This document shows positions 1 to 61,855 of a stretch of 61,855 nucleotides of DNA, piece after piece. This DNA comes from Sulfurovum sp. Its GTDB lineage: Bacteria > Campylobacterota > Campylobacteria > Campylobacterales > Sulfurovaceae. Within the stretch, counting starts at the first letter, position 1. Every line of letters begins with the position of its first letter. The translations under genes and the position numbers were made by a program. The stretch is taken from the NCBI GenBank assembly GCA_012329065.1, contig JAAXPZ010000004.1:1-61855 (forward strand), in the 5' to 3' direction. The notes under the pieces were generated by a model. The model saw only the letters and a list, made by a program, of their open reading frames with translations, was not told the DNA's origin and did no database searches.

Positions 1-1329
1 AAACTTCTCTTCACCATCTTCAAGATTTACAGAATTGATAATAGGCTTTCCTCCTATGCACTTCAAGCCCTCCTCCATAGTCTTGACTCTTGTGGCATCA
101 GGCATCAGAGGAAGTGTTATCTTCTGATTGTATCGCTCCATGACTGCACGCATATCCACTGCACCATCTCGCCCTGCAAACTCCACATTGACATCAAGAC
201 AATGTGCACCATCGCGTACCTGTGCTTGCCCTACCGTAAGAGTACCTTCATAATCAGAAGCTATAATAAGCTCTCTAAATGCTCTAGAGCCAGTAGAGTT
301 GGATCTCTCCCCTATGAGTAGAGGTGCAGGCTCTTGAAATAGTTCAGTAGTATTAAATAGTGAAGCTATGGATGGATTGATCATTCCTGATGGTCTCTTT
401 GATTTCATCTTCGATACGGCTTTACTCAATACCTCTATATGTTCTGCTGTAGTACCGCAGCATCCGCCCAAAAAAGCTACTCCATCGTACTCTGTAAACT
501 CCATCTGCTTATCTGTAAATTCATTCGGTCCCATAGGATAATATGTATGACCGCCTCTATTTTGTGGTAGTCCTGCATTTGAACTTACAGAAATAGGTTT
601 ATGCCATAATTCTGATAACACCTTAAGATGTTTCTTGACCTGATCTGGGCCAGTACCGCAGTTAAAACCCAAAGAAAATATATCAAAAGGCTCCAATATG
701 GTCACAATAGTAGCTACATCAGTACCAATAAGCATAGAACCGCTTAGCTCCATAGTCACCGAAACCATGCAAGGTACTTTTATATCTCGTTCTTGACTGG
801 CAGCATCACAACCATGTATAGCTGCCTTGATCTGTAGTGGATCTTGGCAAGTCTCTATCAGAAAAATATCTGCACCGCCATCTATCAGACCTAGTGCAGT
901 CTCTTTGTAGCCCGCACACATCTCATCATAATGTATATGTCCTAGAGAAGGAAGCTTAGTACCAGGTCCTATAGACCCCAGTACAAATCTTGGCTTTTCA
1001 TTTGTAGAAAGTGTATCACAGGTATCTTTGACAAGCTGAGCACCTTTTTTTGAAAGCTCATAACATCTCTCACCCATACCATACTCATCTAGAACCCATG
1101 GCATAGTACCAAAGGTATTTGTTTTTATCAAATCAGAACCAGCTTTGGCATAAGCGTGATGTATAGATCTTATCAGATCTGGAGCAGTGGCATTGAGGAT
1201 CTCATTACAGCCCTCTTGTTCCGCACCATGCTCATCTAACCATGCCTCTGCAGGTATATCTAGATTTTGGATTTCTGTCCCTGTAGCCCCGTCTATGACA
1301 AGTATTCTATTCTGAAGCAATGCTTCCAT
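1..1329 (-). CDS. metH: Cobalamin-dependent methionine synthase, N-terminal part (cut by window edge)
   Basis: The enzyme transfers a methyl group from methyl-tetrahydrofolate via cobalamin to homocysteine. The open frame runs 443 codons from an ATG at 1329 (preceded by GAGGAGAAA) to base 1, with no stop. The first ~300 residues form a homocysteine-binding barrel: it begins RILVIDGATGTEIQ, carries the first zinc ligand in GFNCGTGP and the paired ligands in LGGCCGTT. A pterin-binding domain starts around residue 325 with the signature IGERSNSTGS. The cobalamin and activation domains would lie outside the window. It sits 27 bp downstream of lpxD and probably belongs to the ilvB-ilvH-lpxD-metH transcription unit. 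The family call is secure; whether the full gene is intact cannot be seen. Confidence 0.95.
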   Translation of the reverse strand, partial: MEALLQNRILVIDGATGTEIQNLDIPAEAWLDEHGAEQEGCNEILNATAPDLIRSIHHAYAKAGSDLIKTNTFGTMPWVLDEYGMGERCYELSKKGAQLVKDTCDTLSTNEKPRFVLGSIGPGTKLPSLGHIHYDEMCAGYKETALGLIDGGADIFLIETCQDPLQIKAAIHGCDAASQERDIKVPCMVSVTMELSGSMLIGTDVATIVTILEPFDIFSLGFNCGTGPDQVKKHLKVLSELWHKPISVSSNAGLPQNRGGHTYYPMGPNEFTDKQMEFTEYDGVAFLGGCCGTTAEHIEVLSKAVSKMKSKRPSGMINPSIASLFNTTELFQEPAPLLIGERSNSTGSRAFRELIIASDYEGTLTVGQAQVRDGAHCLDVNVEFAGRDGAVDMRAVMERYNQKITLPLMPDATRVKTMEEGLKCIGGKPIINSVNLEDGEEKF

Positions 1330-1356
1330 TTTCTCCTCAGTAGACAAATATATCCT

Positions 1357-2319
1357 TTAATCTTTTCGTTTTTTTATCAGACTTTGAAGTTTTGCCTGCA
1401 TTCTCAACCAAACCGTGTGTTCTACGGCTGGGAAGCCACCATATATTTTTCCACCTGCCAGTGATTTGGTCACCCCTGATCTAGATGCAATTGTAGCATG
1501 ACTACCAATCTGAAGATGTCCTATAGCACCACTCTGTCCACCCATAGTTACATTATCCCCCAGTCTGGTAGATCCTGCCAAAGCAGTTTGGCAGACTAGT
1601 AGACAATTTTCGCCTAGCTCACAGTTGTGAGCTACTTGCACAAGATTGTCTATTTTTGTGCCTGCTCCTATGGTGGTCGTACCAAATACAGCTCTATCGA
1701 TCGTACTGTTTGCGCCTATTTCTACACTATCCCCAAGAGATACATTACCATTTTGATGTATTTTGGTATGTCTGCCATCACTTCTGTGGGCATACCCATA
1801 GCCATCTGCACCTATTACTACACCAGCGTGAATTATGCATCTTTGACCAATTAGAGTGTGGTGATAAATGCTTACATTTGGATAAATAATTGTACCTGAG
1901 TCAATCATCGTATAGTCGCCCACATAACAACCAGCCATTATAGTCACATTGTCACCCAAAACTACATTTTTTCCAAATGTTACATTCTCAGCTATAGAAC
2001 AATTATTGCCTTTTTTTGGTATTGCTATTTCAATACTTGGACTATATCTAAACAACCTAGTAGCTAATGCCAGCTTCAAATAAGGCTCGTCTGTCAAAAG
2101 TGCAACTGTACCCTTAGGTACTAGGTTTAGATACTTGCTGCTCAGAATAACTGCTGCTGCATTTGTATGAGGAAGATCATGAGCATATCTATCTGAGCTT
2201 AGGAAACTCAATTGCCCTAAAGATGCTTCACTAAGTGTATGAATACCATCAATATCTACATCATCTCCATGAAAGTCGATACCAATCTCTTTTACAATTT
2301 TAGAAAGCTTGTGGCTCAT
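1357..2319 (-). CDS. lpxD: UDP-3-O-(3-hydroxyacyl)glucosamine N-acyltransferase
   Basis: LpxD adds the second 3-hydroxyacyl chain to UDP-3-O-acylglucosamine in lipid A synthesis, in the cytoplasm. The 320-residue protein has an N-terminal uridine-binding region (to ~95) followed by a left-handed beta-helix of hexapeptide repeats (about 105-290, many GxN/GDN V/T turns). The catalytic-histidine region is recognisable as QVAHNCELG, and the GADGYGY motif typical of LpxD is present. It lies 28 bp after ilvH on the same strand. The ilvI-ilvH-lpxD order is, from memory, also found in Campylobacter, which supports the taxonomic reading. The length is slightly shorter than E. coli LpxD (341) but normal for this group. 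Confidence 0.96.
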   Translation of the reverse strand: MSHKLSKIVKEIGIDFHGDDVDIDGIHTLSEASLGQLSFLSSDRYAHDLPHTNAAAVILSSKYLNLVPKGTVALLTDEPYLKLALATRLFRYSPSIEIAIPKKGNNCSIAENVTFGKNVVLGDNVTIMAGCYVGDYTMIDSGTIIYPNVSIYHHTLIGQRCIIHAGVVIGADGYGYAHRSDGRHTKIHQNGNVSLGDSVEIGANSTIDRAVFGTTTIGAGTKIDNLVQVAHNCELGENCLLVCQTALAGSTRLGDNVTMGGQSGAIGHLQIGSHATIASRSGVTKSLAGGKIYGGFPAVEHTVWLRMQAKLQSLIKKRKD

Positions 2320-2347
2320 AATGCTTATCCTCCTCTACAGCAAGGGC

Positions 2348-2818
2348 TTATCGCTCAATTGCAACCACTCCACCTCGCACAATCTCTATGGGATGATATC
2401 TCCGTGCTGCTTCCATGAAATGCTTGATCCGTACTGGCTCATCTGCGACCATTCCTATGACCATCTTCTCTCCCACATTAGCGATGCCGCCATTATATGC
2501 TTGACACAATGCTTGTATATCACTCAAGCTCTCTTCTATTGGAAACTTGATGAGCACCATCTCTTTTTCAACCATCTCTTCATGTTCTGTCACTTTAAAT
2601 ATTGGGATCAGCTTATGCAACTGCTTGGTAATCTGCTCTATCACCCTCTTGTTGCCTTTGGTAGCAATAGTTATATGTGACATGTCTGTATCTGGTATAG
2701 GTGCAACTGTCAAAGACTCTATATTATACCCTCTAGCAGCAAAAAGCCCAGAGACCCTAGCAAGCACTTGGGCTTCGTTGAGCACAACAACAGAAATAAC
2801 TCTTCTTATAGCTTCCAT
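2348..2818 (-). CDS. ilvH: Acetolactate synthase small (regulatory) subunit
   Basis: This is the regulatory subunit of acetohydroxyacid synthase and normally confers valine feedback inhibition on IlvB. The 156 residues comprise an N-terminal ACT domain (RRVISVVVLNEAQVLARVSGLFAARGYNIESL, split here only by description: the glycine-rich turn is at ~29-33) and a C-terminal ACT-like domain ending with the family's RGGVVAIER tail. Its ATG shares a base with the ilvB stop codon (TAATG), so the two are translationally coupled. Length and sequence are typical of the family. Confidence 0.96.
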   Translation of the reverse strand: MEAIRRVISVVVLNEAQVLARVSGLFAARGYNIESLTVAPIPDTDMSHITIATKGNKRVIEQITKQLHKLIPIFKVTEHEEMVEKEMVLIKFPIEESLSDIQALCQAYNGGIANVGEKMVIGMVADEPVRIKHFMEAARRYHPIEIVRGGVVAIER

Positions 2819-4515
2819 TATTTCTCCTCCTTGCTTTCTAGTAACATGTTGTAAAGTGCACCGCCTGATGGCACCATAGGCAAGACATTCTCAAGTCTAG
2901 CAACTATTACATTGACAAAAGCGACTTTGTCTTGCTTTATAGCATCTTTGATTGCAGCATCAAACTCCTCTTTGCTTGTCACATCATACCCGATGCCGGC
3001 ACAGGCTTCTGCTAACATCTTCCAATTTGGCTGATAGCTCAAATCTGTCTCAGAATATCGTTTCTCATAAAAGAAAGTTTGCCACTGGCGAACCATACCT
3101 AGAAAGTGATTATTTAAAACGACATTGATTACTGGTATATTGTTTTCAGACGCAGTGACCAGCTCTTGCACATTCATCAGTATTGATCCATCACCAGTGA
3201 TGTTGATAACCGTCTTTTCTGGTATGGCTTTTTTAGCACCCAAAGCAGCAGGAAAACCAAACCCCATTGTCCCTAGACCTCCTGAATTTATCCATTGATT
3301 TGGTCTGTCAAAAGGATAGAACTGAGCTGCCCACATCTGATGCTGCCCTACATCAGATGTGATAATAGCCTGCTCACCCACAAGCTCACCTAGTCGCTCT
3401 ATAGCCCACTGTGGCTTGATTACTTCATCATTATCGTTGTATAGCAAGGGATGCAGCTCATCATAGCGAGCCAGTATATCTCTCCAAACTTTATATCGTT
3501 CTGTTTTGACATCATCTTTGAGCAATGGTATCATCTTCTCTACTACTGTCTTAATGTCACCTACGATAGGATAATCCACATCCACTAACTTTGCAATATT
3601 AGCTGGATCTATATCTACATGTATGATATCTGCATATTTGGCAAACTCACTAAGCTTACCTGTGACTCTATCGTCAAATCTTGCACCAAGTGAGATTATC
3701 AAATCAGTCTCACTCATTGCCATGTTAGACGAGTAGTTTCCATGCATGCCAAGCATACCTAAAAGAAGTGGATTTTTTGCACCCATGACACCTCTAGCCA
3801 TCAATGTCTCTACTACTGGCATCTGTGTGACACTGGCAAGCTCTCTGATAATATCAGTAGCTCCACTCAGCACTGCCCCTCCACCAATATAGAGTAGTGG
3901 TTTTTTTGCTTCTAGTATCGCTTGTACTGCTTTTTTTATCTGTCTATCGTTACCTTTGTAGTTAGGCTTATAGGTCGGCAAATGTACCTCTTTGGGATAC
4001 ACAAACTCACCTATCTCTCCTGTTATATCCTTAGGCACATCTACTAGTACTGGACCTGGTCTTCCACTCCTAGCGATATAAAATGCTTCTTTCAGTACGC
4101 GAGGCAACTCTTCTAGGCTACGCACTAAAAAATTGTGCTTAGTACAAGAACGAGAGATACCAACAGCATCTATCTCTTGAAATCCGTCCGTACCTATCAA
4201 AGCTAATGGCACCTGTCCAGAGATAACTACCAGAGGGATAGAATCAGTGTAGGCTGTGGCTATGCCAGTAACTGCATTTGTAAATCCAGGGCCAGATGTC
4301 ACCATAGCTACGCCCACCTTGCCTGATGCTCTGGCATATCCATCCGCAGCATGTACAGCCGCTTGTTCATGACGGGTCAATATATGCTCAAATTTGTCCT
4401 GCTTGTACATCTCATCATAAACATTCATGATGGCTCCACCAGGATACCCAAAAATCGTTTTGACTCCCTCAGCACTAATAGCCTCACAAATCATCTGTCC
4501 ACCGCTCATTTTCAT
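2818..4515 (-). CDS. ilvB: Acetolactate synthase large (catalytic) subunit
   Basis: This ThDP enzyme condenses two pyruvates to acetolactate, or pyruvate with 2-oxobutyrate, as the first common step of branched-chain amino acid synthesis. The protein shows the ThDP glutamate region (TRHEQAAVHAADGYAR), a central FAD-binding domain, and the C-terminal ThDP-binding motif GDGSILMNVQELVTA. I place the start at the ATG at 4515 (MKMSGGQMI), which follows GGAG by 8 nt and matches where related proteins begin. An in-frame TTG at 4545 with an AGGAGAGG upstream is an alternative that adds ten residues. It is followed directly by ilvH. The substrate 2-oxobutyrate would come from the neighbouring ilvA. 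Confidence 0.96.
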   Translation of the reverse strand: MKMSGGQMICEAISAEGVKTIFGYPGGAIMNVYDEMYKQDKFEHILTRHEQAAVHAADGYARASGKVGVAMVTSGPGFTNAVTGIATAYTDSIPLVVISGQVPLALIGTDGFQEIDAVGISRSCTKHNFLVRSLEELPRVLKEAFYIARSGRPGPVLVDVPKDITGEIGEFVYPKEVHLPTYKPNYKGNDRQIKKAVQAILEAKKPLLYIGGGAVLSGATDIIRELASVTQMPVVETLMARGVMGAKNPLLLGMLGMHGNYSSNMAMSETDLIISLGARFDDRVTGKLSEFAKYADIIHVDIDPANIAKLVDVDYPIVGDIKTVVEKMIPLLKDDVKTERYKVWRDILARYDELHPLLYNDNDEVIKPQWAIERLGELVGEQAIITSDVGQHQMWAAQFYPFDRPNQWINSGGLGTMGFGFPAALGAKKAIPEKTVINITGDGSILMNVQELVTASENNIPVINVVLNNHFLGMVRQWQTFFYEKRYSETDLSYQPNWKMLAEACAGIGYDVTSKEEFDAAIKDAIKQDKVAFVNVIVARLENVLPMVPSGGALYNMLLESKEEK

Positions 4516-4626
4516 GACACTAGCTCCATTTCGAAGAAAGAACAAATCTGCCTCTCCTCATAATAATATAGTTCAGGATTATAGCAAAAAAAGATTAGAG
4601 TCTTGACTTCTCACAGATAGCGTGGA

Positions 4627-5838
4627 TTAATGTTCCTCCTTGAAAGCAAAACCACCGCCACTCAATGCCTGTCGTATCTGATTTTGATGCTCCTCTCCTT
4701 TGGTCTCTAGTGCTACTGTAACATGTGCATCTCCAAACTCAAGATCTGTAGAGGTTCTATCGTATCCTATTTGGACTATATTTGCACCTATATCTATAAG
4801 TATCTGAGTAAATGCTTGTAGAGATCCTGGCTTGTCTATGAGTGTCACTATTAATTTCATCTTTCTTGCAGACTTTACGAGACCTTTTTCTATGATGAGA
4901 GAGAGCATGGTAACATCGATATTTCCACCACTTAGCACTATACCAACCTTGGAGTCTTTTGGCAGATTCAATTTATTGTGCAATAGCGATGCTACCCCAA
5001 CTGCACCAGCACCCTCTACGAGAAGCTTCTGTTTCTCTAGTAAAAAAAGGACAGCATTTGCTATCTCTCCTTCACTTACTAGGTCAAACTCATCTACAAA
5101 CTTTGAAATATACTCCAGTGTCACAGAAGAAGTGTCTCTCACAGCTATGCCGTCAGCAATAGTTCTGACATTTATACTGTCTATTGCTTTGCCTTCATCA
5201 TAAGACTGCTTCATGGCTGGAGCACCAGCTGAAGCCACAGCTATGACCTTCACATCTGCATTCAAACTCTTGGTAGCTACAGCCATGCCAGATATGAGCC
5301 CACCGCCACCTACTGGTACTATGATTGCATCTAGGTCAGGTATATCTTGGAGCATCTCAAGTGCTACAGTACCTTGTCCAGCTATTACCGCCTCATCCTC
5401 AAAAGGATGAACAAAACTCTTTCCTTGCTCTTTGGTATAGCTCTTGGCATAAGCGTAAGCTTCATCATAGTTAGCACCATGCAGTATCACTTTTGCACCA
5501 AGCTCCTTTACTCCCGTAACCTTTGTTAATGGGGTAAAATCTGGCATAACTATAGTAGCACATATACCAAAGTGCTTGGCAGCAAATGCAACCCCTTGAG
5601 CATGATTGCCAGCACTGGCGGCCACCACTCCATCCCTGTCTCCTTTTTCTACAAGAGTAGCTATTTTGTTGAAAGCTCCTCGAAGCTTGAAAGCTCCTGT
5701 TCTCTGAAGGTTTTCTTTTTTTAGGTAGACTTCATATCCACTGATACTACTTAAAATAGGTGCATAAGAAAATGGTGTGCGATGTATGACTTCTGAGACT
5801 CTTGCGTGAGCCTTTTTGACTGCTTTTAAATCTAACAT
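4627..5838 (-). CDS. ilvA: Threonine ammonia-lyase (threonine dehydratase)
   Basis: A PLP enzyme converting threonine to 2-oxobutyrate plus ammonia, feeding isoleucine synthesis. The 403 residues hold the fold-type II PLP lysine in GAFKLRGAFNK, the phosphate-cradling motif ASAGNHAQG, the glycine-rich VGGGGLISGMA stretch and one C-terminal ACT-like domain (about 325-403). The single short regulatory domain is the form seen in TdcB/IlvA-like enzymes of about 400 residues, not the two-ACT E. coli IlvA. It lies 111 bp upstream of ilvB on the same strand, which supports a biosynthetic role. A serine dehydratase side activity cannot be excluded. Confidence 0.94.
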   Translation of the reverse strand: MLDLKAVKKAHARVSEVIHRTPFSYAPILSSISGYEVYLKKENLQRTGAFKLRGAFNKIATLVEKGDRDGVVAASAGNHAQGVAFAAKHFGICATIVMPDFTPLTKVTGVKELGAKVILHGANYDEAYAYAKSYTKEQGKSFVHPFEDEAVIAGQGTVALEMLQDIPDLDAIIVPVGGGGLISGMAVATKSLNADVKVIAVASAGAPAMKQSYDEGKAIDSINVRTIADGIAVRDTSSVTLEYISKFVDEFDLVSEGEIANAVLFLLEKQKLLVEGAGAVGVASLLHNKLNLPKDSKVGIVLSGGNIDVTMLSLIIEKGLVKSARKMKLIVTLIDKPGSLQAFTQILIDIGANIVQIGYDRTSTDLEFGDAHVTVALETKGEEHQNQIRQALSGGGFAFKEEH

Positions 5839-5893
5839 TAATCGTTTCCTAGATAGTATATTGACAGAATTATATCTAAACTAAGGATAAAAA

Positions 5894-6328
5894 ATGGAAT
5901 ATGAGTTTCCCACAGTCAACAGCAATAAAGAGCAGATGAGAGAGATACTTGAAAGTGTCAAGACCATAGCTATCACTGGACTCTCTCCTGATCAATCAAA
6001 AGCCAGCAATATGGTTGCCAGATACCTACAAAATGTTGGCTACAAGATAGTGCCTATTTATCCAAAAGGAGATGAGATTTTGGGTGAAAAAGTCTATCGC
6101 TCTTTGGCGGACATACCTTTTGAGATAGACATGGTCAATGTATTTAGAAAAGCGGCTGCATTTGATGCTATTGTAGATACTTGTATAGACAGGGGAGATG
6201 TCAAGGTATTTTGGGGTCAGCTAGAGCTAGTCAACAACAAAGCTGCTCAAAAAGCCAAAGATGCAGACATGCGCGTAGTACAAAATTACTGTACTAAATT
6301 AGAACACAAGGCATTGTTTGGACAATAA
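5894..6328 (+). CDS. CoA-binding domain protein (YccU/COG1832-like)
   Basis: A 144-residue single-domain protein with a Rossmann-type CoA-binding fold: the nucleotide loop ITGLSPDQSKASNMVARYL at about 27-45, then the strand YKIVPIYPKGDEILGEKVYRSL, and the later segment MVNVFRKAAA. These are the marks of the succinyl-CoA-ligase-like CoA-binding family represented by E. coli YccU. No catalytic domain is present, so it probably binds an acyl-CoA or a nucleotide. It is transcribed divergently from ilvA, 55 bp away, and convergently with the diguanylate cyclase. The biological role is unknown. Confidence 0.85.
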   Translation: MEYEFPTVNSNKEQMREILESVKTIAITGLSPDQSKASNMVARYLQNVGYKIVPIYPKGDEILGEKVYRSLADIPFEIDMVNVFRKAAAFDAIVDTCIDRGDVKVFWGQLELVNNKAAQKAKDADMRVVQNYCTKLEHKALFGQ

Positions 6329-6352
6329 ACACTCTTTATATTAGTCTATAAA

Positions 6353-7441
6353 TCAAGTGGACTTTGGATAGATATTTATATCTGAATAGAAACAATAGTT
6401 TTTGTTATTATCTCTTTTTGCTTCATACATTGCTTTGTCAGCACTATCAAGCAGTGCTGTTGCAGCATCAGCATCATCTGGAAACATAGCACAGCCTATA
6501 CTACAGGATACATTACAATCCTCTCCCTCTTGAATCACTATCGGATCTGTTGTTGTGTCGATAAATCCTTGAATAATTCTTTTTGGAATATCTATACTGT
6601 CGATACCTTCGACAATCACAGCAAATTCATCACCACCATACCTTGCCACGGTATCTCCATCCCTCATTTGTGATTTCAGTCGACTTGCAATCTCTATGAG
6701 TACTATATCGCCAACACTGTGACCATGATTATCGTTTATCTCCTTGAACTTATCAAAATCAATAAAAAGTATTGCTAGTTTTTTTCCACTTTGCTTAGAT
6801 TTTGCTATAGCCATAGAGAGTCTCTCAAAAAAAAGATTTCTGTTTGGAAGATCTGTCAGCATGTCATGATTTGCTTGGTGGGCATATAGATTCTTTTGCA
6901 TCTCGGCAATACTGCTTACTATTTTATTTTTCTTGTCAAAAAAATATAAAAAAAGACATGATATTAAAAGTGAATTTATTCCTATAAATATCTGTATATT
7001 TGTGTATTGTTTTTCAATACTTATAAGCAAAATGGCCAATAACGATACAACCAATGTTACCAATCCAGCCCTATATCCTTTGATAAAAAATGCACTCATC
7101 ATAACTACAATATACCAACTAATACCAGACAATGGATTGAGTCCGCCCAAAAATGAAAGAGAGCACAATAGTAACCCAATAAAAAGAAACAGGTAGAATG
7201 ATATGTCAAAATATCTTTTGGATCTTCGCAGAAGAAAGAAAACAATTACAGCAAAAACTACATATATAAAATTATATAAAGACTGGAGATAATACTCCTC
7301 TATATATCTTAGTATTCCTGCCAGCACCATAAGAATGACACTAAAAAGAAGGAGAGTATTAAAGAGGGTATAGTTTAATTTTTTACCATGTTCTTCACCT
7401 GAAAAATTATAGCCACTAGCTAGGACTCTATTGATGAACAT
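6353..7441 (-). CDS. Membrane diguanylate cyclase (GGDEF)
   Basis: Makes cyclic di-GMP from two GTP at the inner membrane. The first ~180 of 362 residues are hydrophobic, with about five to six predicted transmembrane segments and no recognisable extracytoplasmic sensor. The C-terminal GGDEF domain (about 190-350) has the intact signature YGGDEF at ~267 and an RxxD product-inhibition site (RDGD) exactly five residues before GGDEF. It should therefore be active and feedback-inhibited. No EAL domain is present. It stands alone, convergent with the CoA-binding gene and 108 bp downstream of dnaK. The signal sensed is unknown; the hydrophobic region could be a small-ligand or membrane-state sensor. 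Confidence 0.93.
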   Translation of the reverse strand: MFINRVLASGYNFSGEEHGKKLNYTLFNTLLLFSVILMVLAGILRYIEEYYLQSLYNFIYVVFAVIVFFLLRRSKRYFDISFYLFLFIGLLLCSLSFLGGLNPLSGISWYIVVMMSAFFIKGYRAGLVTLVVSLLAILLISIEKQYTNIQIFIGINSLLISCLFLYFFDKKNKIVSSIAEMQKNLYAHQANHDMLTDLPNRNLFFERLSMAIAKSKQSGKKLAILFIDFDKFKEINDNHGHSVGDIVLIEIASRLKSQMRDGDTVARYGGDEFAVIVEGIDSIDIPKRIIQGFIDTTTDPIVIQEGEDCNVSCSIGCAMFPDDADAATALLDSADKAMYEAKRDNNKNYCFYSDINIYPKST

Positions 7442-7528
7442 AATTATAAACCTCTTTCTAAAATTTTGTATCTTTTATGAATAGTGATTATATCAAGCGA
7501 ATGTCAAAATTTTGTCAAAAATCTATTT

Positions 7529-7565
7529 GAAAAACATGCAGAAGGTGGATTACTCCACTTCTGCA
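7529..7565 (-). terminator. dnaK terminator overlapping the stop codon
   Basis: On the minus strand TGCAGAAG pairs with CTTCTGCA, and TGGA pairs with TCCA around a bulged C, closing a GTAA tetraloop. The hairpin is followed by TGTTTTTC. The dnaK stop codon TAA lies inside the tetraloop. This is a convincing rho-independent terminator. Confidence 0.75.
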
Positions 7566-9424
7566 TCGATAACATCGTCATCTTCTGGCTTTTCTTTTGA
7601 CTGATCTCCGTCTTTTTGCTGTGTAGATGCTGCCTTCTCTGCAAGCTTTTGGTTGAGAGCGTTGAGTTCATTTATCTTTTCTTCTAACTGCTCTTTTGTG
7701 GCATTTTCGTCTTTGAGGGTAGCCTCAAGGTTTTCTATGGCTTTTTCTACTTCTGCTTTTAGTTCTGTATCCACTTTATCATCAAGCTCTGTCAATGTCT
7801 TTTTAGTCTGATGCACCAGTGCGTCACCTTGGTTTTTAATCTCGACTAAAGCTCTTCTTTCTTCGTCAGCAGCTTTATTACTTTCTGCATCCTGTACCAT
7901 CTTTTCTATCTCATCATCAGAGAGTCCAGACGAACCAGTAATCTTGATTTCCTGTGACTTGCCAGTAGATTTATCTTCTGCACTTACTGTCAATATACCA
8001 TTGGCATCTATGTCAAATGTAACCTCTATTTGAGGTACACCCCTTGGTGCTGCTGGTATATCTCTCAATTCAAACATGCCTAAAGACTTGTTATCTTTGG
8101 CAAACTCTCGTTCTCCCTGAGTGACATGTATACTAACAGCTGGCTGGTTGTCATCTGCTGTGGAGAATGTCTGTGATTTTTTAGCTGGTATAGTTGTGCC
8201 CTTTTCGATCACTTTAGTAGACACGCCACCCAATGTCTCTATGCCTAGGCTCAAAGGCGTAACATCCAAAAGCAATACATCTTTCACATCACCCACAAGC
8301 ACACCACCTTGGATAGCAGCACCAGCGGCAACGACCTCATCAGGATTTACTGAATTATTCAACTCTTTTCCAAAAAATACCTTAAGCTTCTCCTGAACCA
8401 AAGGAACACGAGTAGATCCACCTACCATGATTACCTCTTTTATCTCATCTTTACTCAATCCTGAATCTTTTAGGACTTCAGCAACTTTTACGATAGTTTT
8501 TTCTATCAAATCATCTACCAAAGACTCAAACTTAGCACGAGTCAGCTTGATCACCAAGTGCTTTGGACCTGTAGCATCAGCAGTGATAAACGGAAGGTTT
8601 ATTTCTGTCTCTGCAGCAGTTGACAGCTCTTTTTTAGCACTTTCTGCTGCTTCTTTGAGCCTCTGAAGTGCCATGATATCTGCCTTGACATCTATGCCGT
8701 TTGTACTCTTAAACTCGTCAGCTAGAAAATCGACAACTCTATTGTCAAAATCATCACCACCCAAGAAAGCATCGCCACCAGTAGAAAGTACTTCTACCAC
8801 GCCATCTCCAGTCTCCAGTATCGTTACATCAAAAGTACCACCACCAAGATCATATACGGCAATATTTTCACTCTCTTTCTTATCCATACCATATGCCAGA
8901 GCGGCTGAAGTTGGCTCATTGATGATACGAAGAACATTAAGTCCTGCGATAGTTCCAGCCTCTTTTGTTGCCTTTCTTTGAGCATCGTTGAAATATGCTG
9001 GAACTGTAATTACAGCATCTGTCACAGAGCTTCCTAAATATGACTCAGCATCCTCTTTTAGCTTCATCAGTATTTTAGCAGATATCTCTTGTGGCGTATA
9101 GGTCTTACCATCGATCTCAATAGCACACGCACCATTCTTGTCTATAATATGATAAGGAAGTCTATCTTTGGCCTCTTTTGCCTTCTCCTCGTCAATCATT
9201 AGACCCATAATTCTCTTGATAGAATAAACAGTTTTTTCTGGATTTGTTACCATTTGCCTCTTTGCTGCTTCTCCTACTAATACCTCACCTTTATCTGTAA
9301 ATGCCACTACCGATGGTGTCGTATTCTTACCCTCTTTGTTGGCGATAATCTTCGCCTCTCCGTTCTCATACACAGCTACTGCTGAGTTTGTTGTTCCTAG
9401 GTCTATTCCTATTGGTTTGCTCAT
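7550..9424 (-). CDS. dnaK: Chaperone protein DnaK (Hsp70)
   Basis: The ATP-dependent chaperone working with GrpE (next gene upstream) and DnaJ (encoded at 13.7 kb). At 624 residues it is a normal length. It starts with the Hsp70 signature [18 protein letters not shown]. The second signature, in the form [16 protein letters not shown], and the third, [14 protein letters not shown], follow in the ATPase domain. The interdomain linker [18 protein letters not shown] leads to the substrate-binding domain, and the C-terminus is acidic, ending [10 protein letters not shown]. The gene is 80 bp after grpE. A strong hairpin terminator overlaps its end. Confidence 0.98.
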
Positions 9425-9504
9425 TTTATTCTCCTATTATTTAATTGTTGTGATTATATTCAAATTTTAGCTATGCCTTTGCAACCTAAGTTGCAACAGT
9501 AGCA

Positions 9505-10077
9505 CTATTTTGAAGTACTTATCATTGCTGGTCTTATAACTCTATCTTTCATGACATAACCTTTTTGCATAATTTGAACGATCTCATCCTTTTCATGCTT
9601 GTCGCTATCTACCTGCATGAGTACCTGATGAAAGTTGGGATCAAAGACACCCTCATGTGTCACCTCTTCAACTCCATGCCTCTTGAGGACATTGACTGTC
9701 TGCTCTAGTGTAAGTTGCAGACCCTCTTTGAATTTTTCTATGGCATTTATAGTATCCTTATTGTCACCTGTCTCTATCTGTTCAGATAAAACTATGGCAC
9801 TTTCTATAGAGTCAAGCACTCCTAACATATCTCTAGCAAACGCCTCATTGGAATATGCAACAGCTGTAGCTTTCTCTTTTTCTAATCGTTTTTTACTGTT
9901 ATCAAAGTCTGCATGAACTCTAATGTATTCATCTTTGTATTTCTGCGTCTCTACCTGTGCCTCTTCAAGGGCTATTTGAAGCCTTTGTTCTTCTGTCAAT
10001 TCGCTCTCTAAATTCTCCTCTGCAACCTCTTGCTCAGGCTCTTCTACAATATCTTCTAAACTTTTATCATTACTCAT
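9505..10077 (-). CDS. grpE: Nucleotide exchange factor GrpE
   Basis: GrpE releases ADP from DnaK. The 190 residues begin with a glutamate-rich disordered stretch, then a long coiled coil (about 30-110), then the beta domain with the GrpE signature region around GVEEVTHEGVFDPNFHQVLM and the C-terminal KGYVMKDRVIRPAMISTSK. It is first in a two-gene unit with dnaK. In many relatives the heat-shock repressor gene hrcA precedes grpE, but here the next gene upstream is an unrelated divergent PAS gene, and I find no CIRCE operator in the 161-bp gap. Confidence 0.97.
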   Translation of the reverse strand: MSNDKSLEDIVEEPEQEVAEENLESELTEEQRLQIALEEAQVETQKYKDEYIRVHADFDNSKKRLEKEKATAVAYSNEAFARDMLGVLDSIESAIVLSEQIETGDNKDTINAIEKFKEGLQLTLEQTVNVLKRHGVEEVTHEGVFDPNFHQVLMQVDSDKHEKDEIVQIMQKGYVMKDRVIRPAMISTSK

Positions 10078-10102
10078 ATCTGCTCCTTCATGTGGGATTA
10101 TT

Positions 10103-10132
10103 ATAATAGCATATTGAGTCTGCCCTTGTCAA
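10103..10132 (-). promoter_or_regulatory. Promoter of grpE-dnaK
   Basis: On the minus strand there is a TTGACA (10132-10127), an 18-bp spacer and TATTAT (10108-10103) preceded by TGC, i.e. an extended -10. This is the closest match to a full housekeeping promoter seen in the window. An AAGGAGC ribosome site follows before the grpE ATG. Confidence 0.65.
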
Positions 10133-10238
10133 GTAAAACTTGAGTCAATTACTATAAAGTACTGATATGAGTCAAGATAATCTATATTAATCAATTTGAT
10201 GATAAAATGAAACAACAAGCCAAAACGGGAGATCAATC

Positions 10239-10718
10239 ATGATAAGAACTTTTGATATGTTTATTGAAACTGAAGTGCCTGAGAACGAAGAGATTATCTC
10301 ATTGACTGACTTTTCTGGGATTATTACCTATGCTAATGATACATTTGCAGAGATATCTGGTTATTCTACCGATGAGCTTATAGGGAAGCCACATAATATT
10401 ATCAGGCACCCAGATATGCCAAAATCAGCCTTTGAAGAGCTCTGGAATAGTGTTAAAAATGGCAAAGAATGGCAAGGATTTGTTAAAAATCTACGCAATG
10501 ACGGTGGGTACTACTGGGTATTTGCTAGAGTCTCAGCGGTCTACAAAAATGGCAAGACAGTAGCCTACAAGTCCGTTAGAGAGTCAATAAGCAGAGAGAG
10601 AAAGATTGAAATGCAAAACATATACGATACGCTCCGAAACAAAGAAGAGAATCAATCTAGGATTGTAGTGTATGTCGACAATAGTAAACTGGATGAGATA
10701 AAAAAACTGGAAGAGTAG
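10239..10718 (+). CDS. Orphan PAS-domain protein (Aer-type PAS)
   Basis: A soluble 159-residue protein that is essentially one PAS domain (about 15-120). It carries the Aer-like pattern FSGIITYANDTFAEISGY, GKPHNIIRHPDMP and GYYWVFARVSAV. Such PAS domains usually bind FAD or another cofactor and sense redox or energy state. A charged helical tail of ~40 residues follows, without a kinase, methyl-accepting or GGDEF output domain, so it must act through a partner protein. A GGGAG ribosome site precedes the ATG. It is divergent from grpE. The partner is not identifiable from the context. Confidence 0.85.
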   Translation: MIRTFDMFIETEVPENEEIISLTDFSGIITYANDTFAEISGYSTDELIGKPHNIIRHPDMPKSAFEELWNSVKNGKEWQGFVKNLRNDGGYYWVFARVSAVYKNGKTVAYKSVRESISRERKIEMQNIYDTLRNKEENQSRIVVYVDNSKLDEIKKLEE

Positions 10719-10773
10719 TGCCTATAATGCCATGTGACTTTTACGCAACAACACAAGTGATAGCATATGGAGC

Positions 10774-10796
10774 GAAAATTCAGCCCTAAGGCCGAA
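10774..10796 (-). terminator. rpsO terminator
   Basis: On the minus strand TTCGGCC pairs with GGCTGAA (one G-U) across a four-base loop, followed by TTTTCGC. It lies 16 bp after the rpsO stop codon. Convergent with the PAS gene, whose end it also faces. Confidence 0.6.
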
Positions 10797-10811
10797 CCCA
10801 AAAAAAAGAAA

Positions 10812-11081
10812 CTAGGCTCTAAGTCCAAGTGCCTCTTTGATCGTATTGTATCTTGTGTAGTCAACTTTATGAAGATATCTCATAAGTCTTCTTCTTTGTC
10901 CTACAAGCTTCAATAGTCCGAGTCTTGAAGAGTGATCTTTCTTGTTAGTCTTTAGGTGATCTGTCAGATAAGTGATTCTTTCTGTTATAAGTGCAACCTG
11001 TACTTCTGTTGAGCCAGTATCGTTCTCTCCTCGTCCATATTTAGCGATGATTTCTTGCTTTTTCGCCTGATCTAAAGCCAT
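10812..11081 (-). CDS. rpsO: 30S ribosomal protein S15
   Basis: S15 binds the 16S rRNA three-way junction and nucleates assembly of the platform. The 89-residue protein beginning [12 protein letters not shown] is full length, with the family segments [38 protein letters not shown] and [14 protein letters not shown] chose the ATG at 11081 because AGGAGG lies six bases before it; the frame stays open further upstream, but that would add residues unlike S15. It is a monocistronic unit here, separated from pnp, with which it is often paired in other bacteria. Confidence 0.98.
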
Positions 11082-11186
11082 AATGACCTCCTGATTGGTA
11101 TTTTGTGAACGAAAGCATATCATAATAAACTAAAATCAATATGAAATATTGACTAAAGGACACCTCTAAAGGGAGAAATAACACAA

Positions 11187-11208
11187 ATTAGAGTAAAATA
11201 CTCCTAAT
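11187..11208. promoter_or_regulatory. Candidate Rrf2 autoregulatory operator
   Basis: A dyad, GAGTA-AAA-TACTC, sits inside ATTAG...CTAAT, 24-45 bp before the Rrf2-type regulator start. Rrf2 family members commonly repress their own promoters through such dyads. Assignment is inference from position and symmetry only. Confidence 0.35.
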
Positions 11209-11231
11209 ATGATTCTAAAAGGTATTTATAC

Positions 11232-11633
11232 ATGCTACTAACTAGAGCCAGTGAGTACGCCCTACTCTCACTAAATGCTATACGAAAATCTGACAAACCG
11301 ATAGGGGCAGAACAATTAGCAATTGAGTTAAATATCCCCAAAAGTTTTCTAGCAAAAATCCTTCAGAGCTTGGCAAAAGCAGATATACTAGAATCCAGAC
11401 GAGGTGCTTCAGGAGGGTTTTTTCTTTCTAAAGAAATATCTCAAATCAGCATAAACAGTATCATTCAAGCAGCTGAAGGCAAGGCACCTGCTGTGTTTAA
11501 CTGTTTTGAGCTTGCGGACACCTGTCCTAGCGGGACGGTAGGAACCTGTGCAATCTTCCCTTTCTTGACAAATTTTCAGCGAAAAATAGATGATTTTTTA
11601 GATGGTCTCATGCTCAGTGACATTCTTCCATAA
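11232..11633 (+). CDS. Rrf2-family transcriptional regulator with Fe-S-type cysteines
   Basis: The 133 residues contain a winged helix-turn-helix in the first ~75: it starts MLLTRASEYALLSLNAI, has the recognition-helix region IPKSFLAKILQSLAKA and the wing ESRRGASGGFFL. Three cysteines at 91, 98 and 106 occupy the positions used by IscR, NsrR and RsrR to hold a [2Fe-2S] or [4Fe-4S] cluster. It is therefore probably a redox, nitric oxide or iron-sulfur status sensor. The DHH gene begins 24 bp downstream, so the two are probably co-transcribed. No iron-sulfur assembly genes are adjacent, which argues against a dedicated IscR role. Confidence 0.88.
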   Translation: MLLTRASEYALLSLNAIRKSDKPIGAEQLAIELNIPKSFLAKILQSLAKADILESRRGASGGFFLSKEISQISINSIIQAAEGKAPAVFNCFELADTCPSGTVGTCAIFPFLTNFQRKIDDFLDGLMLSDILP

Positions 11634-11657
11634 TCTTTTCACAAAAAGAGAACACAA

Positions 11658-12707
11658 ATGACAAAACAAAATCTTTACCACCTTTCACATATTGATTTAG
11701 ATGGCTATGGATGCCAATATCTTACAAGTAATGTATTTCAAGACTTACACTGTTACAACGCAAACTATGGACCAGAAGTCAAAGCAAGACTTGAAGAGAT
11801 TGTAGGGCAGATAGAAAGAGATAAGTTCATAAATCAAGAACTCAATCCACAGATACTCATCACAGACCTCAATCTCTCAATAAAAGAAGGGCACTATATA
11901 GAAAAAGAGTCCAAGCGTCTAGGAGCAGAACTCCAGCTACTCGATCACCATGCAACTGGTGCTTCTGCTGCTGAACGCTTCGAATGGTATCTGCTTGATA
12001 CCAGCAAATCTGCCACAATGATTACTTACGATTGGCTACAAGAGCTAAATGACTTTGACAAAGACCGTGAATTTCATAATATTGTCGCAGCTATCAACGC
12101 TGTTGACATTTGGTTGGATGATCATTCGTTATTTGAGTATGGAAAAGTGATGCTTGGGATGGTATCTGGTGCAAGAGAGATCAACCGTGTCATGTTTCCA
12201 GAACAAGACAGAGAGTTCAAGCTCTCACTTATAGAGGCAGGAAGAGAGAGAATAGATGCGACTAGTGCCCCGATTCTTCTAGATGATGAGCTACATCAGA
12301 TTAAAAAATCATTTTTTAGAGCTGTGGAGAACAACACAAAGGATAACCTTGTAGCCTTTTATGTCACAAAACTACTCAGCAAACAAAGACCTAGACTCGA
12401 GATTAATTATATGGGATACAAGGGCATCATGGGCTATAATGTAGGAAATACCTCTATCGTCGGAAATACTTTTTTGGTAGAAAATCCTGATATGGATTTT
12501 TATATGGATGTCAACTACAGAGGTGGTTTTTCATTGAGAAGTAACGATAAAGTTGATGTCTCTATCATGGCAGCAAAAATTGGGAATGGTGGAGGTCACC
12601 CAAATGCCTCTGGAGGAAAAATAAAAGATTACAAAGACTCTTTTGTATATGCACAGACTAGAAGATTTGTACAAAATTATATACATGAGATGAGCGTGAA
12701 AGACTAG
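11658..12707 (+). CDS. DHH-family phosphoesterase (DHH-DHHA1)
   Basis: A 349-residue metal-dependent phosphoesterase. Visible motifs are motif I HIDLDGYGC (11-19), a second acidic segment ILITDLNLS, the DHH triad LLDHHATG (Asp96-His97-His98), and the DHHA1 glycine motif GNGGGHPNASGGK near residue 315. Members include RecJ, NrnA oligoribonucleases, pAp phosphatases and cyclic dinucleotide phosphodiesterases. The absence of RecJ-size extra domains suggests a small-molecule or short-oligonucleotide substrate. It follows the Rrf2 gene by 24 bp. The exact substrate is not determinable from the sequence. Confidence 0.88.
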   Translation: MTKQNLYHLSHIDLDGYGCQYLTSNVFQDLHCYNANYGPEVKARLEEIVGQIERDKFINQELNPQILITDLNLSIKEGHYIEKESKRLGAELQLLDHHATGASAAERFEWYLLDTSKSATMITYDWLQELNDFDKDREFHNIVAAINAVDIWLDDHSLFEYGKVMLGMVSGAREINRVMFPEQDREFKLSLIEAGRERIDATSAPILLDDELHQIKKSFFRAVENNTKDNLVAFYVTKLLSKQRPRLEINYMGYKGIMGYNVGNTSIVGNTFLVENPDMDFYMDVNYRGGFSLRSNDKVDVSIMAAKIGNGGGHPNASGGKIKDYKDSFVYAQTRRFVQNYIHEMSVKD

Positions 12708-12734
12708 GGGTAGCTCCATTAATAGGTAATACTC

Positions 12735-13301
12735 TTAAATTCTAACCCTTGCTTCAAGTGCTCTAGAAAGTGACATGATATCTATATTTTCCAACTCTAC
12801 ACCAGTTGGGACACCTTGTGCAATTTTTGTAAAAATTACTTCAGATCCCTCCAGCTTATCCTCGATATAAAGTATCATAGTATCTGTCGCGATACTCGGA
12901 GGAAAAGCAAAAATCACTTCAAATACTCCTTCTATGACATGCCTAAGGTGAAGCTCATCCATATCTTCCAGTCTGGACACTACATAATAAATACCAGCAA
13001 ACTCTCCGCTCTCTTCTATGGACAATATATCTTTGGCACTTTGAACTATACATAGCTTACTCTTGTCTCTGCTCTCGTCTGCACATATACCACAGAGCTC
13101 ATCTTCGCTCATGTTGTGGCAATTGAGACACTTTCTGACTGTCTCCACTGCATCTTCGATTGCCTGTGCCAACTTGACACCACAAAAGCCATCCTCAACA
13201 GCTATATGATATGCCAATCTAACAGCAGTTTTTTTACCAATCCCTGGCAATGTATTAAATGCCTCCACTAAGTTCTCGAATGCTTCTATCTTATGCTTCA
13301 A
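12735..13301 (-). CDS. recR: Recombination protein RecR
   Basis: RecR with RecO loads RecA at gaps. The protein has the N-terminal HhH segment LVEAFNTLPGIGKKTAVRLAYH, a four-cysteine zinc finger (CLNCHNMSEDELCGIC) and a Toprim domain (LCIVQSAKDILSIEESGEFAGIYYV). The reading frame stays open to 13346, but the extra residues resemble no RecR. The most likely start is the TTG at 13301, giving 188 residues, close to Campylobacter and Helicobacter RecR, with a GGTGGA upstream. That start overlaps the end of the Dabb-domain gene by 11 bp. TTG starts are uncommon, so the start is the uncertain part. Confidence 0.92.
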   Translation of the reverse strand: MKHKIEAFENLVEAFNTLPGIGKKTAVRLAYHIAVEDGFCGVKLAQAIEDAVETVRKCLNCHNMSEDELCGICADESRDKSKLCIVQSAKDILSIEESGEFAGIYYVVSRLEDMDELHLRHVIEGVFEVIFAFPPSIATDTMILYIEDKLEGSEVIFTKIAQGVPTGVELENIDIMSLSRALEARVRI

Positions 13302-13581
13302 AGTCCACCACTTTTGTATATTCTGCAATCCTTTTAATAGACTCAAGCACTTTGAGATGTTCTGGATGATTTGCGTAGAAATCTAGGTCATCTTTTGTTT
13401 CAAAATGACTGATAAGCACCATATCCATAGCTCTGTCTTCGTCAGCAAAATTCATACCAATTTTAATATTGAGCAGTCTAGGCACTAGATCAATCATCTG
13501 CTCTATCTTTTCTCTAGCCTCCTTTATGAGTGCATTGCCAACATCATCTTTAAATTTAAACATAACTACATGTATAACCAT
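13291..13581 (-). CDS. Dabb (stress-responsive alpha/beta barrel) domain protein
   Basis: A 96-residue ferredoxin-like fold protein. It opens with the family's MVIHVVMFKFKDD, continues with a helix (LIKEAREKIEQMIDLV), has the mid-domain ALVISHFETKDDLDFYANHPEH-like segment (HFETKDDLDFY, then HPEH) and ends with VVDFEA. Dabb proteins form dimeric alpha/beta barrels and are often stress-induced; their ligands are mostly unknown. It overlaps the start of recR on the same strand and is divergent from dnaJ. Confidence 0.88.
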   Translation of the reverse strand: MVIHVVMFKFKDDVGNALIKEAREKIEQMIDLVPRLLNIKIGMNFADEDRAMDMVLISHFETKDDLDFYANHPEHLKVLESIKRIAEYTKVVDFEA

Positions 13582-13682
13582 TTTCTAATATCCTATTTTT
13601 TTGTTTGCTATTATATCAAAATAATATGGTAGAATTCCGAAATTTAATTCTCAAAGCTACAAATACCATATCAGGAATACTA

Positions 13683-14807
13683 ATGACAATTGATTATTAT
13701 GAAATACTAGAAGTAAGTAGAGATTCAACGGGTGTAGAGATAAAAAAGTCCTACAGGAAGCTTGCTGTAAGATACCATCCAGATAAAAACCCAAACGACA
13801 AAGAAGCAGAAGATAGGTTCAAGCTCATCAATGAGGCTTATGACATACTTGGCAAAGATGAAAAAAGACAGATATATGATCAGTACGGCAAAGAAGGTCT
13901 AGAGCGGCAAGGAGCAGGATTTCATGCCAATAATATGGATGATATCATGGATGTCTTTAATTCAATGTTCGGTGGTGGTTTTAGTGGAGGATTTGGCGGA
14001 CAAGGACGCCAAAGAGACCCATCAATAAAATACGCATTGGATTTTGAAGTAGCACTAGACCTTCCTTTCAATGAAGCAGTATTTGGAATAGAAAAAGAGA
14101 TAACGATAGACTATAAAGTGCCTTGCGATACCTGCAATGGCACTGGAGCCAAAGATGGCAATATGGAAACATGTGGCTACTGTGAGGGGCGTGGACAAGT
14201 TGTCATGAGGCAAGGCTTCATGAGCTTTGCTCAGGAGTGCCCAAAATGCCAAGGTAGTGGACAAAGTGCCAAAGAGCAGTGTAGCACATGTAGTGCAGAA
14301 GGTTTTATACACAAAGAACAGGAGATCAAGTTCAACATACCCGCTGGTGTAGATACTGGAAACAGATTAAGAGTAGCAGGACACGGAAACGAAAACAGGC
14401 AAGGACAAAGAGGTGACCTCTATGTATCATTCAGTGTAGAGGAAGATGAGCATTTTGTGCGTGATGGCAGTGATATATACATTGTAGTGCCGACATTCTT
14501 CACGCAGTGCATTTTAGGAGAAACTATCACTATCCCATCTCTCAACGGAGAGTTAGAGCTACATCTTAAGTCTGGCACTAAAGATAAGGAGCAGTTTATT
14601 TTCAAAGGGGAAGGGGTCACAGATGTTCACTCTGGACGAAAAGGAAGACTAATAGCACAAATCAAAATGGTACTGCCTTCAAAAATAAACGATGAACAAC
14701 GAGAGTTACTAGAAAAGATACAAGAGAGTTATGGCGTAGAGAGTAGTCCTCATAAAAACAGTTTTGAAAGTGCTTTTGAGAGAGTAAAGGGTTGGTTTAG
14801 CGGCTAG
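13683..14807 (+). CDS. dnaJ: Chaperone protein DnaJ (Hsp40)
   Basis: Co-chaperone that stimulates DnaK ATPase and delivers substrates. From the ATG at 13683 it is 374 residues. The J domain (about 1-70) has the HPD triad in RYHPDKNPND. A Gly/Phe-rich linker (FGGGFSGGFGGQG) follows. The zinc domain has four CxxCxGxG-type repeats: CDTCNGTG, CGYCEGRG, CPKCQGSG and the degenerate CSTCSAEG. C-terminal substrate domains follow. An in-frame upstream ATG at 13605 would add 26 residues unlike any J domain, so I reject it. Two extended -10-like boxes lie between 13610 and 13635. A bidirectional terminator follows. Confidence 0.97.
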   Translation: MTIDYYEILEVSRDSTGVEIKKSYRKLAVRYHPDKNPNDKEAEDRFKLINEAYDILGKDEKRQIYDQYGKEGLERQGAGFHANNMDDIMDVFNSMFGGGFSGGFGGQGRQRDPSIKYALDFEVALDLPFNEAVFGIEKEITIDYKVPCDTCNGTGAKDGNMETCGYCEGRGQVVMRQGFMSFAQECPKCQGSGQSAKEQCSTCSAEGFIHKEQEIKFNIPAGVDTGNRLRVAGHGNENRQGQRGDLYVSFSVEEDEHFVRDGSDIYIVVPTFFTQCILGETITIPSLNGELELHLKSGTKDKEQFIFKGEGVTDVHSGRKGRLIAQIKMVLPSKINDEQRELLEKIQESYGVESSPHKNSFESAFERVKGWFSG

Positions 14808-14812
14808 AAAAG

Positions 14813-14840
14813 ATAGACTGCTACTTTCTGAGCAGTCTAT
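14813..14840. terminator. Bidirectional terminator between dnaJ and HU gene
   Basis: A perfect 10-bp stem, ATAGACTGCT/AGCAGTCTAT, with an 8-base loop lies exactly between the convergent dnaJ and HU genes (5 bp after the dnaJ stop). The flanks are A/T-rich but have only short T runs. Confidence 0.6.
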
Positions 14841-14849
14841 TGTATAAAA

Positions 14850-15128
14850 TTAACCAGCTACTGCGTCTTTAGTTGTTTTACCAAACTTAAATTTTGGTGC
14901 TGTGTGTGCTTCTTTTGTATAAGTCTTGTTAGTTCCTGGAACCTTGCCTGTTTTCTTGGCTACTTCAGCTGTTGAGAAAGTACCAAATCCTACAAGTGAT
15001 ACTGATTCTTTCTTTTTAAGTGCCTCTGTTACAGAATCAGTAAATGCTTTTACTGCTCTCTCTGCTGCCGCTTTACTATCAAATCCACCATTCTTCTGTA
15101 CTAGTTCAACAAACTCTGCTTTTGTCAT
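14850..15128 (-). CDS. hup: Nucleoid protein HU
   Basis: A small basic histone-like protein that bends DNA as a dimer. The 92 residues start MTKAEFVELVQKNGGF, contain the core VSLVGFGTFSTAEVAKKTGK, and have the DNA-intercalating arm with the proline in KVPGTNKTYTKEAHTAPKF (PGTNK replaces the usual NPxTG form). The length is standard. It is a monocistronic unit facing dnaJ. Confidence 0.97.
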   Translation of the reverse strand: MTKAEFVELVQKNGGFDSKAAAERAVKAFTDSVTEALKKKESVSLVGFGTFSTAEVAKKTGKVPGTNKTYTKEAHTAPKFKFGKTTKDAVAG

Positions 15129-15310
15129 TTTTTTTCCTTATTTTTGTATTGATAGAACATTATAGCACATAACTATCTTAAGTATAGATAAAAAATCGGT
15201 ATTTATTACCATTTAGTGCCATTTTATGCTATTTATTTATTAATTTTGACATTTTTTTGACATTTTTATGCTAGCTGATGATATCTGAACTGAAATTGGA
15301 TTGCTGAGAT

Positions 15311-15397
15311 TGGTGCGGCAGAGAGGATTTGAACCTCCACGGGCTTGCGCCCACCAGCCCCTCAAGCTGGCGTGTCTACCGTTCCACCACTGCCGCA
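15311..15397 (-). tRNA. tRNA-Leu (anticodon GAG)
   Basis: On the minus strand the 87-nt gene has a 7-bp acceptor stem TGCGGCA/TGCCGCA with CCA encoded at the 3' end (15313-15311). It has an anticodon stem CCAGC/GCTGG around the loop TTGAGGG (anticodon GAG), a long class II variable arm (GGGCGCAAGCCC), and a T-loop GGTTCAAATCC. These are the marks of a leucine tRNA reading CUC/CUU. It lies in the 350-bp gap between HU and atpE, which otherwise holds only AT-rich sequence and the atpE terminator. Confidence 0.96.
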
Positions 15398-15426
15398 TGA
15401 AATCAGAATACCTCAGTATTCGGTAG

Positions 15427-15464
15427 TTTTAAGGGTCGAAAGTATAGCTTTCTGACCCTTAAAA
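15427..15464 (-). terminator. atpE terminator hairpin
   Basis: TTTTAAGGGTC-GAAAG pairs with CTTTC-(T)-GACCCTTAAAA around a 5-base loop: a near-perfect 16-bp stem with one bulge, 17 bp after the atpE stop. The T-rich arm is part of the stem, so it could work in either direction. Confidence 0.65.
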
Positions 15465-15480
15465 TATTCTAAATATAGTC

Positions 15481-15789
15481 CTAGAGGAAAGGGTTTGCGT
15501 AAAGTGCGATAAGTGCGATAACAAGTGTATAGATAACCTGTGCTTCAATCATTGCAAGAGCAATAAACATTGTAGTCATAAGCTTACCACCAAGACCTGG
15601 GTTTCTAGCAGTACCAGCGATAGTCGCAGCAGCAGTATTACCCATACCTATAGCTCCACCAAGAGCAGCAAGACCAAGACCAACACCAGCAGCAACCACT
15701 GAGTATGCCTTAATCATAGATTCACCATCTGCTTCAGCAGCAAATGCAACAGCACCAAGTGCCAAGAAAAGTAAGAAAAACTTTTTCAT
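15481..15789 (-). CDS. atpE: ATP synthase F0 subunit c
   Basis: The proteolipid ring subunit of the rotary ATP synthase. The 102 residues start with a signal-like hydrophobic segment (MKKFFLLFLALGAVAFAAEA), an N-terminal extension found in this bacterial group. The two hairpin helices follow, with the glycine motif AAGVGLGLAALGGAIGMG, the polar loop ARNPG and the proton-carrying glutamate in ALAMIEAQVIYTLV. Conservation of Glu rather than the sodium-binding pattern suggests proton use. It is separate from the other atp genes, as in related genomes. Confidence 0.96.
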   Translation of the reverse strand: MKKFFLLFLALGAVAFAAEADGESMIKAYSVVAAGVGLGLAALGGAIGMGNTAAATIAGTARNPGLGGKLMTTMFIALAMIEAQVIYTLVIALIALYANPFL

Positions 15790-16025
15790 TTTATATCCTT
15801 TGTTTTTGAGCTTTAAGTCCTCTTTGACTATCTATTTGGATCCGTTCGGATAGCGTAAACAGTATACTACTGCCAACAGAGACATAAATGCCACCTGTTT
15901 CCCTACTTAATCATCCAGAATTAGACGATAGAATTATATCAAAGTGTTGTTGATAGCTAGCAAAAACTATCATTCGTTTTATTATTTATGATAGAATTAC
16001 CAAAATAACACAAAAAAGATACAAC

Positions 16026-16553
16026 ATGACAAAGATATTATGGACTATTTTTCTGATAAATAGCTTTATATATGCAGACAAAGTAATACCTATTTCTGTA
16101 ACAGAGTTTAAGACAGATGGAAAAACAATAAACCTTAAAGGTCAAGAGTTTATCGTTATTTCTGTCAGAGAACGAGGCAGTGATGGTAGATTCTATGCGG
16201 TTGACAGAGACGGTATAGTTTGGTGGAGTGGGGCTATAACCTCTGGAGCAGATGACTTCAAAACACCTTCTGGTATATATACTGCTAAGTATAAAAAAAG
16301 ATATCATATGTCTGGAGAGAATCCATCCAATGATGGTGTAAACAATATGGATTTTTCTATATTTTTTACTAATCGAGGCCATGCATTACACAAAGGTAGT
16401 ACCGACTGGATGAGCCATGGATGCATACATATAGATCCCAAAGAGATAGAGACTATCTATAAATGGGCATACCCTGGTATGAAAATTATCATAACAAAAG
16501 AATCCTATATGCCTTTTGCGAGAAAAGATTTAGTTAGGTTTAATATCAAATAA
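16026..16553 (+). CDS. L,D-transpeptidase (YkuD-type) with signal peptide
   Basis: A 175-residue exported protein: the N-terminal hydrophobic segment ILWTIFLINSFIYA is a probable signal peptide. The YkuD domain shows a first histidine in RGHALHKGS, then the active-site motif MSHGCIHID, whose cysteine would be the nucleophile for 3-3 peptidoglycan cross-linking or lipoprotein attachment. In the usual motif an arginine follows one residue after the cysteine (HGCxR); here it is a histidine. The protein lacks the LysM or other anchoring domains of E. coli homologues. It is a single-gene unit, convergent with pnp. Confidence 0.87.
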   Translation: MTKILWTIFLINSFIYADKVIPISVTEFKTDGKTINLKGQEFIVISVRERGSDGRFYAVDRDGIVWWSGAITSGADDFKTPSGIYTAKYKKRYHMSGENPSNDGVNNMDFSIFFTNRGHALHKGSTDWMSHGCIHIDPKEIETIYKWAYPGMKIIITKESYMPFARKDLVRFNIK

Positions 16554-16576
16554 AATTACCTATTATTAGGGGTACT

Positions 16577-18754
16577 CTATAGATAATACTCCTCTGTAGC
16601 TAATTCTACTTTTTTGCCCTTTTGTTCAAGGACAATTACAGCTATATCGTCACCCTCACTATACAGTTCCTGAAGATTATTAACTCTCTCTTTGCGTACT
16701 TTTGAAATATGCAGAAGTGCGTCAAAGCCATCAGGCATCTCCACAAACATGCCAAAATCAACAATCTTCTTTACATTACCATTATAAGTTTCACCTATCG
16801 TATACTGCATCTGCTTCTTGGTGGGTGCAGAAGCTATAGTGTTGATATGCTCTTTGGCAGCTGTTACCATCTCTTTGTCATCTCCTGCCACTTTAACACC
16901 TCCAACATCTCTATCTAGATCGATTGTTACACCAAACTTCTCTATAATCTCTCGTATTGTTGAGCCTGCTTTTCCTATGATATCTACAATTTTAGATGGG
17001 TCGATATTGAAAAATTCTATATTTGGCAATGCTCCACTTGGCTTGATTGCTTCAGAAGCAGCCTCCATGAGCGAGAGAATGTGAAGCCTCCCCTCTTTAG
17101 CCTGAGCGAGTGCTTCTTTTAGTATAGATAGTTCAATACCTCCAAGCTTGATATCCATCTGCATTGCTGTGATACCATCTTTTGTTCCTGTTATTTTAAA
17201 ATCCATATCTCCATCATGATCTTCTAGTCCTACAATATCAGATAATATGGCATATTTATCATCCTCCATAACTAAACCCATAGCGATGCCTGAGACCAAT
17301 TTTTGCACCTCAACATCAGCAGCCCTCAAAGCTAAAGATCCACCACACACAGTCGCCATAGATGAAGAACCATTACTCTCTAGCACCTCCGACACTACTC
17401 TGATAGTACCATCATGCTTAATATCTATCGTAGGCTCCAGTGCTCTCTTGGCAAGATTGCCATGCCCTAGTTCTCTACGACCAGGTGCACCGATATATGA
17501 AGCCTCACCCACAGCATAGCCAGGAAAATTATAATGAACCATAAAGTGCTCATACTGAGACTCCTTGTCTGTAACCAACTCATACGATTGTGCATCTCTA
17601 CTGTCACCTAGCGTGACTGCAACAAGTGCTTGTGTCTGACCTCTCGTAAAAAGGCATGACCCATGCACAGAAGGCAAAAGGTTAGTCTCTATCTCAATAG
17701 GACGAATCTCATCCATTCCCCTGCCATCAGCTCTGATATTTTGATCCAATATCAAACTTCTAACAATACTTCTCTTATAGGCATCGAGCACTTTTGTAAC
17801 AATATCTTTATCTAATTCTTCACCCTCTTTTGACTTTGCTTCAATAATAGCATTTCGTACTTTTTGAAGTGATATACTTCTCTCACTTTTTGCCATAACT
17901 TTGACTGCGTTCTCTACAGCATCTTTAAAATTATTCTCTATATATGCATAAAGTGTACTATCGATTTTTTCATCTGAAAATTCCAGAGACAAAGCTACCC
18001 TCTGTGCCTCTGAAAACTTTGTACTGTATTGAGCTGTAGAAGCAGATATCGCGTTCTGTGCCAAAGTAATGGCACTTATTAGCTCATCCTCGTCTAATTC
18101 ATTGCACTCATGGTGCTCTAGAACGATTGGCATTTCTGCAATTGTACCACCTATAACATCATCCACTACCTCTGAAGCTATAGTACGCATCTCTATCATA
18201 AGTATATCTTCATCTGAGCCAACGACAAAAAGATCCAGCTGGCTATCATCTAGTTGACTATTGCTAGGATTTACAATAAGCTCACCTGCTACCTGCCCTA
18301 CTCTAACGGCAGAAATGGTTTGCGAAACAGGAGTGTCCGAGACAAAAAGTGCAGCAGATGCGGCATGGAGTGCAGCTACTTGCATATCTACTTCGCGATC
18401 GCTACTCAATACAGTTACGGCAATTGAGATAGGATACCTAAAGCCTTTGGGGAATAGTGGTCTAAGCGACCTATCGATGATACGAGAAGTCAATGTCTCA
18501 AAATCACCTGGCTTTGTCTCTCTCTTGATGAAGCCTCCTGGTATCTTGGCTGCTGCATAGGACTTCTCTATATACTGTATGGTCATAGGAAGAAAATCCT
18601 CCTCAACCGCCTTTTCATCTATGGCAACTGTTGCCATCAGTACTGCCTTACCTTGCTTGTACCATACTGCTCCGCTGGCTTGTTTTGCTATCTTATTAAA
18701 CACATAACTCTCTTGGAGATTATTAATATCTATCTCAACTATTTGCTCATTCAT
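16577..18754 (-). CDS. pnp: Polyribonucleotide nucleotidyltransferase (PNPase)
   Basis: A 3'-to-5' phosphorolytic exoribonuclease and core of RNA decay. The 725 residues comprise two RNase PH domains, the first with FLPMTIQYIEKSYAAAKIPGG nearby and the second with RADGRGMDEIRPIEIE and the phosphate-binding SSSMATVCGGSLAL region. A KH domain around PSKIVDIIGKAGSTIREI and a C-terminal S1 domain from IGETYNGNVKKIVDFGMFVEM complete it. It is the last gene of the purD operon and overlaps the preceding phosphoribosyltransferase-like gene by 8 bp. Confidence 0.98.
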   Translation of the reverse strand: MNEQIVEIDINNLQESYVFNKIAKQASGAVWYKQGKAVLMATVAIDEKAVEEDFLPMTIQYIEKSYAAAKIPGGFIKRETKPGDFETLTSRIIDRSLRPLFPKGFRYPISIAVTVLSSDREVDMQVAALHAASAALFVSDTPVSQTISAVRVGQVAGELIVNPSNSQLDDSQLDLFVVGSDEDILMIEMRTIASEVVDDVIGGTIAEMPIVLEHHECNELDEDELISAITLAQNAISASTAQYSTKFSEAQRVALSLEFSDEKIDSTLYAYIENNFKDAVENAVKVMAKSERSISLQKVRNAIIEAKSKEGEELDKDIVTKVLDAYKRSIVRSLILDQNIRADGRGMDEIRPIEIETNLLPSVHGSCLFTRGQTQALVAVTLGDSRDAQSYELVTDKESQYEHFMVHYNFPGYAVGEASYIGAPGRRELGHGNLAKRALEPTIDIKHDGTIRVVSEVLESNGSSSMATVCGGSLALRAADVEVQKLVSGIAMGLVMEDDKYAILSDIVGLEDHDGDMDFKITGTKDGITAMQMDIKLGGIELSILKEALAQAKEGRLHILSLMEAASEAIKPSGALPNIEFFNIDPSKIVDIIGKAGSTIREIIEKFGVTIDLDRDVGGVKVAGDDKEMVTAAKEHINTIASAPTKKQMQYTIGETYNGNVKKIVDFGMFVEMPDGFDALLHISKVRKERVNNLQELYSEGDDIAVIVLEQKGKKVELATEEYYL

Positions 18755-19409
18755 ATTGTTTCAAAATCCTTTCTAGCTCAGAGAACTCTGGTTTCTCCAA
18801 GTTTTCATAGTAGTATTCTATCGAAATATAGTCTCGTATCCGATGAGAATAAAATACTCCATCACTAACCTGTGTCAGGCTATTGTATGAAACCTCATCA
18901 AGAATAGGTGTAGCAACATATATATTTTTTGCCTGCATGGCAATCATAGACTTAATCGCTACTATTGCAGTAAAGTCGGTCTCAACGCACTCATCCACTA
19001 AAATAACTGCTTTACCTGAAACCTGCTGTAGGTTACTTCCTTTTCTGTATTTATAGAGATAGCTTAGTATCTTTTCGTCATAAATTCTCTTTGCCTCTTT
19101 ATACACAAACTCCTCATCTATCTCAAAGGAGTTGATTAGTGCATTATGTATCAATACCTCCTGAGTCTCGGTTACCTTGGCGATAGAAAGCTCTGAATTG
19201 TTTGGCGCTAAAATTGATTCTGTAAGTAATATATCCATGCTACAGTCCAATTTTTGTGCCAAAATATCAGCTATAATAACACCTCCCTCACTCAATGCTA
19301 TAACAATCACCTCTCTATCCTTAAAGAAATCAGCAGGGATAGCATCATATAGATGTATAGCGGCATCCTCTCTGTTGATAAAATAGTTATGGTTTGAATT
19401 TTTTTGCAT
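18747..19409 (-). CDS. Phosphoribosyltransferase-like protein with altered PRPP loop
   Basis: The 220-residue protein has the type I phosphoribosyltransferase layout: strand-loop IVIALSEGGVIIADILAQ near residue 40, a flexible middle, and the beta strand AVILVDECVETDFTA near residue 140 where the PRPP motif normally reads DDxxATGxT. Here the second Asp is Glu and the Thr-Gly of the phosphate loop is Thr-Asp, so PRPP binding is doubtful. It resembles the COG1926 group. It overlaps both neighbours (23 bp with the J-domain gene, 8 bp with pnp), suggesting tight co-translation. A regulatory or binding role is possible. Confidence 0.75.
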   Translation of the reverse strand: MQKNSNHNYFINREDAAIHLYDAIPADFFKDREVIVIALSEGGVIIADILAQKLDCSMDILLTESILAPNNSELSIAKVTETQEVLIHNALINSFEIDEEFVYKEAKRIYDEKILSYLYKYRKGSNLQQVSGKAVILVDECVETDFTAIVAIKSMIAMQAKNIYVATPILDEVSYNSLTQVSDGVFYSHRIRDYISIEYYYENLEKPEFSELERILKQYE

Positions 19410-19659
19410 GATCTGCTCCAGGGTATTGTTTTGCTATCTCGTCTGCATCAAAAGTATAGCGAAATGAATCTATGTACTCCATCAGTAGTGCGTATGCCTT
19501 ATTGATAGATTCCATATCTCTGCTGTTATCTTCATTTATATCTGGATGATGTACTCTCGCAAGCTGGCGATATCTTTTTTTTATATCTGCTTTACTAACA
19601 AGAATGGGTAAGTCAAGCATCTCCAGTGCATACTGTATATTTTTGGCTGGCTCTGTCAT
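19387..19659 (-). CDS. Small J-domain protein
   Basis: A 90-residue protein made almost entirely of a J domain: YRQLARVHHPDINEDNSRDM includes the HPD triad needed to stimulate DnaK, and helix IV follows (INKAYALLMEYIDSF). No zinc-finger or substrate domain is present, so it must recruit DnaK to a specific client. It sits between lptD (ATGA overlap with its end) and the phosphoribosyltransferase-like gene. A role in assembling outer-membrane or RNA-decay machinery encoded next to it is speculation from position. Confidence 0.85.
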   Translation of the reverse strand: MTEPAKNIQYALEMLDLPILVSKADIKKRYRQLARVHHPDINEDNSRDMESINKAYALLMEYIDSFRYTFDADEIAKQYPGADHAKKFKP

Positions 19660-21740
19660 CGCCCAATCTCACTTTCACCAAACGGCACTAGGCTAAGCTT
19701 GACCAAAAATGAATTACTACTGATTGAGCCTCCTCCATCTTTCTCTAGTATAGGCTTAGTATCATGACTATAACCAAACTCTACACTCCAGCACCCCTTG
19801 TCGTATCTTATGCCAGAACTCCATTTCTTGCTACGCTTATGCTCAAGATCATATGTAACATTTCCAAAGAGTTTTACCTCGTTGCTGTACTGATACTTCG
19901 CTCCTAATGCAAATTCGTTAGTAATAACTGCTCCAAGCTCTAGATCTTTTCTCCAAAAATATTCAATGTCCGCATATAATGGGCCGCTGTTGTAAATCAA
20001 GCCATGAGACACTTCAGAGAAAGCCTTATGCTCAAACGAATATTCAAAAAGATTTTTTATACTCCAATTGCCGTAATTTAGATCGAGTTCATGCCTGAGA
20101 CTTCCCCACTTTTTATCCTTTTGAGGATAATATGTTTGAGAAACTCTCTGCCTTAAATCTAATGATAGATCATTATTATGCCAATATTGCCCGATAGACA
20201 AGATTATGCTTTCATCAAAAGGTTCGTTGGAGAAAAAATCTTTTTTCGTTGCATTCTCTAGATCCCCATACTCTTTTAATCCATCGCCAAAATAATGTTG
20301 CTTCTCAAGCCCAAGAGCCCACTCTACAGTATGTATTCCACTACTGTAAGGCTTAATCAAGTCCGAATATAGTCTAATCTTGTGTGTTGATACAGCAGAA
20401 CTATAATAATCTTTGCCCGCCACAATCCCCTCAAAATCCCCCCTAAACAAATGGAGCCCTTCGCTCAACTCTACCTTGAGGTAGTTGTCTAAAAATGATA
20501 ACTCATAGCTTGTTAAAATATCCATATCAAGCTGTTTAGAAGTTGTGCCTCTTTTCCTAGTCAAATTATTCAACTTCATATCCATACTATAAGAAAATGC
20601 TTCTAGCCCAAAACTACTATTGTATTTGTGCCATCTTAGAGATGGAAGCTCCTGTAGTGTTTCTTGGTTGCTATCTTTCTTGGCATCTCGAAAATACTTA
20701 GCATTAAGCCCCAAATAGTGATTTTGGTTATGAAGCATATAATTAAATCTGGACTCTTTTAGATGCGAATCTGAAAGATGAGAGAGTTTGCTTTTTTGGA
20801 GATTGATATAATCTATATCATTAAACAATAGCAGATTTAGATACAGTGCATCTAAATATCCATCAGGTATATTTTTACCCAATATATTACTACTCTTATA
20901 TATGCCCTCTAGACCATAGTGAGAGCTGTTTTCAAGATTATACTCTGTGCTATACTTCTCAGTATCTACAAAATATCCCATTCTAATACTGCCTGCTGAA
21001 TACTTGCTGTCTGCAAAGCGAAATGTACTATATAGGCCTACGCCTCTAGCTGTTCTGATCTGAGGATTTAGCTCTAGATCCATACTTGGATTTATCGCCC
21101 AATATATTGGCTGCTCATACAATAACCCCTCTTTGCCACTATAGCCAAATCGAGGCATAAGAAGCCCAGAACTTCGTTCCTTGGAAGTAGAAAAGGCCAA
21201 ATACGGAAAATAAAATATCGGTGTATCACCAACATAAAATTTGATATCACGAAGCTTGATATACTTTGTCTTGGCATTATACTCCGCTTTAGAAAATCCC
21301 AAATACCAATCAGGGTTATTTACTGCACATGTTGAGAACATGGCCTGGCTTAATCTATAGCAATCCTTTGCTTTTACTGCTTTTGTAGAGGAGAGCCATG
21401 TTTTCCTGCTATCCATATAAAAGAACTTTTCAAATACCACGCTATCCCGCTCTACATCCAGCACAATCTTTTTTGTCTCTATCTTACTTCCATCAGGATT
21501 GGTAATACGGACAGAACCATGAATTATCAAGCGACTGTTTATCTTGTCATAATGTGCAAAATCTGCCATAAACTTAGTCTCTTTATAGACAAGAAGTATA
21601 TGACCACTTGCATAAAGATTTTCCGTATCACCGTGCACTTGTTCAGCTTGAAGTGTTGTCTTTCTTTTGCCTGCTTCTTCTACCGTAGCCCACAATGTAG
21701 CGACAGAAAAGATCCATAAAGAAACAAGCAATCTAAACAT
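19656..21740 (-). CDS. lptD: LPS-assembly protein LptD
   Basis: The outer-membrane barrel that inserts lipopolysaccharide into the outer leaflet. The 694 residues start with a signal peptide (FRLLVSLWIFSVATLWA). An OstA/LptA-like beta-jellyroll follows (about 25-130, including TTLQAEQVHGDTENLYASGH), then a C-terminal barrel with alternating aromatic strands and the conserved region PIFYFPYLAFSTSKERSSGLL. Two cysteines flank the junction (DCYRLSQAMFSTC), possibly for disulfides. It begins inside the end of the RDD gene (8-bp overlap) in the purD operon. LpxD at 1.4 kb acts in the same LPS pathway. Confidence 0.93.
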   Translation of the reverse strand: MFRLLVSLWIFSVATLWATVEEAGKRKTTLQAEQVHGDTENLYASGHILLVYKETKFMADFAHYDKINSRLIIHGSVRITNPDGSKIETKKIVLDVERDSVVFEKFFYMDSRKTWLSSTKAVKAKDCYRLSQAMFSTCAVNNPDWYLGFSKAEYNAKTKYIKLRDIKFYVGDTPIFYFPYLAFSTSKERSSGLLMPRFGYSGKEGLLYEQPIYWAINPSMDLELNPQIRTARGVGLYSTFRFADSKYSAGSIRMGYFVDTEKYSTEYNLENSSHYGLEGIYKSSNILGKNIPDGYLDALYLNLLLFNDIDYINLQKSKLSHLSDSHLKESRFNYMLHNQNHYLGLNAKYFRDAKKDSNQETLQELPSLRWHKYNSSFGLEAFSYSMDMKLNNLTRKRGTTSKQLDMDILTSYELSFLDNYLKVELSEGLHLFRGDFEGIVAGKDYYSSAVSTHKIRLYSDLIKPYSSGIHTVEWALGLEKQHYFGDGLKEYGDLENATKKDFFSNEPFDESIILSIGQYWHNNDLSLDLRQRVSQTYYPQKDKKWGSLRHELDLNYGNWSIKNLFEYSFEHKAFSEVSHGLIYNSGPLYADIEYFWRKDLELGAVITNEFALGAKYQYSNEVKLFGNVTYDLEHKRSKKWSSGIRYDKGCWSVEFGYSHDTKPILEKDGGGSISSNSFLVKLSLVPFGESEIGR

Positions 21741-22155
21741 TAACCACTACGCTCCTAGATATCCTATCATGCATTGTCTGTCTAGTTGGAGAGAAAAAAG
21801 CTATAATAAAACCTATATAAAAAAATGCCTCGCTCAGCACTCTAACAGATGAACGTAAAAAAGACATTGGGAGATCAAGAAGTTCTCCAGTCTCGATATG
21901 GACGCTCCTTATCTTCGCAATATGTTTGCCAACGGTCTTGCCGTTTTGCCATGTAAATAATGTATGATAAATCACCTTAAGCAACACTAGTACCCAATAG
22001 TTGTTTTTTACAAAAATCGTAGCATCTTCTGGTGTTGCCAATCCAGAAAGTTGATCAAAAAAGATAACGATGAACAGTGTACTAATAATAAGATCGTCAA
22101 TAACATAAGACAATACCCTCTTGGAGTTTGATGCCAAATTATCCAATGGATTCAT
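21733..22155 (-). CDS. RDD-family membrane protein
   Basis: A 140-residue inner-membrane protein with about three hydrophobic segments. RDD-type features are the early RVLSYVIDDLIIST (Arg and paired Asp), the WQNGKTVGKHIAKIR loop and a C-terminal FSPTRQTMHDRISRSVVV. Some RDD proteins act as sodium/proton antiporters, but most are unassigned. I start it at the ATG at 22155, which overlaps the purD stop as ATGA; the longer open frame simply reads backwards through purD. It is the second gene of the operon. Confidence 0.88.
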   Translation of the reverse strand: MNPLDNLASNSKRVLSYVIDDLIISTLFIVIFFDQLSGLATPEDATIFVKNNYWVLVLLKVIYHTLFTWQNGKTVGKHIAKIRSVHIETGELLDLPMSFLRSSVRVLSEAFFYIGFIIAFFSPTRQTMHDRISRSVVVNV

Positions 22156-23435
22156 ACTTTCACGCCTCCTAATGCCTGATAAGCTATATCTGTACGGCAT
22201 TGTTTTCCCACAAAATGCACTTGCCCGACCAGCATATAGGCTCGATCTCTTGCTTCGGCTATAGAGTCGCCGATCCCAACACACACAAGCACTCTGCCAC
22301 CAACTGCATACAGTTTACCATCTTCATCTCTACTGACACCTGCATAAGAGATATGACTGCTAGCTTCTAGGTCTTCATGGTAAATATTATCAATTATTAT
22401 CTCAGCAGGCGGAGAACTCTTGTAGGGGTAGTCTTTGCTTGCCATCACTACTCCGACAGCATATTTGTCATAAAATTCGATTTTGGCATTTTTTAAATCT
22501 GCTTTTGCCGCCTTGTAAAAAAGCTCAGAAGATGGAGATTTCAATAGTGGCATCAGTGCTTCACATTCAGGGTCACCAAATCTAACATTATACTCTAAGA
22601 TAATTGGCTCGCCATCAACCACCATCACTCCTATAAAAAGTACACCCGTAAACGGATTACCCTCCTCTTCCATGCCTTTAAGGGTAGGCTTAATTACCCT
22701 CTCGTCCAATTTAGTATAGATATCATCATCTACCAATGGAGTGGGAGCATAAGCACCCATACCACCAGTGTTAGGGCCTTGGTCATCATTTAACAGCCTC
22801 TTGTGATCTTGTGCTGCAGGCAACACGACAAAGTCCTTGCCATCACAAATGGCAAAAACAGAAAGCTCGTATCCATCCAAAAACTCTTCAACTACAATAC
22901 TGCTTCCTGCATCTCCAAATGAGCTACCTGCTAGCATATCTGCAGCAGCTACCTTCGCCTCATCATGACTCTCTGCGATTATCACACCCTTTCCACCACA
23001 AAGTCCGTCTGCTTTGACCACTATCGGGGTATCTAGCGTGGCTATAAAGCTAACCGCATCATCCAAAGAGTCTGTCTCTACATATTTGGCTGTAGGGACA
23101 TTGTGTCTAGCCAAGAAATTTTTCATAAATATTTTGGAGCCCTCCAGCTGTGCCGCAGCTGCAGTAGGACCAAATATAGTCAAGTTTCTCTCTCTAAAGT
23201 AGTCGACTATACCGTCAACAAGCGGTGCCTCTGGACCCACTATAGTCAGATCCACGCTATGAGTCTCGACAAAATTAGCTAGTTCTGAAAAATCACTAAT
23301 ATCAATATTGTCACCCAGTTCATCTGTTGCGCCATTTCCAGGGGCAAAATATATCTTACTCACATTCTCGTCTCTTTTAAGTGCAAGCCCTATGGAGTAT
23401 TCTCGTCCACCTGAACCGATAATTAGTACCTTCAT
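22152..23435 (-). CDS. purD: Phosphoribosylamine-glycine ligase (GARS)
   Basis: The second step of purine synthesis: phosphoribosylamine plus glycine plus ATP gives GAR. The 427-residue ATP-grasp enzyme begins MKVLIIGSGGREYSIGLAL, has the ATP-binding loop VVKADGLCGGKGV and the PurD signature RFGDPECEALMPLL. A GGAG lies 7 nt before the ATG. It leads a six-gene overlapping minus-strand operon. Directly upstream is the 6S RNA-like gene, and from memory the 6S RNA of Helicobacter also lies next to purD. Confidence 0.97.
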   Translation of the reverse strand: MKVLIIGSGGREYSIGLALKRDENVSKIYFAPGNGATDELGDNIDISDFSELANFVETHSVDLTIVGPEAPLVDGIVDYFRERNLTIFGPTAAAAQLEGSKIFMKNFLARHNVPTAKYVETDSLDDAVSFIATLDTPIVVKADGLCGGKGVIIAESHDEAKVAAADMLAGSSFGDAGSSIVVEEFLDGYELSVFAICDGKDFVVLPAAQDHKRLLNDDQGPNTGGMGAYAPTPLVDDDIYTKLDERVIKPTLKGMEEEGNPFTGVLFIGVMVVDGEPIILEYNVRFGDPECEALMPLLKSPSSELFYKAAKADLKNAKIEFYDKYAVGVVMASKDYPYKSSPPAEIIIDNIYHEDLEASSHISYAGVSRDEDGKLYAVGGRVLVCVGIGDSIAEARDRAYMLVGQVHFVGKQCRTDIAYQALGGVKV

Positions 23436-23477
23436 ATCTACTCCATGAAATTAAATAATTTGCTTGTTATGTTGCTA

Positions 23478-23589
23478 CAGTAGTGGCAACAATTGTGCGT
23501 AGAGGATTTTCGGAAGACTTGAAGGCGAACTTCTTCGTTCGTCGAAAGGCTTTCGGAAGTCCTATGCGTGCAAGGGGTTGCCACTACTG
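23478..23589. repeat. 112-bp cruciform element with perfect 13-bp inverted ends
   Basis: CAGTAGTGGCAAC (23478-23490) is exactly complementary to GTTGCCACTACTG (23577-23589). Inside, a ~14-bp wobble-rich stem and a 7-bp hairpin (GGCGAAC/GTTCGTC, loop TTCTTC, 23524-23543) continue the fold. A further GTTGCTAC lies just outside the left arm. The element is more GC-rich than its surroundings and lies between the 6S RNA-like gene and purD. It could be a structured purD leader, a second small RNA, a terminator or processing site for the upstream RNA, or a miniature transposable element. No coding function is supported. Confidence 0.6.
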
Positions 23590-23777
23590 CCCCGGATGGG
23601 CGTTCTGTTTGGTTGATGGCCCTAATAAGCCAACGATGGAGGAGAGAGTCTCTCTTTAGGAGGCAATTTCTCGCAGGCATAGCCATGCTCAAACGAAAAT
23701 GTCTACACACCAAGAGCCTACATGTCCTCCGTGATTTAATGTTGGACCGCGTATTACAGTCATCGCACCATCCAGGT
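23590..23777 (-). ncRNA. ssrS: 6S RNA (predicted from architecture)
   Basis: 6S RNA sequesters the sigma70 RNA polymerase by mimicking an open promoter. On the minus strand a 188-nt transcript folds into one long irregular hairpin. Its closing stem pairs 23776-23764 with 23602-23590. An inner GGUCC/GGGCC stem (23748-23744 with 23622-23618) follows, then a large central bubble of about 13 and 15 nt. Beyond the bubble GGAGGA pairs with UCCUCC (23730-23725 with 23643-23638). The apical hairpin GCAU-GGCU-AUGC has its loop at 23681-23684, the midpoint of the gene. A TATAAT places transcription start at A23777, at the base of the closing stem. Size, central bubble, symmetry and position upstream of purD all fit 6S RNA. 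The call is by structure, not sequence search. Confidence 0.8.
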
Positions 23778-23783
23778 GTGTAT

Positions 23784-23789
23784 ATTATA
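23784..23789 (-). promoter_or_regulatory. -10 box of the 6S RNA-like gene
   Basis: A perfect TATAAT reads 23789 to 23784 on the minus strand, giving a predicted start at A23777. No -35 box is evident; the upstream sequence is AT-rich, as is usual for housekeeping promoters in this group. The remaining stretch up to hemD at 23861 shows nothing else. Confidence 0.6.
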
Positions 23790-23860
23790 GCTTATTTGCT
23801 GTTAGCAATATATGAAAATATTGTGGTGCTGATCATTTAAGTAGCTCTGAGCAAGTATAT

Positions 23861-24508
23861 TTACAGCTTTTTCGCCTTTGCTATACAGTCCTCAATCAAA
23901 GGTTGATCGGCTGTAACATACTGAATATACTGCGGTAGATGTGATTTGGTCTCATTGCCGATAACTACTGCTGTATAGCTTTTGTCCCAATCAAAATTTT
24001 TCAAAAAACAATAAATTGATGAAGGGGAAGTAAAAATAATGATAGCATGCTTGTCGGGAGCTTCATCACAAACATATGATACACATGAAGTTTCGTAAAT
24101 TATCTGCTCTTGCAAGGCTATTCCTCTCAAAGCCAAAAAACTTTTGCTATCAAAAGATATTTTTTGTGGGCGAAGATATAATATTTTTCTGCCTGATAAG
24201 CTTTCAACGATATCCTCTGCAAGCTCTTTGGCGTAAAAAGCACTCGGAGCATAAAGCACTTTCCCGCCAAATGCCTCAATCTCTTTCTTTGTGGCATCAC
24301 CAATAGCAATAGATGGAAATTTCTTCCACCGACTATCTATCTCTTCTGCACTTTTCACTGCTTGTTTGGAACTGAACATTAGCGTATCGCAAGAAGAAAA
24401 ATCTATCTGTTTGGCAGTTGTATCAAATGTAATCATAGGCATATGTATGACTCCCGCTTTAGCAGTAGGAGAGAGAAGGTAAATTTCTCTATCTATTTTT
24501 ATTGCCAT
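23861..24508 (-). CDS. hemD: Uroporphyrinogen-III synthase
   Basis: Cyclises hydroxymethylbilane to uroporphyrinogen III, the branch point for heme, siroheme and cobalamin. The 215-residue protein is weakly conserved, as HemD always is. It has the two-lobe pattern: CDTLMFSSKQAVKSAE in lobe 1, KFPSIAIGDATKKEIEAFGG and GRKILYLRPQKIS between, and IIFTSPSSIYCFLKNF and YTAVVIGNETKSHL in lobe 2. The last two are the most diagnostic segments. Its start overlaps the end of the CDF gene by 20 bp. Confidence 0.88.
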   Translation of the reverse strand: MAIKIDREIYLLSPTAKAGVIHMPMITFDTTAKQIDFSSCDTLMFSSKQAVKSAEEIDSRWKKFPSIAIGDATKKEIEAFGGKVLYAPSAFYAKELAEDIVESLSGRKILYLRPQKISFDSKSFLALRGIALQEQIIYETSCVSYVCDEAPDKHAIIIFTSPSSIYCFLKNFDWDKSYTAVVIGNETKSHLPQYIQYVTADQPLIEDCIAKAKKL

Positions 24509-25403
24509 ATAGAGCCATTTGATCTATCTCTTCATCATCATAAGGATCATAATGTGCAGTGATAAGCCATTTTTTCTTATCGTCATTCTTAATGACCTGG
24601 GCCTCTATCTCATTACCTATTTTATGTGCATCTATGAGCATTATCTCGGGGTACAAAACGATATGAAACTCTACAAAATTTGTTGTGCCGTCAGTACGAG
24701 TCTTAAGCCAATGATAACTAGTAACCTTTGGATGCTTAGAGATGATTTCTCCTATTCTCGCAACAATCTCACCTTCTAGGGAGTGATCTAGTAATATCTT
24801 TATTCCTTCTTTGATAATCCCATATGCTACATAGACAACATAAAGACCAATTCCTATACCAAAAAGTGCATCTATGGCGGCAAAATCACTCACCCATACT
24901 AAAAGCAAAGAAAGTAAAACGGCTGCGTTGCTCCACAAGTCCGTCTGGTAGTGGAGGGTATCTGCCTTTATGACTATATTGCCAGTATCTTTAGCAACTT
25001 TCGATAAATACCGTACAAGAGCAAAAGTTACTGCTATAGATATTAACATAACTAAAATGGATGGGGTCATCAAGGAGATGGATTCTCCATCGATAAGCTT
25101 TTCGAAACCTTTATAAATAATAAAAAGTCCAGAAACTGTGATGATAGTTCCTTCTATCACTCCAGCTATAGCCTGTATCTTTCCTTTGCCATACTGATAC
25201 CTATCATTTGGATTTTCTTCTGACTTTTTGATGGCAAAGAAGTTGAATACTGAAATAAACATATCCAACAGAGAATCTATTGCGGAAGCAAGCACTGCTA
25301 CAGAACCGCTCGCCACACCAGCGATAAGCTTCATTATCGTAAGCGTGGCAGCTACGATACTTGCTACTACTATGGCTCTTTTTTGTGGAGAAACTACTGG
25401 CAT
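24489..25403 (-). CDS. Cation diffusion facilitator (FieF-like metal exporter)
   Basis: An inner-membrane divalent metal/proton antiporter of about 305 residues with six predicted transmembrane helices. The metal site shows DxxxD in SAIDSLLDMF (TM2) and HxxxD in LHYQTDLWSN (TM5), the DD-HD set found in FieF-like exporters of zinc, iron or cadmium. A cytoplasmic C-terminal domain starts near ILLDHSLEGE and includes the SYHWLKTRTDGT segment. I start at the ATG at 25403 because family members begin near there. An upstream ATG at 25454 would overlap the preceding gene by 38 bp, and neither has a good ribosome site. Confidence 0.9.
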   Translation of the reverse strand: MPVVSPQKRAIVVASIVAATLTIMKLIAGVASGSVAVLASAIDSLLDMFISVFNFFAIKKSEENPNDRYQYGKGKIQAIAGVIEGTIITVSGLFIIYKGFEKLIDGESISLMTPSILVMLISIAVTFALVRYLSKVAKDTGNIVIKADTLHYQTDLWSNAAVLLSLLLVWVSDFAAIDALFGIGIGLYVVYVAYGIIKEGIKILLDHSLEGEIVARIGEIISKHPKVTSYHWLKTRTDGTTNFVEFHIVLYPEIMLIDAHKIGNEIEAQVIKNDDKKKWLITAHYDPYDDEEIDQMALYGNKNR

Positions 25404-25416
25404 ATCAAAATATCTT

Positions 25417-25725
25417 TTATATGCGTACCTTGGATACACGACACCTTTTAACATATTTATATCGTTTTGATTTTTTTCTTTTAACTCTTTTTTTGATTAC
25501 TCTTTTTTTCTTTTTACTCACCTTATTGCTATTGCCCAAGTTGTGGACATCATGCATCCAGTTATGTTTGCCTCGCACAAACTTCTCAGTCTGTACAATA
25601 TCAAAACCATCTATGGCACACGGGTCATGTAGATACTTAGCACTACACCAAGCTGCAGTTGCAGTAGAACTGAGCAACATCAAAGATGCCACCGAAATCA
25701 GCACTACTATTATAGTTTTTTTCAT
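25417..25725 (-). CDS. Small secreted protein with strongly basic tail, unknown function
   Basis: A 102-residue protein I do not recognise. The ATG at 25725 is preceded by AAAGG at 7 nt. A clear signal peptide (MKKTIIVVLISVASLMLL, ending ATAAW) leads to a short mature part with two cysteines and several His/Trp residues (CSAKYLHDPCAIDGFD, KHNWMHDVHN). About 35 residues rich in Lys and Arg follow, with a last cysteine near the end. The export signal and basic tail suggest an envelope protein binding acidic polymer or lipid. It lies upstream of the CDF exporter on the same strand, and the His/Cys content would allow metal binding, but that is a guess. Confidence 0.65.
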   Translation of the reverse strand: MKKTIIVVLISVASLMLLSSTATAAWCSAKYLHDPCAIDGFDIVQTEKFVRGKHNWMHDVHNLGNSNKVSKKKKRVIKKRVKRKKSKRYKYVKRCRVSKVRI

Positions 25726-25802
25726 CCTCATACCTTTACTTAGAATCTCCAAAGGGAAAATATCGGAGCATATAATGGTATTGTAGCATAATAGAAGTTA
25801 GG

Positions 25803-27155
25803 TTATTCCACCTCTTCTTCTATGTTCCTATTCTTGTTGGCTAAATACTCTTTGTACATCTTTAGTGTAATATCCATATAAGGTGACTTCACATATCTTG
25901 GTCTAACCTTTGCTATTTCCTTTTGTGCGTCTTCTATATCACAGCCTTGATATATTAGCCATGCGGATACCAGCAATACAGAACGAGATAGTCCAAGTGT
26001 ACAATGCACATAAATTCCATTATTCTTATGCTCTTCTATATGCAATACTCCTTGGTGCAAAGATTCTGGGCTTTGTATAGTTTGGTCTAAAAAGGGTAGC
26101 CTTATTTGGGAGAGTCCGTTTCTTTGTATCTGTTGTTCTGTAGCAAGATTAAGAGATAATTCTATACCCTCTTCCTCTAGGAGTTTATATTCTTGTGTAC
26201 TTGGGTAGCGTCCTAAGTAAACACTTTCTTTCACCTCCTGCATAAGTGGTAATTTTCTTTTGTAGTACTGCCAGGATAGGTAATTGCCGACAAAATATGG
26301 AGCAAAAAATATCCATTGCCACCATGAAGCTTTGGCATTTTTGCCTGCTAATAGTGTATTGAGTCCAAAAGCATAGATGATGCTAACCAGCAAAAGTGTA
26401 GCAAATACCCAAAGAAAAAACCATGAACACCACGATGCCATATAAAAAGCCAAAAGCATAAACAACACTGCCCCAGCAATGTAGTAAAGAGCCATTTTTA
26501 AAGAACGAGGTGTACTAAAGCCATGTGTTAATACACTTTGCTTTTCTTCTTTTATCAAAAATACAGCAAGTAGCCCCGCTATAGCTCCTGTAGGAATATC
26601 TATAAAATGATGCTGATAAACAAGTACTGTTGAAAATACTATAAGTAAGAACCATAGTGCAACAAAGGCTTTAAGCAACCTATTTTTGAGATATTTTTTC
26701 ATGGAAGCCCAAAGCACTATAGTAAAAGCAACATGTAGCGAGGGAAGTTGATTAAAAGGCAAATCAGCTTCTAGTATGCCAAACAAAAGTGTAAAACTCT
26801 GTATCTCTGGCTTTTCAAAAGAAAACTGCAAAGGAAAAAGTACAAATACCATACATGAAAGAAGTATAATAAATAAAATTCTCGCAGCAAGTATACGAAG
26901 TTCAAGCCTAGCATAGGGCATAAAAAAAGCGATGACAAACATAACATCAGACGACATATAAGGCACAATAAATGCTTCTATAAATGGTATCTGTTGTTCC
27001 CATGCCATCCAAAAAGAAGGATGAGGGGAGGTGAGTCCTGCATATTGATTGGAAGAACCGTACAGCAAAAAGAAGAAAATACCCATATAGAGCATCCAAA
27101 CAAACTTCTCTTTGCTCACTGCCTTGGCATCTAAGTGATGGTCAAATGCATACAT
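25803..27155 (-). CDS. ynbD: PAP2-dual specificity phosphatase fusion membrane protein (YnbD-type)
   Basis: A 450-residue inner-membrane protein. Residues ~1-280 hold about nine hydrophobic segments including a PAP2 lipid-phosphatase domain, with LPSLHVAFTIV in place of PSGH and a later YQHHFIDIPTG (His-x3-Asp). The C-terminal cytoplasmic part (~300-450) is a dual-specificity phosphatase with the CX5R signature VHCTLGLSRSV near residue 380 and a possible general acid in LPFLDQT. The arrangement matches E. coli YnbD. It is last in the ynb-type operon, 2 bp after ynbC. Likely substrates are lipid phosphates or phosphorylated headgroups; this is inference. Confidence 0.85.
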   Translation of the reverse strand: MYAFDHHLDAKAVSKEKFVWMLYMGIFFFLLYGSSNQYAGLTSPHPSFWMAWEQQIPFIEAFIVPYMSSDVMFVIAFFMPYARLELRILAARILFIILLSCMVFVLFPLQFSFEKPEIQSFTLLFGILEADLPFNQLPSLHVAFTIVLWASMKKYLKNRLLKAFVALWFLLIVFSTVLVYQHHFIDIPTGAIAGLLAVFLIKEEKQSVLTHGFSTPRSLKMALYYIAGAVLFMLLAFYMASWCSWFFLWVFATLLLVSIIYAFGLNTLLAGKNAKASWWQWIFFAPYFVGNYLSWQYYKRKLPLMQEVKESVYLGRYPSTQEYKLLEEEGIELSLNLATEQQIQRNGLSQIRLPFLDQTIQSPESLHQGVLHIEEHKNNGIYVHCTLGLSRSVLLVSAWLIYQGCDIEDAQKEIAKVRPRYVKSPYMDITLKMYKEYLANKNRNIEEEVE

Positions 27156-27157
27156 AG

Positions 27158-28879
27158 CTATTTACCCGTAAACTTCGCAGAAGACACTGTAAAAATACCC
27201 CAATCATCTATACGCATACCCTCTTTTTCAAATCCTCTTTGGGAGAAAAGATAGTCAAGTTCATATTGACTACGACGACGCATAATCCACTTAGTATTTT
27301 GATGGTTACCTAAAACATTGGCTATCTGTTCCAACTGTGGATGCCAAGGCTGACCTGTATAAAGTAAATACCCTCCATCTTCGACTAGAGAAGCTACACC
27401 ATCCATAGCTATACCTATTAATTCATTGGATTCAAAAAGTTCAAAGACACCTGAGATGATGGCAATATTTGGTCTATAGCCACCCACATCATAATTGTTA
27501 GCATCAAAAGCATCACTTTGTGTATAAGTGATGTTTGTCAAGTCTCTCTCTTTTGCCAAAGCTCTACCCTCTTCTACATTTTGCTCTTGGTAGTCTCGTA
27601 CTTGCACCTCAACCTCAGGGTATTTCTCTGCTATTTCTATGAGATACCTAGCAGGTCCTCCTGCTATGTCTAAGATGCGTACCTTTTCACCTTTTTCTTG
27701 AAGTAAAACTATCTTCTCTTCTGTGGCTTTTATCATATTTACTTTTCTTTGTCGTATGCCTTTCCAGCCTATACTCTCTAGGTAATTTTTGTCTATCATT
27801 TTACCTAGCCATGTGACACCAGAGGGTTCATTTTTATAGACATGGTCAAGTGTCACACCAGAGTCAAAACCATACTTCAGCCCTATCTTCATACCGTCAC
27901 TCAGAAAGCCTAGTTTTTGCATCATTTGACGCTGTATAAAATAGTTTGCTTCTTTATAGAGTGGCAAAGTCCCATAAGCGATTTTATCTTGCTCTTTTTT
28001 GGTAGTTTTGACCATCTCCTTTACAAGACTTGTCTCTTCACTCTCAAAACACTGTTCCATAAATGAAGCTATCTCATTTATAGCTTTTTGATGTTCACTC
28101 TCATACAGTACCCCATGGTAAAAACCCTCTAGTTGAACAAACTTTTTGAATGGTGAAGCAAGAGATGCATAAAAGTCTCCCTGTACTTTTGAGTCCACCA
28201 CATAGTCTTTTGTTGCAGAAAGTACAAGTATCGGCGTAGCTATGAGCTGTGCATCATCTACTACTCTTATAGCAGTGTCTAGTAAAGTCGTGAGCTGACT
28301 AGCAGGGATATTTGGAGTGATGAGGGTGTCGTCGTCATATCTTTTTTGTTCCTCTTTCTCATGGGTAAGAAACTTTGACTTTACATAAGACTTTATATTC
28401 ATTTTTGGTTTGAATTTTACAGCCAGTTTTAAAAACTCTTTTGCAAAAGGGAAATAAAGTTTTATCTTAAATGCAGGAGCTATAAGTGCCAAACCTCTTA
28501 CTTTAGGTGCATAATCATGTACCCATGTACTTGCAGTCACTCCTGCTACAGAATTAGCGATGATAAATACATCTTTTTGCTTCTTGCCCTCTTTGTCACA
28601 AACAAAAGAGACAAAAGCATCCAAATCACGCACCAAATCCATAAACTCATAAGCTGGTTCTGCTTTGGTATGTCCATGCCCTCTGTTGTCATAAGAAAAT
28701 ATCTTGTACCCTGCAAACTCTGGCTTGGCTGCGATACTTTCTAAACGCCCAGAGTGTTCATGTCCACGGTGCAGTATAATAAGTATATGTCCATTACTTT
28801 TCACATCTTCATGTTCCCATTCTCTATAAAAAAGTTCGCTCTCATCAAAACTTTTAAATGTGCTTTCTATTGATTTCAT
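27158..28879 (-). CDS. ynbC: Alpha/beta hydrolase-methyltransferase fusion (YnbC-type)
   Basis: The 573-residue soluble protein joins two enzymes. The N-terminal lyso-lipase-like alpha/beta hydrolase (~1-280) shows ILHRGHEHSGR, YDNRGHGHT, a nucleophile elbow ANSVAG (normally GxSxG) near residue 107, an acidic VLSATKDYVVD and the histidine in EGFYHGVLYE. The C-terminal class I SAM-dependent methyltransferase has the SAM loop ILDIAGGPARYL near residue 405. This unusual fusion is the hallmark of E. coli YnbC. It overlaps the acyltransferase gene by 4 bp. It may trim an acyl chain and methylate a lipid headgroup; neither substrate is known. Confidence 0.87.
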   Translation of the reverse strand: MKSIESTFKSFDESELFYREWEHEDVKSNGHILIILHRGHEHSGRLESIAAKPEFAGYKIFSYDNRGHGHTKAEPAYEFMDLVRDLDAFVSFVCDKEGKKQKDVFIIANSVAGVTASTWVHDYAPKVRGLALIAPAFKIKLYFPFAKEFLKLAVKFKPKMNIKSYVKSKFLTHEKEEQKRYDDDTLITPNIPASQLTTLLDTAIRVVDDAQLIATPILVLSATKDYVVDSKVQGDFYASLASPFKKFVQLEGFYHGVLYESEHQKAINEIASFMEQCFESEETSLVKEMVKTTKKEQDKIAYGTLPLYKEANYFIQRQMMQKLGFLSDGMKIGLKYGFDSGVTLDHVYKNEPSGVTWLGKMIDKNYLESIGWKGIRQRKVNMIKATEEKIVLLQEKGEKVRILDIAGGPARYLIEIAEKYPEVEVQVRDYQEQNVEEGRALAKERDLTNITYTQSDAFDANNYDVGGYRPNIAIISGVFELFESNELIGIAMDGVASLVEDGGYLLYTGQPWHPQLEQIANVLGNHQNTKWIMRRRSQYELDYLFSQRGFEKEGMRIDDWGIFTVSSAKFTGK

Positions 28880-29508
28880 TTATTATCCTTAGTATAGTTT
28901 TCTTCTAATATCTTAATCGTTTTCTCTAGTCTCACAGTAAATCCTTTATTATTTTCATCTTCATAAAACAATGATTTATTGATATGTACATCTATAATAA
29001 AAGGCACAAAAAGCCCTTCACCTTTGGGTAAAGCCTTGCCTGCACCATGTATATAGACAGGCACTACAGGCACAGAGGGAAATTCTTTAGCCAAATGTGC
29101 AATACCTGTTTTAAAGGTACTCATCTCTTCAGGTACTCCACGAGACCCTTCTGGGAAAACTATCACTATATCTCCATGTTTTAAGGCATTTTGTACAGCT
29201 AGCAGAGGATGCCCCTCTTCTTTACTAGGTCTTCTTTTAAGCGGGATGATGCCTAGTGCATTTAAAGAAAACCATGCAAAATATTTATTTTTCATAAAGT
29301 AATCTGCGGCTGCTACGGGGCGAACTTGGTTTATTTTAGAAAGAGGGAAAATACTCATCAAGACCATTGTGTCCAAATGACTGTTATGGTTTGCAGCGAT
29401 GATACAAGGTCCTTCTCTAGGTAGATATTCTTTGCCTACTACATGCACACCAGAGACTATAAGCACCAAAGGTCGCACAAACAATGTAAAAAAGATTTTT
29501 TTTAACAT
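28876..29508 (-). CDS. PlsC-type 1-acylglycerol-3-phosphate acyltransferase homologue
   Basis: A 210-residue acyltransferase with an N-terminal membrane anchor. The catalytic HX4D motif is in AANHNSHLDTMVL, and the acyl-acceptor phosphate-binding motif is FPEGSRG (usual form FPEGTR). IIPLKRR corresponds to motif II. It lies between ynbB (9-bp gap) and ynbC (4-bp overlap), so it is probably specialised to the ynb-type lipid pathway and not the housekeeping PlsC. The acyl acceptor could be lysophosphatidic acid or the lyso form of the pathway's own product. Confidence 0.87.
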   Translation of the reverse strand: MLKKIFFTLFVRPLVLIVSGVHVVGKEYLPREGPCIIAANHNSHLDTMVLMSIFPLSKINQVRPVAAADYFMKNKYFAWFSLNALGIIPLKRRPSKEEGHPLLAVQNALKHGDIVIVFPEGSRGVPEEMSTFKTGIAHLAKEFPSVPVVPVYIHGAGKALPKGEGLFVPFIIDVHINKSLFYEDENNKGFTVRLEKTIKILEENYTKDNK

Positions 29509-29517
29509 CTTTACTTC

Positions 29518-30426
29518 CTAATAATATAAGTAATAGACATAATGAAAAAACAAAGGGGCTGTATAGATGAGGCTGTCTACTCTATCTAATATGCCACCGT
29601 GTCCTGGCAACATATTACCAGAGTCTTTTACGCCTATATCTCGCTTAATCATAGAGATGACTACATCACCTATAAATCCTGCCATAGAAATAATCATCCC
29701 TGCTATCAAAGCTTCAAACCAAGTAAAGGGAGTCAGAAAAGAAAAAAGTACTGCCAAAATAGATATGCTTACAAATGCCCCCAAGAAACCTTCTACAGTT
29801 TTATTGGGGCTGACTTTTGGTATGATTTTTCTCTTGCCTATAGACTTGCCCCAAATGTATTGAAGTATGTCATTTAATTCTGTTAGAAGCACCAAATAGA
29901 GTACCAACTCTACACCAGCTACTGTATTGCTCCCTATAGGTGCTAGTGTTATCATATAAGCTAGATGTGAAAGCCCAAAAACGAACATCATGAGTCCCCA
30001 CTGTACCCGTGAAGTGTTTTCTAAAAAGCCTTTGGTCTCACCTATAAGTACTTGCTTAAATGGTAAGAGTAAAAAGAGAAAAACAGGTATCCATATGATA
30101 AACATGCCATACCAACCAATACCCGCAAAATAATACTGAGGAATGATAGCCATATAGGCATAAAACATTACCCGTCTGTCTGTCTGCCGTGAGGGGATAA
30201 GCGTGAAATACTCTTTAAGTGCCAAGAAAGACAAAAAACCAAAAAAGAACATCGCCATTGTGGTATTGAGCATCGCACCTAGAGTAAAAAATGCAATGAT
30301 AATCCACCATGAATTGATACGGTCTTTGAGTTCTTGGGTGGGAAACTTAATGTAAATAAGTGCTGTTGCTACCATAAGCGATAGTAGTATAAACCCTAAA
30401 ACCAAGCCCATTTCATAACTTATCAT
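29518..30426 (-). CDS. ynbB: CdsA-family CDP-diglyceride synthase (YnbB-type)
   Basis: A 302-residue polytopic protein with about eight membrane segments. It ends with a complete phosphatidate cytidylyltransferase signature: SMIKRDIGVKDSGNMLPGH followed by GGILDRVD, with the acidic metal-binding residues intact. It would make CDP-diacylglycerol from phosphatidic acid and CTP. Its start overlaps the ynbA stop by 4 bp. Bacteria normally have one housekeeping cdsA next to dxr and frr; this copy is embedded in the ynb-type operon and probably supplies activated lipid to YnbA. Confidence 0.9.
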   Translation of the reverse strand: MISYEMGLVLGFILLSLMVATALIYIKFPTQELKDRINSWWIIIAFFTLGAMLNTTMAMFFFGFLSFLALKEYFTLIPSRQTDRRVMFYAYMAIIPQYYFAGIGWYGMFIIWIPVFLFLLLPFKQVLIGETKGFLENTSRVQWGLMMFVFGLSHLAYMITLAPIGSNTVAGVELVLYLVLLTELNDILQYIWGKSIGKRKIIPKVSPNKTVEGFLGAFVSISILAVLFSFLTPFTWFEALIAGMIISMAGFIGDVVISMIKRDIGVKDSGNMLPGHGGILDRVDSLIYTAPLFFHYVYYLYY

Positions 30427-31019
30427 GCGACTAATCCTTTTTTAGCTCTATTAAATACTGTGAGTACACCTAGACCAATAGAGATAAGTAAAAGCCCATC
30501 AGACCACCAATCTGGCGTAAGCCCAAGACCTATAAGCAGTGCCAACAGACCTACAACAAAAGCTCTATCACTCTTGCCCATAGGTCCATCATAGCGACGC
30601 ACGCCACCGATGACCGCCCCAAGTATACCTGCTACTTCAGTCAAAAGTCCTACTACCACAAAGAGTACCACCAACACAGGTGAAACCCCTGCTATAAATG
30701 CGAGAGGAAGATAAAGTGCTGCGTCAGAGACCACATCACCTAGCTCATTAAGCATCGCACCCTCATCACTCATCATATCATGCTCTTTAGCTAGTATACC
30801 ATCTATGGCATTAAGTGCCATGCGTACAAACATCACAAAAGGTATGAGCAATAGTGTCCATGTAGCCCCTTGTGTCATTGCAACAATTCCACCAGTAACT
30901 ATAGAGAGTATAAGTGCTGCCCATGTCACTTGGTTGGGGGTAATACCTTTGGCATGTAAGTTGTTGACAATAGGTCTTAATAAGGCTTGAAACTTTGGTT
31001 TTAAATCATATATGGTCAT
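30423..31019 (-). CDS. ynbA: CDP-alcohol phosphatidyltransferase homologue with altered motif (YnbA-type)
   Basis: A 198-residue six-helix membrane protein. The family motif DxxDGxxAR-x8-GxxxDxxxD is present in modified form: Asn70-x2-Asp73-Gly74-x2-Ala77-Lys78, then Gly87-x3-Asn91-x3-Asp95, with another acid at Asp99. Two of the four normally invariant aspartates are thus Asn, and the Arg is Lys. From memory E. coli YnbA has the same Asn substitutions, so this looks like a subfamily trait and not decay. It would join CDP-diacylglycerol (from YnbB) to an unknown alcohol. First gene of the operon, with AAAGGAAAT before the ATG. Confidence 0.87.
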   Translation of the reverse strand: MTIYDLKPKFQALLRPIVNNLHAKGITPNQVTWAALILSIVTGGIVAMTQGATWTLLLIPFVMFVRMALNAIDGILAKEHDMMSDEGAMLNELGDVVSDAALYLPLAFIAGVSPVLVVLFVVVGLLTEVAGILGAVIGGVRRYDGPMGKSDRAFVVGLLALLIGLGLTPDWWSDGLLLISIGLGVLTVFNRAKKGLVA

Positions 31020-31044
31020 TTATTTCCTTTTTTAAGGCATACCT

Positions 31045-31050
31045 ATTATA
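31045..31050 (-). promoter_or_regulatory. Candidate -10 box of the ynb-type operon
   Basis: TATAAT reads 31050 to 31045 on the minus strand, predicting a start near 31038, 19 bp before the ynbA ATG. No clear -35 is seen. It lies after the htpG terminator-like hairpin, suggesting independent transcription. Confidence 0.45.
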
Positions 31051-31086
31051 ACTATATTATTGCGGAAAATTTCTTTATGCGAGAAA

Positions 31087-31111
31087 CCTAGCACAACTAT
31101 GTTGCGGTAGG
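31087..31111 (-). terminator. htpG terminator-like hairpin
   Basis: CCTAGCACAAC pairs with GTTGCGGTAGG (9 of 11 positions) around TAT. On the minus strand it is followed by TTTCTC. It separates htpG from the ynb-type operon. Confidence 0.45.
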
Positions 31112-31126
31112 CTTAGGGGGTAAAAT

Positions 31127-32989
31127 TTATATTGCATCTATCGCGATAGATGCAATCCTATGTGCAAAAGCTGTCTTGTCTTTTGGCTCTAGTCCTTCTG
31201 ATATCTTTGCGGTGTCTAGTAGTATCCATGCAATCGTCTCAAACAAAGTATCATTTTTTAAAGTATTTAGCTTTTTTACCATCTCATGCTCTGGGTTGAC
31301 TTCCATTATTAGAGGGGTCTCTGGCATCTCCTGTCCCATCTGGGCAAACATTGCAGCCATGCCTGCCATTGGGTCGGAGGCATCTTTGAGTACACAAGAA
31401 GGACTATCTGTCAATCTTGTAGAAATCTTGACCTCTTTCACCTCATCACCAAGCACCTCTTTGATCTTGTCCGTTAGAGATTTAAATTCTTTGGCTGTCT
31501 CCTCTTTTTCTTCTTCTGTTTTAGAGTCTGGTGCATCTATGGTAGTAACATCTTTGAGAGTCCACTCTTTGTAGCTACCTATCATAGGAGTGACGATACT
31601 ATCTACTTCTTCATCATCTAGGATAAGCACCTCAATACTTGTCTTTTTGTAAGCTTCAAGAAGGGGAGAGTTTCTAAGTACTTTTTCGTCAGAACCTACT
31701 ATGTAGTATATCTCTTTCTTCTCACTATCACCCCTAGAAATATAGTCGTCCAGAGAGATTAGTTTATCTCCACTTGAGCTTTTATATCTAACGATTTCTA
31801 ACAGTGTTTCTTTGTTAGTATGATCTATATAGATACCCTCTTTGATTACCTTATTATACTGCTCTGTAAATTTTTGTGAGTCTTCATTTTTTAGCTTTTT
31901 GATTGCTGTAAGTATTTTCTTTACAGCTCCCTGCTTGATATTTGCAAGGATTCTATTTTCTTGCAAAATCTCTCTGGATACATTCAGTGGTAGATCCTCG
32001 CTATCTATAATACCCCTAACAAATCTCAGATATGGAGGAAGTAGCTCTTTCTCGTCATCTGTGATAAATACTCTCTTAACATAGAGCTTCACGCCTGGCT
32101 GATAGTCTGCCCTGTACATATCCATAGGTGCTGTTTTTGGGATATAAAAAAGTGTCGTATACTCATTGGCTCCCTCAACCTTGTTATGTAGATAAGTCAA
32201 TGGCTCTTCACTGTCATGAGATATGGTCTTATAAAACTCTACATAGTCCTCTTTTTTCAACTCAGTCTTTGCTAGAGTCCAGAGTGCAGTAGCTTCATTG
32301 ATCTGCTCTCTTTTTTTGACTCTTTTGGTGACCTTGTCGTCACCTTCACCCTCGGTCTCATCCTCTTCATAGTTTAGCATGATCGGATAAGCTATGTGGT
32401 TGGAGTATTTCTTGACGATACCTTCTGTATGCCATTTACCTAAAAACTCTTTTTCATCTTCCTTGAGCTTGATATAAATTACTGTGCCATTATCTTCTTT
32501 GATAACTGGCTTAACTTCATACTCTCCAGAGCCATCTGTAGAGAACATATATGCTTGATCTTCTCCAGCTTTTTTAGAGATAACATCTACTCTTTCTGCC
32601 ACCATAAACACTGAGTAGAACCCTACACCAAACTGTCCGATTAGATTACTGTCTTTTTTGGCATCTCCCGTGAGGTTTTCCATGAATGCTTTGGTGCCTG
32701 ATTTGGCAATGGTACCTAAATTGTCCATCAGATCCTGTTTGTTCATGCCAATACCATTATCTATGAAGCTTATAGAGTTATCTTCGGTATCTAGCTTAAT
32801 ATTAATTTCGCCTTTCCAGTCACTATTTTTAAATTTATCGTCGGTGAGTCTAAGATAATTAAATCTATCTATAGCATCACTGGCATTAGATATCAGCTCT
32901 CTGATAAATATCTCTTTGTTTGAATAGAGCGAGTGCGTCATTAAATGCAGTAGTTGTCCTATTTCTGTCTGAAACTGATGTTTTGCCAT
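31127..32989 (-). CDS. htpG: Chaperone protein HtpG (Hsp90)
   Basis: A cytosolic ATP-dependent chaperone. The 620 residues begin MAKHQFQTEIGQLLHLM and contain the GHKL ATPase signatures: LISNASDAIDRFNYLR with the catalytic glutamate region, DNGIGMNKQDL, and GQFGVGFYSVFMVAE. The middle domain carries the conserved GIIDSEDLPLNVSRE. Length matches bacterial Hsp90. The final codons form a perfect 26-bp palindrome. It is transcribed divergently from the ech operon across a 252-bp gap containing two palindromes. Confidence 0.98.
   Translation of the reverse strand: MAKHQFQTEIGQLLHLMTHSLYSNKEIFIRELISNASDAIDRFNYLRLTDDKFKNSDWKGEINIKLDTEDNSISFIDNGIGMNKQDLMDNLGTIAKSGTKAFMENLTGDAKKDSNLIGQFGVGFYSVFMVAERVDVISKKAGEDQAYMFSTDGSGEYEVKPVIKEDNGTVIYIKLKEDEKEFLGKWHTEGIVKKYSNHIAYPIMLNYEEDETEGEGDDKVTKRVKKREQINEATALWTLAKTELKKEDYVEFYKTISHDSEEPLTYLHNKVEGANEYTTLFYIPKTAPMDMYRADYQPGVKLYVKRVFITDDEKELLPPYLRFVRGIIDSEDLPLNVSREILQENRILANIKQGAVKKILTAIKKLKNEDSQKFTEQYNKVIKEGIYIDHTNKETLLEIVRYKSSSGDKLISLDDYISRGDSEKKEIYYIVGSDEKVLRNSPLLEAYKKTSIEVLILDDEEVDSIVTPMIGSYKEWTLKDVTTIDAPDSKTEEEKEETAKEFKSLTDKIKEVLGDEVKEVKISTRLTDSPSCVLKDASDPMAGMAAMFAQMGQEMPETPLIMEVNPEHEMVKKLNTLKNDTLFETIAWILLDTAKISEGLEPKDKTAFAHRIASIAIDAI
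31131..31156. repeat. Perfect 26-bp palindrome in the last codons of htpG
   Basis: The 13-base half site ATTGCATCTATCG is followed directly by its reverse complement. It encodes the last residues of HtpG up to the codon before the stop, and is followed by AAATTTTA on the minus strand. It may act as an RNA-stabilising or terminator hairpin. Confidence 0.7.
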
Positions 32990-33070
32990 CTCTTTGTCTT
33001 CCTTGTTTGTCTAATTTTTTGGGATTATAGTATATTTTTATATTAATTTCAAGTTTTTTATAAAGATACC

Positions 33071-33115
33071 TTAGTCGTATTGACTAAAGTTATCAAACTT
33101 GGACTATATCCAAGT
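33071..33115. promoter_or_regulatory. Two palindromes between htpG and echA
   Basis: TTAGTC-gtatt-GACTAA (33071-33087) and ACTTGGA-ctata-TCCAAGT (33097-33115) both have 5-bp spacers, with centres 27 bp apart. They lie in the divergent gap, 82 and 108 bp upstream of htpG and 126-171 bp upstream of echA. They look like regulator sites rather than terminators, as neither has a T run. The regulator is unknown. Confidence 0.4.
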
Positions 33116-33241
33116 AATGAAGTAGTTACAAAACTGTTAATATATAGCCCAATTATAGTTTATTGTTAAATTAATTCTTTTGATTTCATAAGTTTCTTAT
33201 CTCTGTGCTGATATTATAAGTAAAATTTATAAGGAGTTTGG

Positions 33242-35092
33242 ATGGAGACATTGATTGTTTTAAGTATCGTTTTGCCTATTTTGGCTGGATTTATGATGCT
33301 GTTTGCAAAAAATGACGCAGTCACATATATACTATCCTGTCTTATGCTGCCTCTGCTTTCTGGTATGGGCTTTATGATATATACTGCTGATCTACCTATA
33401 TATATCAATACTCCTGATATAGTCAATACATTTATAATAATGTTTGATTTTGGACTATTGGCATACTTCCTTTGGCTAGGATACCAGAGAAAAAGTCTCT
33501 TGGTTGGCTTGCTTGCAGTAGTTCAGTTTATTCTACTTATCATTGTTGTATACATGGCACCTGTATCTGGTACAGCAAATATATATGTAGACAAACTGAC
33601 TGCTATGATGTATTTGCTTGTGGGGATAGTCGGTGTTCCTATTGCTATCTTTGCCGCAAAATACATGGATTATGCTGAAGAGGATAAGCATAAGTTTGTA
33701 GGAATTGTCGTTGGATTTCTAGGAGTAATGAACTTTGCAGTAAGTGTCAACAATATAGAGTGGTTTTTTGCAGTCTTTGAAACCACTACTCTTGCCTCAG
33801 TTATACTTATTGGTTTTAGAGGAGACAAGGAGGCAGTTGACAACTCTACTTTGGCACTCTGGATGAATCAGATAGGTGGTGTTGCCATACTACTATCCTT
33901 GATTCTTATGATAAAAGACATGGGTGTTTATCATTTTACTGATTTGCTGGCACTCGATAAAGAAAACATAACCATGGCTGCTATTGGCTTTCTCTCTATA
34001 GCTGCTCTTGTAAAAGGTGCTCAGCTGCCATTTCATAAATGGCTCTTGGGAGCTATGGTAGCGCCCACTCCAGTATCAGCTATACTGCACTCTGCTACTA
34101 TGGTTAAAATTGCTCCGTTTCTATTGCTTAGATTATCCCCTATTATTGAGGGAACACTGCTATCTAAAATGCTTATTTTAACTACAGGCTTTGTCTTTGT
34201 TGTTGCTGCAATATTTGCATTAACTCAAGACAATCTCAAAAAAATACTGGCCTACTCTACTATATCTCTACTTGGTCTTATGATGGTAGCAGCAGCCGTA
34301 GGAACACCAACAGCAGTTGCGGTATCTATAGTGCTTATAGTATTTCATGGATTCGCCAAAGGATTCCTCTTTGTTGAAGCAGGTGTACTTGAAAAGCTAT
34401 ATAATGCAAAGTATATAAAAGATATGAATATGCTTCTAACTAAAGCTCCGCTAACAATGCTGTTTATATTCTTTGCGTTTTTAAATATGACTTTTATCCC
34501 TTTTGGTACTTTTATAGGAAAATGGCTTATGATCGAAGAGGCTAGTGGCTTCTTGTCTTCAGGTAGTTTTGTGCTCTTGATCTTACTAGTAACAACTGGT
34601 GGTGTTTTTCTCTCTGTGCTTTATATCAAGGTTCTAGGCGTTGCTATCAAGCATCATAGATTTTCAACATTTGACTTTACTCCAATGCCAAAAACATTTC
34701 TTTTTGTAGGGGTCTGGTATTATATGTGGCTTCTTGTGATAACAATATTTATAGCACCATTTATCGCTAACTTTATTGGAGAGATCGCCGCACCTATAGC
34801 TGGTAAAGCACCTATATATGCTGATGGGCTCTCTTTGGTCATAGGTAAGTCTACTCTATACTTTTGGCAGATAGCGGGAGCACTTGTACTGCTTCTACTC
34901 ATACATGCTGCACCACTGTTTGTAAAATTTAAAAAAGTTGATAAGATGCATCCGTATAACTGTGGCGAAATATACACGAGGCAAGCAGAAAGTTATGATT
35001 TTGATTTCATTACTAAATATGAAAAGAGGATCAATTCATTTGCTATAACACTCTTTTTACTTGTACTTATACTAGGAGGGCAACTATTATGA
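33242..35092 (+). CDS. echA: Ech-type hydrogenase membrane subunit EchA (NuoL/HyfB-like)
   Basis: A 616-residue antiporter-like proton- or sodium-translocating subunit with about 15-16 hydrophobic segments. The proton-channel region resembles NuoL/MrpA: a TM glutamate in [19 protein letters not shown] and the lysine/histidine stretch [35 protein letters not shown]. Unlike NuoL it lacks the long lateral helix extension. It leads a six-gene operon and overlaps echB by 4 bp. The ribosome site is AAGGAG. No nuo-specific subunits (A, E, F, G, J, K, N) are present, which separates it from complex I. Confidence 0.9.
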   Translation: [616 protein letters not shown]

Positions 35093-35925
35093 TGGCTATA
35101 CTTTTTACACTATTTGCTCCAATCATCGGTGGATTTATGTACGGCATAGAAAGAGTAGTAAAAGCTAGAATGCAAAGCAGAATAGGCCCACCGCTACTGC
35201 AACCATTTTATGATTTTGTGAAACTTATGGAAAAGAGACCAATGATGGTGCATTCATTTCATGCGTTTATGGGCATAGTCTTTTTTATATCAACATGGTT
35301 TGCAATGGCTGTTCTTATGCTTGGTAACGACTTGCTGATTGCAGTCTTTTTTCATATTATCTCCATATTGGCTCTGACCATTGGAGCTTTTTCAGTAAGA
35401 AGCTCTTATAGTATCATGGGTGCCATGAGAGAGCTTATACACCTTGTATCTTATGAGCCAGTGATTATACTTGTTGTTGTCGCTTTCTATCTTGTTACAG
35501 GAAGTTTTGATTACAGAATGATACTCTCAGCAGATACAATTCCTCTTCTTAAGCTACCGCTAGTATTCATCGCTTTGGTCGGAACTATACCTATGCTACT
35601 ACACAAGTCTCCTTTTGATATAGCAGAAGCACATCAAGAGATCATAGGCGGTCCAGATATTGAGTACAGTGGGCCTTTTTATGAAGCAGTCTATACGGGT
35701 AGATGGATAGAATATGTATATGTTTTCTTTCTGGTATTTTTATTTGGCGGTAGCAACTACTTTGTAGGTGGTCTACTTGTTGTGTTTACCTTTTTGCTTA
35801 TAATGGCAATAGACAATTCTACGGCAAGGCTTGATTATAGAAAAATGCTGAAATTTGCATGGTTTATTTTGATTCCTTTAGCCATAGTAAACATTTTCTT
35901 TTTAGCACTAGGAGGTAATTCATGA
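35089..35925 (+). CDS. echB: Ech-type hydrogenase membrane subunit EchB (NuoH/HycD-like)
   Basis: A 278-residue membrane subunit with about eight helices that links the hydrogenase arm to the ion channel. NuoH/HycD-type conserved parts are visible: the N-terminal GIERVVKARMQSRIGPPLLQ, then MRELIHLVSYEPVIIL, and the acidic quinone-cavity-like loop LHKSPFDIAEAHQEIIGGP, ending EYSGPFYE. It overlaps echA and echC by 4 bp each. Confidence 0.92.
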   Translation: MMAILFTLFAPIIGGFMYGIERVVKARMQSRIGPPLLQPFYDFVKLMEKRPMMVHSFHAFMGIVFFISTWFAMAVLMLGNDLLIAVFFHIISILALTIGAFSVRSSYSIMGAMRELIHLVSYEPVIILVVVAFYLVTGSFDYRMILSADTIPLLKLPLVFIALVGTIPMLLHKSPFDIAEAHQEIIGGPDIEYSGPFYEAVYTGRWIEYVYVFFLVFLFGGSNYFVGGLLVVFTFLLIMAIDNSTARLDYRKMLKFAWFILIPLAIVNIFFLALGGNS

Positions 35926-36401
35926 GTATGAGATCAAAATCACCATGGATATTGCACTACAATACTGGTGGATGTAATGGCTGTGATATTGAAATACTAG
36001 CGGCACTTGGACCCAAATATGACATAGAGCGATTTGGTATGCTCAACAGAGGAAATCCAAAACAATCAGACATACTATTGGTAACTGGTCCAGTGACATT
36101 AAAATGCAAAAATGTACTGAGACGACTCTATCTTGAGATGCCAGAACCAAAAGTTGTTGTCGCAATGGGTGCCTGCACACATGGTGGCGGAGTATTTAGG
36201 CACCTATACCATGTAGAAAATGGTGTCAACGGCATAGTTCCAGTAGATGTTTGGATACCTGGCTGTACGCCTAGAATAGAAGCTATCATAGATGGGCTTA
36301 TAGAAGGTGTTGAGATTTGGAAAGGAAAAACTAAAGAAAAAGAATATCTCGTAGGTCACGGAGATGATTTACTGAAAAAAATAGGAGCTATAGATGATTA
36401 A
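35922..36401 (+). CDS. echC: Ech-type hydrogenase small subunit EchC (NuoB/HycG-like)
   Basis: A 159-residue subunit carrying the proximal [4Fe-4S] cluster. The cysteine ligands are in YNTGGCNGCDIEIL (Cys18 and Cys21), VVAMGACTHGGG and VWIPGCTPR. This is the CxGC...C...C pattern shared by NuoB and group 4 hydrogenase small subunits. It transfers electrons between ferredoxin-type clusters of EchF and the NiFe site of EchE. It overlaps echD by 8 bp. Confidence 0.93.
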   Translation: MSMRSKSPWILHYNTGGCNGCDIEILAALGPKYDIERFGMLNRGNPKQSDILLVTGPVTLKCKNVLRRLYLEMPEPKVVVAMGACTHGGGVFRHLYHVENGVNGIVPVDVWIPGCTPRIEAIIDGLIEGVEIWKGKTKEKEYLVGHGDDLLKKIGAIDD

Positions 36402-36765
36402 TCCTGAATTAATTATGCACGAAGTAACCTTGGGCAACATAAAGGATATCCTTATGGGCTGGTATGATGTTGACAAACATCACTATATAACAATAAATGC
36501 TATCGATAGTGGAGAAACATTAACAATTGATTGGATCTTCTCAGAGTATGAAGTCAAGAATATAATGCATATTTTTAGGGTTGAAAATATTGAGTACAAA
36601 TCAAATATTCCTTCCATGATGGATGTGTACCCTTGTGCATGGGTTAGCGAGTGGGATCTTGCTGACATGTTTGACCTAAATATGGAAAATGCTCATCGAG
36701 GTATGTTCTTGGAGCCAGAAGCACCAACAGGACCTCTACTAAAGGAGTCTTACAGTGGGAAGTAA
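36394..36765 (+). CDS. echD: Ech-type hydrogenase subunit EchD (NuoC-like)
   Basis: A 123-residue subunit without metal motifs, equivalent to the 30-kDa NuoC module. Recognisable are the helix-strand WYDVDKHHYITINAIDSG, the IDWIFSEYEVKN segment and the C-terminal region with EPEAPTGPLLKESYSG near the junction to the large subunit. Assignment rests on position between EchC and EchE as well as weak similarity. It overlaps the GTG start of echE by 11 bp. Confidence 0.83.
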   Translation: MINPELIMHEVTLGNIKDILMGWYDVDKHHYITINAIDSGETLTIDWIFSEYEVKNIMHIFRVENIEYKSNIPSMMDVYPCAWVSEWDLADMFDLNMENAHRGMFLEPEAPTGPLLKESYSGK

Positions 36766-37840
36766 AATAACAGTAACTTTCGGATCGCAACATATAGCGA
36801 TACCAGAGCCAGTGAGTTTTGTATTTGAGACAGAAAATGAAATCATAACTAAAGTTGATGTGGATGTAGGGTATGTGCATAGAGGTATAGAGCAGGCTGC
36901 CGTTTCAAAGTTTAATTTCAATAATGTGCAGTTTTTGTTGGCACGAGTCTGTGGGTTCTGTTCTATCACTCATGCTGGTGCATACATACATGGTGTAGAA
37001 CAGCTCCTAGGAGTGGAGACAACCAGAAGGGCTGACTATCTTCGCTTGATAGTCACAGAACTAGATAGAATGCACTCTCATCTTTTGGCAAATGGACATG
37101 TTGCAGAAGTCTGTGGTTACGAAAATCTCTTTATGCAAGTAGTAAAATATAGAGAAAATGCCACCGAGATATTAGAAGCAATTACAGGTAACCGTGTTCA
37201 ATATGACTATTATCAAATTGGCGGGGTCAGTAGAGATTTGAGTCCTGAGCATATAAAGATGATTAATGCAAAATTAGTAGAACTTCGTAAAAATGTTCTT
37301 AAAATGAGAGACTTTTTTGAAACAGACTATACCTTGGGGCTTAAAACAAGAAATGTAGGAACAATTACTTATGATATGGCAAAAGAGTACAATACTGCTG
37401 GACCCATTGCAAGAGCCAGCGGACTGAGAATGGATGCTAGAAATGAATTTGATTTTTTACCTTATGGGGAAGTTGGATATGTACTTCAAACTCGAACAGA
37501 AGGTGATGTTTGGGCTAGAAATATGGTGAGATTTGATGAAGTCATTAACTCTATTGATATGTCTCTCTATGCTGTTAATAATTTGCCCGAAGGTGATATC
37601 AAAGTCAAGGTCAAAGGCAAACCAAAAGGTGAAACATTTATTCGAGTTGAAGCACCTAGAGGAGAGTGTTTTTATTATATTAAAGGTAACGGTACAAAAG
37701 TCATGGAAAGAGTGAGAGTGAGAGTACCAACCTACTCCAATATTCCTGTTCTAAGAGAGCTATTTGTAGGCTCACTATATTCGGATGCTCAGCCTATAGT
37801 ACTTAGTTTCGATCCATGTCTCTCATGTACGGCAAGATAA
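36755..37840 (+). CDS. echE: Ech-type [NiFe] hydrogenase large subunit EchE
   Basis: The catalytic subunit for H2 oxidation or evolution. The NiFe-binding motifs are intact: RVCGFCSITH (Cys66, Cys69, His73) and the C-terminal DPCLSCTAR (Cys355, Cys358). Complex I NuoD lacks both, so this is a true hydrogenase. The protein ends exactly at this Arg, with no extension for an endopeptidase to remove. It starts at a GTG (36755) 7 nt after AAGGAG, inside the end of echD. Hyp maturation genes are not in the window. Group 4 enzymes couple low-potential ferredoxin to H2 and ion transport. Confidence 0.94.
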   Translation: MGSKITVTFGSQHIAIPEPVSFVFETENEIITKVDVDVGYVHRGIEQAAVSKFNFNNVQFLLARVCGFCSITHAGAYIHGVEQLLGVETTRRADYLRLIVTELDRMHSHLLANGHVAEVCGYENLFMQVVKYRENATEILEAITGNRVQYDYYQIGGVSRDLSPEHIKMINAKLVELRKNVLKMRDFFETDYTLGLKTRNVGTITYDMAKEYNTAGPIARASGLRMDARNEFDFLPYGEVGYVLQTRTEGDVWARNMVRFDEVINSIDMSLYAVNNLPEGDIKVKVKGKPKGETFIRVEAPRGECFYYIKGNGTKVMERVRVRVPTYSNIPVLRELFVGSLYSDAQPIVLSFDPCLSCTAR

Positions 37841-37849
37841 GGAGTTATT

Positions 37850-38719
37850 ATGGTAAAAATGTTTATAGAATCATTAAAAAATTTGACACAAAAGCCTGCT
37901 ACCATCGGCTATCCTCATACCCCGTCCCCTTCTCCAAAGGACTATAGGGGAACTATATATTATCAAGAAGACCTCTGTATATTTTGTGATCTTTGCGAAG
38001 ATGTTTGCCCTCCTGGTGCTATTCTTTTTGAGATTACAAACGCGGCAGAGAACATTAGGGAATATAGCTACAACCCATACTTGTGCATATATTGTCACGC
38101 CTGTGTAGATGTCTGCCCAAAAGCTGATGAAGGATGTCTTGTGCAGGCAGAAACAAGATTGGCTCCATTAGGAAGAGATTCTACTCTTCCACAAGATGTG
38201 AAGCTTGGATATTTTATGGCTAAAGTAACAGAAGCAAAAAATCTTGATAGGAAATGGGATGCCTTTGAAGCAAGAGCTGCCCAAAGTCGTGACGAGATGG
38301 CAGAGTTCAAAGCTGAGAAAAAGCGACTCAAGCAAGCTGCGATGAAAGCCAAAAAAGAAGCTGACGCAAAAACTAAAGCAGAGGCAGAAGCCAAAGAAGA
38401 AGTACAAGCTGAGATAACAATTGAGAACAATGTAGAAACCAAAACTGAAACCAAAAAAGAGCCTACAAAAATAGCATCTGCGATGCCTCAACTACTAACA
38501 GAACCAAAAGATGGCAAAAAAGATGACCTTACGCAGATTAAAGGAATAGCTGAAAAGATCGAACTTATTCTCAATGAAAAAGGTATATATCACTTTCAGC
38601 AAATCGCACTCTGGACAGAAGAAAATATAAAATGGGCAGATGAAAATATATCATTTGTAGGACGCGTCAAAAGAGAGAAGTGGATAGAGCAAGCAAAAGA
38701 GCTTCTTGCTAAAAAATAA
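37850..38719 (+). CDS. echF: Ech-type hydrogenase ferredoxin subunit EchF with C-terminal HhH-like domain
   Basis: Residues ~30-100 form a two-cluster ferredoxin: CIFCDLCEDVCPP (Cys43, 46, 49, 53) and CIYCHACVDVCPK (Cys79, 82, 85, 89), the NuoI-type 2x[4Fe-4S] fold. Typical EchF ends near here, but this protein is 289 residues. A Lys/Glu/Ala-rich charged linker (~135-205) leads to a C-terminal domain (~222-289) with DDLTQIKGIAEKIELIL, then HFQQIALWTEENI and VKREKWIEQAKELL. This resembles the helix-hairpin-helix-like domain (COG3743) attached to some NuoE-type proteins. Its function in this setting is unknown. Confidence 0.9.
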   Translation: MVKMFIESLKNLTQKPATIGYPHTPSPSPKDYRGTIYYQEDLCIFCDLCEDVCPPGAILFEITNAAENIREYSYNPYLCIYCHACVDVCPKADEGCLVQAETRLAPLGRDSTLPQDVKLGYFMAKVTEAKNLDRKWDAFEARAAQSRDEMAEFKAEKKRLKQAAMKAKKEADAKTKAEAEAKEEVQAEITIENNVETKTETKKEPTKIASAMPQLLTEPKDGKKDDLTQIKGIAEKIELILNEKGIYHFQQIALWTEENIKWADENISFVGRVKREKWIEQAKELLAKK

Positions 38720-38756
38720 GTACTGCGGAGCTTGATTCAATATCAGGCGTATTGAC

Positions 38757-39353
38757 CTAGAGTATTATACTGCTATAAACCATCTTTCTATTACTAAAAG
38801 GGTCTATGATTGTATCTATCTCGCTAAGTTTGTATTTGAGTGGGTAGCCAACTTTAGAGTCCTTGGCGGTACTTTCCAAAATATAGAACTTCCGATTATC
38901 TACCATAAGCGAAGGTACACCATCTAGCCTATCATCTTCTAAAGGTACTATCACAAATATATGCTTAGGCACAAGCACAAAATAAGCTTCGATGCCTAAT
39001 CCATGGAGCATGGATATAAGCAAGTTGCTTTTATCATCACAGTCACCATAATTCAACTGTATAGTTCGTTGCGGAGAATTGCTCTGAAATGTGCTTGTTT
39101 TATAAGGGATGTTAGTCACATAATCAAGCAATTTTTGAGTTCGACACAAATCATTTGTGCATTCTGCCGTTAGTTTGTGTGCCAAGTCGACAATGTCTCG
39201 CTTTGTAGTGACTCTATTTTCATAGATACCACCACCAGTAGAAATCTGTCGTTTATCTACGATAAGAATAGCTTTATATGTACCGTATACTAGGGCAATA
39301 AAAGCGACTATCATAATTACCAATGAGAAGTTTTTATTAAATTCTGACTGCAT
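38757..39353 (-). CDS. Membrane-anchored transglutaminase-like protein
   Basis: A ~198-residue protein from the ATG at 39353: one N-terminal membrane segment (FSLVIMIVAFIALVYGTY), then a transglutaminase-like cysteine-protease fold. The probable catalytic Cys is in NYGDCDDKSNLLISMLHG and the His is in VPKHIFVIVP; a later Asp (MVDNRKF) could complete the triad. Short proteins of this type are often uncharacterised envelope proteases or amidases. The open frame extends to 39452, but those residues overlap guaA and precede the anchor, so I reject them. It follows guaA by about 55 bp on the same strand. Confidence 0.8.
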   Translation of the reverse strand: MQSEFNKNFSLVIMIVAFIALVYGTYKAILIVDKRQISTGGGIYENRVTTKRDIVDLAHKLTAECTNDLCRTQKLLDYVTNIPYKTSTFQSNSPQRTIQLNYGDCDDKSNLLISMLHGLGIEAYFVLVPKHIFVIVPLEDDRLDGVPSLMVDNRKFYILESTAKDSKVGYPLKYKLSEIDTIIDPFSNRKMVYSSIIL

Positions 39354-39408
39354 AGTTTCAGATTTACAGAAAGAGCTTAGTCTCCAATAGAGTCCACTCT
39401 TTGCCAAA

Positions 39409-40947
39409 TCACTCCCACTCGATAGTGGCTGGTGGTTTGGATGAGATATCATAAACTACTCTATTGATACCATCTATCTCGTTGATAATCCTTCTACTTA
39501 TGCCTTCTAACACATCATGAGGAATATGAGCAAATGTTGCCGTCATACCGTCAACGGACTCTACCATACGAATGCATATAGTGTTGTCGTAAGTACGCTT
39601 GTCTCCCATTACTCCTACTGACTGAACATTCAGAAGTACAGTAAATGCCTGCCATACCTTATCATAGTATCCTGTGGCTCTTAGCTCCTCTTGCATTATA
39701 GCATCGGACTCTCTAATAAGTCTCAATCCCTCTACTGTCACAGCACCCATAGTACGGATAGCAAGACCTGGACCAGGGAATGGATGTCGCCCTATCATAT
39801 CTTTTGGCAGACCTATCTCCAAGCCTAACTTGCGGACTTCGTCTTTGAATATCTCTTTTAGTGGCTCTACTAGTTCAAAAGTCATCCACTCTGGCAATCC
39901 GCCTACATTGTGGTGAGATTTGATAGTTTTAGACGGCCCTTTGACTGAAACTGACTCTATCACATCAGTATAAAGTGTCCCTTGTGCCAAAAAATCTACA
40001 TCACTATGCTTTTTTGCTTCTCTATCAAATACTTCTATGAATTTTTCACCAATTCTTTTGCGTTTTGTCTCTGGATCACTCACTCCTTCAAGTGCTTTCA
40101 AAAACTCTATTTTTGCATCCACTGTGATCAGAGGGATGTCAAGTAGCTTAAACATAGTCTGTACCTGTTCTGCCTCATCTTTACGCAACAAGCCTTGATC
40201 CACAAAGACACAAATAAGCTGATCATTTGGAAGTGCTTCATGCAACATGGCGGCAACGACAGATGAATCTACGCCACCGCTTACTCCACAAAGTACTTTT
40301 TTGTCTCCTACTTGTGATTTGATTTGAGCTATCTTCTCTTTGGCAAAAGACCCCATATTCCATGTACTACTACAACCACAGATATGTTTAGCGAAATTTT
40401 TGAGGAGCTTAGTTCCCTCTGCTGTATGATGTACTTCTGGATGAAATTGAAAGGCGTAGACTTTTCGATTTTGGTCCGCTATCGCAGCATAAGGAGAGTT
40501 TTCGCTAGTTCCAATGATCTCGAAGCCATCAGGCAATCTCTCCACCTTATCTCCATGGCTCATCCATACAACTTCATCATCTTTAATACCGTTGAAGATT
40601 CCTTGACCTTGCTCTATCCTAAGTTTCGCTTTTCCATACTCATGATGATCTGCAGCCACCACTTCTCCACCAAAATGCTGCGTGATCAATTGCATGCCAT
40701 AACAGATACCCAAAATAGGGAGACCTAAATCCCAAATAGCCTCATCTGGTCTATAGGCATCTTCTACATAAACTGAAGCTGGACCACCCGAAAGGATAAT
40801 GCCTTGTGGCTTGCGTGCCTTGATATCTTCTATGGACTCTCTGTATGGCACTACTTCAGTATATACACCTGACTCTCTCAGTCTTCTAGCGATCAATTGT
40901 GTGTACTGTGAACCAAAGTCTAGGACTAAAATAGGTACTTGTTTCAT
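39409..40947 (-). CDS. guaA: GMP synthase (glutamine-hydrolysing)
   Basis: Converts XMP to GMP with ATP and glutamine. The 512 residues contain the class I amidotransferase domain (GICYGMQLI nucleophile Cys, FHPEVHHT His/Glu), the ATP-PPase P-loop [14 protein letters not shown], and the C-terminal dimerisation domain ending [12 protein letters not shown], the standard GuaA terminus. Length is normal. Confidence 0.98.
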
Positions 40948-40994
40948 AAAATATTTCCTTATTTTCTTGTATATTGAAGGGTGTTTTTAAAATA

Positions 40995-42443
40995 TTACTT
41001 CTCAACATAGTGTGATCCAAGAGACTCTTTTCTCGACAATGCGGCATTTACTATCGATGCAGCAGTATTTAAACGAAGCTCCAATAATCTGCCTATCTCT
41101 CTATTTTTAATATCATAAATAAAGTTTTTTGCCTCGATCATACCTTCCCATGTACGAATAATACCTACATCTTTCCACATAATTTCTCTAAGCTGATGTT
41201 TATATTTTTTGTCATTTTCTCGGTGTAGAATGTTATCGTAATCTTTATCAAATGCAGGTGTTTTTTCACTATGTTTTTCCTGACCTAAGATATACTCAAC
41301 TGCTCTTTTGGCAAAAACCATTCCTTCCAGCAGCGAATTAGATGCTAGTCTGTTCGCACCATGAACTCCAGTGCAAGCAACCTCACCTATGGCATACAGT
41401 CCTTGTATTCCATATACTGATCCTTGTGGATCTGTAGAGATGCCGCCATTAGCATAATGAAAGGCAGGTGATATGGATATCTTATCCTTGGGAAAATGAA
41501 ACCCTAGACCCTCAAATGTATAAGATATATTCGGGAACCTCTCTCTAAACCATTTCTTTTCAAACATAGAAAAATCCAGATAAGCATTCTCACCAGTTTT
41601 CCTCTTGTAATCAAAAATACCACGAGCCACTATATCCCTACCAGCAAGCTCACCTCTCTCATCATAATCAAAAAGAAATCTATTTCCTTGTTCGCCAACC
41701 ACATGAGCCCCTTCACCACGAAGTGCCTCTGTGAGTAGGAGTTTTCTGGCATACGGAGTGTCGATAAAAACTGTAGGGTGAAACTGCATAAATTCCATGT
41801 CTGCAAGCTCTATGCCCTTTTCTACGCAAACACCTTGTATATCTGCGGAGACTGTACGAGAGTTGGTATTTAGCACATATAGTGAGCCTATGCCTCCACT
41901 TGCTATGATGATATGCTCTGCATAGATAGTCTCTGGCTCATAATTAACCATTGCTTTTACGCCATAACATCTACCATCTTCAATCAACAAATCATAAACT
42001 AGTGTGTTTTTCTGCATATGGTGTTTATTTTGGACCATCATAAAGTAATGCATATATCGACCTGTAGCATCACCATCTGCGTGAACAATCCTCTCTATAG
42101 AGTGTGCTGCTTCTTTTGTGTAGAGAATATCCCCATTGTCGTCTTTGTCAAACTCCATACCTCGGTCAATAATGTCTGCTGTAGTCTCCAAAGAAGTCCG
42201 AGACATTATCTCAACTACCTCCTGATCATTATGATAAACTCCTGCTTTCATAGTATCCTCTACATGTAAGGAGATATCCTCAGCATCCAGTGCTGTGACT
42301 ATTCCGCCTTGTGCATAAAAAGTGTTACACTCCCAAGGAATATCTTTACAAACCACCAAAACTTTCATACTTTCAGGTAGTCGCATAGCTGCATATAACC
42401 CTGCAATACCAGCACCTATGATTAGTACATCATATTTTTTCAA
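40995..42443 (-). CDS. nadB: L-aspartate oxidase
   Basis: An FAD enzyme oxidising aspartate to iminoaspartate for quinolinate and NAD synthesis. The 482 residues have the FAD dinucleotide motif VLIIGAGIAGLYAAMRL at the N-terminus. They also contain the conserved AQGGIVTAL, the active-site region HPTVF and EALRGEGAHVV, and the GGISTDPQG and GANRLASNSLLEGMVF segments of the fumarate reductase/NadB flavoprotein family. The short C-terminal helical domain is typical of NadB rather than SdhA/FrdA. The small lipoprotein gene overlaps its start by 4 bp. Confidence 0.95.
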   Translation of the reverse strand: MKKYDVLIIGAGIAGLYAAMRLPESMKVLVVCKDIPWECNTFYAQGGIVTALDAEDISLHVEDTMKAGVYHNDQEVVEIMSRTSLETTADIIDRGMEFDKDDNGDILYTKEAAHSIERIVHADGDATGRYMHYFMMVQNKHHMQKNTLVYDLLIEDGRCYGVKAMVNYEPETIYAEHIIIASGGIGSLYVLNTNSRTVSADIQGVCVEKGIELADMEFMQFHPTVFIDTPYARKLLLTEALRGEGAHVVGEQGNRFLFDYDERGELAGRDIVARGIFDYKRKTGENAYLDFSMFEKKWFRERFPNISYTFEGLGFHFPKDKISISPAFHYANGGISTDPQGSVYGIQGLYAIGEVACTGVHGANRLASNSLLEGMVFAKRAVEYILGQEKHSEKTPAFDKDYDNILHRENDKKYKHQLREIMWKDVGIIRTWEGMIEAKNFIYDIKNREIGRLLELRLNTAASIVNAALSRKESLGSHYVEK

Positions 42444-42628
42444 TTGTGTCCTTTTGTTGCAGCACTCTCAAAATCAGTAGTCAACGATGAATCTACTATA
42501 CAGCTCACATAAACTGGCTTTGTCTTGTATCCACATCCTTGTAGAAAAAAACTACAGAAAATTAATGCTATAATACTAACATGAAAAGCAGTGAACAGAT
42601 TCTTTCCTCTCTTAGTAAGCAGTCTCAT
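42440..42628 (-). CDS. Small lipoprotein (LptM/YifL-like)
   Basis: A 62-residue precursor with a hydrophobic signal (FHVSIIALIFCSFF) and a lipobox LQGC, giving a mature peptide starting CGYKTKPVYVSC. Tiny lipoproteins with a CGxKxPxY start resemble LptM, which assists LptD folding; the match here is short and tentative. The ATG at 42628 follows GGGAG by 8 nt. Its first 48 bp overlap, on the opposite strand, the start of dciA. It is coupled to nadB by ATGA overlap. Confidence 0.68.
   Translation of the reverse strand: MRLLTKRGKNLFTAFHVSIIALIFCSFFLQGCGYKTKPVYVSCIVDSSLTTDFESAATKGHN
42569..42574 (+). promoter_or_regulatory. Extended -10 promoter giving a leaderless dciA mRNA
   Basis: TGC-TATAAT at 42566-42574 predicts transcription start at A42581, which is the first base of the dciA ATG. 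There is no room for a ribosome-binding site. The promoter lies inside the oppositely oriented lipoprotein gene. Confidence 0.55.
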
Positions 42629-43039
42629 TATGGCTCCCTTGTACAGCATGCATGTTATCAAAAATTTATGGCATTGCTACCAAAAAAATTTCAAAATGCA
42701 ATTGCATTTATCTATATTAAAAATAGAACACTTTTTATAGCTCTTTCTCATCCAGGCTACAAAATGGAGCTCAATTATAATAAAGAACTCTTTAAAGAGT
42801 TATTAGCCACACTTCGTCAGCATGCTCCAGAGTGTCAAGAGCATATCGCAGATGAAGTTGTACTCTTCAACTCCAAATATTATAAACCAAAAGAAAAAAA
42901 TGAATCAAACACCGTGCCGCACTACAGCGAACTATCTAGTGGTGATTTTGAGATAATGCTTGATGATGAAAAATTGAGAGAAAAATTTCTTCACTCAAAA
43001 GAGATTATATTACATAATCTAAATACCAAAACAGACTAA
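42581..43039 (+). CDS. dciA: DciA-family (DUF721) protein
   Basis: DciA is the ancestral bacterial loader of the replicative helicase DnaB. The 152-residue protein has the DUF721 core: FMALLPKKFQNAIAFIYIKNRTLFIALSHPGYKMELNYN, described here in pieces (FQNAIAFIYIKNRTLFIAL and SHPGYKMELNYN), then an acidic, probably flexible C-terminal tail. The start has no Shine-Dalgarno but sits exactly where an extended -10 box predicts the transcript to begin. uvrC follows 10 bp after its stop, so the pair is likely co-transcribed. Confidence 0.82.
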   Translation: MKSSEQILSSLSKQSHYGSLVQHACYQKFMALLPKKFQNAIAFIYIKNRTLFIALSHPGYKMELNYNKELFKELLATLRQHAPECQEHIADEVVLFNSKYYKPKEKNESNTVPHYSELSSGDFEIMLDDEKLREKFLHSKEIILHNLNTKTD

Positions 43040-43049
43040 TCTCACTGCA

Positions 43050-44840
43050 ATGATAGAAAGTATCAAAAAGCTACCTAGTTCATGTGGTGTCTATCAGTAT
43101 TTTGATCAACATTCCAAACTACTCTATATAGGCAAAGCAAAAAACCTCAAAAATCGTGTCAAAAGCTACTGGAGATTTACGCCTTCACTACAACCAAACC
43201 CAACATTAAATCCTAGAATCATCAAGATGCTTGCAGAGACAGTACGACTAGAGTATATTGTAGTCGATAGCGAAGAAGACGCACTTATACTAGAGAACTC
43301 ACTGATCAAACAGCTCAGACCAAAATACAATATTTTACTAAGAGATGACAAGACATACCCCTATATTTATATTGATGAGTCACAAGAATTTCCAAGATTT
43401 GAACTCACTAGAAAGGTGATAAAAGGTAATAAAATACGCTACTACGGGCCTTTTCCGAATGGTGGAAAAGCACTGCTTGATGCCATATATGAGATATACC
43501 AATTGGTACAAAAAAAGAGTTGTCTTAGGGGAGGACAAGCCTGTCTTTTTTATCAAATAGAAAAATGTTTGGCACCATGTGAGCAAAAAATTACTTCCAA
43601 GCAATACCATGAAATTATAGCTCAGGTCAAGAAGGCTATAAATGACAGAAAAACAATTACAGTAAAACTTCAAGAGCGTATGAGTATTCTTGCTAAAAAC
43701 GAGAGATATGAAGAGGCTGGCAAAATCAGAGACCAAATATCGCAGATAAAGTCTCTGAAAATAAACTCAAGTATCGATATGGCAAATAGTGAAGATATAG
43801 ATATTATCGCTATATCAAATACTAAAGAACAAAGCGTGATCGTAAAATTATTTATCAGGAATGGCAAGCTGGTATCTTCAGCACGTAGTTTATTTAGGGG
43901 AAACGGAATTTTTGATATTGCTGCAGCATACAGGCAAGTGTTGCTAGACTTCTATAGTACCCACAACCCTTCTGTTCCCAAAAGTATTCTTGTGGCTGAG
44001 TCATTTGACTCCATGTCAGACTTTTCTCAGATATTAAGCAAAAGAATTGGCAAAAAAATAATAATCAGTTCTCCGCAAAGAGGTAAGAAAAAAAGACTTG
44101 TAGAACTGTCACTTCGTAACGGACAAGAGCTTCTCAAAAATAGTCTAAAAAAACCTATGGGCATTGAGCCAAATATGAAGGATCTTCTTGAACTGGAGCG
44201 GTCGCCGCATAGAGTAGAAATATTTGACAACTCCCACATGATGGGTGTAGCTACTGTTGGTGCTATGGTAGTATGGAATGAAGGCATATGGGAAAGAGAC
44301 TCCTATCGCAGATATAAACTCGCAGCCAAAGACGAGTACGGACAAATGACAGAGATGCTGCAAAGACGAATAAGCAGTTTTGATACAAATCCAGCACCTG
44401 ACCTATGGGTACTTGATGGAGGACAAGCCAATCTTAATCTAGCAGTAGGATTATTGAAAACTATAGGAGTAAACCTTGATGTAGTTGCCATAGCAAAAGA
44501 AAAGCTTGACAGCAAAGCAAATCGTGCCAAAGGTGCAGCAAAAGATATTATCTATAGCCAAGAAGGAATATTGAAGCTCAAAAGCTCAGATAAAAGACTA
44601 CAGTGGCTACAAAAGCTTAGAGATGAATCACACCGATTCGCTATTGCCTATCACAAAAACCTAAAACGCAGAGAAGATACGCAGATATCGCTATTGAACA
44701 AAAAAGGAATCGGCAAAGCAACTGTCAAAAAACTTATAGATTATTTTGGGAGTTTTGATATGATAGAAAAAGCAAGGCATGAGGAGATTGCTTCAGTCAC
44801 AAATAAAAGTATTGCCCAAATTTTGTCAAAAAAAGCTTAA
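43050..44840 (+). CDS. uvrC: Excinuclease ABC subunit C
   Basis: The dual-incision nuclease of nucleotide excision repair. The 596 residues contain an N-terminal GIY-YIG domain (GVYQYFDQHSKLLYIGKAKNL), a Cys-rich segment (CLRGGQACLFYQIEKCLAPC), a UVR motif near 200-235, and the RNase H-like C-terminal nuclease domain (VEIFDNSHMMGVATVGAMVV, WVLDGGQANL). A terminal HhH pair (LLNKKGIGKATVKKLIDYFG) completes it. It lacks a good ribosome site and follows dciA by 10 bp. Confidence 0.97.
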   Translation: MIESIKKLPSSCGVYQYFDQHSKLLYIGKAKNLKNRVKSYWRFTPSLQPNPTLNPRIIKMLAETVRLEYIVVDSEEDALILENSLIKQLRPKYNILLRDDKTYPYIYIDESQEFPRFELTRKVIKGNKIRYYGPFPNGGKALLDAIYEIYQLVQKKSCLRGGQACLFYQIEKCLAPCEQKITSKQYHEIIAQVKKAINDRKTITVKLQERMSILAKNERYEEAGKIRDQISQIKSLKINSSIDMANSEDIDIIAISNTKEQSVIVKLFIRNGKLVSSARSLFRGNGIFDIAAAYRQVLLDFYSTHNPSVPKSILVAESFDSMSDFSQILSKRIGKKIIISSPQRGKKKRLVELSLRNGQELLKNSLKKPMGIEPNMKDLLELERSPHRVEIFDNSHMMGVATVGAMVVWNEGIWERDSYRRYKLAAKDEYGQMTEMLQRRISSFDTNPAPDLWVLDGGQANLNLAVGLLKTIGVNLDVVAIAKEKLDSKANRAKGAAKDIIYSQEGILKLKSSDKRLQWLQKLRDESHRFAIAYHKNLKRREDTQISLLNKKGIGKATVKKLIDYFGSFDMIEKARHEEIASVTNKSIAQILSKKA

Positions 44841-44895
44841 TTCTCTATTTAATATTAAAAAATGAGATTATAAAGATTTTTTATACTTTTATAGA

Positions 44896-44901
44896 TATAA
44901 T
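44896..44901 (+). promoter_or_regulatory. Candidate -10 box of the phosphorelay operon
   Basis: TATAAT at 44896 predicts a start near 44908 and an 84-nt leader. The leader contains a TTACG/CGTAA pairing and ends with AAGGAGAG before the ATG at 44992. No -35 is evident. Confidence 0.45.
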
Positions 44902-44991
44902 CCCTAATTACGGCGGCAGTTTAAGCTATTTTTGCGTAAAATGTGTATATTTATTGAATTGTGAAAGCTATACAACAAGGAGAGTGTAATT

Positions 44992-46632
44992 ATGTTTTTT
45001 ATTGTCAATCACGAGAACTACATTATCGCCGCAGATGCGGATTTTCTAGAAGAGGTAGGGGCAAAAAGCATTTATGAGATAGCCTCGTTCATACAAAACG
45101 GAAAAGTACAATTAGATGAGCTTGAATTATCCATAGCTTATTTCGAAAAAAATAGTTCTTTTTCAAAAGTATCTCTTTCTACATTTTTGGGAGATGCTTA
45201 TCTCTATAGAATTCAAGATACTATTGAAGATGAAGAGCAAAATGAAGAGACTATTTCTGATGATGAATTGCTTGGGCTACTGTCTATTGGAGCAGAGTAT
45301 GAAGAGAAAGAGATAGAACCTGAAGCAGAAGAGTCAGAAGAGCTTGTAGCTATTGATGAAAACAATGAAAAATGCGATGGCATTATCAATCTAGCTCAGA
45401 TAGAAATTGATGAGCCCCTAGAAGTCGTCGAAGAGACTTCGAAAGAAGAAGTAAAAGAAGATGACTCCTTTTCTGCCAAAGAACTTGCAGGGCTAGCAGG
45501 ACTCACAGGTGCTGGTCTGACAATCAACGAGTTGCTAGAGCAAAGTGAAGAGGTCAAAGATACAGCAGATGAGAGTCTAGATATCGATAACGATGATCCT
45601 CTCATCTCCCTCAAAGATGATCCAGAAGTTCCAATAGATAAAATGATAGAAGATTACAAAGATGACAATTTACAACTATTCCCTGATACTAAAGAGCTAG
45701 ACGAAGAACTGCTTGGTCATCCCATTGAAGAAGACAAGTCAGAAGATGCGGAATTAGAGGAAAAAGAATTACTCTCTGACGAATCGGCAAGTACAGAAGT
45801 GTCCAGTAAAATAGAACATCATATCAACATCGGGGAAATTTCTGCTCTTATCGGTGTTTCGCAAAATGAATATACTAACTTCTTGGAAGACCTTCAAAAA
45901 GAGTCATCCCAGCTTGAGCCTGACCTAAGAAACAATGACCTCAAAGCAAGCAGAGAAGCCATATCTATCCTAAAAGAAGCTTCTTTACTACTGCATCTCC
46001 CACACATAGCTGAAAAACTCTCTGAACTCTCAGACGCAACATCTGATGAAAAAGACGGCATCGTTAATGACTATTTGATGCTTGTATCAGGAGTCAACGA
46101 TATTAATACAGAAATGCCTGCTTTGGATATCATTTCCACTCCAGAAATAACTCATATGGAAGAAATGAAAAACTTAGACAAAAACAAGGAAGAAGTTCTT
46201 GACACTGTCTCTATCGAGGAAGAGGCTCCACACGATAGCTTATTGAACCCAGAAAGTTCTCAGCAACTCGTAGATAGCAAAGGGATCAACCTTGATCATA
46301 TACAGGCATTACCATTTGACTTCAGTATCAATGAGGCTGCAGATGATCTTACGCTTCCAGTATCTCTTGTTGGTGAATTTATTATTGATTTTATCAACCA
46401 AGGAAAAGAGAATCTACCTGTACTTCAAAAGGCATATGAAGACAAAGACTTAGATACATTGCAAAAGACTGCCCATATGCTCAAAGGTGCATCAAGCAAC
46501 CTACGCATCACTCCTATGGCAGATACACTATACGGTCTTCAATTTAATGATGATATTTCACGGGTACCTGAACTCATCAAGCAGTTTGCGGGTCAATTAA
46601 AAGCACTCTCTATTCAAATGAATCAAGAGTAG
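44992..46632 (+). CDS. Acidic histidine phosphotransfer (Hpt) protein
   Basis: A 546-residue, strongly acidic soluble protein. Residues 1-75 form an unassigned globular start ([18 protein letters not shown]). A long Glu/Asp-rich linker follows (~80-280). An internal helical bundle (~285-370) looks like an Hpt domain without its phospho-histidine ([18 protein letters not shown]). A second low-complexity stretch leads to a C-terminal Hpt domain (~455-546) with the phospho-acceptor His495 in [11 protein letters not shown]. It precedes the hybrid kinase by 15 bp and would pass phosphate between its receiver and the single-domain regulator encoded after it. Confidence 0.85.
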
Positions 46633-46646
46633 CACGAGGACATAAA

Positions 46647-49061
46647 ATGAAAATAAACAACCAGGTTAAAATCAATGTACTTATGCCAGCAATAGTGCTT
46701 TTTATACTATCAAGCTCTTTACTGATTGTCAGCTACACCGTTTATGCACAAATAAGCTCATGGAGCGCACTATTGTCTGAATACAAAAGTTTCATACTGC
46801 CTATTACAATTACGATATGGCTACTAAGTATTGTTTTAGTAATATATGCTTATCGATCGTCCAAGTTGTTTGGCAGAAACGCAGAGGGATTAGAGAACAT
46901 AATAGCAAAAGCTGCAAGAGACCTTAGCGAAGATGATATTTCCACAGAGATGCGGACATTAAAAGACAGTATTAATCTTAGCACTTCAAAGGGAACCCAA
47001 AATGCTTATGATTTTTTGGGAGGCATGATAGAAACTGCAAAAATAGATAAAACTATTGCCTTAGAAGCAAATGAAGCTAAGTCCTTGTTTCTTGCCAACA
47101 TGTCACATGAGATTAGAACACCCATGAATGGAATCATTGGTTTTACAGAACTATTAAAAAATACCGATGTTAATGATGAGCAAAAAGAGTTTGTCTCTAT
47201 CATTGAAAAAAGTTCTGAGAATTTGCTGAGCATTATCAATAACATATTGGATCTCTCGAAAATAGAGAGTAACAATATAGAGGTAGAGAACAGCATATTT
47301 AATGCTAATGAGCAATTTGAGGGCACAATAGAAACATTTGCAGCTACAGCTGCAGAAAAAAATATTGACCTGAACTACTATTGTGATCCCCATATAAGCC
47401 GCGAACTCAAAGGTGACTCAGTTAAGCTTACGGAGATTCTAACTAACCTACTCAATAACTCCATCAAATTTACAAACTGCGGTGGTGAGATAACACTACA
47501 TGTAGAAAAAAAATCAAAAAAGGATTCTAAGAGTATAATTCAATTTACCGTAGAAGATACTGGAATAGGCATGACGAAAAAACAACTATCCAAAGTCTTC
47601 CAAGCATTTTCCCAAGCTGACTTGGATACTACTAGAAAGTATGGTGGCACCGGTCTAGGACTAACCATTAGTAAACAATATGTTGAGCTAATGGGCGGAG
47701 AGCTAAAGGTAGAAAGTGAAAAAGACAAGGGAAGTATCTTCTCTTTTAGCCTACCGCTAGAAGAGATTCCTTCCGCCATCCCAACCTTGCAAGACAGATT
47801 TTCTAATTTTACATTCTATAAATACGCCATGAATAAACGCGGAGTATTTGATGTATACTTAGATAAATATCTAGATTATTACGGTTCAAAATTATCTTCT
47901 TTTAGCTCTATTGGTGATCTCAAAAATCTTATATCACTTGACAGCAACAAACAATACTTGATAATGCTAGATATAGACGAAATTGACGATGCACTACTCA
48001 ATTCCCTAAATAGTATTGACAAAAGCAGACTCGTCTTGATGACAAATATTACATCAAGAAATATTGCTACCAAATACTCAGTGGCCCAAGAAAGTATTGT
48101 TTACAAACCATTACTCCCAAGTAAACTTGAGTATATGATTAAAGTGCAGACAGATCAACTTGCAACAGATACTCAAGTCAGCAAAACTGTTATGTCTACT
48201 AAAAATAAATTTAGTGGAAAAATTCTTGTTGTTGAGGATAATCTGATCAATCAAAAACTCGTTGTAAGTATCCTTAAAGGCATAGGCCTTCATGTAGATG
48301 TTGCCAATAATGGACTGGAAGGTTTTGAAAAGAGAAAAGATGAAGCGTATGATTTAGTATTCATGGATATACAAATGCCTATCATGGATGGTGTAGAGGC
48401 CACACATGCCATTCTAGAATACGAACAAGATGAAAATAAAAAGCATGTTCCTATAGTAGCACTGACTGCTAATGCCCTACAAGGAGATCGAGAAAGATTC
48501 CTAGCTGAAGGACTTGATGAGTACATTTCAAAGCCTATTAAAATGACGGAACTCCTTTATATACTCAACAAATTTATTTCAGATAAGCTTACTGTTGAAG
48601 TCACAGAAGAACCTATTTCTGACAAAGATACCAAAAAGAGTAAGACCAACAACACAAGCCCTATCAATAATAAGAATAAAATAACTATAGATGCAAAACC
48701 TGCAAGTAACAATAAACCCTCCATTCAAAGAAGAATACTCATTGCAAAACAGTCTACACTAAGTAGCAAAATATTATCGAAAATAATTGATTCTATGGGT
48801 TATGCTTATGATGTTGCATTAAGCCAAGATGCATTTGCTGAGTATGTAGGCAAAACAGACTATTTAGCTGTATTTACTGATGAAGTATTTTTGGATGCAT
48901 CTGATATGAATGCTATAAATAAATGGGATACAGCTTTTGTTTTTACTAGTGAACCAAAAGGTAGCAAATTAAAAGATAGTATCACTTACTATCAAGTTGA
49001 ATCACTTATGCAAAACAAAGGCATAAATAATATTATTAAAACAATCGAGGAGAATAGATGA
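46647..49061 (+). CDS. Hybrid sensor histidine kinase with one intact and two degenerate receivers
   Basis: An 804-residue membrane kinase. Two transmembrane segments (~11-33 and ~50-68) enclose only ~16 residues, so sensing is probably within the membrane or cytoplasm. HisKA has the phospho-His154 in [13 protein letters not shown], and the HATPase domain has [16 protein letters not shown] and [10 protein letters not shown] degenerate receiver-like region follows (~390-500, [12 protein letters not shown]). An intact receiver (~525-645) has phospho-acceptor Asp574 in [11 protein letters not shown] and SKPIK. After a low-complexity linker, a third region (~690-800, [20 protein letters not shown]) looks like a decayed receiver. 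The stop overlaps the next start by 4 bp. Confidence 0.92.
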
Positions 49062-49429
49062 GTTTCAATGTTTTGATCGTTGATGATGATTTCATTAACA
49101 GAAAGCTAATTAGTACACTATTGAAAAAGCACACGGATATTGTCGGTAGTATGGTAGAGGCAGAAAATGGCTCCGAAGCACTTAGCATATTAAGGGAAGA
49201 CAAAAATATTAATATGATATTGTTAGATATTATGATGCCCATATTGGACGGAAAAGAGTTTTTGAAGATATTTAGAGCTGATGAAGCAAATAACTCTATT
49301 CCTGTCATAGTGCTATCTACCGATGACACACAAAGAACAGCAGTATTTAATCACGGCGCAGATGCCTTCTTACTTAAGCCCATCAAAGAAGGTGAGCTTC
49401 TTCCAGCTATCAAAGAGTGGATAACTTAA
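49058..49429 (+). CDS. Single-domain response regulator
   Basis: A 123-residue stand-alone receiver without output domain. Key residues are the acidic triad start VDDDF, phospho-acceptor Asp57 in [11 protein letters not shown], the switch serine/threonine in VIVLSTDD and Lys in FLLKPIKEG. It is coupled by ATGA overlap to the hybrid kinase and is the probable end point of the kinase-receiver-Hpt relay, acting by protein contact in the manner of CheY or Spo0F. Its target is not visible here. Confidence 0.92.
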
Positions 49430-49452
49430 AACACCTCTAATAAGACTTACAC

Positions 49453-51870
49453 TCATAGTAGTGTAGTCTCGATGACCTCTTCTATGCAACTTACCCCTAT
49501 AATCTCTAAGTGCTTTTGTACCTCACTTGGAATATCTTCCAGATCTCTTTCTAGGTTTTTTTGTGGTATAAGAACTCTCTTTACACCTGCCTTATAGGCC
49601 GCTATAAGCTTCTCTTTTAGTCCACCTATTGGCAATACCTTACCAGTCAATGTCAACTCTCCTGTCATTGCAATTGTATTATCTACTTTTCTATCACTGA
49701 GTATTGAAGCAATCACTGTTGCCATAGCAATTCCTGCACTTGGTCCATCTTTTGGTGTGGCTCCTTCAGGAACATGAAGATGGAGATCATACCTCTTATA
49801 TACTTCGCTCACATCGACTCCAGTTGACTCTTCTTTCTCTTTAATGCTTTTTGGGATAATGTTTTCTGGTATCTCTACTATTTTATTGTCGATTAATATC
49901 TTAACAACACTGCTAGCAATGCGTGCTGACTCTTTCATTACATCACCTAGGCTGCCTGTTAGCTGCAAAGTACCTTTGCCTTTGATTCTAGTAGCTTCTA
50001 TGGTCAACACATCTCCCCCAACCGCTGTCCATGCCAAACCGTTTACTATTCCGATTTGAGGTTCTTTCTCTAAAGGGGAAATCTCAAATACTTTTTTATC
50101 TGCATATATCTTTAAATTTTTTGCAGTGACCTGAATCATTTCTATTCTCGGATTCTCTAAAATTTTTCTAGCTGCTTTACGCATTAGGGAAGCTAATTTT
50201 CTACGAAGATTTCTAACGCCAGGTTCCCTAGTATACTCTTCTATAAGCTTTTTAAGAGCTTTATCGCTTATGCTAAATTCATTGCGTCTGAGTGCATGTT
50301 TTTTCAACTCTTGTGGCATGAGGTACCTCTGTGCAATCTCAAATTTTTCATTTGGCATATAACTACTTAGAGGTATGAATTCCATCCTATCTCGCAAAGC
50401 TGAAGGTATACGCCCTACATCATTTGCAGTTGCAATAAAAATTGCTTTACTCAAATCGATATGAAAATTAAGATAATAATCACGATAATGTGCATTTTGC
50501 TCAGGATCTAGTATCTCTAGAAGTGCTGCAGTAGGATCACCTCTGCTACTTCTGCCCACTTTGTCAATCTCGTCTAGCACAATCACTGGATCCATCTTTT
50601 TAGCCTCAACTAGACCCTGCACGACTCGTCCTGGCATAGCACCGACATAAGTTCGGCGATGACCTCTCAGCTCATTTACATCCTCAAGTCCACCCAGAGC
50701 AATACGCACTAAGGGTCTTCCGAGTGCTGTTGCAATAGAGTTTGCCAAAGAGGTTTTACCTACACCTGGAGGACCTGCAAAACAAAGTATGACACCTCTT
50801 TCATCTTTATTTTTCTTACCTCGGAGCTCCGCTAATTCTTTCACGGAAAAGTACTCTATGATTCTATCTTTAGGTTTCTCTAGTGAATAGTGGTCTTTGT
50901 CTAGCTCCTCTGCTACTTTCTTTACATTGAGACTTTCTTTGCTAAAGTCTCCAAATGGCATCTCAAATACCCACTCCAGATAGCTTTGTACCACATTAGC
51001 ATCACCACTATCTGGATGCATCCTAGTCAATCGTTCTAGCTGTTTTGATATCTCTTTATAGGCATCCTCTTCTAGGTGTGGCTTAATCACATCGAGCTTC
51101 TCTCTAAACTCTGTGATCTCCTCTTCTCTTTGTGTATTTGTACCTAGCTCTTGTTGTATTTCTTTGAGTTGCTCCTTGAGAAAATACTCTTTATTGGTCT
51201 GCTCTATTTTAGTATGTACTTTTCTCTGTATCTCTTTTTGTACCTTAAGAGACTCTATCTCTGCAATAGCAATATCTATCAAGCCAAGAAGTCTACTCTC
51301 AATCTGATTATCAGCATATAGCTTATAGGCATCCTCTTTTTGTATTGTTAACATCGATGAGACAAGATCAGCAATACGATAAGGCTCACTATTTTCCTCG
51401 ATAGTCTTAACTAAATCAGCAGGAATTGTGCTATTCATTTGAGACAACTGCTTCATCTTGGCTCTAAGCATATCAAGAAGTGCCAATATACGTGTTTCGT
51501 CATAATGCTCATTCTCAACAGTAGATATAATCGCTTTAAGAGGCTCCTGACTAACTGACTCAACTATCTGGGCACGAGCAAGACCTTGAAAAAGTATTTT
51601 TACTCTTCCGTCAGGCATTTGAACTTTACGCATGATATTGCCTACTACGCCCATACTATACAAGGACTCAAAGCTTCTATCTCCTTCTTTACCAGACTGC
51701 GTTGATGCTACAAAAAGTAGAGAATTGTTCTCCATAGCATCTGTAACAGCGTCGATATCTTCCTGTGAAGTAAGAAATATTGGGCTTATCATAAAGGGGT
51801 AAAAAAAGAACTCGTCCTCAGCTATGATAGGAAGAGTGGTGGGGAATTTTTCATAATCACTTAATTGCAT
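49453..51870 (-). CDS. lon: ATP-dependent protease Lon
   Basis: A cytosolic AAA+ serine protease degrading misfolded and regulatory proteins. The 805 residues have the N-terminal LON domain (PTTLPIIAEDEFFFYPFM), Walker A GPPGVGKTS, Walker B VIVLDEIDK, and the C-terminal Ser-Lys protease with the catalytic Ser in KDGPSAGIAMA. I take the second ATG (51870) because AAGG sits six bases upstream of it, while the first ATG (51876) overlaps that site. It faces the phosphorelay genes. The lon-bamD neighbourhood, here interrupted by adk and mnmH, is known from Campylobacter. Confidence 0.98.
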   Translation of the reverse strand: MQLSDYEKFPTTLPIIAEDEFFFYPFMISPIFLTSQEDIDAVTDAMENNSLLFVASTQSGKEGDRSFESLYSMGVVGNIMRKVQMPDGRVKILFQGLARAQIVESVSQEPLKAIISTVENEHYDETRILALLDMLRAKMKQLSQMNSTIPADLVKTIEENSEPYRIADLVSSMLTIQKEDAYKLYADNQIESRLLGLIDIAIAEIESLKVQKEIQRKVHTKIEQTNKEYFLKEQLKEIQQELGTNTQREEEITEFREKLDVIKPHLEEDAYKEISKQLERLTRMHPDSGDANVVQSYLEWVFEMPFGDFSKESLNVKKVAEELDKDHYSLEKPKDRIIEYFSVKELAELRGKKNKDERGVILCFAGPPGVGKTSLANSIATALGRPLVRIALGGLEDVNELRGHRRTYVGAMPGRVVQGLVEAKKMDPVIVLDEIDKVGRSSRGDPTAALLEILDPEQNAHYRDYYLNFHIDLSKAIFIATANDVGRIPSALRDRMEFIPLSSYMPNEKFEIAQRYLMPQELKKHALRRNEFSISDKALKKLIEEYTREPGVRNLRRKLASLMRKAARKILENPRIEMIQVTAKNLKIYADKKVFEISPLEKEPQIGIVNGLAWTAVGGDVLTIEATRIKGKGTLQLTGSLGDVMKESARIASSVVKILIDNKIVEIPENIIPKSIKEKEESTGVDVSEVYKRYDLHLHVPEGATPKDGPSAGIAMATVIASILSDRKVDNTIAMTGELTLTGKVLPIGGLKEKLIAAYKAGVKRVLIPQKNLERDLEDIPSEVQKHLEIIGVSCIEEVIETTLL

Positions 51871-51956
51871 AATCATCCTTATACTGTATAAAATATTTAA
51901 GCGTACACTAGCAGATAAAACCTTGTATTTACTTGTGAATTAATTAAAAACTACAG

Positions 51957-52538
51957 CTAATACAATTCAACCAGCTTTTTCAGATAGTTATCTATATCTT
52001 GCAACACCTGATCTTGATCTCTTTGTGCATCAATAACTGTAAGTAGCCCTTTATCTTCGTAGAACTTTTCAATCTTCCCTATCAGACTCTCATAGGTTTC
52101 CATTTTATGTTCAAACAACGCTTCTTCGTCTTCAGTAAAGCCTTCAGGAAGTAATCTCTGCCTAGCAACATCCCTGCTTACCTTTAGCTCTATAATAGAC
52201 AGCAACTCTATGCCCTTATCGTAAATTAAAGCATCTGCAAGTATTTTCATCTGATTAAGTCCTCTTGGGAATCCGTCCATCAGCACTATACTCTTAGAGG
52301 ACTTCCTAATACGACCAAACACCTCATAGATAATCACTTCTCCTGGCACCAAATCACCTTTTTCAATATACATGCCCACTATTTTGCCTATAGTAGTACC
52401 CTGTTCAACCTCGTCTCTCAACAGATCACCAACATGAATACTGTCTATATCCTCAGGATGCATCTCATTGATTTTATCACTATATGTTGACTTTCCCGAC
52501 CCTGGTGCACCTATCATAAATATTAATTTCTTTGGCAT
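51957..52538 (-). CDS. adk: Adenylate kinase
   Basis: Interconverts ATP plus AMP and two ADP. The ~193-residue protein has the P-loop FMIGAPGSGKSTYSD, the AMP-binding region VGDLLRDEVEQGT and the MDGFPRGLNQ motif. The LID region is short (LPEGFTEDEEALFEHK) without zinc cysteines. Two consecutive ATGs (52541 and 52538) follow GGAGG; the second has better spacing. It is upstream of lon on the same strand, 86 bp away. The motif set is that of Adk rather than Cmk or Tmk. Confidence 0.9.
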   Translation of the reverse strand: MPKKLIFMIGAPGSGKSTYSDKINEMHPEDIDSIHVGDLLRDEVEQGTTIGKIVGMYIEKGDLVPGEVIIYEVFGRIRKSSKSIVLMDGFPRGLNQMKILADALIYDKGIELLSIIELKVSRDVARQRLLPEGFTEDEEALFEHKMETYESLIGKIEKFYEDKGLLTVIDAQRDQDQVLQDIDNYLKKLVELY

Positions 52539-52706
52539 CATTTTCCTCCACATATTACTTTTTAAATTATAACTAAAAAATAGACCAAACTATGCATCAT
52601 GACTACAAGATGACGCATTTTGGACTGAGGTGTAACTTAGTGTATAATACTGTTTGTCAGCATAGCTAACTAAAAATAATGGATTATTTTGAATCAAAAA
52701 TTACGC

Positions 52707-53786
52707 ATGATTAGCGATTTCCGCAATATCGTACTCCAAAATAGGGCTCTTGTCGATGTCAGAGCACCTATTGAGTTTGAAAAAGGTGCATTTCCATGCA
52801 CTATAAACTTACCGCTCATGGATGATCAAGAGCGGGATCTTATAGGAAAGCTATACAAAAAGGCTGGCAACAGCAAAGCTTTAGAGCTTGGATATCAGCT
52901 TATCAGTGGTTCCATTAAGGATAGTAGAATTCAAGCATGGGTAGAGTATATACACAACAATCCAAATACCCTCATATACTGCTCTAGGGGTGGGCAGAGA
53001 TCTGAAATAGCTCAGAAATGGCTTGGAGATGCTGGTCTCGATGTAGCTCGACTTCGTGGCGGATATAAAGCATTTAGAAACTATCTTATCGACGAACTAG
53101 ATAATATTCCAAAACAAAAGAAAATCATAATTATTGGTGGTCATACAGGGTCAGGAAAAACTATCCTTCTTCAAAAGATCAAAGAGAGCATTGACCTAGA
53201 AGAGATTGCAAATCATAGGGGCTCATCATTTGGTCATTTTGCCTCTATACAACCTACACAAATCAATTTTGAAAATGCTCTAGCTTATCGACTCATAGAA
53301 CAATATGCCGCAGAATATCGCTATATTTTCATGGAAGACGAAAGCAAAAATATAGGAAGATGTCGTATACCAAATAAGCTATTTGAGTATATCAAGACAG
53401 CTCGTCTTATTTTATTGGAAACTAGCCTAAACGATCGCATAGATATCACCTATAATGAATATATCATTATGTCTCAAACTGAATATTCCACTGCTTTTCA
53501 CAATGGACATACAAAACACTCTTGGATAGATGTCATGCGGCATAATTTTTATCGGATACGCAAAAGGTTAGGTGATAAGAATTATAGAGAACTTACAGTG
53601 CTATTGAATCACGCATGGACGCAGCAGGAAAAAACAAACAATCCCTCCCTACATAAAGTCTGGATAGAAAAGCTACTTACTAGATACTATGATCCTATGT
53701 ATGAGTATCAACTAAGCCAAAAACAGGAAAGAGTTATATTTAGAGGTAACAATACAGAGATATTAGAATACACATCTACTCTGTAG
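52707..53786 (+). CDS. mnmH: tRNA 2-selenouridine synthase
   Basis: MnmH (SelU) replaces sulfur in 2-thiouridine at the tRNA wobble position with selenium, via geranylation. The N-terminal rhodanese domain has the family opening LVDVRAPIEFEKGAFP and the catalytic Cys in IYCSRGGQRSEIA. The C-terminal half has a P-loop IIIGGHTGSGKTILLQ and the EDESKNIGRCRIPN segment. I start at ATG 52707 (359 residues), close to the usual distance before the DVRAPIEF motif; a TTG at 52689 is possible. It implies that the cell makes selenophosphate, although selD is not in the window. Confidence 0.93.
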   Translation: MISDFRNIVLQNRALVDVRAPIEFEKGAFPCTINLPLMDDQERDLIGKLYKKAGNSKALELGYQLISGSIKDSRIQAWVEYIHNNPNTLIYCSRGGQRSEIAQKWLGDAGLDVARLRGGYKAFRNYLIDELDNIPKQKKIIIIGGHTGSGKTILLQKIKESIDLEEIANHRGSSFGHFASIQPTQINFENALAYRLIEQYAAEYRYIFMEDESKNIGRCRIPNKLFEYIKTARLILLETSLNDRIDITYNEYIIMSQTEYSTAFHNGHTKHSWIDVMRHNFYRIRKRLGDKNYRELTVLLNHAWTQQEKTNNPSLHKVWIEKLLTRYYDPMYEYQLSQKQERVIFRGNNTEILEYTSTL

Positions 53787-54372
53787 GCTTATCTATCTTA
53801 TCTCTATAATACTTAGCTGCCTTATCTTTCCCCATTTTTTCATAAGTTAGTGCTATCTCTTCATTTCTTTTTCGAATAAGTTCTTGCGACTCTTTGAGCA
53901 TTTGTTCGATCTCTCTTTTATGCTTGCTGCGAGGGTAACTGCTTATAAAAGTTTTTGCTTCCATCTTAAACTTATCTGCAAGCTCCTGTGAGCTATCATT
54001 TTCTTTATGGCTTAAAAAGAAGCTTTTGGATCTAAGAAACCATGCTTTGTCTGCCCTGATACCATAAGGATAACCTTTTATATAAGCCTCCGCATAATAC
54101 CTAGCCAACAAATATTCCCTAGCATCCATATGTGCTTTAGAAAGTTTTAGTATCATGGTTGGTAGCTTATTGGACTCTGGATGTCTTCCTCTGTAGTCAA
54201 GATACAGCTTGTCTGCTAGCTCCAGATTGTTACTTTTTATAGCTTCAAATATAGTCATATTTTTTTTCACTTTTAGAGATTTTGGCTTATCTATGGCTAT
54301 CACTGTTTCAGTGGCACAACCAAGCACTAAGAGTAAAAATAAAATGCTAATAAAAATACGAATACTATACAT
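53776..54372 (-). CDS. bamD: Outer membrane assembly lipoprotein BamD
   Basis: A component of the beta-barrel assembly machine that inserts proteins such as LptD into the outer membrane. The 198-residue precursor has a lipoprotein signal (IFISILFLLLVLGC). It then has TPR-like helical repeats (LELADKLYLDYRGRHPES, YLLARYYAEAYIKGYPYG, FKMEAKTFISSYPRSKHKR), the regular tyrosine/proline pattern of BamD. Its position upstream of lon fits the Campylobacter order. The end overlaps the convergent mnmH by 11 bp. Confidence 0.85.
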   Translation of the reverse strand: MYSIRIFISILFLLLVLGCATETVIAIDKPKSLKVKKNMTIFEAIKSNNLELADKLYLDYRGRHPESNKLPTMILKLSKAHMDAREYLLARYYAEAYIKGYPYGIRADKAWFLRSKSFFLSHKENDSSQELADKFKMEAKTFISSYPRSKHKREIEQMLKESQELIRKRNEEIALTYEKMGKDKAAKYYRDKIDKPTE

Positions 54373-54405
54373 TTTTTTTCCTGTATTAATCTAAAATTTG
54401 TCAAC

Positions 54406-54414
54406 ATTATAGCA
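54406..54414 (-). promoter_or_regulatory. Extended -10 promoter of bamD
   Basis: On the minus strand TGC-TATAAT (54414-54406) predicts a start at A54399, 27 bp before the bamD ATG. No -35 match is seen. Confidence 0.5.
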
Positions 54415-54469
54415 CACTATTGTTTCCAAAAAATCCATTATACTTTACCTTCTATTACTTTTCTTTGGA

Positions 54470-54475
54470 TATAAT
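54470..54475 (+). promoter_or_regulatory. Candidate -10 box of hpf
   Basis: TATAAT at 54470-54475 predicts a start at A54482 and a ~62-nt leader with AAGGAT before the hpf ATG. The leader has a short GGAGT/ACTCT pairing. Confidence 0.4.
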
Positions 54476-54543
54476 TAATCTACCATTAAGGTTGAGCTCT
54501 ATAGGAGTGAAACTCTTGGTATATTAGGAAAAAAGGATAAACG

Positions 54544-55086
54544 ATGAACAGAAGTATCGTAGGAAGACATTTTGAACTAACAGAACCAATCAAAGAGTAT
54601 ATCAACGGAGCAATCGATGGGCTAGAGAAATATAATCTTGAAATCATATCAGCGACAGTTATAATATCAGGCGATGTTAAAAACGGCAAAAAAGGTTTCA
54701 GTGTAGAGTTTATAGTCAACCTCAAAGGCAAACATACCGTTGTCATCACACAAAAAGATAAAGATGTATACGCTGCCATAGATTTAGCAGCAGAACGAGT
54801 CAAGAAAAACCTAAGAAGACATTCCGACAAAATAAAAAATCATAAACACATAAGCCTCAAAGAGCTTGGTAGCGAAGCAGAGGCAGTATCTGAACAGATC
54901 AGCAACGGGGAGGCTGACCCTGAGATTGTACCGATGGATTTAGAGCTTCACAAACCAATGGATTTTGATGAAGTTATCGAACTCCTAAAGTCTCAAACCA
55001 GTCAACAATTTCATGTATTTAATGATCATGAGGGAGTGATGCGAGTGATATACAAAAGAGCTGATGGAAAATTTGGATTATATTAA
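54544..55086 (+). CDS. hpf: Ribosome hibernation promoting factor, long form
   Basis: Dimerises 70S ribosomes into inactive 100S particles in starved cells. The 180-residue long form has the N-terminal S30AE domain (about 1-100: IVGRHFELTEPIKEYINGAI, VIITQKDKDVYAAIDLAAERV). After a linker, the C-terminal dimerisation domain follows (KPMDFDEVIELLKSQTSQ, YKRADGKFGLY). The long form normally acts without RMF. It is a single-gene unit. Confidence 0.95.
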   Translation: MNRSIVGRHFELTEPIKEYINGAIDGLEKYNLEIISATVIISGDVKNGKKGFSVEFIVNLKGKHTVVITQKDKDVYAAIDLAAERVKKNLRRHSDKIKNHKHISLKELGSEAEAVSEQISNGEADPEIVPMDLELHKPMDFDEVIELLKSQTSQQFHVFNDHEGVMRVIYKRADGKFGLY

Positions 55087-55145
55087 TCCTGCATCCGTAA
55101 GGGCAGATTCTATATCTGCCACATTTTGACATATAGAATATATCT

Positions 55146-56948
55146 CTACAATCCAACAATTCTACTTTTTGCTCTTTCTATCACCTCTTCATCTTCAGTC
55201 ATATCTAACCATTTAAATTTTTGACCGCTCTGTATTGTACCGTCAAGTATATCTCCACTATCCCTGAATTTCAAATCTAATTTAGCGATATCAAACCCAT
55301 TATCTGTTTCGCAAAATCTTTGCAATCGTTCACTTTTGGGAAAATGAGAAAAAAGGTAACACCAACTCTTGAGTCCATTTCGCCCTACTCTACCTCTGAG
55401 TTGATGAAGTGTAGCAAGCCCCAACCGTTCTGCTCCTACGATAACTATTAATGTGAGTCTTGGTAGCGAGATACCAACCTCTACTACAGTTGTAGCCAAA
55501 AGCATATCTCCTTTTTCTCTAAACTCCAACAGGACCTCTTCTTTTTGCTTATCTTTTCCATGAGTGACATACACATTGTCAAACTTCTCCCTCCAAAACC
55601 CTTTACTCTCTTCTAAGGATTGATATGGTACTTCAACGCTCTCTTCTACTAGGGGATATATGATAAGCACTTGATGTTTGCAGGATATCTCTTTTTCGAT
55701 GTGTGTTAGCAATGCAGGAAAGTCTTGTTTTCCAATCATCTGAGTCTTTAGCTCTCTCTCAAAAGGTGTAGTGGTGATCAAGCTTACATCAAGTAGTTCT
55801 GATTGCATCATCGCCTGTGTTCTTGGTATAGGTGTGGCAGAAAATTGTAAAAAATGTGGTCTCTTCTCACCATTTGAGACCAGAGCCTCCAAGCTTGCTC
55901 TTTGTCTGGTTCCAAACCTATGTTGCTCGTCCACCATGACCAAAGATGCTTCTGGCAAATCATCCTTATACAACAACGCATGAGTGCCGATGATAAAATC
56001 AGCATCTGTATAGTCATCACTGTCCCTCCCCTGCATCACAAGAACAATCTTGACAGAGGTCGATAGATGCTTTTGTGCCTCTTCGTATAGTTGAAGAGCA
56101 AGCAATGAAGTAGGTGCCATCAAGATACTTTTATGCGGAAGTGCCATCATCACGGATGCCAAGATAACCATTGTTTTGCCTGAGCCAACATCACCCACAA
56201 CCATCCGTTTTGCTGCCTTATCTTCTCTGGATAAATCTTTCTGGATATCTTCAATGACAGTTTGTTGCTCTTTGGTCAGACTAAACGGTAAACTTGATGT
56301 AAAACTTGATATATCTCCATCAAGTAAACGAACTGCAGGATAGTCTGTCCTTTTTCCTCGTAGTTTCTTGACATGATTGAACGCTTCAATGAATTTTAGT
56401 TGTTGAATAACTCTTTGCTTGAAGTGCTTTTCTTCCATGATATGAGATATTTCTTTTGGAAAGTGCAGATTCATCACTGTAACCACCTCTAGACTATCCA
56501 ACCCATCAGCATATAGGTTTTTCTCATTCACATACTTAGACACAAGCTCCACTAGCTCACTCTGTTTAAGCACAGATTTATACTTTGGGATAATCTTTCC
56601 AATCTCTTTAATAGATTTTGGTTGTGACATCTGCAGATATCCTTTGTATTGCTCCAGCTTTCCCTGTATATAGTGTTTACTTTCTTTTGTAAATAGCTGA
56701 TAGTGATATGGAGTAGCTCTAAAAAATATGGATGATATTTTTTTGGAAAACTTAGGGAGAAAAAATGTGACATTCAATTTGCCATTATGAGTATTTACAT
56801 TTTCTACAGTAGCTTCGAATGTTCCGAACTCTCCAACCTTTAAATCCAAAGATAGAGTAGTATTATTATAAGAAGTTGGTACAATCAGTGCCAAGTCCAA
56901 AAGAGTGCTTATTTTGAGCTTTTTAAATTTTTCCTTATCATTTTCCAT
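55146..56948 (-). CDS. recG: ATP-dependent DNA helicase RecG
   Basis: Remodels stalled forks and Holliday junctions. The 600 residues are shorter than E. coli RecG (693), mainly at the N-terminal wedge domain, as in related species. Helicase motifs: Walker A VVGDVGSGKTMV, motif II MVDEQHRFGTRQRA, motif III FSATPIPRTQAM, and motif VI HQLRGRVGRNGLKSWC. The RecG-specific TRG-like tail with FRDSGDILDGTIQSG is present. It follows the M16 gene on the same strand with a 42-bp gap. Confidence 0.96.
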   Translation of the reverse strand: MENDKEKFKKLKISTLLDLALIVPTSYNNTTLSLDLKVGEFGTFEATVENVNTHNGKLNVTFFLPKFSKKISSIFFRATPYHYQLFTKESKHYIQGKLEQYKGYLQMSQPKSIKEIGKIIPKYKSVLKQSELVELVSKYVNEKNLYADGLDSLEVVTVMNLHFPKEISHIMEEKHFKQRVIQQLKFIEAFNHVKKLRGKRTDYPAVRLLDGDISSFTSSLPFSLTKEQQTVIEDIQKDLSREDKAAKRMVVGDVGSGKTMVILASVMMALPHKSILMAPTSLLALQLYEEAQKHLSTSVKIVLVMQGRDSDDYTDADFIIGTHALLYKDDLPEASLVMVDEQHRFGTRQRASLEALVSNGEKRPHFLQFSATPIPRTQAMMQSELLDVSLITTTPFERELKTQMIGKQDFPALLTHIEKEISCKHQVLIIYPLVEESVEVPYQSLEESKGFWREKFDNVYVTHGKDKQKEEVLLEFREKGDMLLATTVVEVGISLPRLTLIVIVGAERLGLATLHQLRGRVGRNGLKSWCYLFSHFPKSERLQRFCETDNGFDIAKLDLKFRDSGDILDGTIQSGQKFKWLDMTEDEEVIERAKSRIVGL

Positions 56949-56990
56949 ATAGTATTATACATTTATTTCAAAGTATAGGTCAAAAATATG

Positions 56991-58238
56991 TCATTTTGTC
57001 ATGGAATCACTAACTATGTAAAAACTGAGTTTTGCTATCTCTTCTCTTTGGTGAATAAAATTATTGATCTGATCCAGATCAATTAAGCTAATCTTCTCAA
57101 GCTCTATACTGTTATATCCCAATTTTTTGCCTGCATAATATTCATTGAAAGCTCTTCCTAGTCTCTGCTGTAAGGTTTCTGTACGAAGAGGCTCACTACC
57201 CAACAAAAATTGTTTGGCACTCTGTAGCTCTTCATGTGTGATACCTTTTTGCACAAAGATATCTAGAAGCTCTCCTACTACCAGCTTGGCTTGATTTGCA
57301 TTATCAAGTTTTGTTTGCAAATGTCCAGAAAAATAGCTACTAGTTCTAGTACTGCTCAGATTGGCGTAAGCTGAATAGGCAAGACCTCTCTTGACGCGTA
57401 TCTCCTCCATCAGTCTGCTTCCAAAACCACTGCTGCCCAAAACAAAAGATGCTACTTTTCCAAGATATGCATCATCACTGTCATAGGACACATGATATGG
57501 TGCTCCAAAATAAATATATGCCTGTTCTGTTTTGGCTTCGAGGTATTGCTCTTTGGGCTTCTTCCTGCTACTAGTATATTTTATAGCTGGCACAGTCACG
57601 ATATCAAATAATTTGACAATGTCAGATACCATATTCTTGATTTCATTAGTGTTGACATCCCCGCCAGCAACCACAATAAGATTCTCTTTGCTTAAATGCT
57701 CCAAAATATGTTTTTTTGTATCCTCAAGAGTTATGCTTTTGATGCTCTCTACTGTACCAGAAAAGGGATGCTCTCTAGCTGTTCCTTCAAAAAGCAGAGA
57801 CTTAAGTCCATTACTAGCTACAAAATCAAAATCACTCTGTTTCTGCGTAAGAGAACCAACACTCTGGGCAACAACTTTTTCAAAAGCCTCATCTGTATAA
57901 TTTGGATCATCTATAAGTTTTTTAAGCATAGTTAGTGCAAATGACCACTCGCTTTTGAGTGAACTTAAAGAGATGACAAAAGTCTCAGCTCCAGCAGAAG
58001 CATGTAGTGATACTGCCCTGCTATCCAATTGTGTAGAAAATTCTACACTACCCATCTCCTTAGTACCTTCGTTTAGTAGATTACTAGATAGTTTTGCAAG
58101 ACCCGATTTTATCTCACTCAAAGATCCACTATCTCGAAATATAAGCTGCATAGAAACCAAAGGTAGTCTTTTGTCTTGTTCAAATATAGTCGGTACACCA
58201 ACACCGTCAACTACTATCTCTAAAAGTTCTGCTGGCAT
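56991..58238 (-). CDS. M16 peptidase-family protein lacking the zinc motif
   Basis: A 415-residue protein with the two-lobe M16 fold. Where active members have HxxEH, this protein has LSSNLLNEGTKEMGS, with no histidine pair, so it cannot bind zinc in the usual way. The second-lobe Arg/Tyr motif is retained (EEIRVKRGLAYSAYANLS). This is the pattern of non-catalytic partners in M16 pairs; from memory the Campylobacter homologue also lacks the motif. No signal peptide is evident. It starts at the last base of the mqnC stop region and is followed by recG. A catalytic partner is not nearby. Confidence 0.88.
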   Translation of the reverse strand: MPAELLEIVVDGVGVPTIFEQDKRLPLVSMQLIFRDSGSLSEIKSGLAKLSSNLLNEGTKEMGSVEFSTQLDSRAVSLHASAGAETFVISLSSLKSEWSFALTMLKKLIDDPNYTDEAFEKVVAQSVGSLTQKQSDFDFVASNGLKSLLFEGTAREHPFSGTVESIKSITLEDTKKHILEHLSKENLIVVAGGDVNTNEIKNMVSDIVKLFDIVTVPAIKYTSSRKKPKEQYLEAKTEQAYIYFGAPYHVSYDSDDAYLGKVASFVLGSSGFGSRLMEEIRVKRGLAYSAYANLSSTRTSSYFSGHLQTKLDNANQAKLVVGELLDIFVQKGITHEELQSAKQFLLGSEPLRTETLQQRLGRAFNEYYAGKKLGYNSIELEKISLIDLDQINNFIHQREEIAKLSFYIVSDSMTK

Positions 58239-59299
58239 TAAAATCTCTCCAGGATATCGTATGCGGTATTGCGTTTGGCGGGATTTTCATCTATATCTTT
58301 GATAAGTCGAACCATTTCCTCTTGATTCATCTCATTTTTCGCTCCAGCAGCTGAAACTACATTTTCTTCCATCATAGTGCTTCCTAAATCATTTGCACCA
58401 AAAAGTAGTGCCATCTGACCAATATAACTACCTTGGGTTACCCACGAACTCTGAATATTTGGTATATTATCTAAAAAAAGTCTAGCAACTGCGAGATATC
58501 TAAGATATAAGTTTGAGGATGTCTTTTCAATAGTAGGAAGCTCTCTTTTTAGCTGAGTATTGTCACTCTGATAAGACCACATTATAAATGCTCTAAACCC
58601 GCCTGTTTCATCTTGTAGTTTTCTCACATGGTCAAAGTGCTCTACTATCTCACGAGTAGTCTCTACTGTACCATACATCATGGTAGCTGTAGATTTGATA
58701 CCTAGCCTATGTGCCTCACGGTGTACTTCTAGCCAAATGTCCTTATCCAGCTTTTTGGGTGCAATAATGTCTCGTACTCTATCGGAGAGTATCTCTGCAC
58801 CAGCACCTGGTATAGAGCTGAGTCCTTTTGCTTGAAGCCTAGAAAGCACCTCTTCTATACTAAGTCTTGATCGTCTTGCTATATAATCTATCTCGATAGC
58901 AGAAAAGCCATGTATAGTTATTTTTGGATACTTCTGATGAATGTGTTCCACTAAATCTTCATACCATTCAATCTCAAGTTTAGGATGTACTCCACCTTGA
59001 AAAAGAATCTGTGTTCCTCCTATTGCAATTAGTTCATCTATCTTTTTGTCTATCTCATCAAAACTCAAGATATAAGCATCCTCTTTTCTCTCGTGAGTAT
59101 AAAAAGCGCAGAACTTGCAATCAACCCAGCATATATTTGTATAATTTATATTGCGATCTACAACAAATGTAGTCACTTTTTTAGGGTGCAACTCTATTTT
59201 TCTCTCTAGTGCCATCTTGCCTAGCGTTTTTAAATCAGCATTATCAATAAGATCTACGGCTTCATCAATTGTCATTCTTTTTATATTTATGGCGCTCAC
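58238..59299 (-). CDS. mqnC: Cyclic dehypoxanthinyl futalosine synthase
   Basis: A radical SAM enzyme of the futalosine route to menaquinone, the route used by Campylobacterota. The 353 residues have the cluster motif NICWVDCKFCAFY (Cys57, Cys61, Cys64) and then LFQGGVHPKLEIEWYEDLV. Further on are IPGAGAEILSDRVRDIIAP and the C-terminal GANDLGSTMMEENVVSAAG, all characteristic of MqnC rather than MqnE. It lies directly before the M16 gene (1-bp overlap) and after nusB (1-bp gap). Confidence 0.95.
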   Translation of the reverse strand: MSAINIKRMTIDEAVDLIDNADLKTLGKMALERKIELHPKKVTTFVVDRNINYTNICWVDCKFCAFYTHERKEDAYILSFDEIDKKIDELIAIGGTQILFQGGVHPKLEIEWYEDLVEHIHQKYPKITIHGFSAIEIDYIARRSRLSIEEVLSRLQAKGLSSIPGAGAEILSDRVRDIIAPKKLDKDIWLEVHREAHRLGIKSTATMMYGTVETTREIVEHFDHVRKLQDETGGFRAFIMWSYQSDNTQLKRELPTIEKTSSNLYLRYLAVARLFLDNIPNIQSSWVTQGSYIGQMALLFGANDLGSTMMEENVVSAAGAKNEMNQEEMVRLIKDIDENPAKRNTAYDILERF

Positions 59300-59300
59300 A

Positions 59301-59693
59301 TTATTTTCCTACAGCATCCAGTACGCCATTGACGAACTGCGGAGCCTTATCGTCAGCCAGCTCTTTGGCTAGCTCTATGGCTTCGTTGATAATAATGGCT
59401 CGTTCTGTTTTTTCTATCATTATCTCATAGGTCGCCAATCTCATAATAGCTTTCTCTACCTTACCAATACCATTATAATCCCACTCTTTTAGATGTTCTT
59501 GTATCTCTCTATCTATATCTTCAAGATTGGCTATTGTGCCGTCAAAAAGTCTATATGAAAACTCTCGTTGTTTATTGCGTATTTTATCCTCTTCGAGAAT
59601 CTCATCAGAATATTTTGATATGTCAGTATTGCCCAAATCGTAAGCATAAAGTAGACCTACCACTGCCGTACGAACATGTCGCCGTGTTGCCAT
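59301..59693 (-). CDS. nusB: Transcription antitermination factor NusB
   Basis: Acts with NusE on rRNA antitermination. The 130-residue all-helical protein begins [21 protein letters not shown], with the basic N-terminal RNA-binding helix, and ends with the conserved NEAIELAKELADDKAPQFVNG, part of the NusB signature. Its ATG shares a base with the ribH stop; the ribH-nusB order is widespread. Confidence 0.96.
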   Translation of the reverse strand: MATRRHVRTAVVGLLYAYDLGNTDISKYSDEILEEDKIRNKQREFSYRLFDGTIANLEDIDREIQEHLKEWDYNGIGKVEKAIMRLATYEIMIEKTERAIIINEAIELAKELADDKAPQFVNGVLDAVGK

Positions 59694-60160
59694 TAATCAA
59701 GCTCGCTATACAGATTGATCATTTCGATCAAGCCTGTCATTGCTTCAGCACCCTTATTGCCAGCTTTAGTACCTGCTCTCTCTATGGCTTGCTCTATACT
59801 ATCCACTGTCAAAACACCAAAAGACGCAGGCTTGCCATACTTGAGGGTTACGCTTGCCACACCTTTAGTAGCTTCTGCAGACACATAGTCAAAATGAGGT
59901 GTAGCACCACGGATAACAGCTCCCAAGCAACATACAGCATCATATTTATCAGAAGCCAATGCCTTATCTAATGCAAAAGGTATCTCAAATGCACCAGGGA
60001 CCAGTATGAGATCCAAATCATCAGAGTTTCCACCATGCCTAGCATATGCATCTTTGGCACCCTCCACAAGCCTATCTGTAATAAAATGATTAAATCTAGC
60101 AGAGATAATCGCTACCTTTTTCTTCTTGTCTACACTTAAGTTGCCCTCTATAGTCTTCAT
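59693..60160 (-). CDS. ribH: 6,7-dimethyl-8-ribityllumazine synthase
   Basis: The penultimate step of riboflavin synthesis, forming icosahedral or decameric shells. The ~155 residues show [19 protein letters not shown], the substrate motif [15 protein letters not shown], the [15 protein letters not shown] segment and the conserved [16 protein letters not shown]. Tandem ATGs (60163 and 60160) follow GGAG; the second has the better spacing, whereas the ATG at 60172 overlaps that site. First gene of the ribH-nusB-mqnC-M16-recG run. Confidence 0.97.
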
Positions 60161-60208
60161 CATTTTCTCCATAAAATTATTTTTGTAAAAGCATTATAGC
60201 AGACAACA

Positions 60209-60931
60209 CTATTTGATGCGCTTGAGCGTTACCTTGCCAAGCATCTTAACATTAGTCAGCATACCTTTTTGCATGATACCCTTTTTGTCTATTCCAAATA
60301 CAAGGTTACCATTATTTCCCGACAAAAAGGCTCTCTTCATATAGAGATTGATAATTTCAAGATTTTTGACTCCCAAGGCATCTTGTTTCGCTTTGAGTTT
60401 AGCAGCACTTGGGAGAGTAAAAGTCAATTTACCACCTTCTTTTTCTGCACCCGCGAGTGCAATAGTATATCGCCCAGGTTTATTTTTCTTCTTGAATCTT
60501 AAGATATTATGGTATAGCGTCAAGATATCATTATGTGCAAAATAGCTGAGAGTTTCTTTATTTTCATAAAGTTTTTTACCTTTTTCCCACTTAATAGATA
60601 TTTTTATAATCTTCTTTTTCTTGTAATCAAACAGATATCTTCTTATGTATCTTTTACCATCATATGTTTTATCTATTTTATACTCTTTTGCATAATATTC
60701 ACCATTTTTTACATTTCCGTGAGATGTATGCTGCTCTATCTGCCCACCTGACATTAGCTTGACAATACCAGTTGCTTTCATATCTACCTTAATACTGTAC
60801 TTTCTTGCATTTTTATGATGTTTAACTTTGATATCTATAATTTTACCGACAAGTGTGCCACTAGCAGAATAAGCTAAATCCGCATAAAGAGAAATATGAA
60901 ATATCGATATCATTATTAATACTTTTATCAA
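60209..60931 (-). CDS. DUF3108-type exported protein
   Basis: A 240-residue protein with an N-terminal signal peptide (VLIMISIFHISLYA) and a beta-rich, lysine-rich mature part. The DUF3108 pattern is seen in ARKYSIKVDMKATGIVKL, then KRYIRRYLFDYKKKKIIKI and HNDILTLYHNILRFKK, ending with LVFGIDKKGIMQKGMLTNV. DUF3108 proteins are periplasmic and of unknown function, possibly lipid- or polymer-binding. It lies 49 bp upstream of ribH on the same strand and is divergent from the MscS gene. Confidence 0.8.
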   Translation of the reverse strand: MIKVLIMISIFHISLYADLAYSASGTLVGKIIDIKVKHHKNARKYSIKVDMKATGIVKLMSGGQIEQHTSHGNVKNGEYYAKEYKIDKTYDGKRYIRRYLFDYKKKKIIKISIKWEKGKKLYENKETLSYFAHNDILTLYHNILRFKKKNKPGRYTIALAGAEKEGGKLTFTLPSAAKLKAKQDALGVKNLEIINLYMKRAFLSGNNGNLVFGIDKKGIMQKGMLTNVKMLGKVTLKRIK

Positions 60932-60972
60932 AACTATCTCGCTTGTATTTATATTTTTATAACATATTCTAC

Positions 60973-60978
60973 TATAAT
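60973..60978 (+). promoter_or_regulatory. Candidate -10 box of the MscS gene
   Basis: TATAAT at 60973-60978 predicts a start near 60985, 22 bp before the ATG at 61007. No -35 and only a weak GAAAG ribosome site. Confidence 0.4.
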
Positions 60979-61006
60979 GTTATGAAAAAACAATGAAAGC
61001 ATAAAA

Positions 61007-61855
61007 ATGACAGAAAAACAACAGCCCGACATAAACAGTACAAACACTTTTAATCTCATTGACGGGCTAGATATGGGTATCGAGCATACGGTTCAAAATA
61101 TGCTTATACCACTATATAGCAATTTTCCTTTTCTCTCTAAAGTATTTTTAGGTATTCCCTTGGCAAATCTAATTGCTGCTTTTTTGATCTTATTTCTTAT
61201 TCTATTTTTACGCAGATTTTTTACCCTTGTAATCATGGGAGCCCTGCAAAAGCTTGCCTCTTATACTAAAACTTACTATGACGACAGAATTGTCTCTGCA
61301 TTAAAAGAACCTGTGAGATTTGCTTTTATTATCATAGGGTTGCACCTCTTTTTTGCTCTTATTTTCAAGGAGACTTTTATAATCAAAAATATCTTAAACA
61401 CTCTTATTGTTTTCGTTATATTTTGGGCGATTTTGGCTATTGCTGAAGCACTTCGTGAACTTTTTCACAAGGCAACAGCCAAATTCAATCCAGACCTTGC
61501 AAGAGAGATGGGCGATTTTATTTTACAAATTGCTAAGATTATTATAGGAGGGATAGGGCTTGCTTCTATGTTACAGGTTTGGGGTATCAATGTCACTGCA
61601 TTGATAGCCTCACTAGGGCTCGGAGGGCTTGCTTTTGCTCTAGCTGCAAAAGATACAGCCGCCAATCTATTTGGTTCATTTGCCATACTAGCAGACAAAT
61701 CTATTCGTATAGGAGAATGGATAAAGGTAGATAGAGTAGAAGGGGTTGTAGAGGATATAGGCATGCGTACTACCAAGATCCGAACATTTGAAAAATCCCT
61801 CATAACTATGCCAAATCAGGTAGTCGCAAACTCTCCTATAGAAAACTTCTCACGC
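61007..61855 (+). CDS. MscS-family mechanosensitive channel (cut by window edge)
   Basis: The 283 codons visible run to the window end without a stop. After a ~45-residue polar start there are about four hydrophobic segments. The MscS pore helix follows, with small residues in ASLGLGGLAFALAAKDTAAN. The beta domain has IRIGEWIKVDRVEGVVEDIG and the conserved TKIRTFEKSLITMPNQVVAN. Such channels release solutes on osmotic downshock. The N-terminal part is longer than E. coli MscS, resembling YnaI-like members. It is divergent from the DUF3108 gene. Confidence 0.93.
   Translation, partial: MTEKQQPDINSTNTFNLIDGLDMGIEHTVQNMLIPLYSNFPFLSKVFLGIPLANLIAAFLILFLILFLRRFFTLVIMGALQKLASYTKTYYDDRIVSALKEPVRFAFIIIGLHLFFALIFKETFIIKNILNTLIVFVIFWAILAIAEALRELFHKATAKFNPDLAREMGDFILQIAKIIIGGIGLASMLQVWGINVTALIASLGLGGLAFALAAKDTAANLFGSFAILADKSIRIGEWIKVDRVEGVVEDIGMRTTKIRTFEKSLITMPNQVVANSPIENFSR

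Follow-up and report, generated by a model that had tools for sequence, protein, structure and literature searches.

The closest described relatives of the genes considered here form the ynbABCD operon of Escherichia coli K-12 (b1408–b1411). An activity has been published for YnbB, which produces CDP-diacylglycerol (CDP-DAG) in vitro, yet is no substitute for CdsA; its overproduction raises the level of MPIase, for which it was proposed as a backup enzyme, and a strain lacking ynbB shows normal growth and an unaltered MPIase level (PMC6362211, PMC7018664). YnbA was once listed in EcoCyc as a choline phosphotransferase, an assignment which was later withdrawn (PMC3781023). In our literature search no paper was found that assigns a product to the operon as a whole. 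A preliminary description of the locus reported here had called the function of ynbA to ynbD unassigned, which does not hold for YnbB. If a distinct lipid is the product of the operon, a phospholipid has been missed in the best-studied bacterium.

The window, i.e. the whole stretch of DNA that was analysed, comprises 61,855 nucleotides of a Sulfurovum sp. contig (JAAXPZ010000004.1). According to the list of open reading frames, five genes occupy 25803–31019 on the minus strand and are transcribed in the order A, B, L, C, D. Genes A and B overlap by 4 nt, B and L are separated by 9 nt, L and C overlap again by 4 nt, and 2 nt lie between C and D. The features are as follows:

25753–31126, no strand: the operon insertion, between htpG (31127–32989) and a block of a small ORF, CDF and hemD (23861–25752)
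30423–31019, minus strand: gene A, YnbA-like CDP-alcohol phosphotransferase, 198 aa (PF01066 CDP-OH_P_transf, a weak 25.1 bits)
30735–30812, minus strand: variant CDP-AP motif of A, N70xxD73GxxAK...G87xxxN91xxxD95, with Asn at D1 and D3
30447–30566, minus strand: predicted acceptor-phosphate site of A, from R152 (codon 30564–30566) to R191 (codon 30447–30449), invariant in 72 sequences
29518–30426, minus strand: gene B, YnbB-like CTP:phosphatidate cytidylyltransferase, 302 aa (PF01148 CTP_transf_1, 232 bits)
28876–29508, minus strand: gene L, PlsC-type lysophospholipid acyltransferase, 210 aa (PF01553 Acyltransferase, 90 bits)
27158–28879, minus strand: gene C, YnbC-like hydrolase-methyltransferase fusion, 573 aa (PF12146 and PF12147)
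28094–28789, minus strand: alpha/beta hydrolase domain of C, monoglyceride-lipase-like (PF12146 Hydrolase_4, 181 bits)
27173–28066, minus strand: class I SAM methyltransferase domain of C, Methyltransf_20 (PF12147, 324 bits)
25803–27155, minus strand: gene D, YnbD-like PAP2 plus dual-specificity phosphatase (DSP), 450 aa (PF01569 and PF00782)
26553–26771, minus strand: PAP2 core of D, PSLH...QHHxxxD (PF01569, 31 bits), with H141, H182 and D186 invariant in 71 sequences
25884–26222, minus strand: DSP domain of D, CxxGxxRS (PF00782 DSPc, 48 bits), with C385 and R391 in 70 of 71 sequences

All domain assignments in the five genes lie above the Pfam cut-offs, which confirms the five minus-strand lipid genes of the preliminary description together with the domains claimed for each. 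Its match to E. coli ynbA, ynbB, ynbC and ynbD is likewise borne out, with identities to the K-12 proteins of 44 % for A and for B, 39 % for C and 31 % for D; homologues of A, B, C and D are encoded together, which places the locus in the ynbABCD family. In alignments of family members the catalytic residues are kept across 46–86 homologues per gene. An anti-phage defence function was dropped as a candidate, since the PADLOC models gave no convincing match, only a weak generic methyltransferase match in C (mad2, 30 bits).

Gene B retains the CdsA signature residues S258, R262, K267, D268, H276, G277, G278, D281, R282 and D284. Its score with the CdsA equivalog model PRK11624 is 109.6 bits where 385 are required, so that Pfam family and catalytic signature agree with CdsA and the equivalog assignment does not. 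Gene L contains both the HxxxxD and the FPEG-R blocks of the PlsC (LPLAT) family, with H41, D46, E120 and R123 invariant in 46 sequences, and is 40 % identical to the PlsC-like gene in a five-gene plasmid copy from E. coli. As a putative 1-acyl-G3P acyltransferase it reaches 73.4 bits with TIGR00530, below the cut-off of 102.95.

In the fusion protein C the solved structures nearest to the hydrolase half are monoacylglycerol lipases, and its Ser-Asp-His set is preserved almost throughout (S110 and H255 in 85 of 86 sequences, D225 in all 86). The methyltransferase half has an intact SAM-binding motif in which D404, A406 and G408 are invariant; the nearest solved methyltransferases, including a farnesyl-diphosphate methyltransferase, are matches too weak for use. 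A different setting for this methyltransferase family was seen on a Kosakonia plasmid, where a cluster (L092:2637–8362) holds a YnbC-like methyltransferase beside a carrier protein, a ketosynthase, MaoC, FabG and a metal-dependent hydrolase.

For protein D an AlphaFold2 model was obtained with a pLDDT of 92, and the folds nearest to its DSP domain are DUSPs and PTPMT1. The PAP2 half is assigned from Pfam, because the Foldseek matches listed for the whole protein cover the DSP half alone. Judging by the helices of the model, eight transmembrane segments are predicted to precede the DSP, so that the DSP would lie in the cytosol and the PAP2 site would face the periplasm, provided that the N-terminus is inside.

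YnbA differs from its better known relatives at the metal site. Asn takes the place of Asp at D1 in 71 of 72 family sequences and at D3 in all 72, E. coli YnbA included, and the exchange is also kept in the divergent copies of Verrucomicrobiota and Planctomycetota. The motif NxxDGxxA(R/K/N)...GxxxNxxxD, found in this analysis and present in YnbA of the window, marks the ynbABCD family, whereas PgsA and PssA of the host possess the canonical Asp at all four positions. The DxxDGxxAR...GxxxDxxxD metal site of phosphatidylinositol-phosphate (PIP) and archaetidylinositol-phosphate synthases is likewise altered in YnbA, at N70 and N91. Since two of the metal-site Asp are Asn, the chemistry of YnbA could differ from that of ordinary CDP-alcohol phosphotransferases.

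The fold of YnbA (AlphaFold2 model, pLDDT 93) is nearest to PIP synthase with Foldseek TM scores of 0.77–0.81 (0.80 for the nearest), compared to only 0.56–0.57 for PgsA. The best NCBIfam match is archaetidylinositol-phosphate synthase, below the cut-off, and the family also matches pgsA profiles weakly. In a profile alignment R152 and R191 correspond to R155 and R195 of Mycobacterium tuberculosis PgsA1, which bind the phosphate of the acceptor inositol phosphate (PMC4634129, PMC6506517); the two acceptor-phosphate arginines of PIP and archaetidylinositol-phosphate synthases are thus present. The inositol-site residues of the same enzyme, R94, S132 and K135, are replaced by V96 (V, I, L or Q in the family), G131 and a variable residue. 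Furthermore, a profile search of the host genome for inositol-phosphate synthase (NAD_binding_5, INO1) gave no match, and on these two grounds an inositol head group was rejected. The retained arginines, the lost inositol residues and the lack of the synthase in the genome together suggest that YnbA probably joins a phosphorylated, non-inositol alcohol to CDP-DAG. In the attachment step originally described, the acceptor should be a phosphorylated instead of a bare alcohol.

A scan of GTDB species genomes yielded at least 549 relatives of YnbC, from which 80 loci were kept, 60 of them flanked by 6 kb or more on either side. These 60 well-flanked loci come from many phyla and contain A in 59, D in 57 and B in 53 cases. 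A search for co-occurrence, as proposed in the preliminary description, was carried out on a separate draw of 397 Campylobacteria genomes, with YnbA-type genes called at E<1e-50. YnbC-type and YnbA-type genes were found in 18 genomes each and share 17 of them (hypergeometric p 1.1e-27); a strong YnbD occurs in 15 genomes, all inside the YnbC set (p 1.5e-24). Where the operon was split in the assembly, A was found elsewhere in the same genome in 17 of 19 genomes. The linkage of the operon genes is far beyond chance. They are spread over at least eight phyla, comprising Pseudomonadota, Bacteroidota, Campylobacterota, Verrucomicrobiota, Thermodesulfobacteriota, Planctomycetota and Acidobacteriota plus Cyanobacteriota and Fusobacteriota, and the four-gene form is present at 80 % query coverage or more in 4257 of 5426 complete E. 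coli genomes (~78 %). In Fusobacterium vincentii a 2.1-Mb record (L089, NZ_CP084075.1), filed as a plasmid and probably a chromosome, has the order C-A-B with no recognisable L or D.

The embedded acyltransferase is no peculiarity of this operon; with a PlsC gene in 31 of the 60 well-flanked loci it represents the commonest form. Another 21 of these loci contain a patatin and an SDR oxidoreductase in place of PlsC (e.g. L026:6583–8381, L019:5942–7734, L034:4820–6693), and both forms never occur together. In nearly all copies the patatin has a Cys at the position of the usual nucleophile Ser, within '(S/T/A)CGG'. In the YnbC tree the exchange is found in two well-supported separate clades, the Bacteroidota and a group of Oxalobacteraceae and Comamonadaceae, and hence probably happened more than once, with both modules probably supplying equivalent material. 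In addition, 25 of the 60 loci, mostly from Pseudomonadota, have a sixth gene (~145 aa) behind D, which also occurs in some Campylobacterota; it was not found in the operon of the window, and the product of the copy tested has no Pfam or NCBIfam match. By eye, the small protein after ynbD appears hydrophobic (L088:10073–10510, L063, L077, L102:8192–8590).

The position of the operon in the window is that of an insertion. In the operon-free loci L111 and L112 of the same genus htpG, the small ORF, CDF and hemD are adjacent, L113 shows the same arrangement without a match to the small ORF, and other loci of the family have htpG-CDF-hemD without the operon. The alignments to the empty sites end short of the insertion edges, too far to show target-site duplications. 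Another Sulfurovum copy (L009) has none of the htpG, CDF and hemD neighbours. Among the first 60 relatives drawn, an intact operon was found only in the genome of the window itself, and one further match is a short fragment with stops. In the family to which the host of the window belongs, a decayed operon (L104, G290:C17) retains just the methyltransferase half of YnbC and has a stop codon inside the YnbA match. The gammaproteobacterial Psychromonas and Thiofilum group with Campylobacterota in the YnbC tree (support 99, set of ten), which is compatible with horizontal transfer without proving it, and the plasmid-borne copies known from Escherichia, Shinella, Rhizobium, Moraxella and other genera are in line with this. 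The GC content (38.1 % for the operon, 38.2 % for the window) is uninformative on a foreign origin. Phage cargo was rejected as a candidate, since no phage record searched encodes a YnbC homologue. As a separate observation, a long NuoL/HyfB-like membrane protein followed by closely packed genes lies on the plus strand at 33242–38719 and perhaps belongs to a membrane-bound hydrogenase or complex-I-like cluster.

On balance we favour, with modest confidence, the reading that the operon is an accessory cassette which has spread horizontally and produces a phospholipid other than the PE, PG and CL of the host. In the order of steps that we infer, L would acylate a precursor of the lyso-phosphatidic-acid type that the host provides, B would convert phosphatidic acid and CTP to CDP-DAG, and A would displace CMP by a phosphorylated alcohol X-P, other than inositol phosphate, yielding phosphatidyl-X-P. 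A phosphorylated acceptor calls for a phosphatase within the operon. This is provided by YnbD, for which PTPMT1 is one of the closest folds; its cytosolic DSP would strip the terminal phosphate as PTPMT1 does on PGP. The remaining roles are guesses: the hydrolase half of C might trim or re-esterify an acyl group, the methyltransferase half might methylate the head group or the lipid, and the periplasm-facing PAP2 of D might dephosphorylate or transfer the head group in the outer leaflet. A fuller form of this reading is put forward tentatively, and we hold it to be doubtful: the phospholipid class would have a methylated head group from a phospho-alcohol other than glycerol or inositol, would be the product of a mobile pathway with a non-canonical, Asn-containing CDP-alcohol phosphotransferase, and would have escaped notice in most E. 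coli as well as across eight or more bacterial phyla.

The preliminary description had proposed a self-contained route to an undescribed phospholipid. A coherent, co-inherited module with conserved catalytic residues and separate from host PE/PG synthesis is indeed present and a new phospholipid may be its product, but the module is not self-contained. The phrase 'start to finish' is overstated because the precursors come from the host: the cassette encodes no glycerol-3-phosphate acyltransferase and nothing that would provide the head-group alcohol, and L or B is absent from many copies. Against a distinct phospholipid count the Asn at two metal-site Asp of YnbA, the absence or replacement of L in about half of the loci and of B in some, and the normal growth and unchanged MPIase of the E. 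coli ynbB knockout.

Action in standard PE/PG synthesis had been named at the outset as evidence against a separate lipid. The host keeps its own CdsA (C62), two further PlsC proteins (C25, C33) and PgsA- and PssA-type genes (C14, C11); the operon is therefore accessory and stands outside the PE/PG pathway of the host. A related alternative is backup or stress synthesis of PG, in which YnbA would use glycerol-3-phosphate, the DSP would act as PGP phosphatase and PG or a remodelled PG would result. Glycerol-3-phosphate is the universal phospho-alcohol, the PGP phosphatase PTPMT1 is among the nearest DSP folds and the pgsA profiles match the YnbA family weakly. However, YnbA is closer to PIP and archaetidylinositol-phosphate synthases than to PgsA in fold (TM 0.80 versus 0.56) and profile, it reads 'GKSDR' where PIP synthases carry Arg and the host PgsA reads 'GKVKT', the methyltransferase is left without explanation, and bulk phospholipid synthesis is beyond YnbB (PMC6362211, PMC7018664), so that we consider this alternative unlikely. 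A role in lipid remodelling or salvage, in which damaged phospholipids are broken down or repaired instead of a new one being built, would suit the monoacylglycerol-lipase-like hydrolase, PAP2 and PlsC as parts of a deacylation-reacylation cycle, and E. coli ynbA is reported to be activated by BglJ-RcsB and raised in acid stress (PMC12871917). Yet YnbA, YnbC and YnbD vary least in their presence, i.e. head-group transferase, methyltransferase fusion and phosphatase, which implies head-group synthesis, while PlsC is exchangeable; remodelling is thus quite improbable. A service to MPIase or a similar pyrophosphate-linked glycolipid would agree with the raised MPIase and the backup role published for YnbB (PMC6362211, PMC7018664), but is highly improbable: the knockout leaves the MPIase level unchanged, ynbB is dispensable for ECA-PG, synthesis of MPIase leaves YnbA, DSP, hydrolase and methyltransferase without a role, and MPIase is described as essential whereas the operon is patchy even inside one family. 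Unrelated genes that are neighbours by chance are refuted by the linkage in many phyla and the co-occurrence within one class (p~1e-27 and ~1e-24).

The PlsC/patatin-SDR exchange, the sixth gene and the family-wide Asn motif go beyond the preliminary description. Concrete handles for testing are the Asn/Asp motif conserved in YnbA, its arginines for the acceptor phosphate and the exchange of PlsC and patatin-SDR.

Compared with known systems, the locus shares with ynbABCD of E. coli K-12 the four families, their order and the Asn-for-Asp motif of YnbA, whereas K-12 has no PlsC gene. The E. coli operon is chromosomal and nearly complete in the 4257 genomes mentioned above, but rare among the relatives of the window. 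Five-gene plasmid copies of E. coli, Shinella and Pseudanabaena resemble the window in the PlsC-type gene within the operon and differ in detail: the E. coli plasmid NZ_CP027341 (L005:10789–13287) retains a mere 62 aa of D, beside an IS66 element, in the Pseudanabaena copy C is reduced to its methyltransferase half and D is absent, and the gene order is different in Shinella. CdsA and YnbB have the CTP_transf_1 family and the catalytic C-terminal signature in common, but their N-terminal halves differ and YnbB is unable to replace CdsA (PMC6362211, PMC7018664). With the PIP synthases (RsPIPS, MtPgsA1) and archaetidylinositol-phosphate synthase YnbA shares the fold (TM 0.77–0.81), a CDP-DAG-type active site and the acceptor-phosphate arginines; unlike them it carries Asn at D1 and D3, has no counterparts of R94, S132 and K135, stays below the NCBIfam cut-offs and belongs to a host without inositol-phosphate synthase. 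YnbD has the DSP fold and CxxGxxRS in common with the PGP phosphatase PTPMT1, and a PAP2 domain with PSLH, His and Asp residues in common with the Aur1-like PAP2_3 phosphotransferases, the PAP2_3 match being below the cut-off; in contrast to both, it fuses the two domains in one membrane protein.
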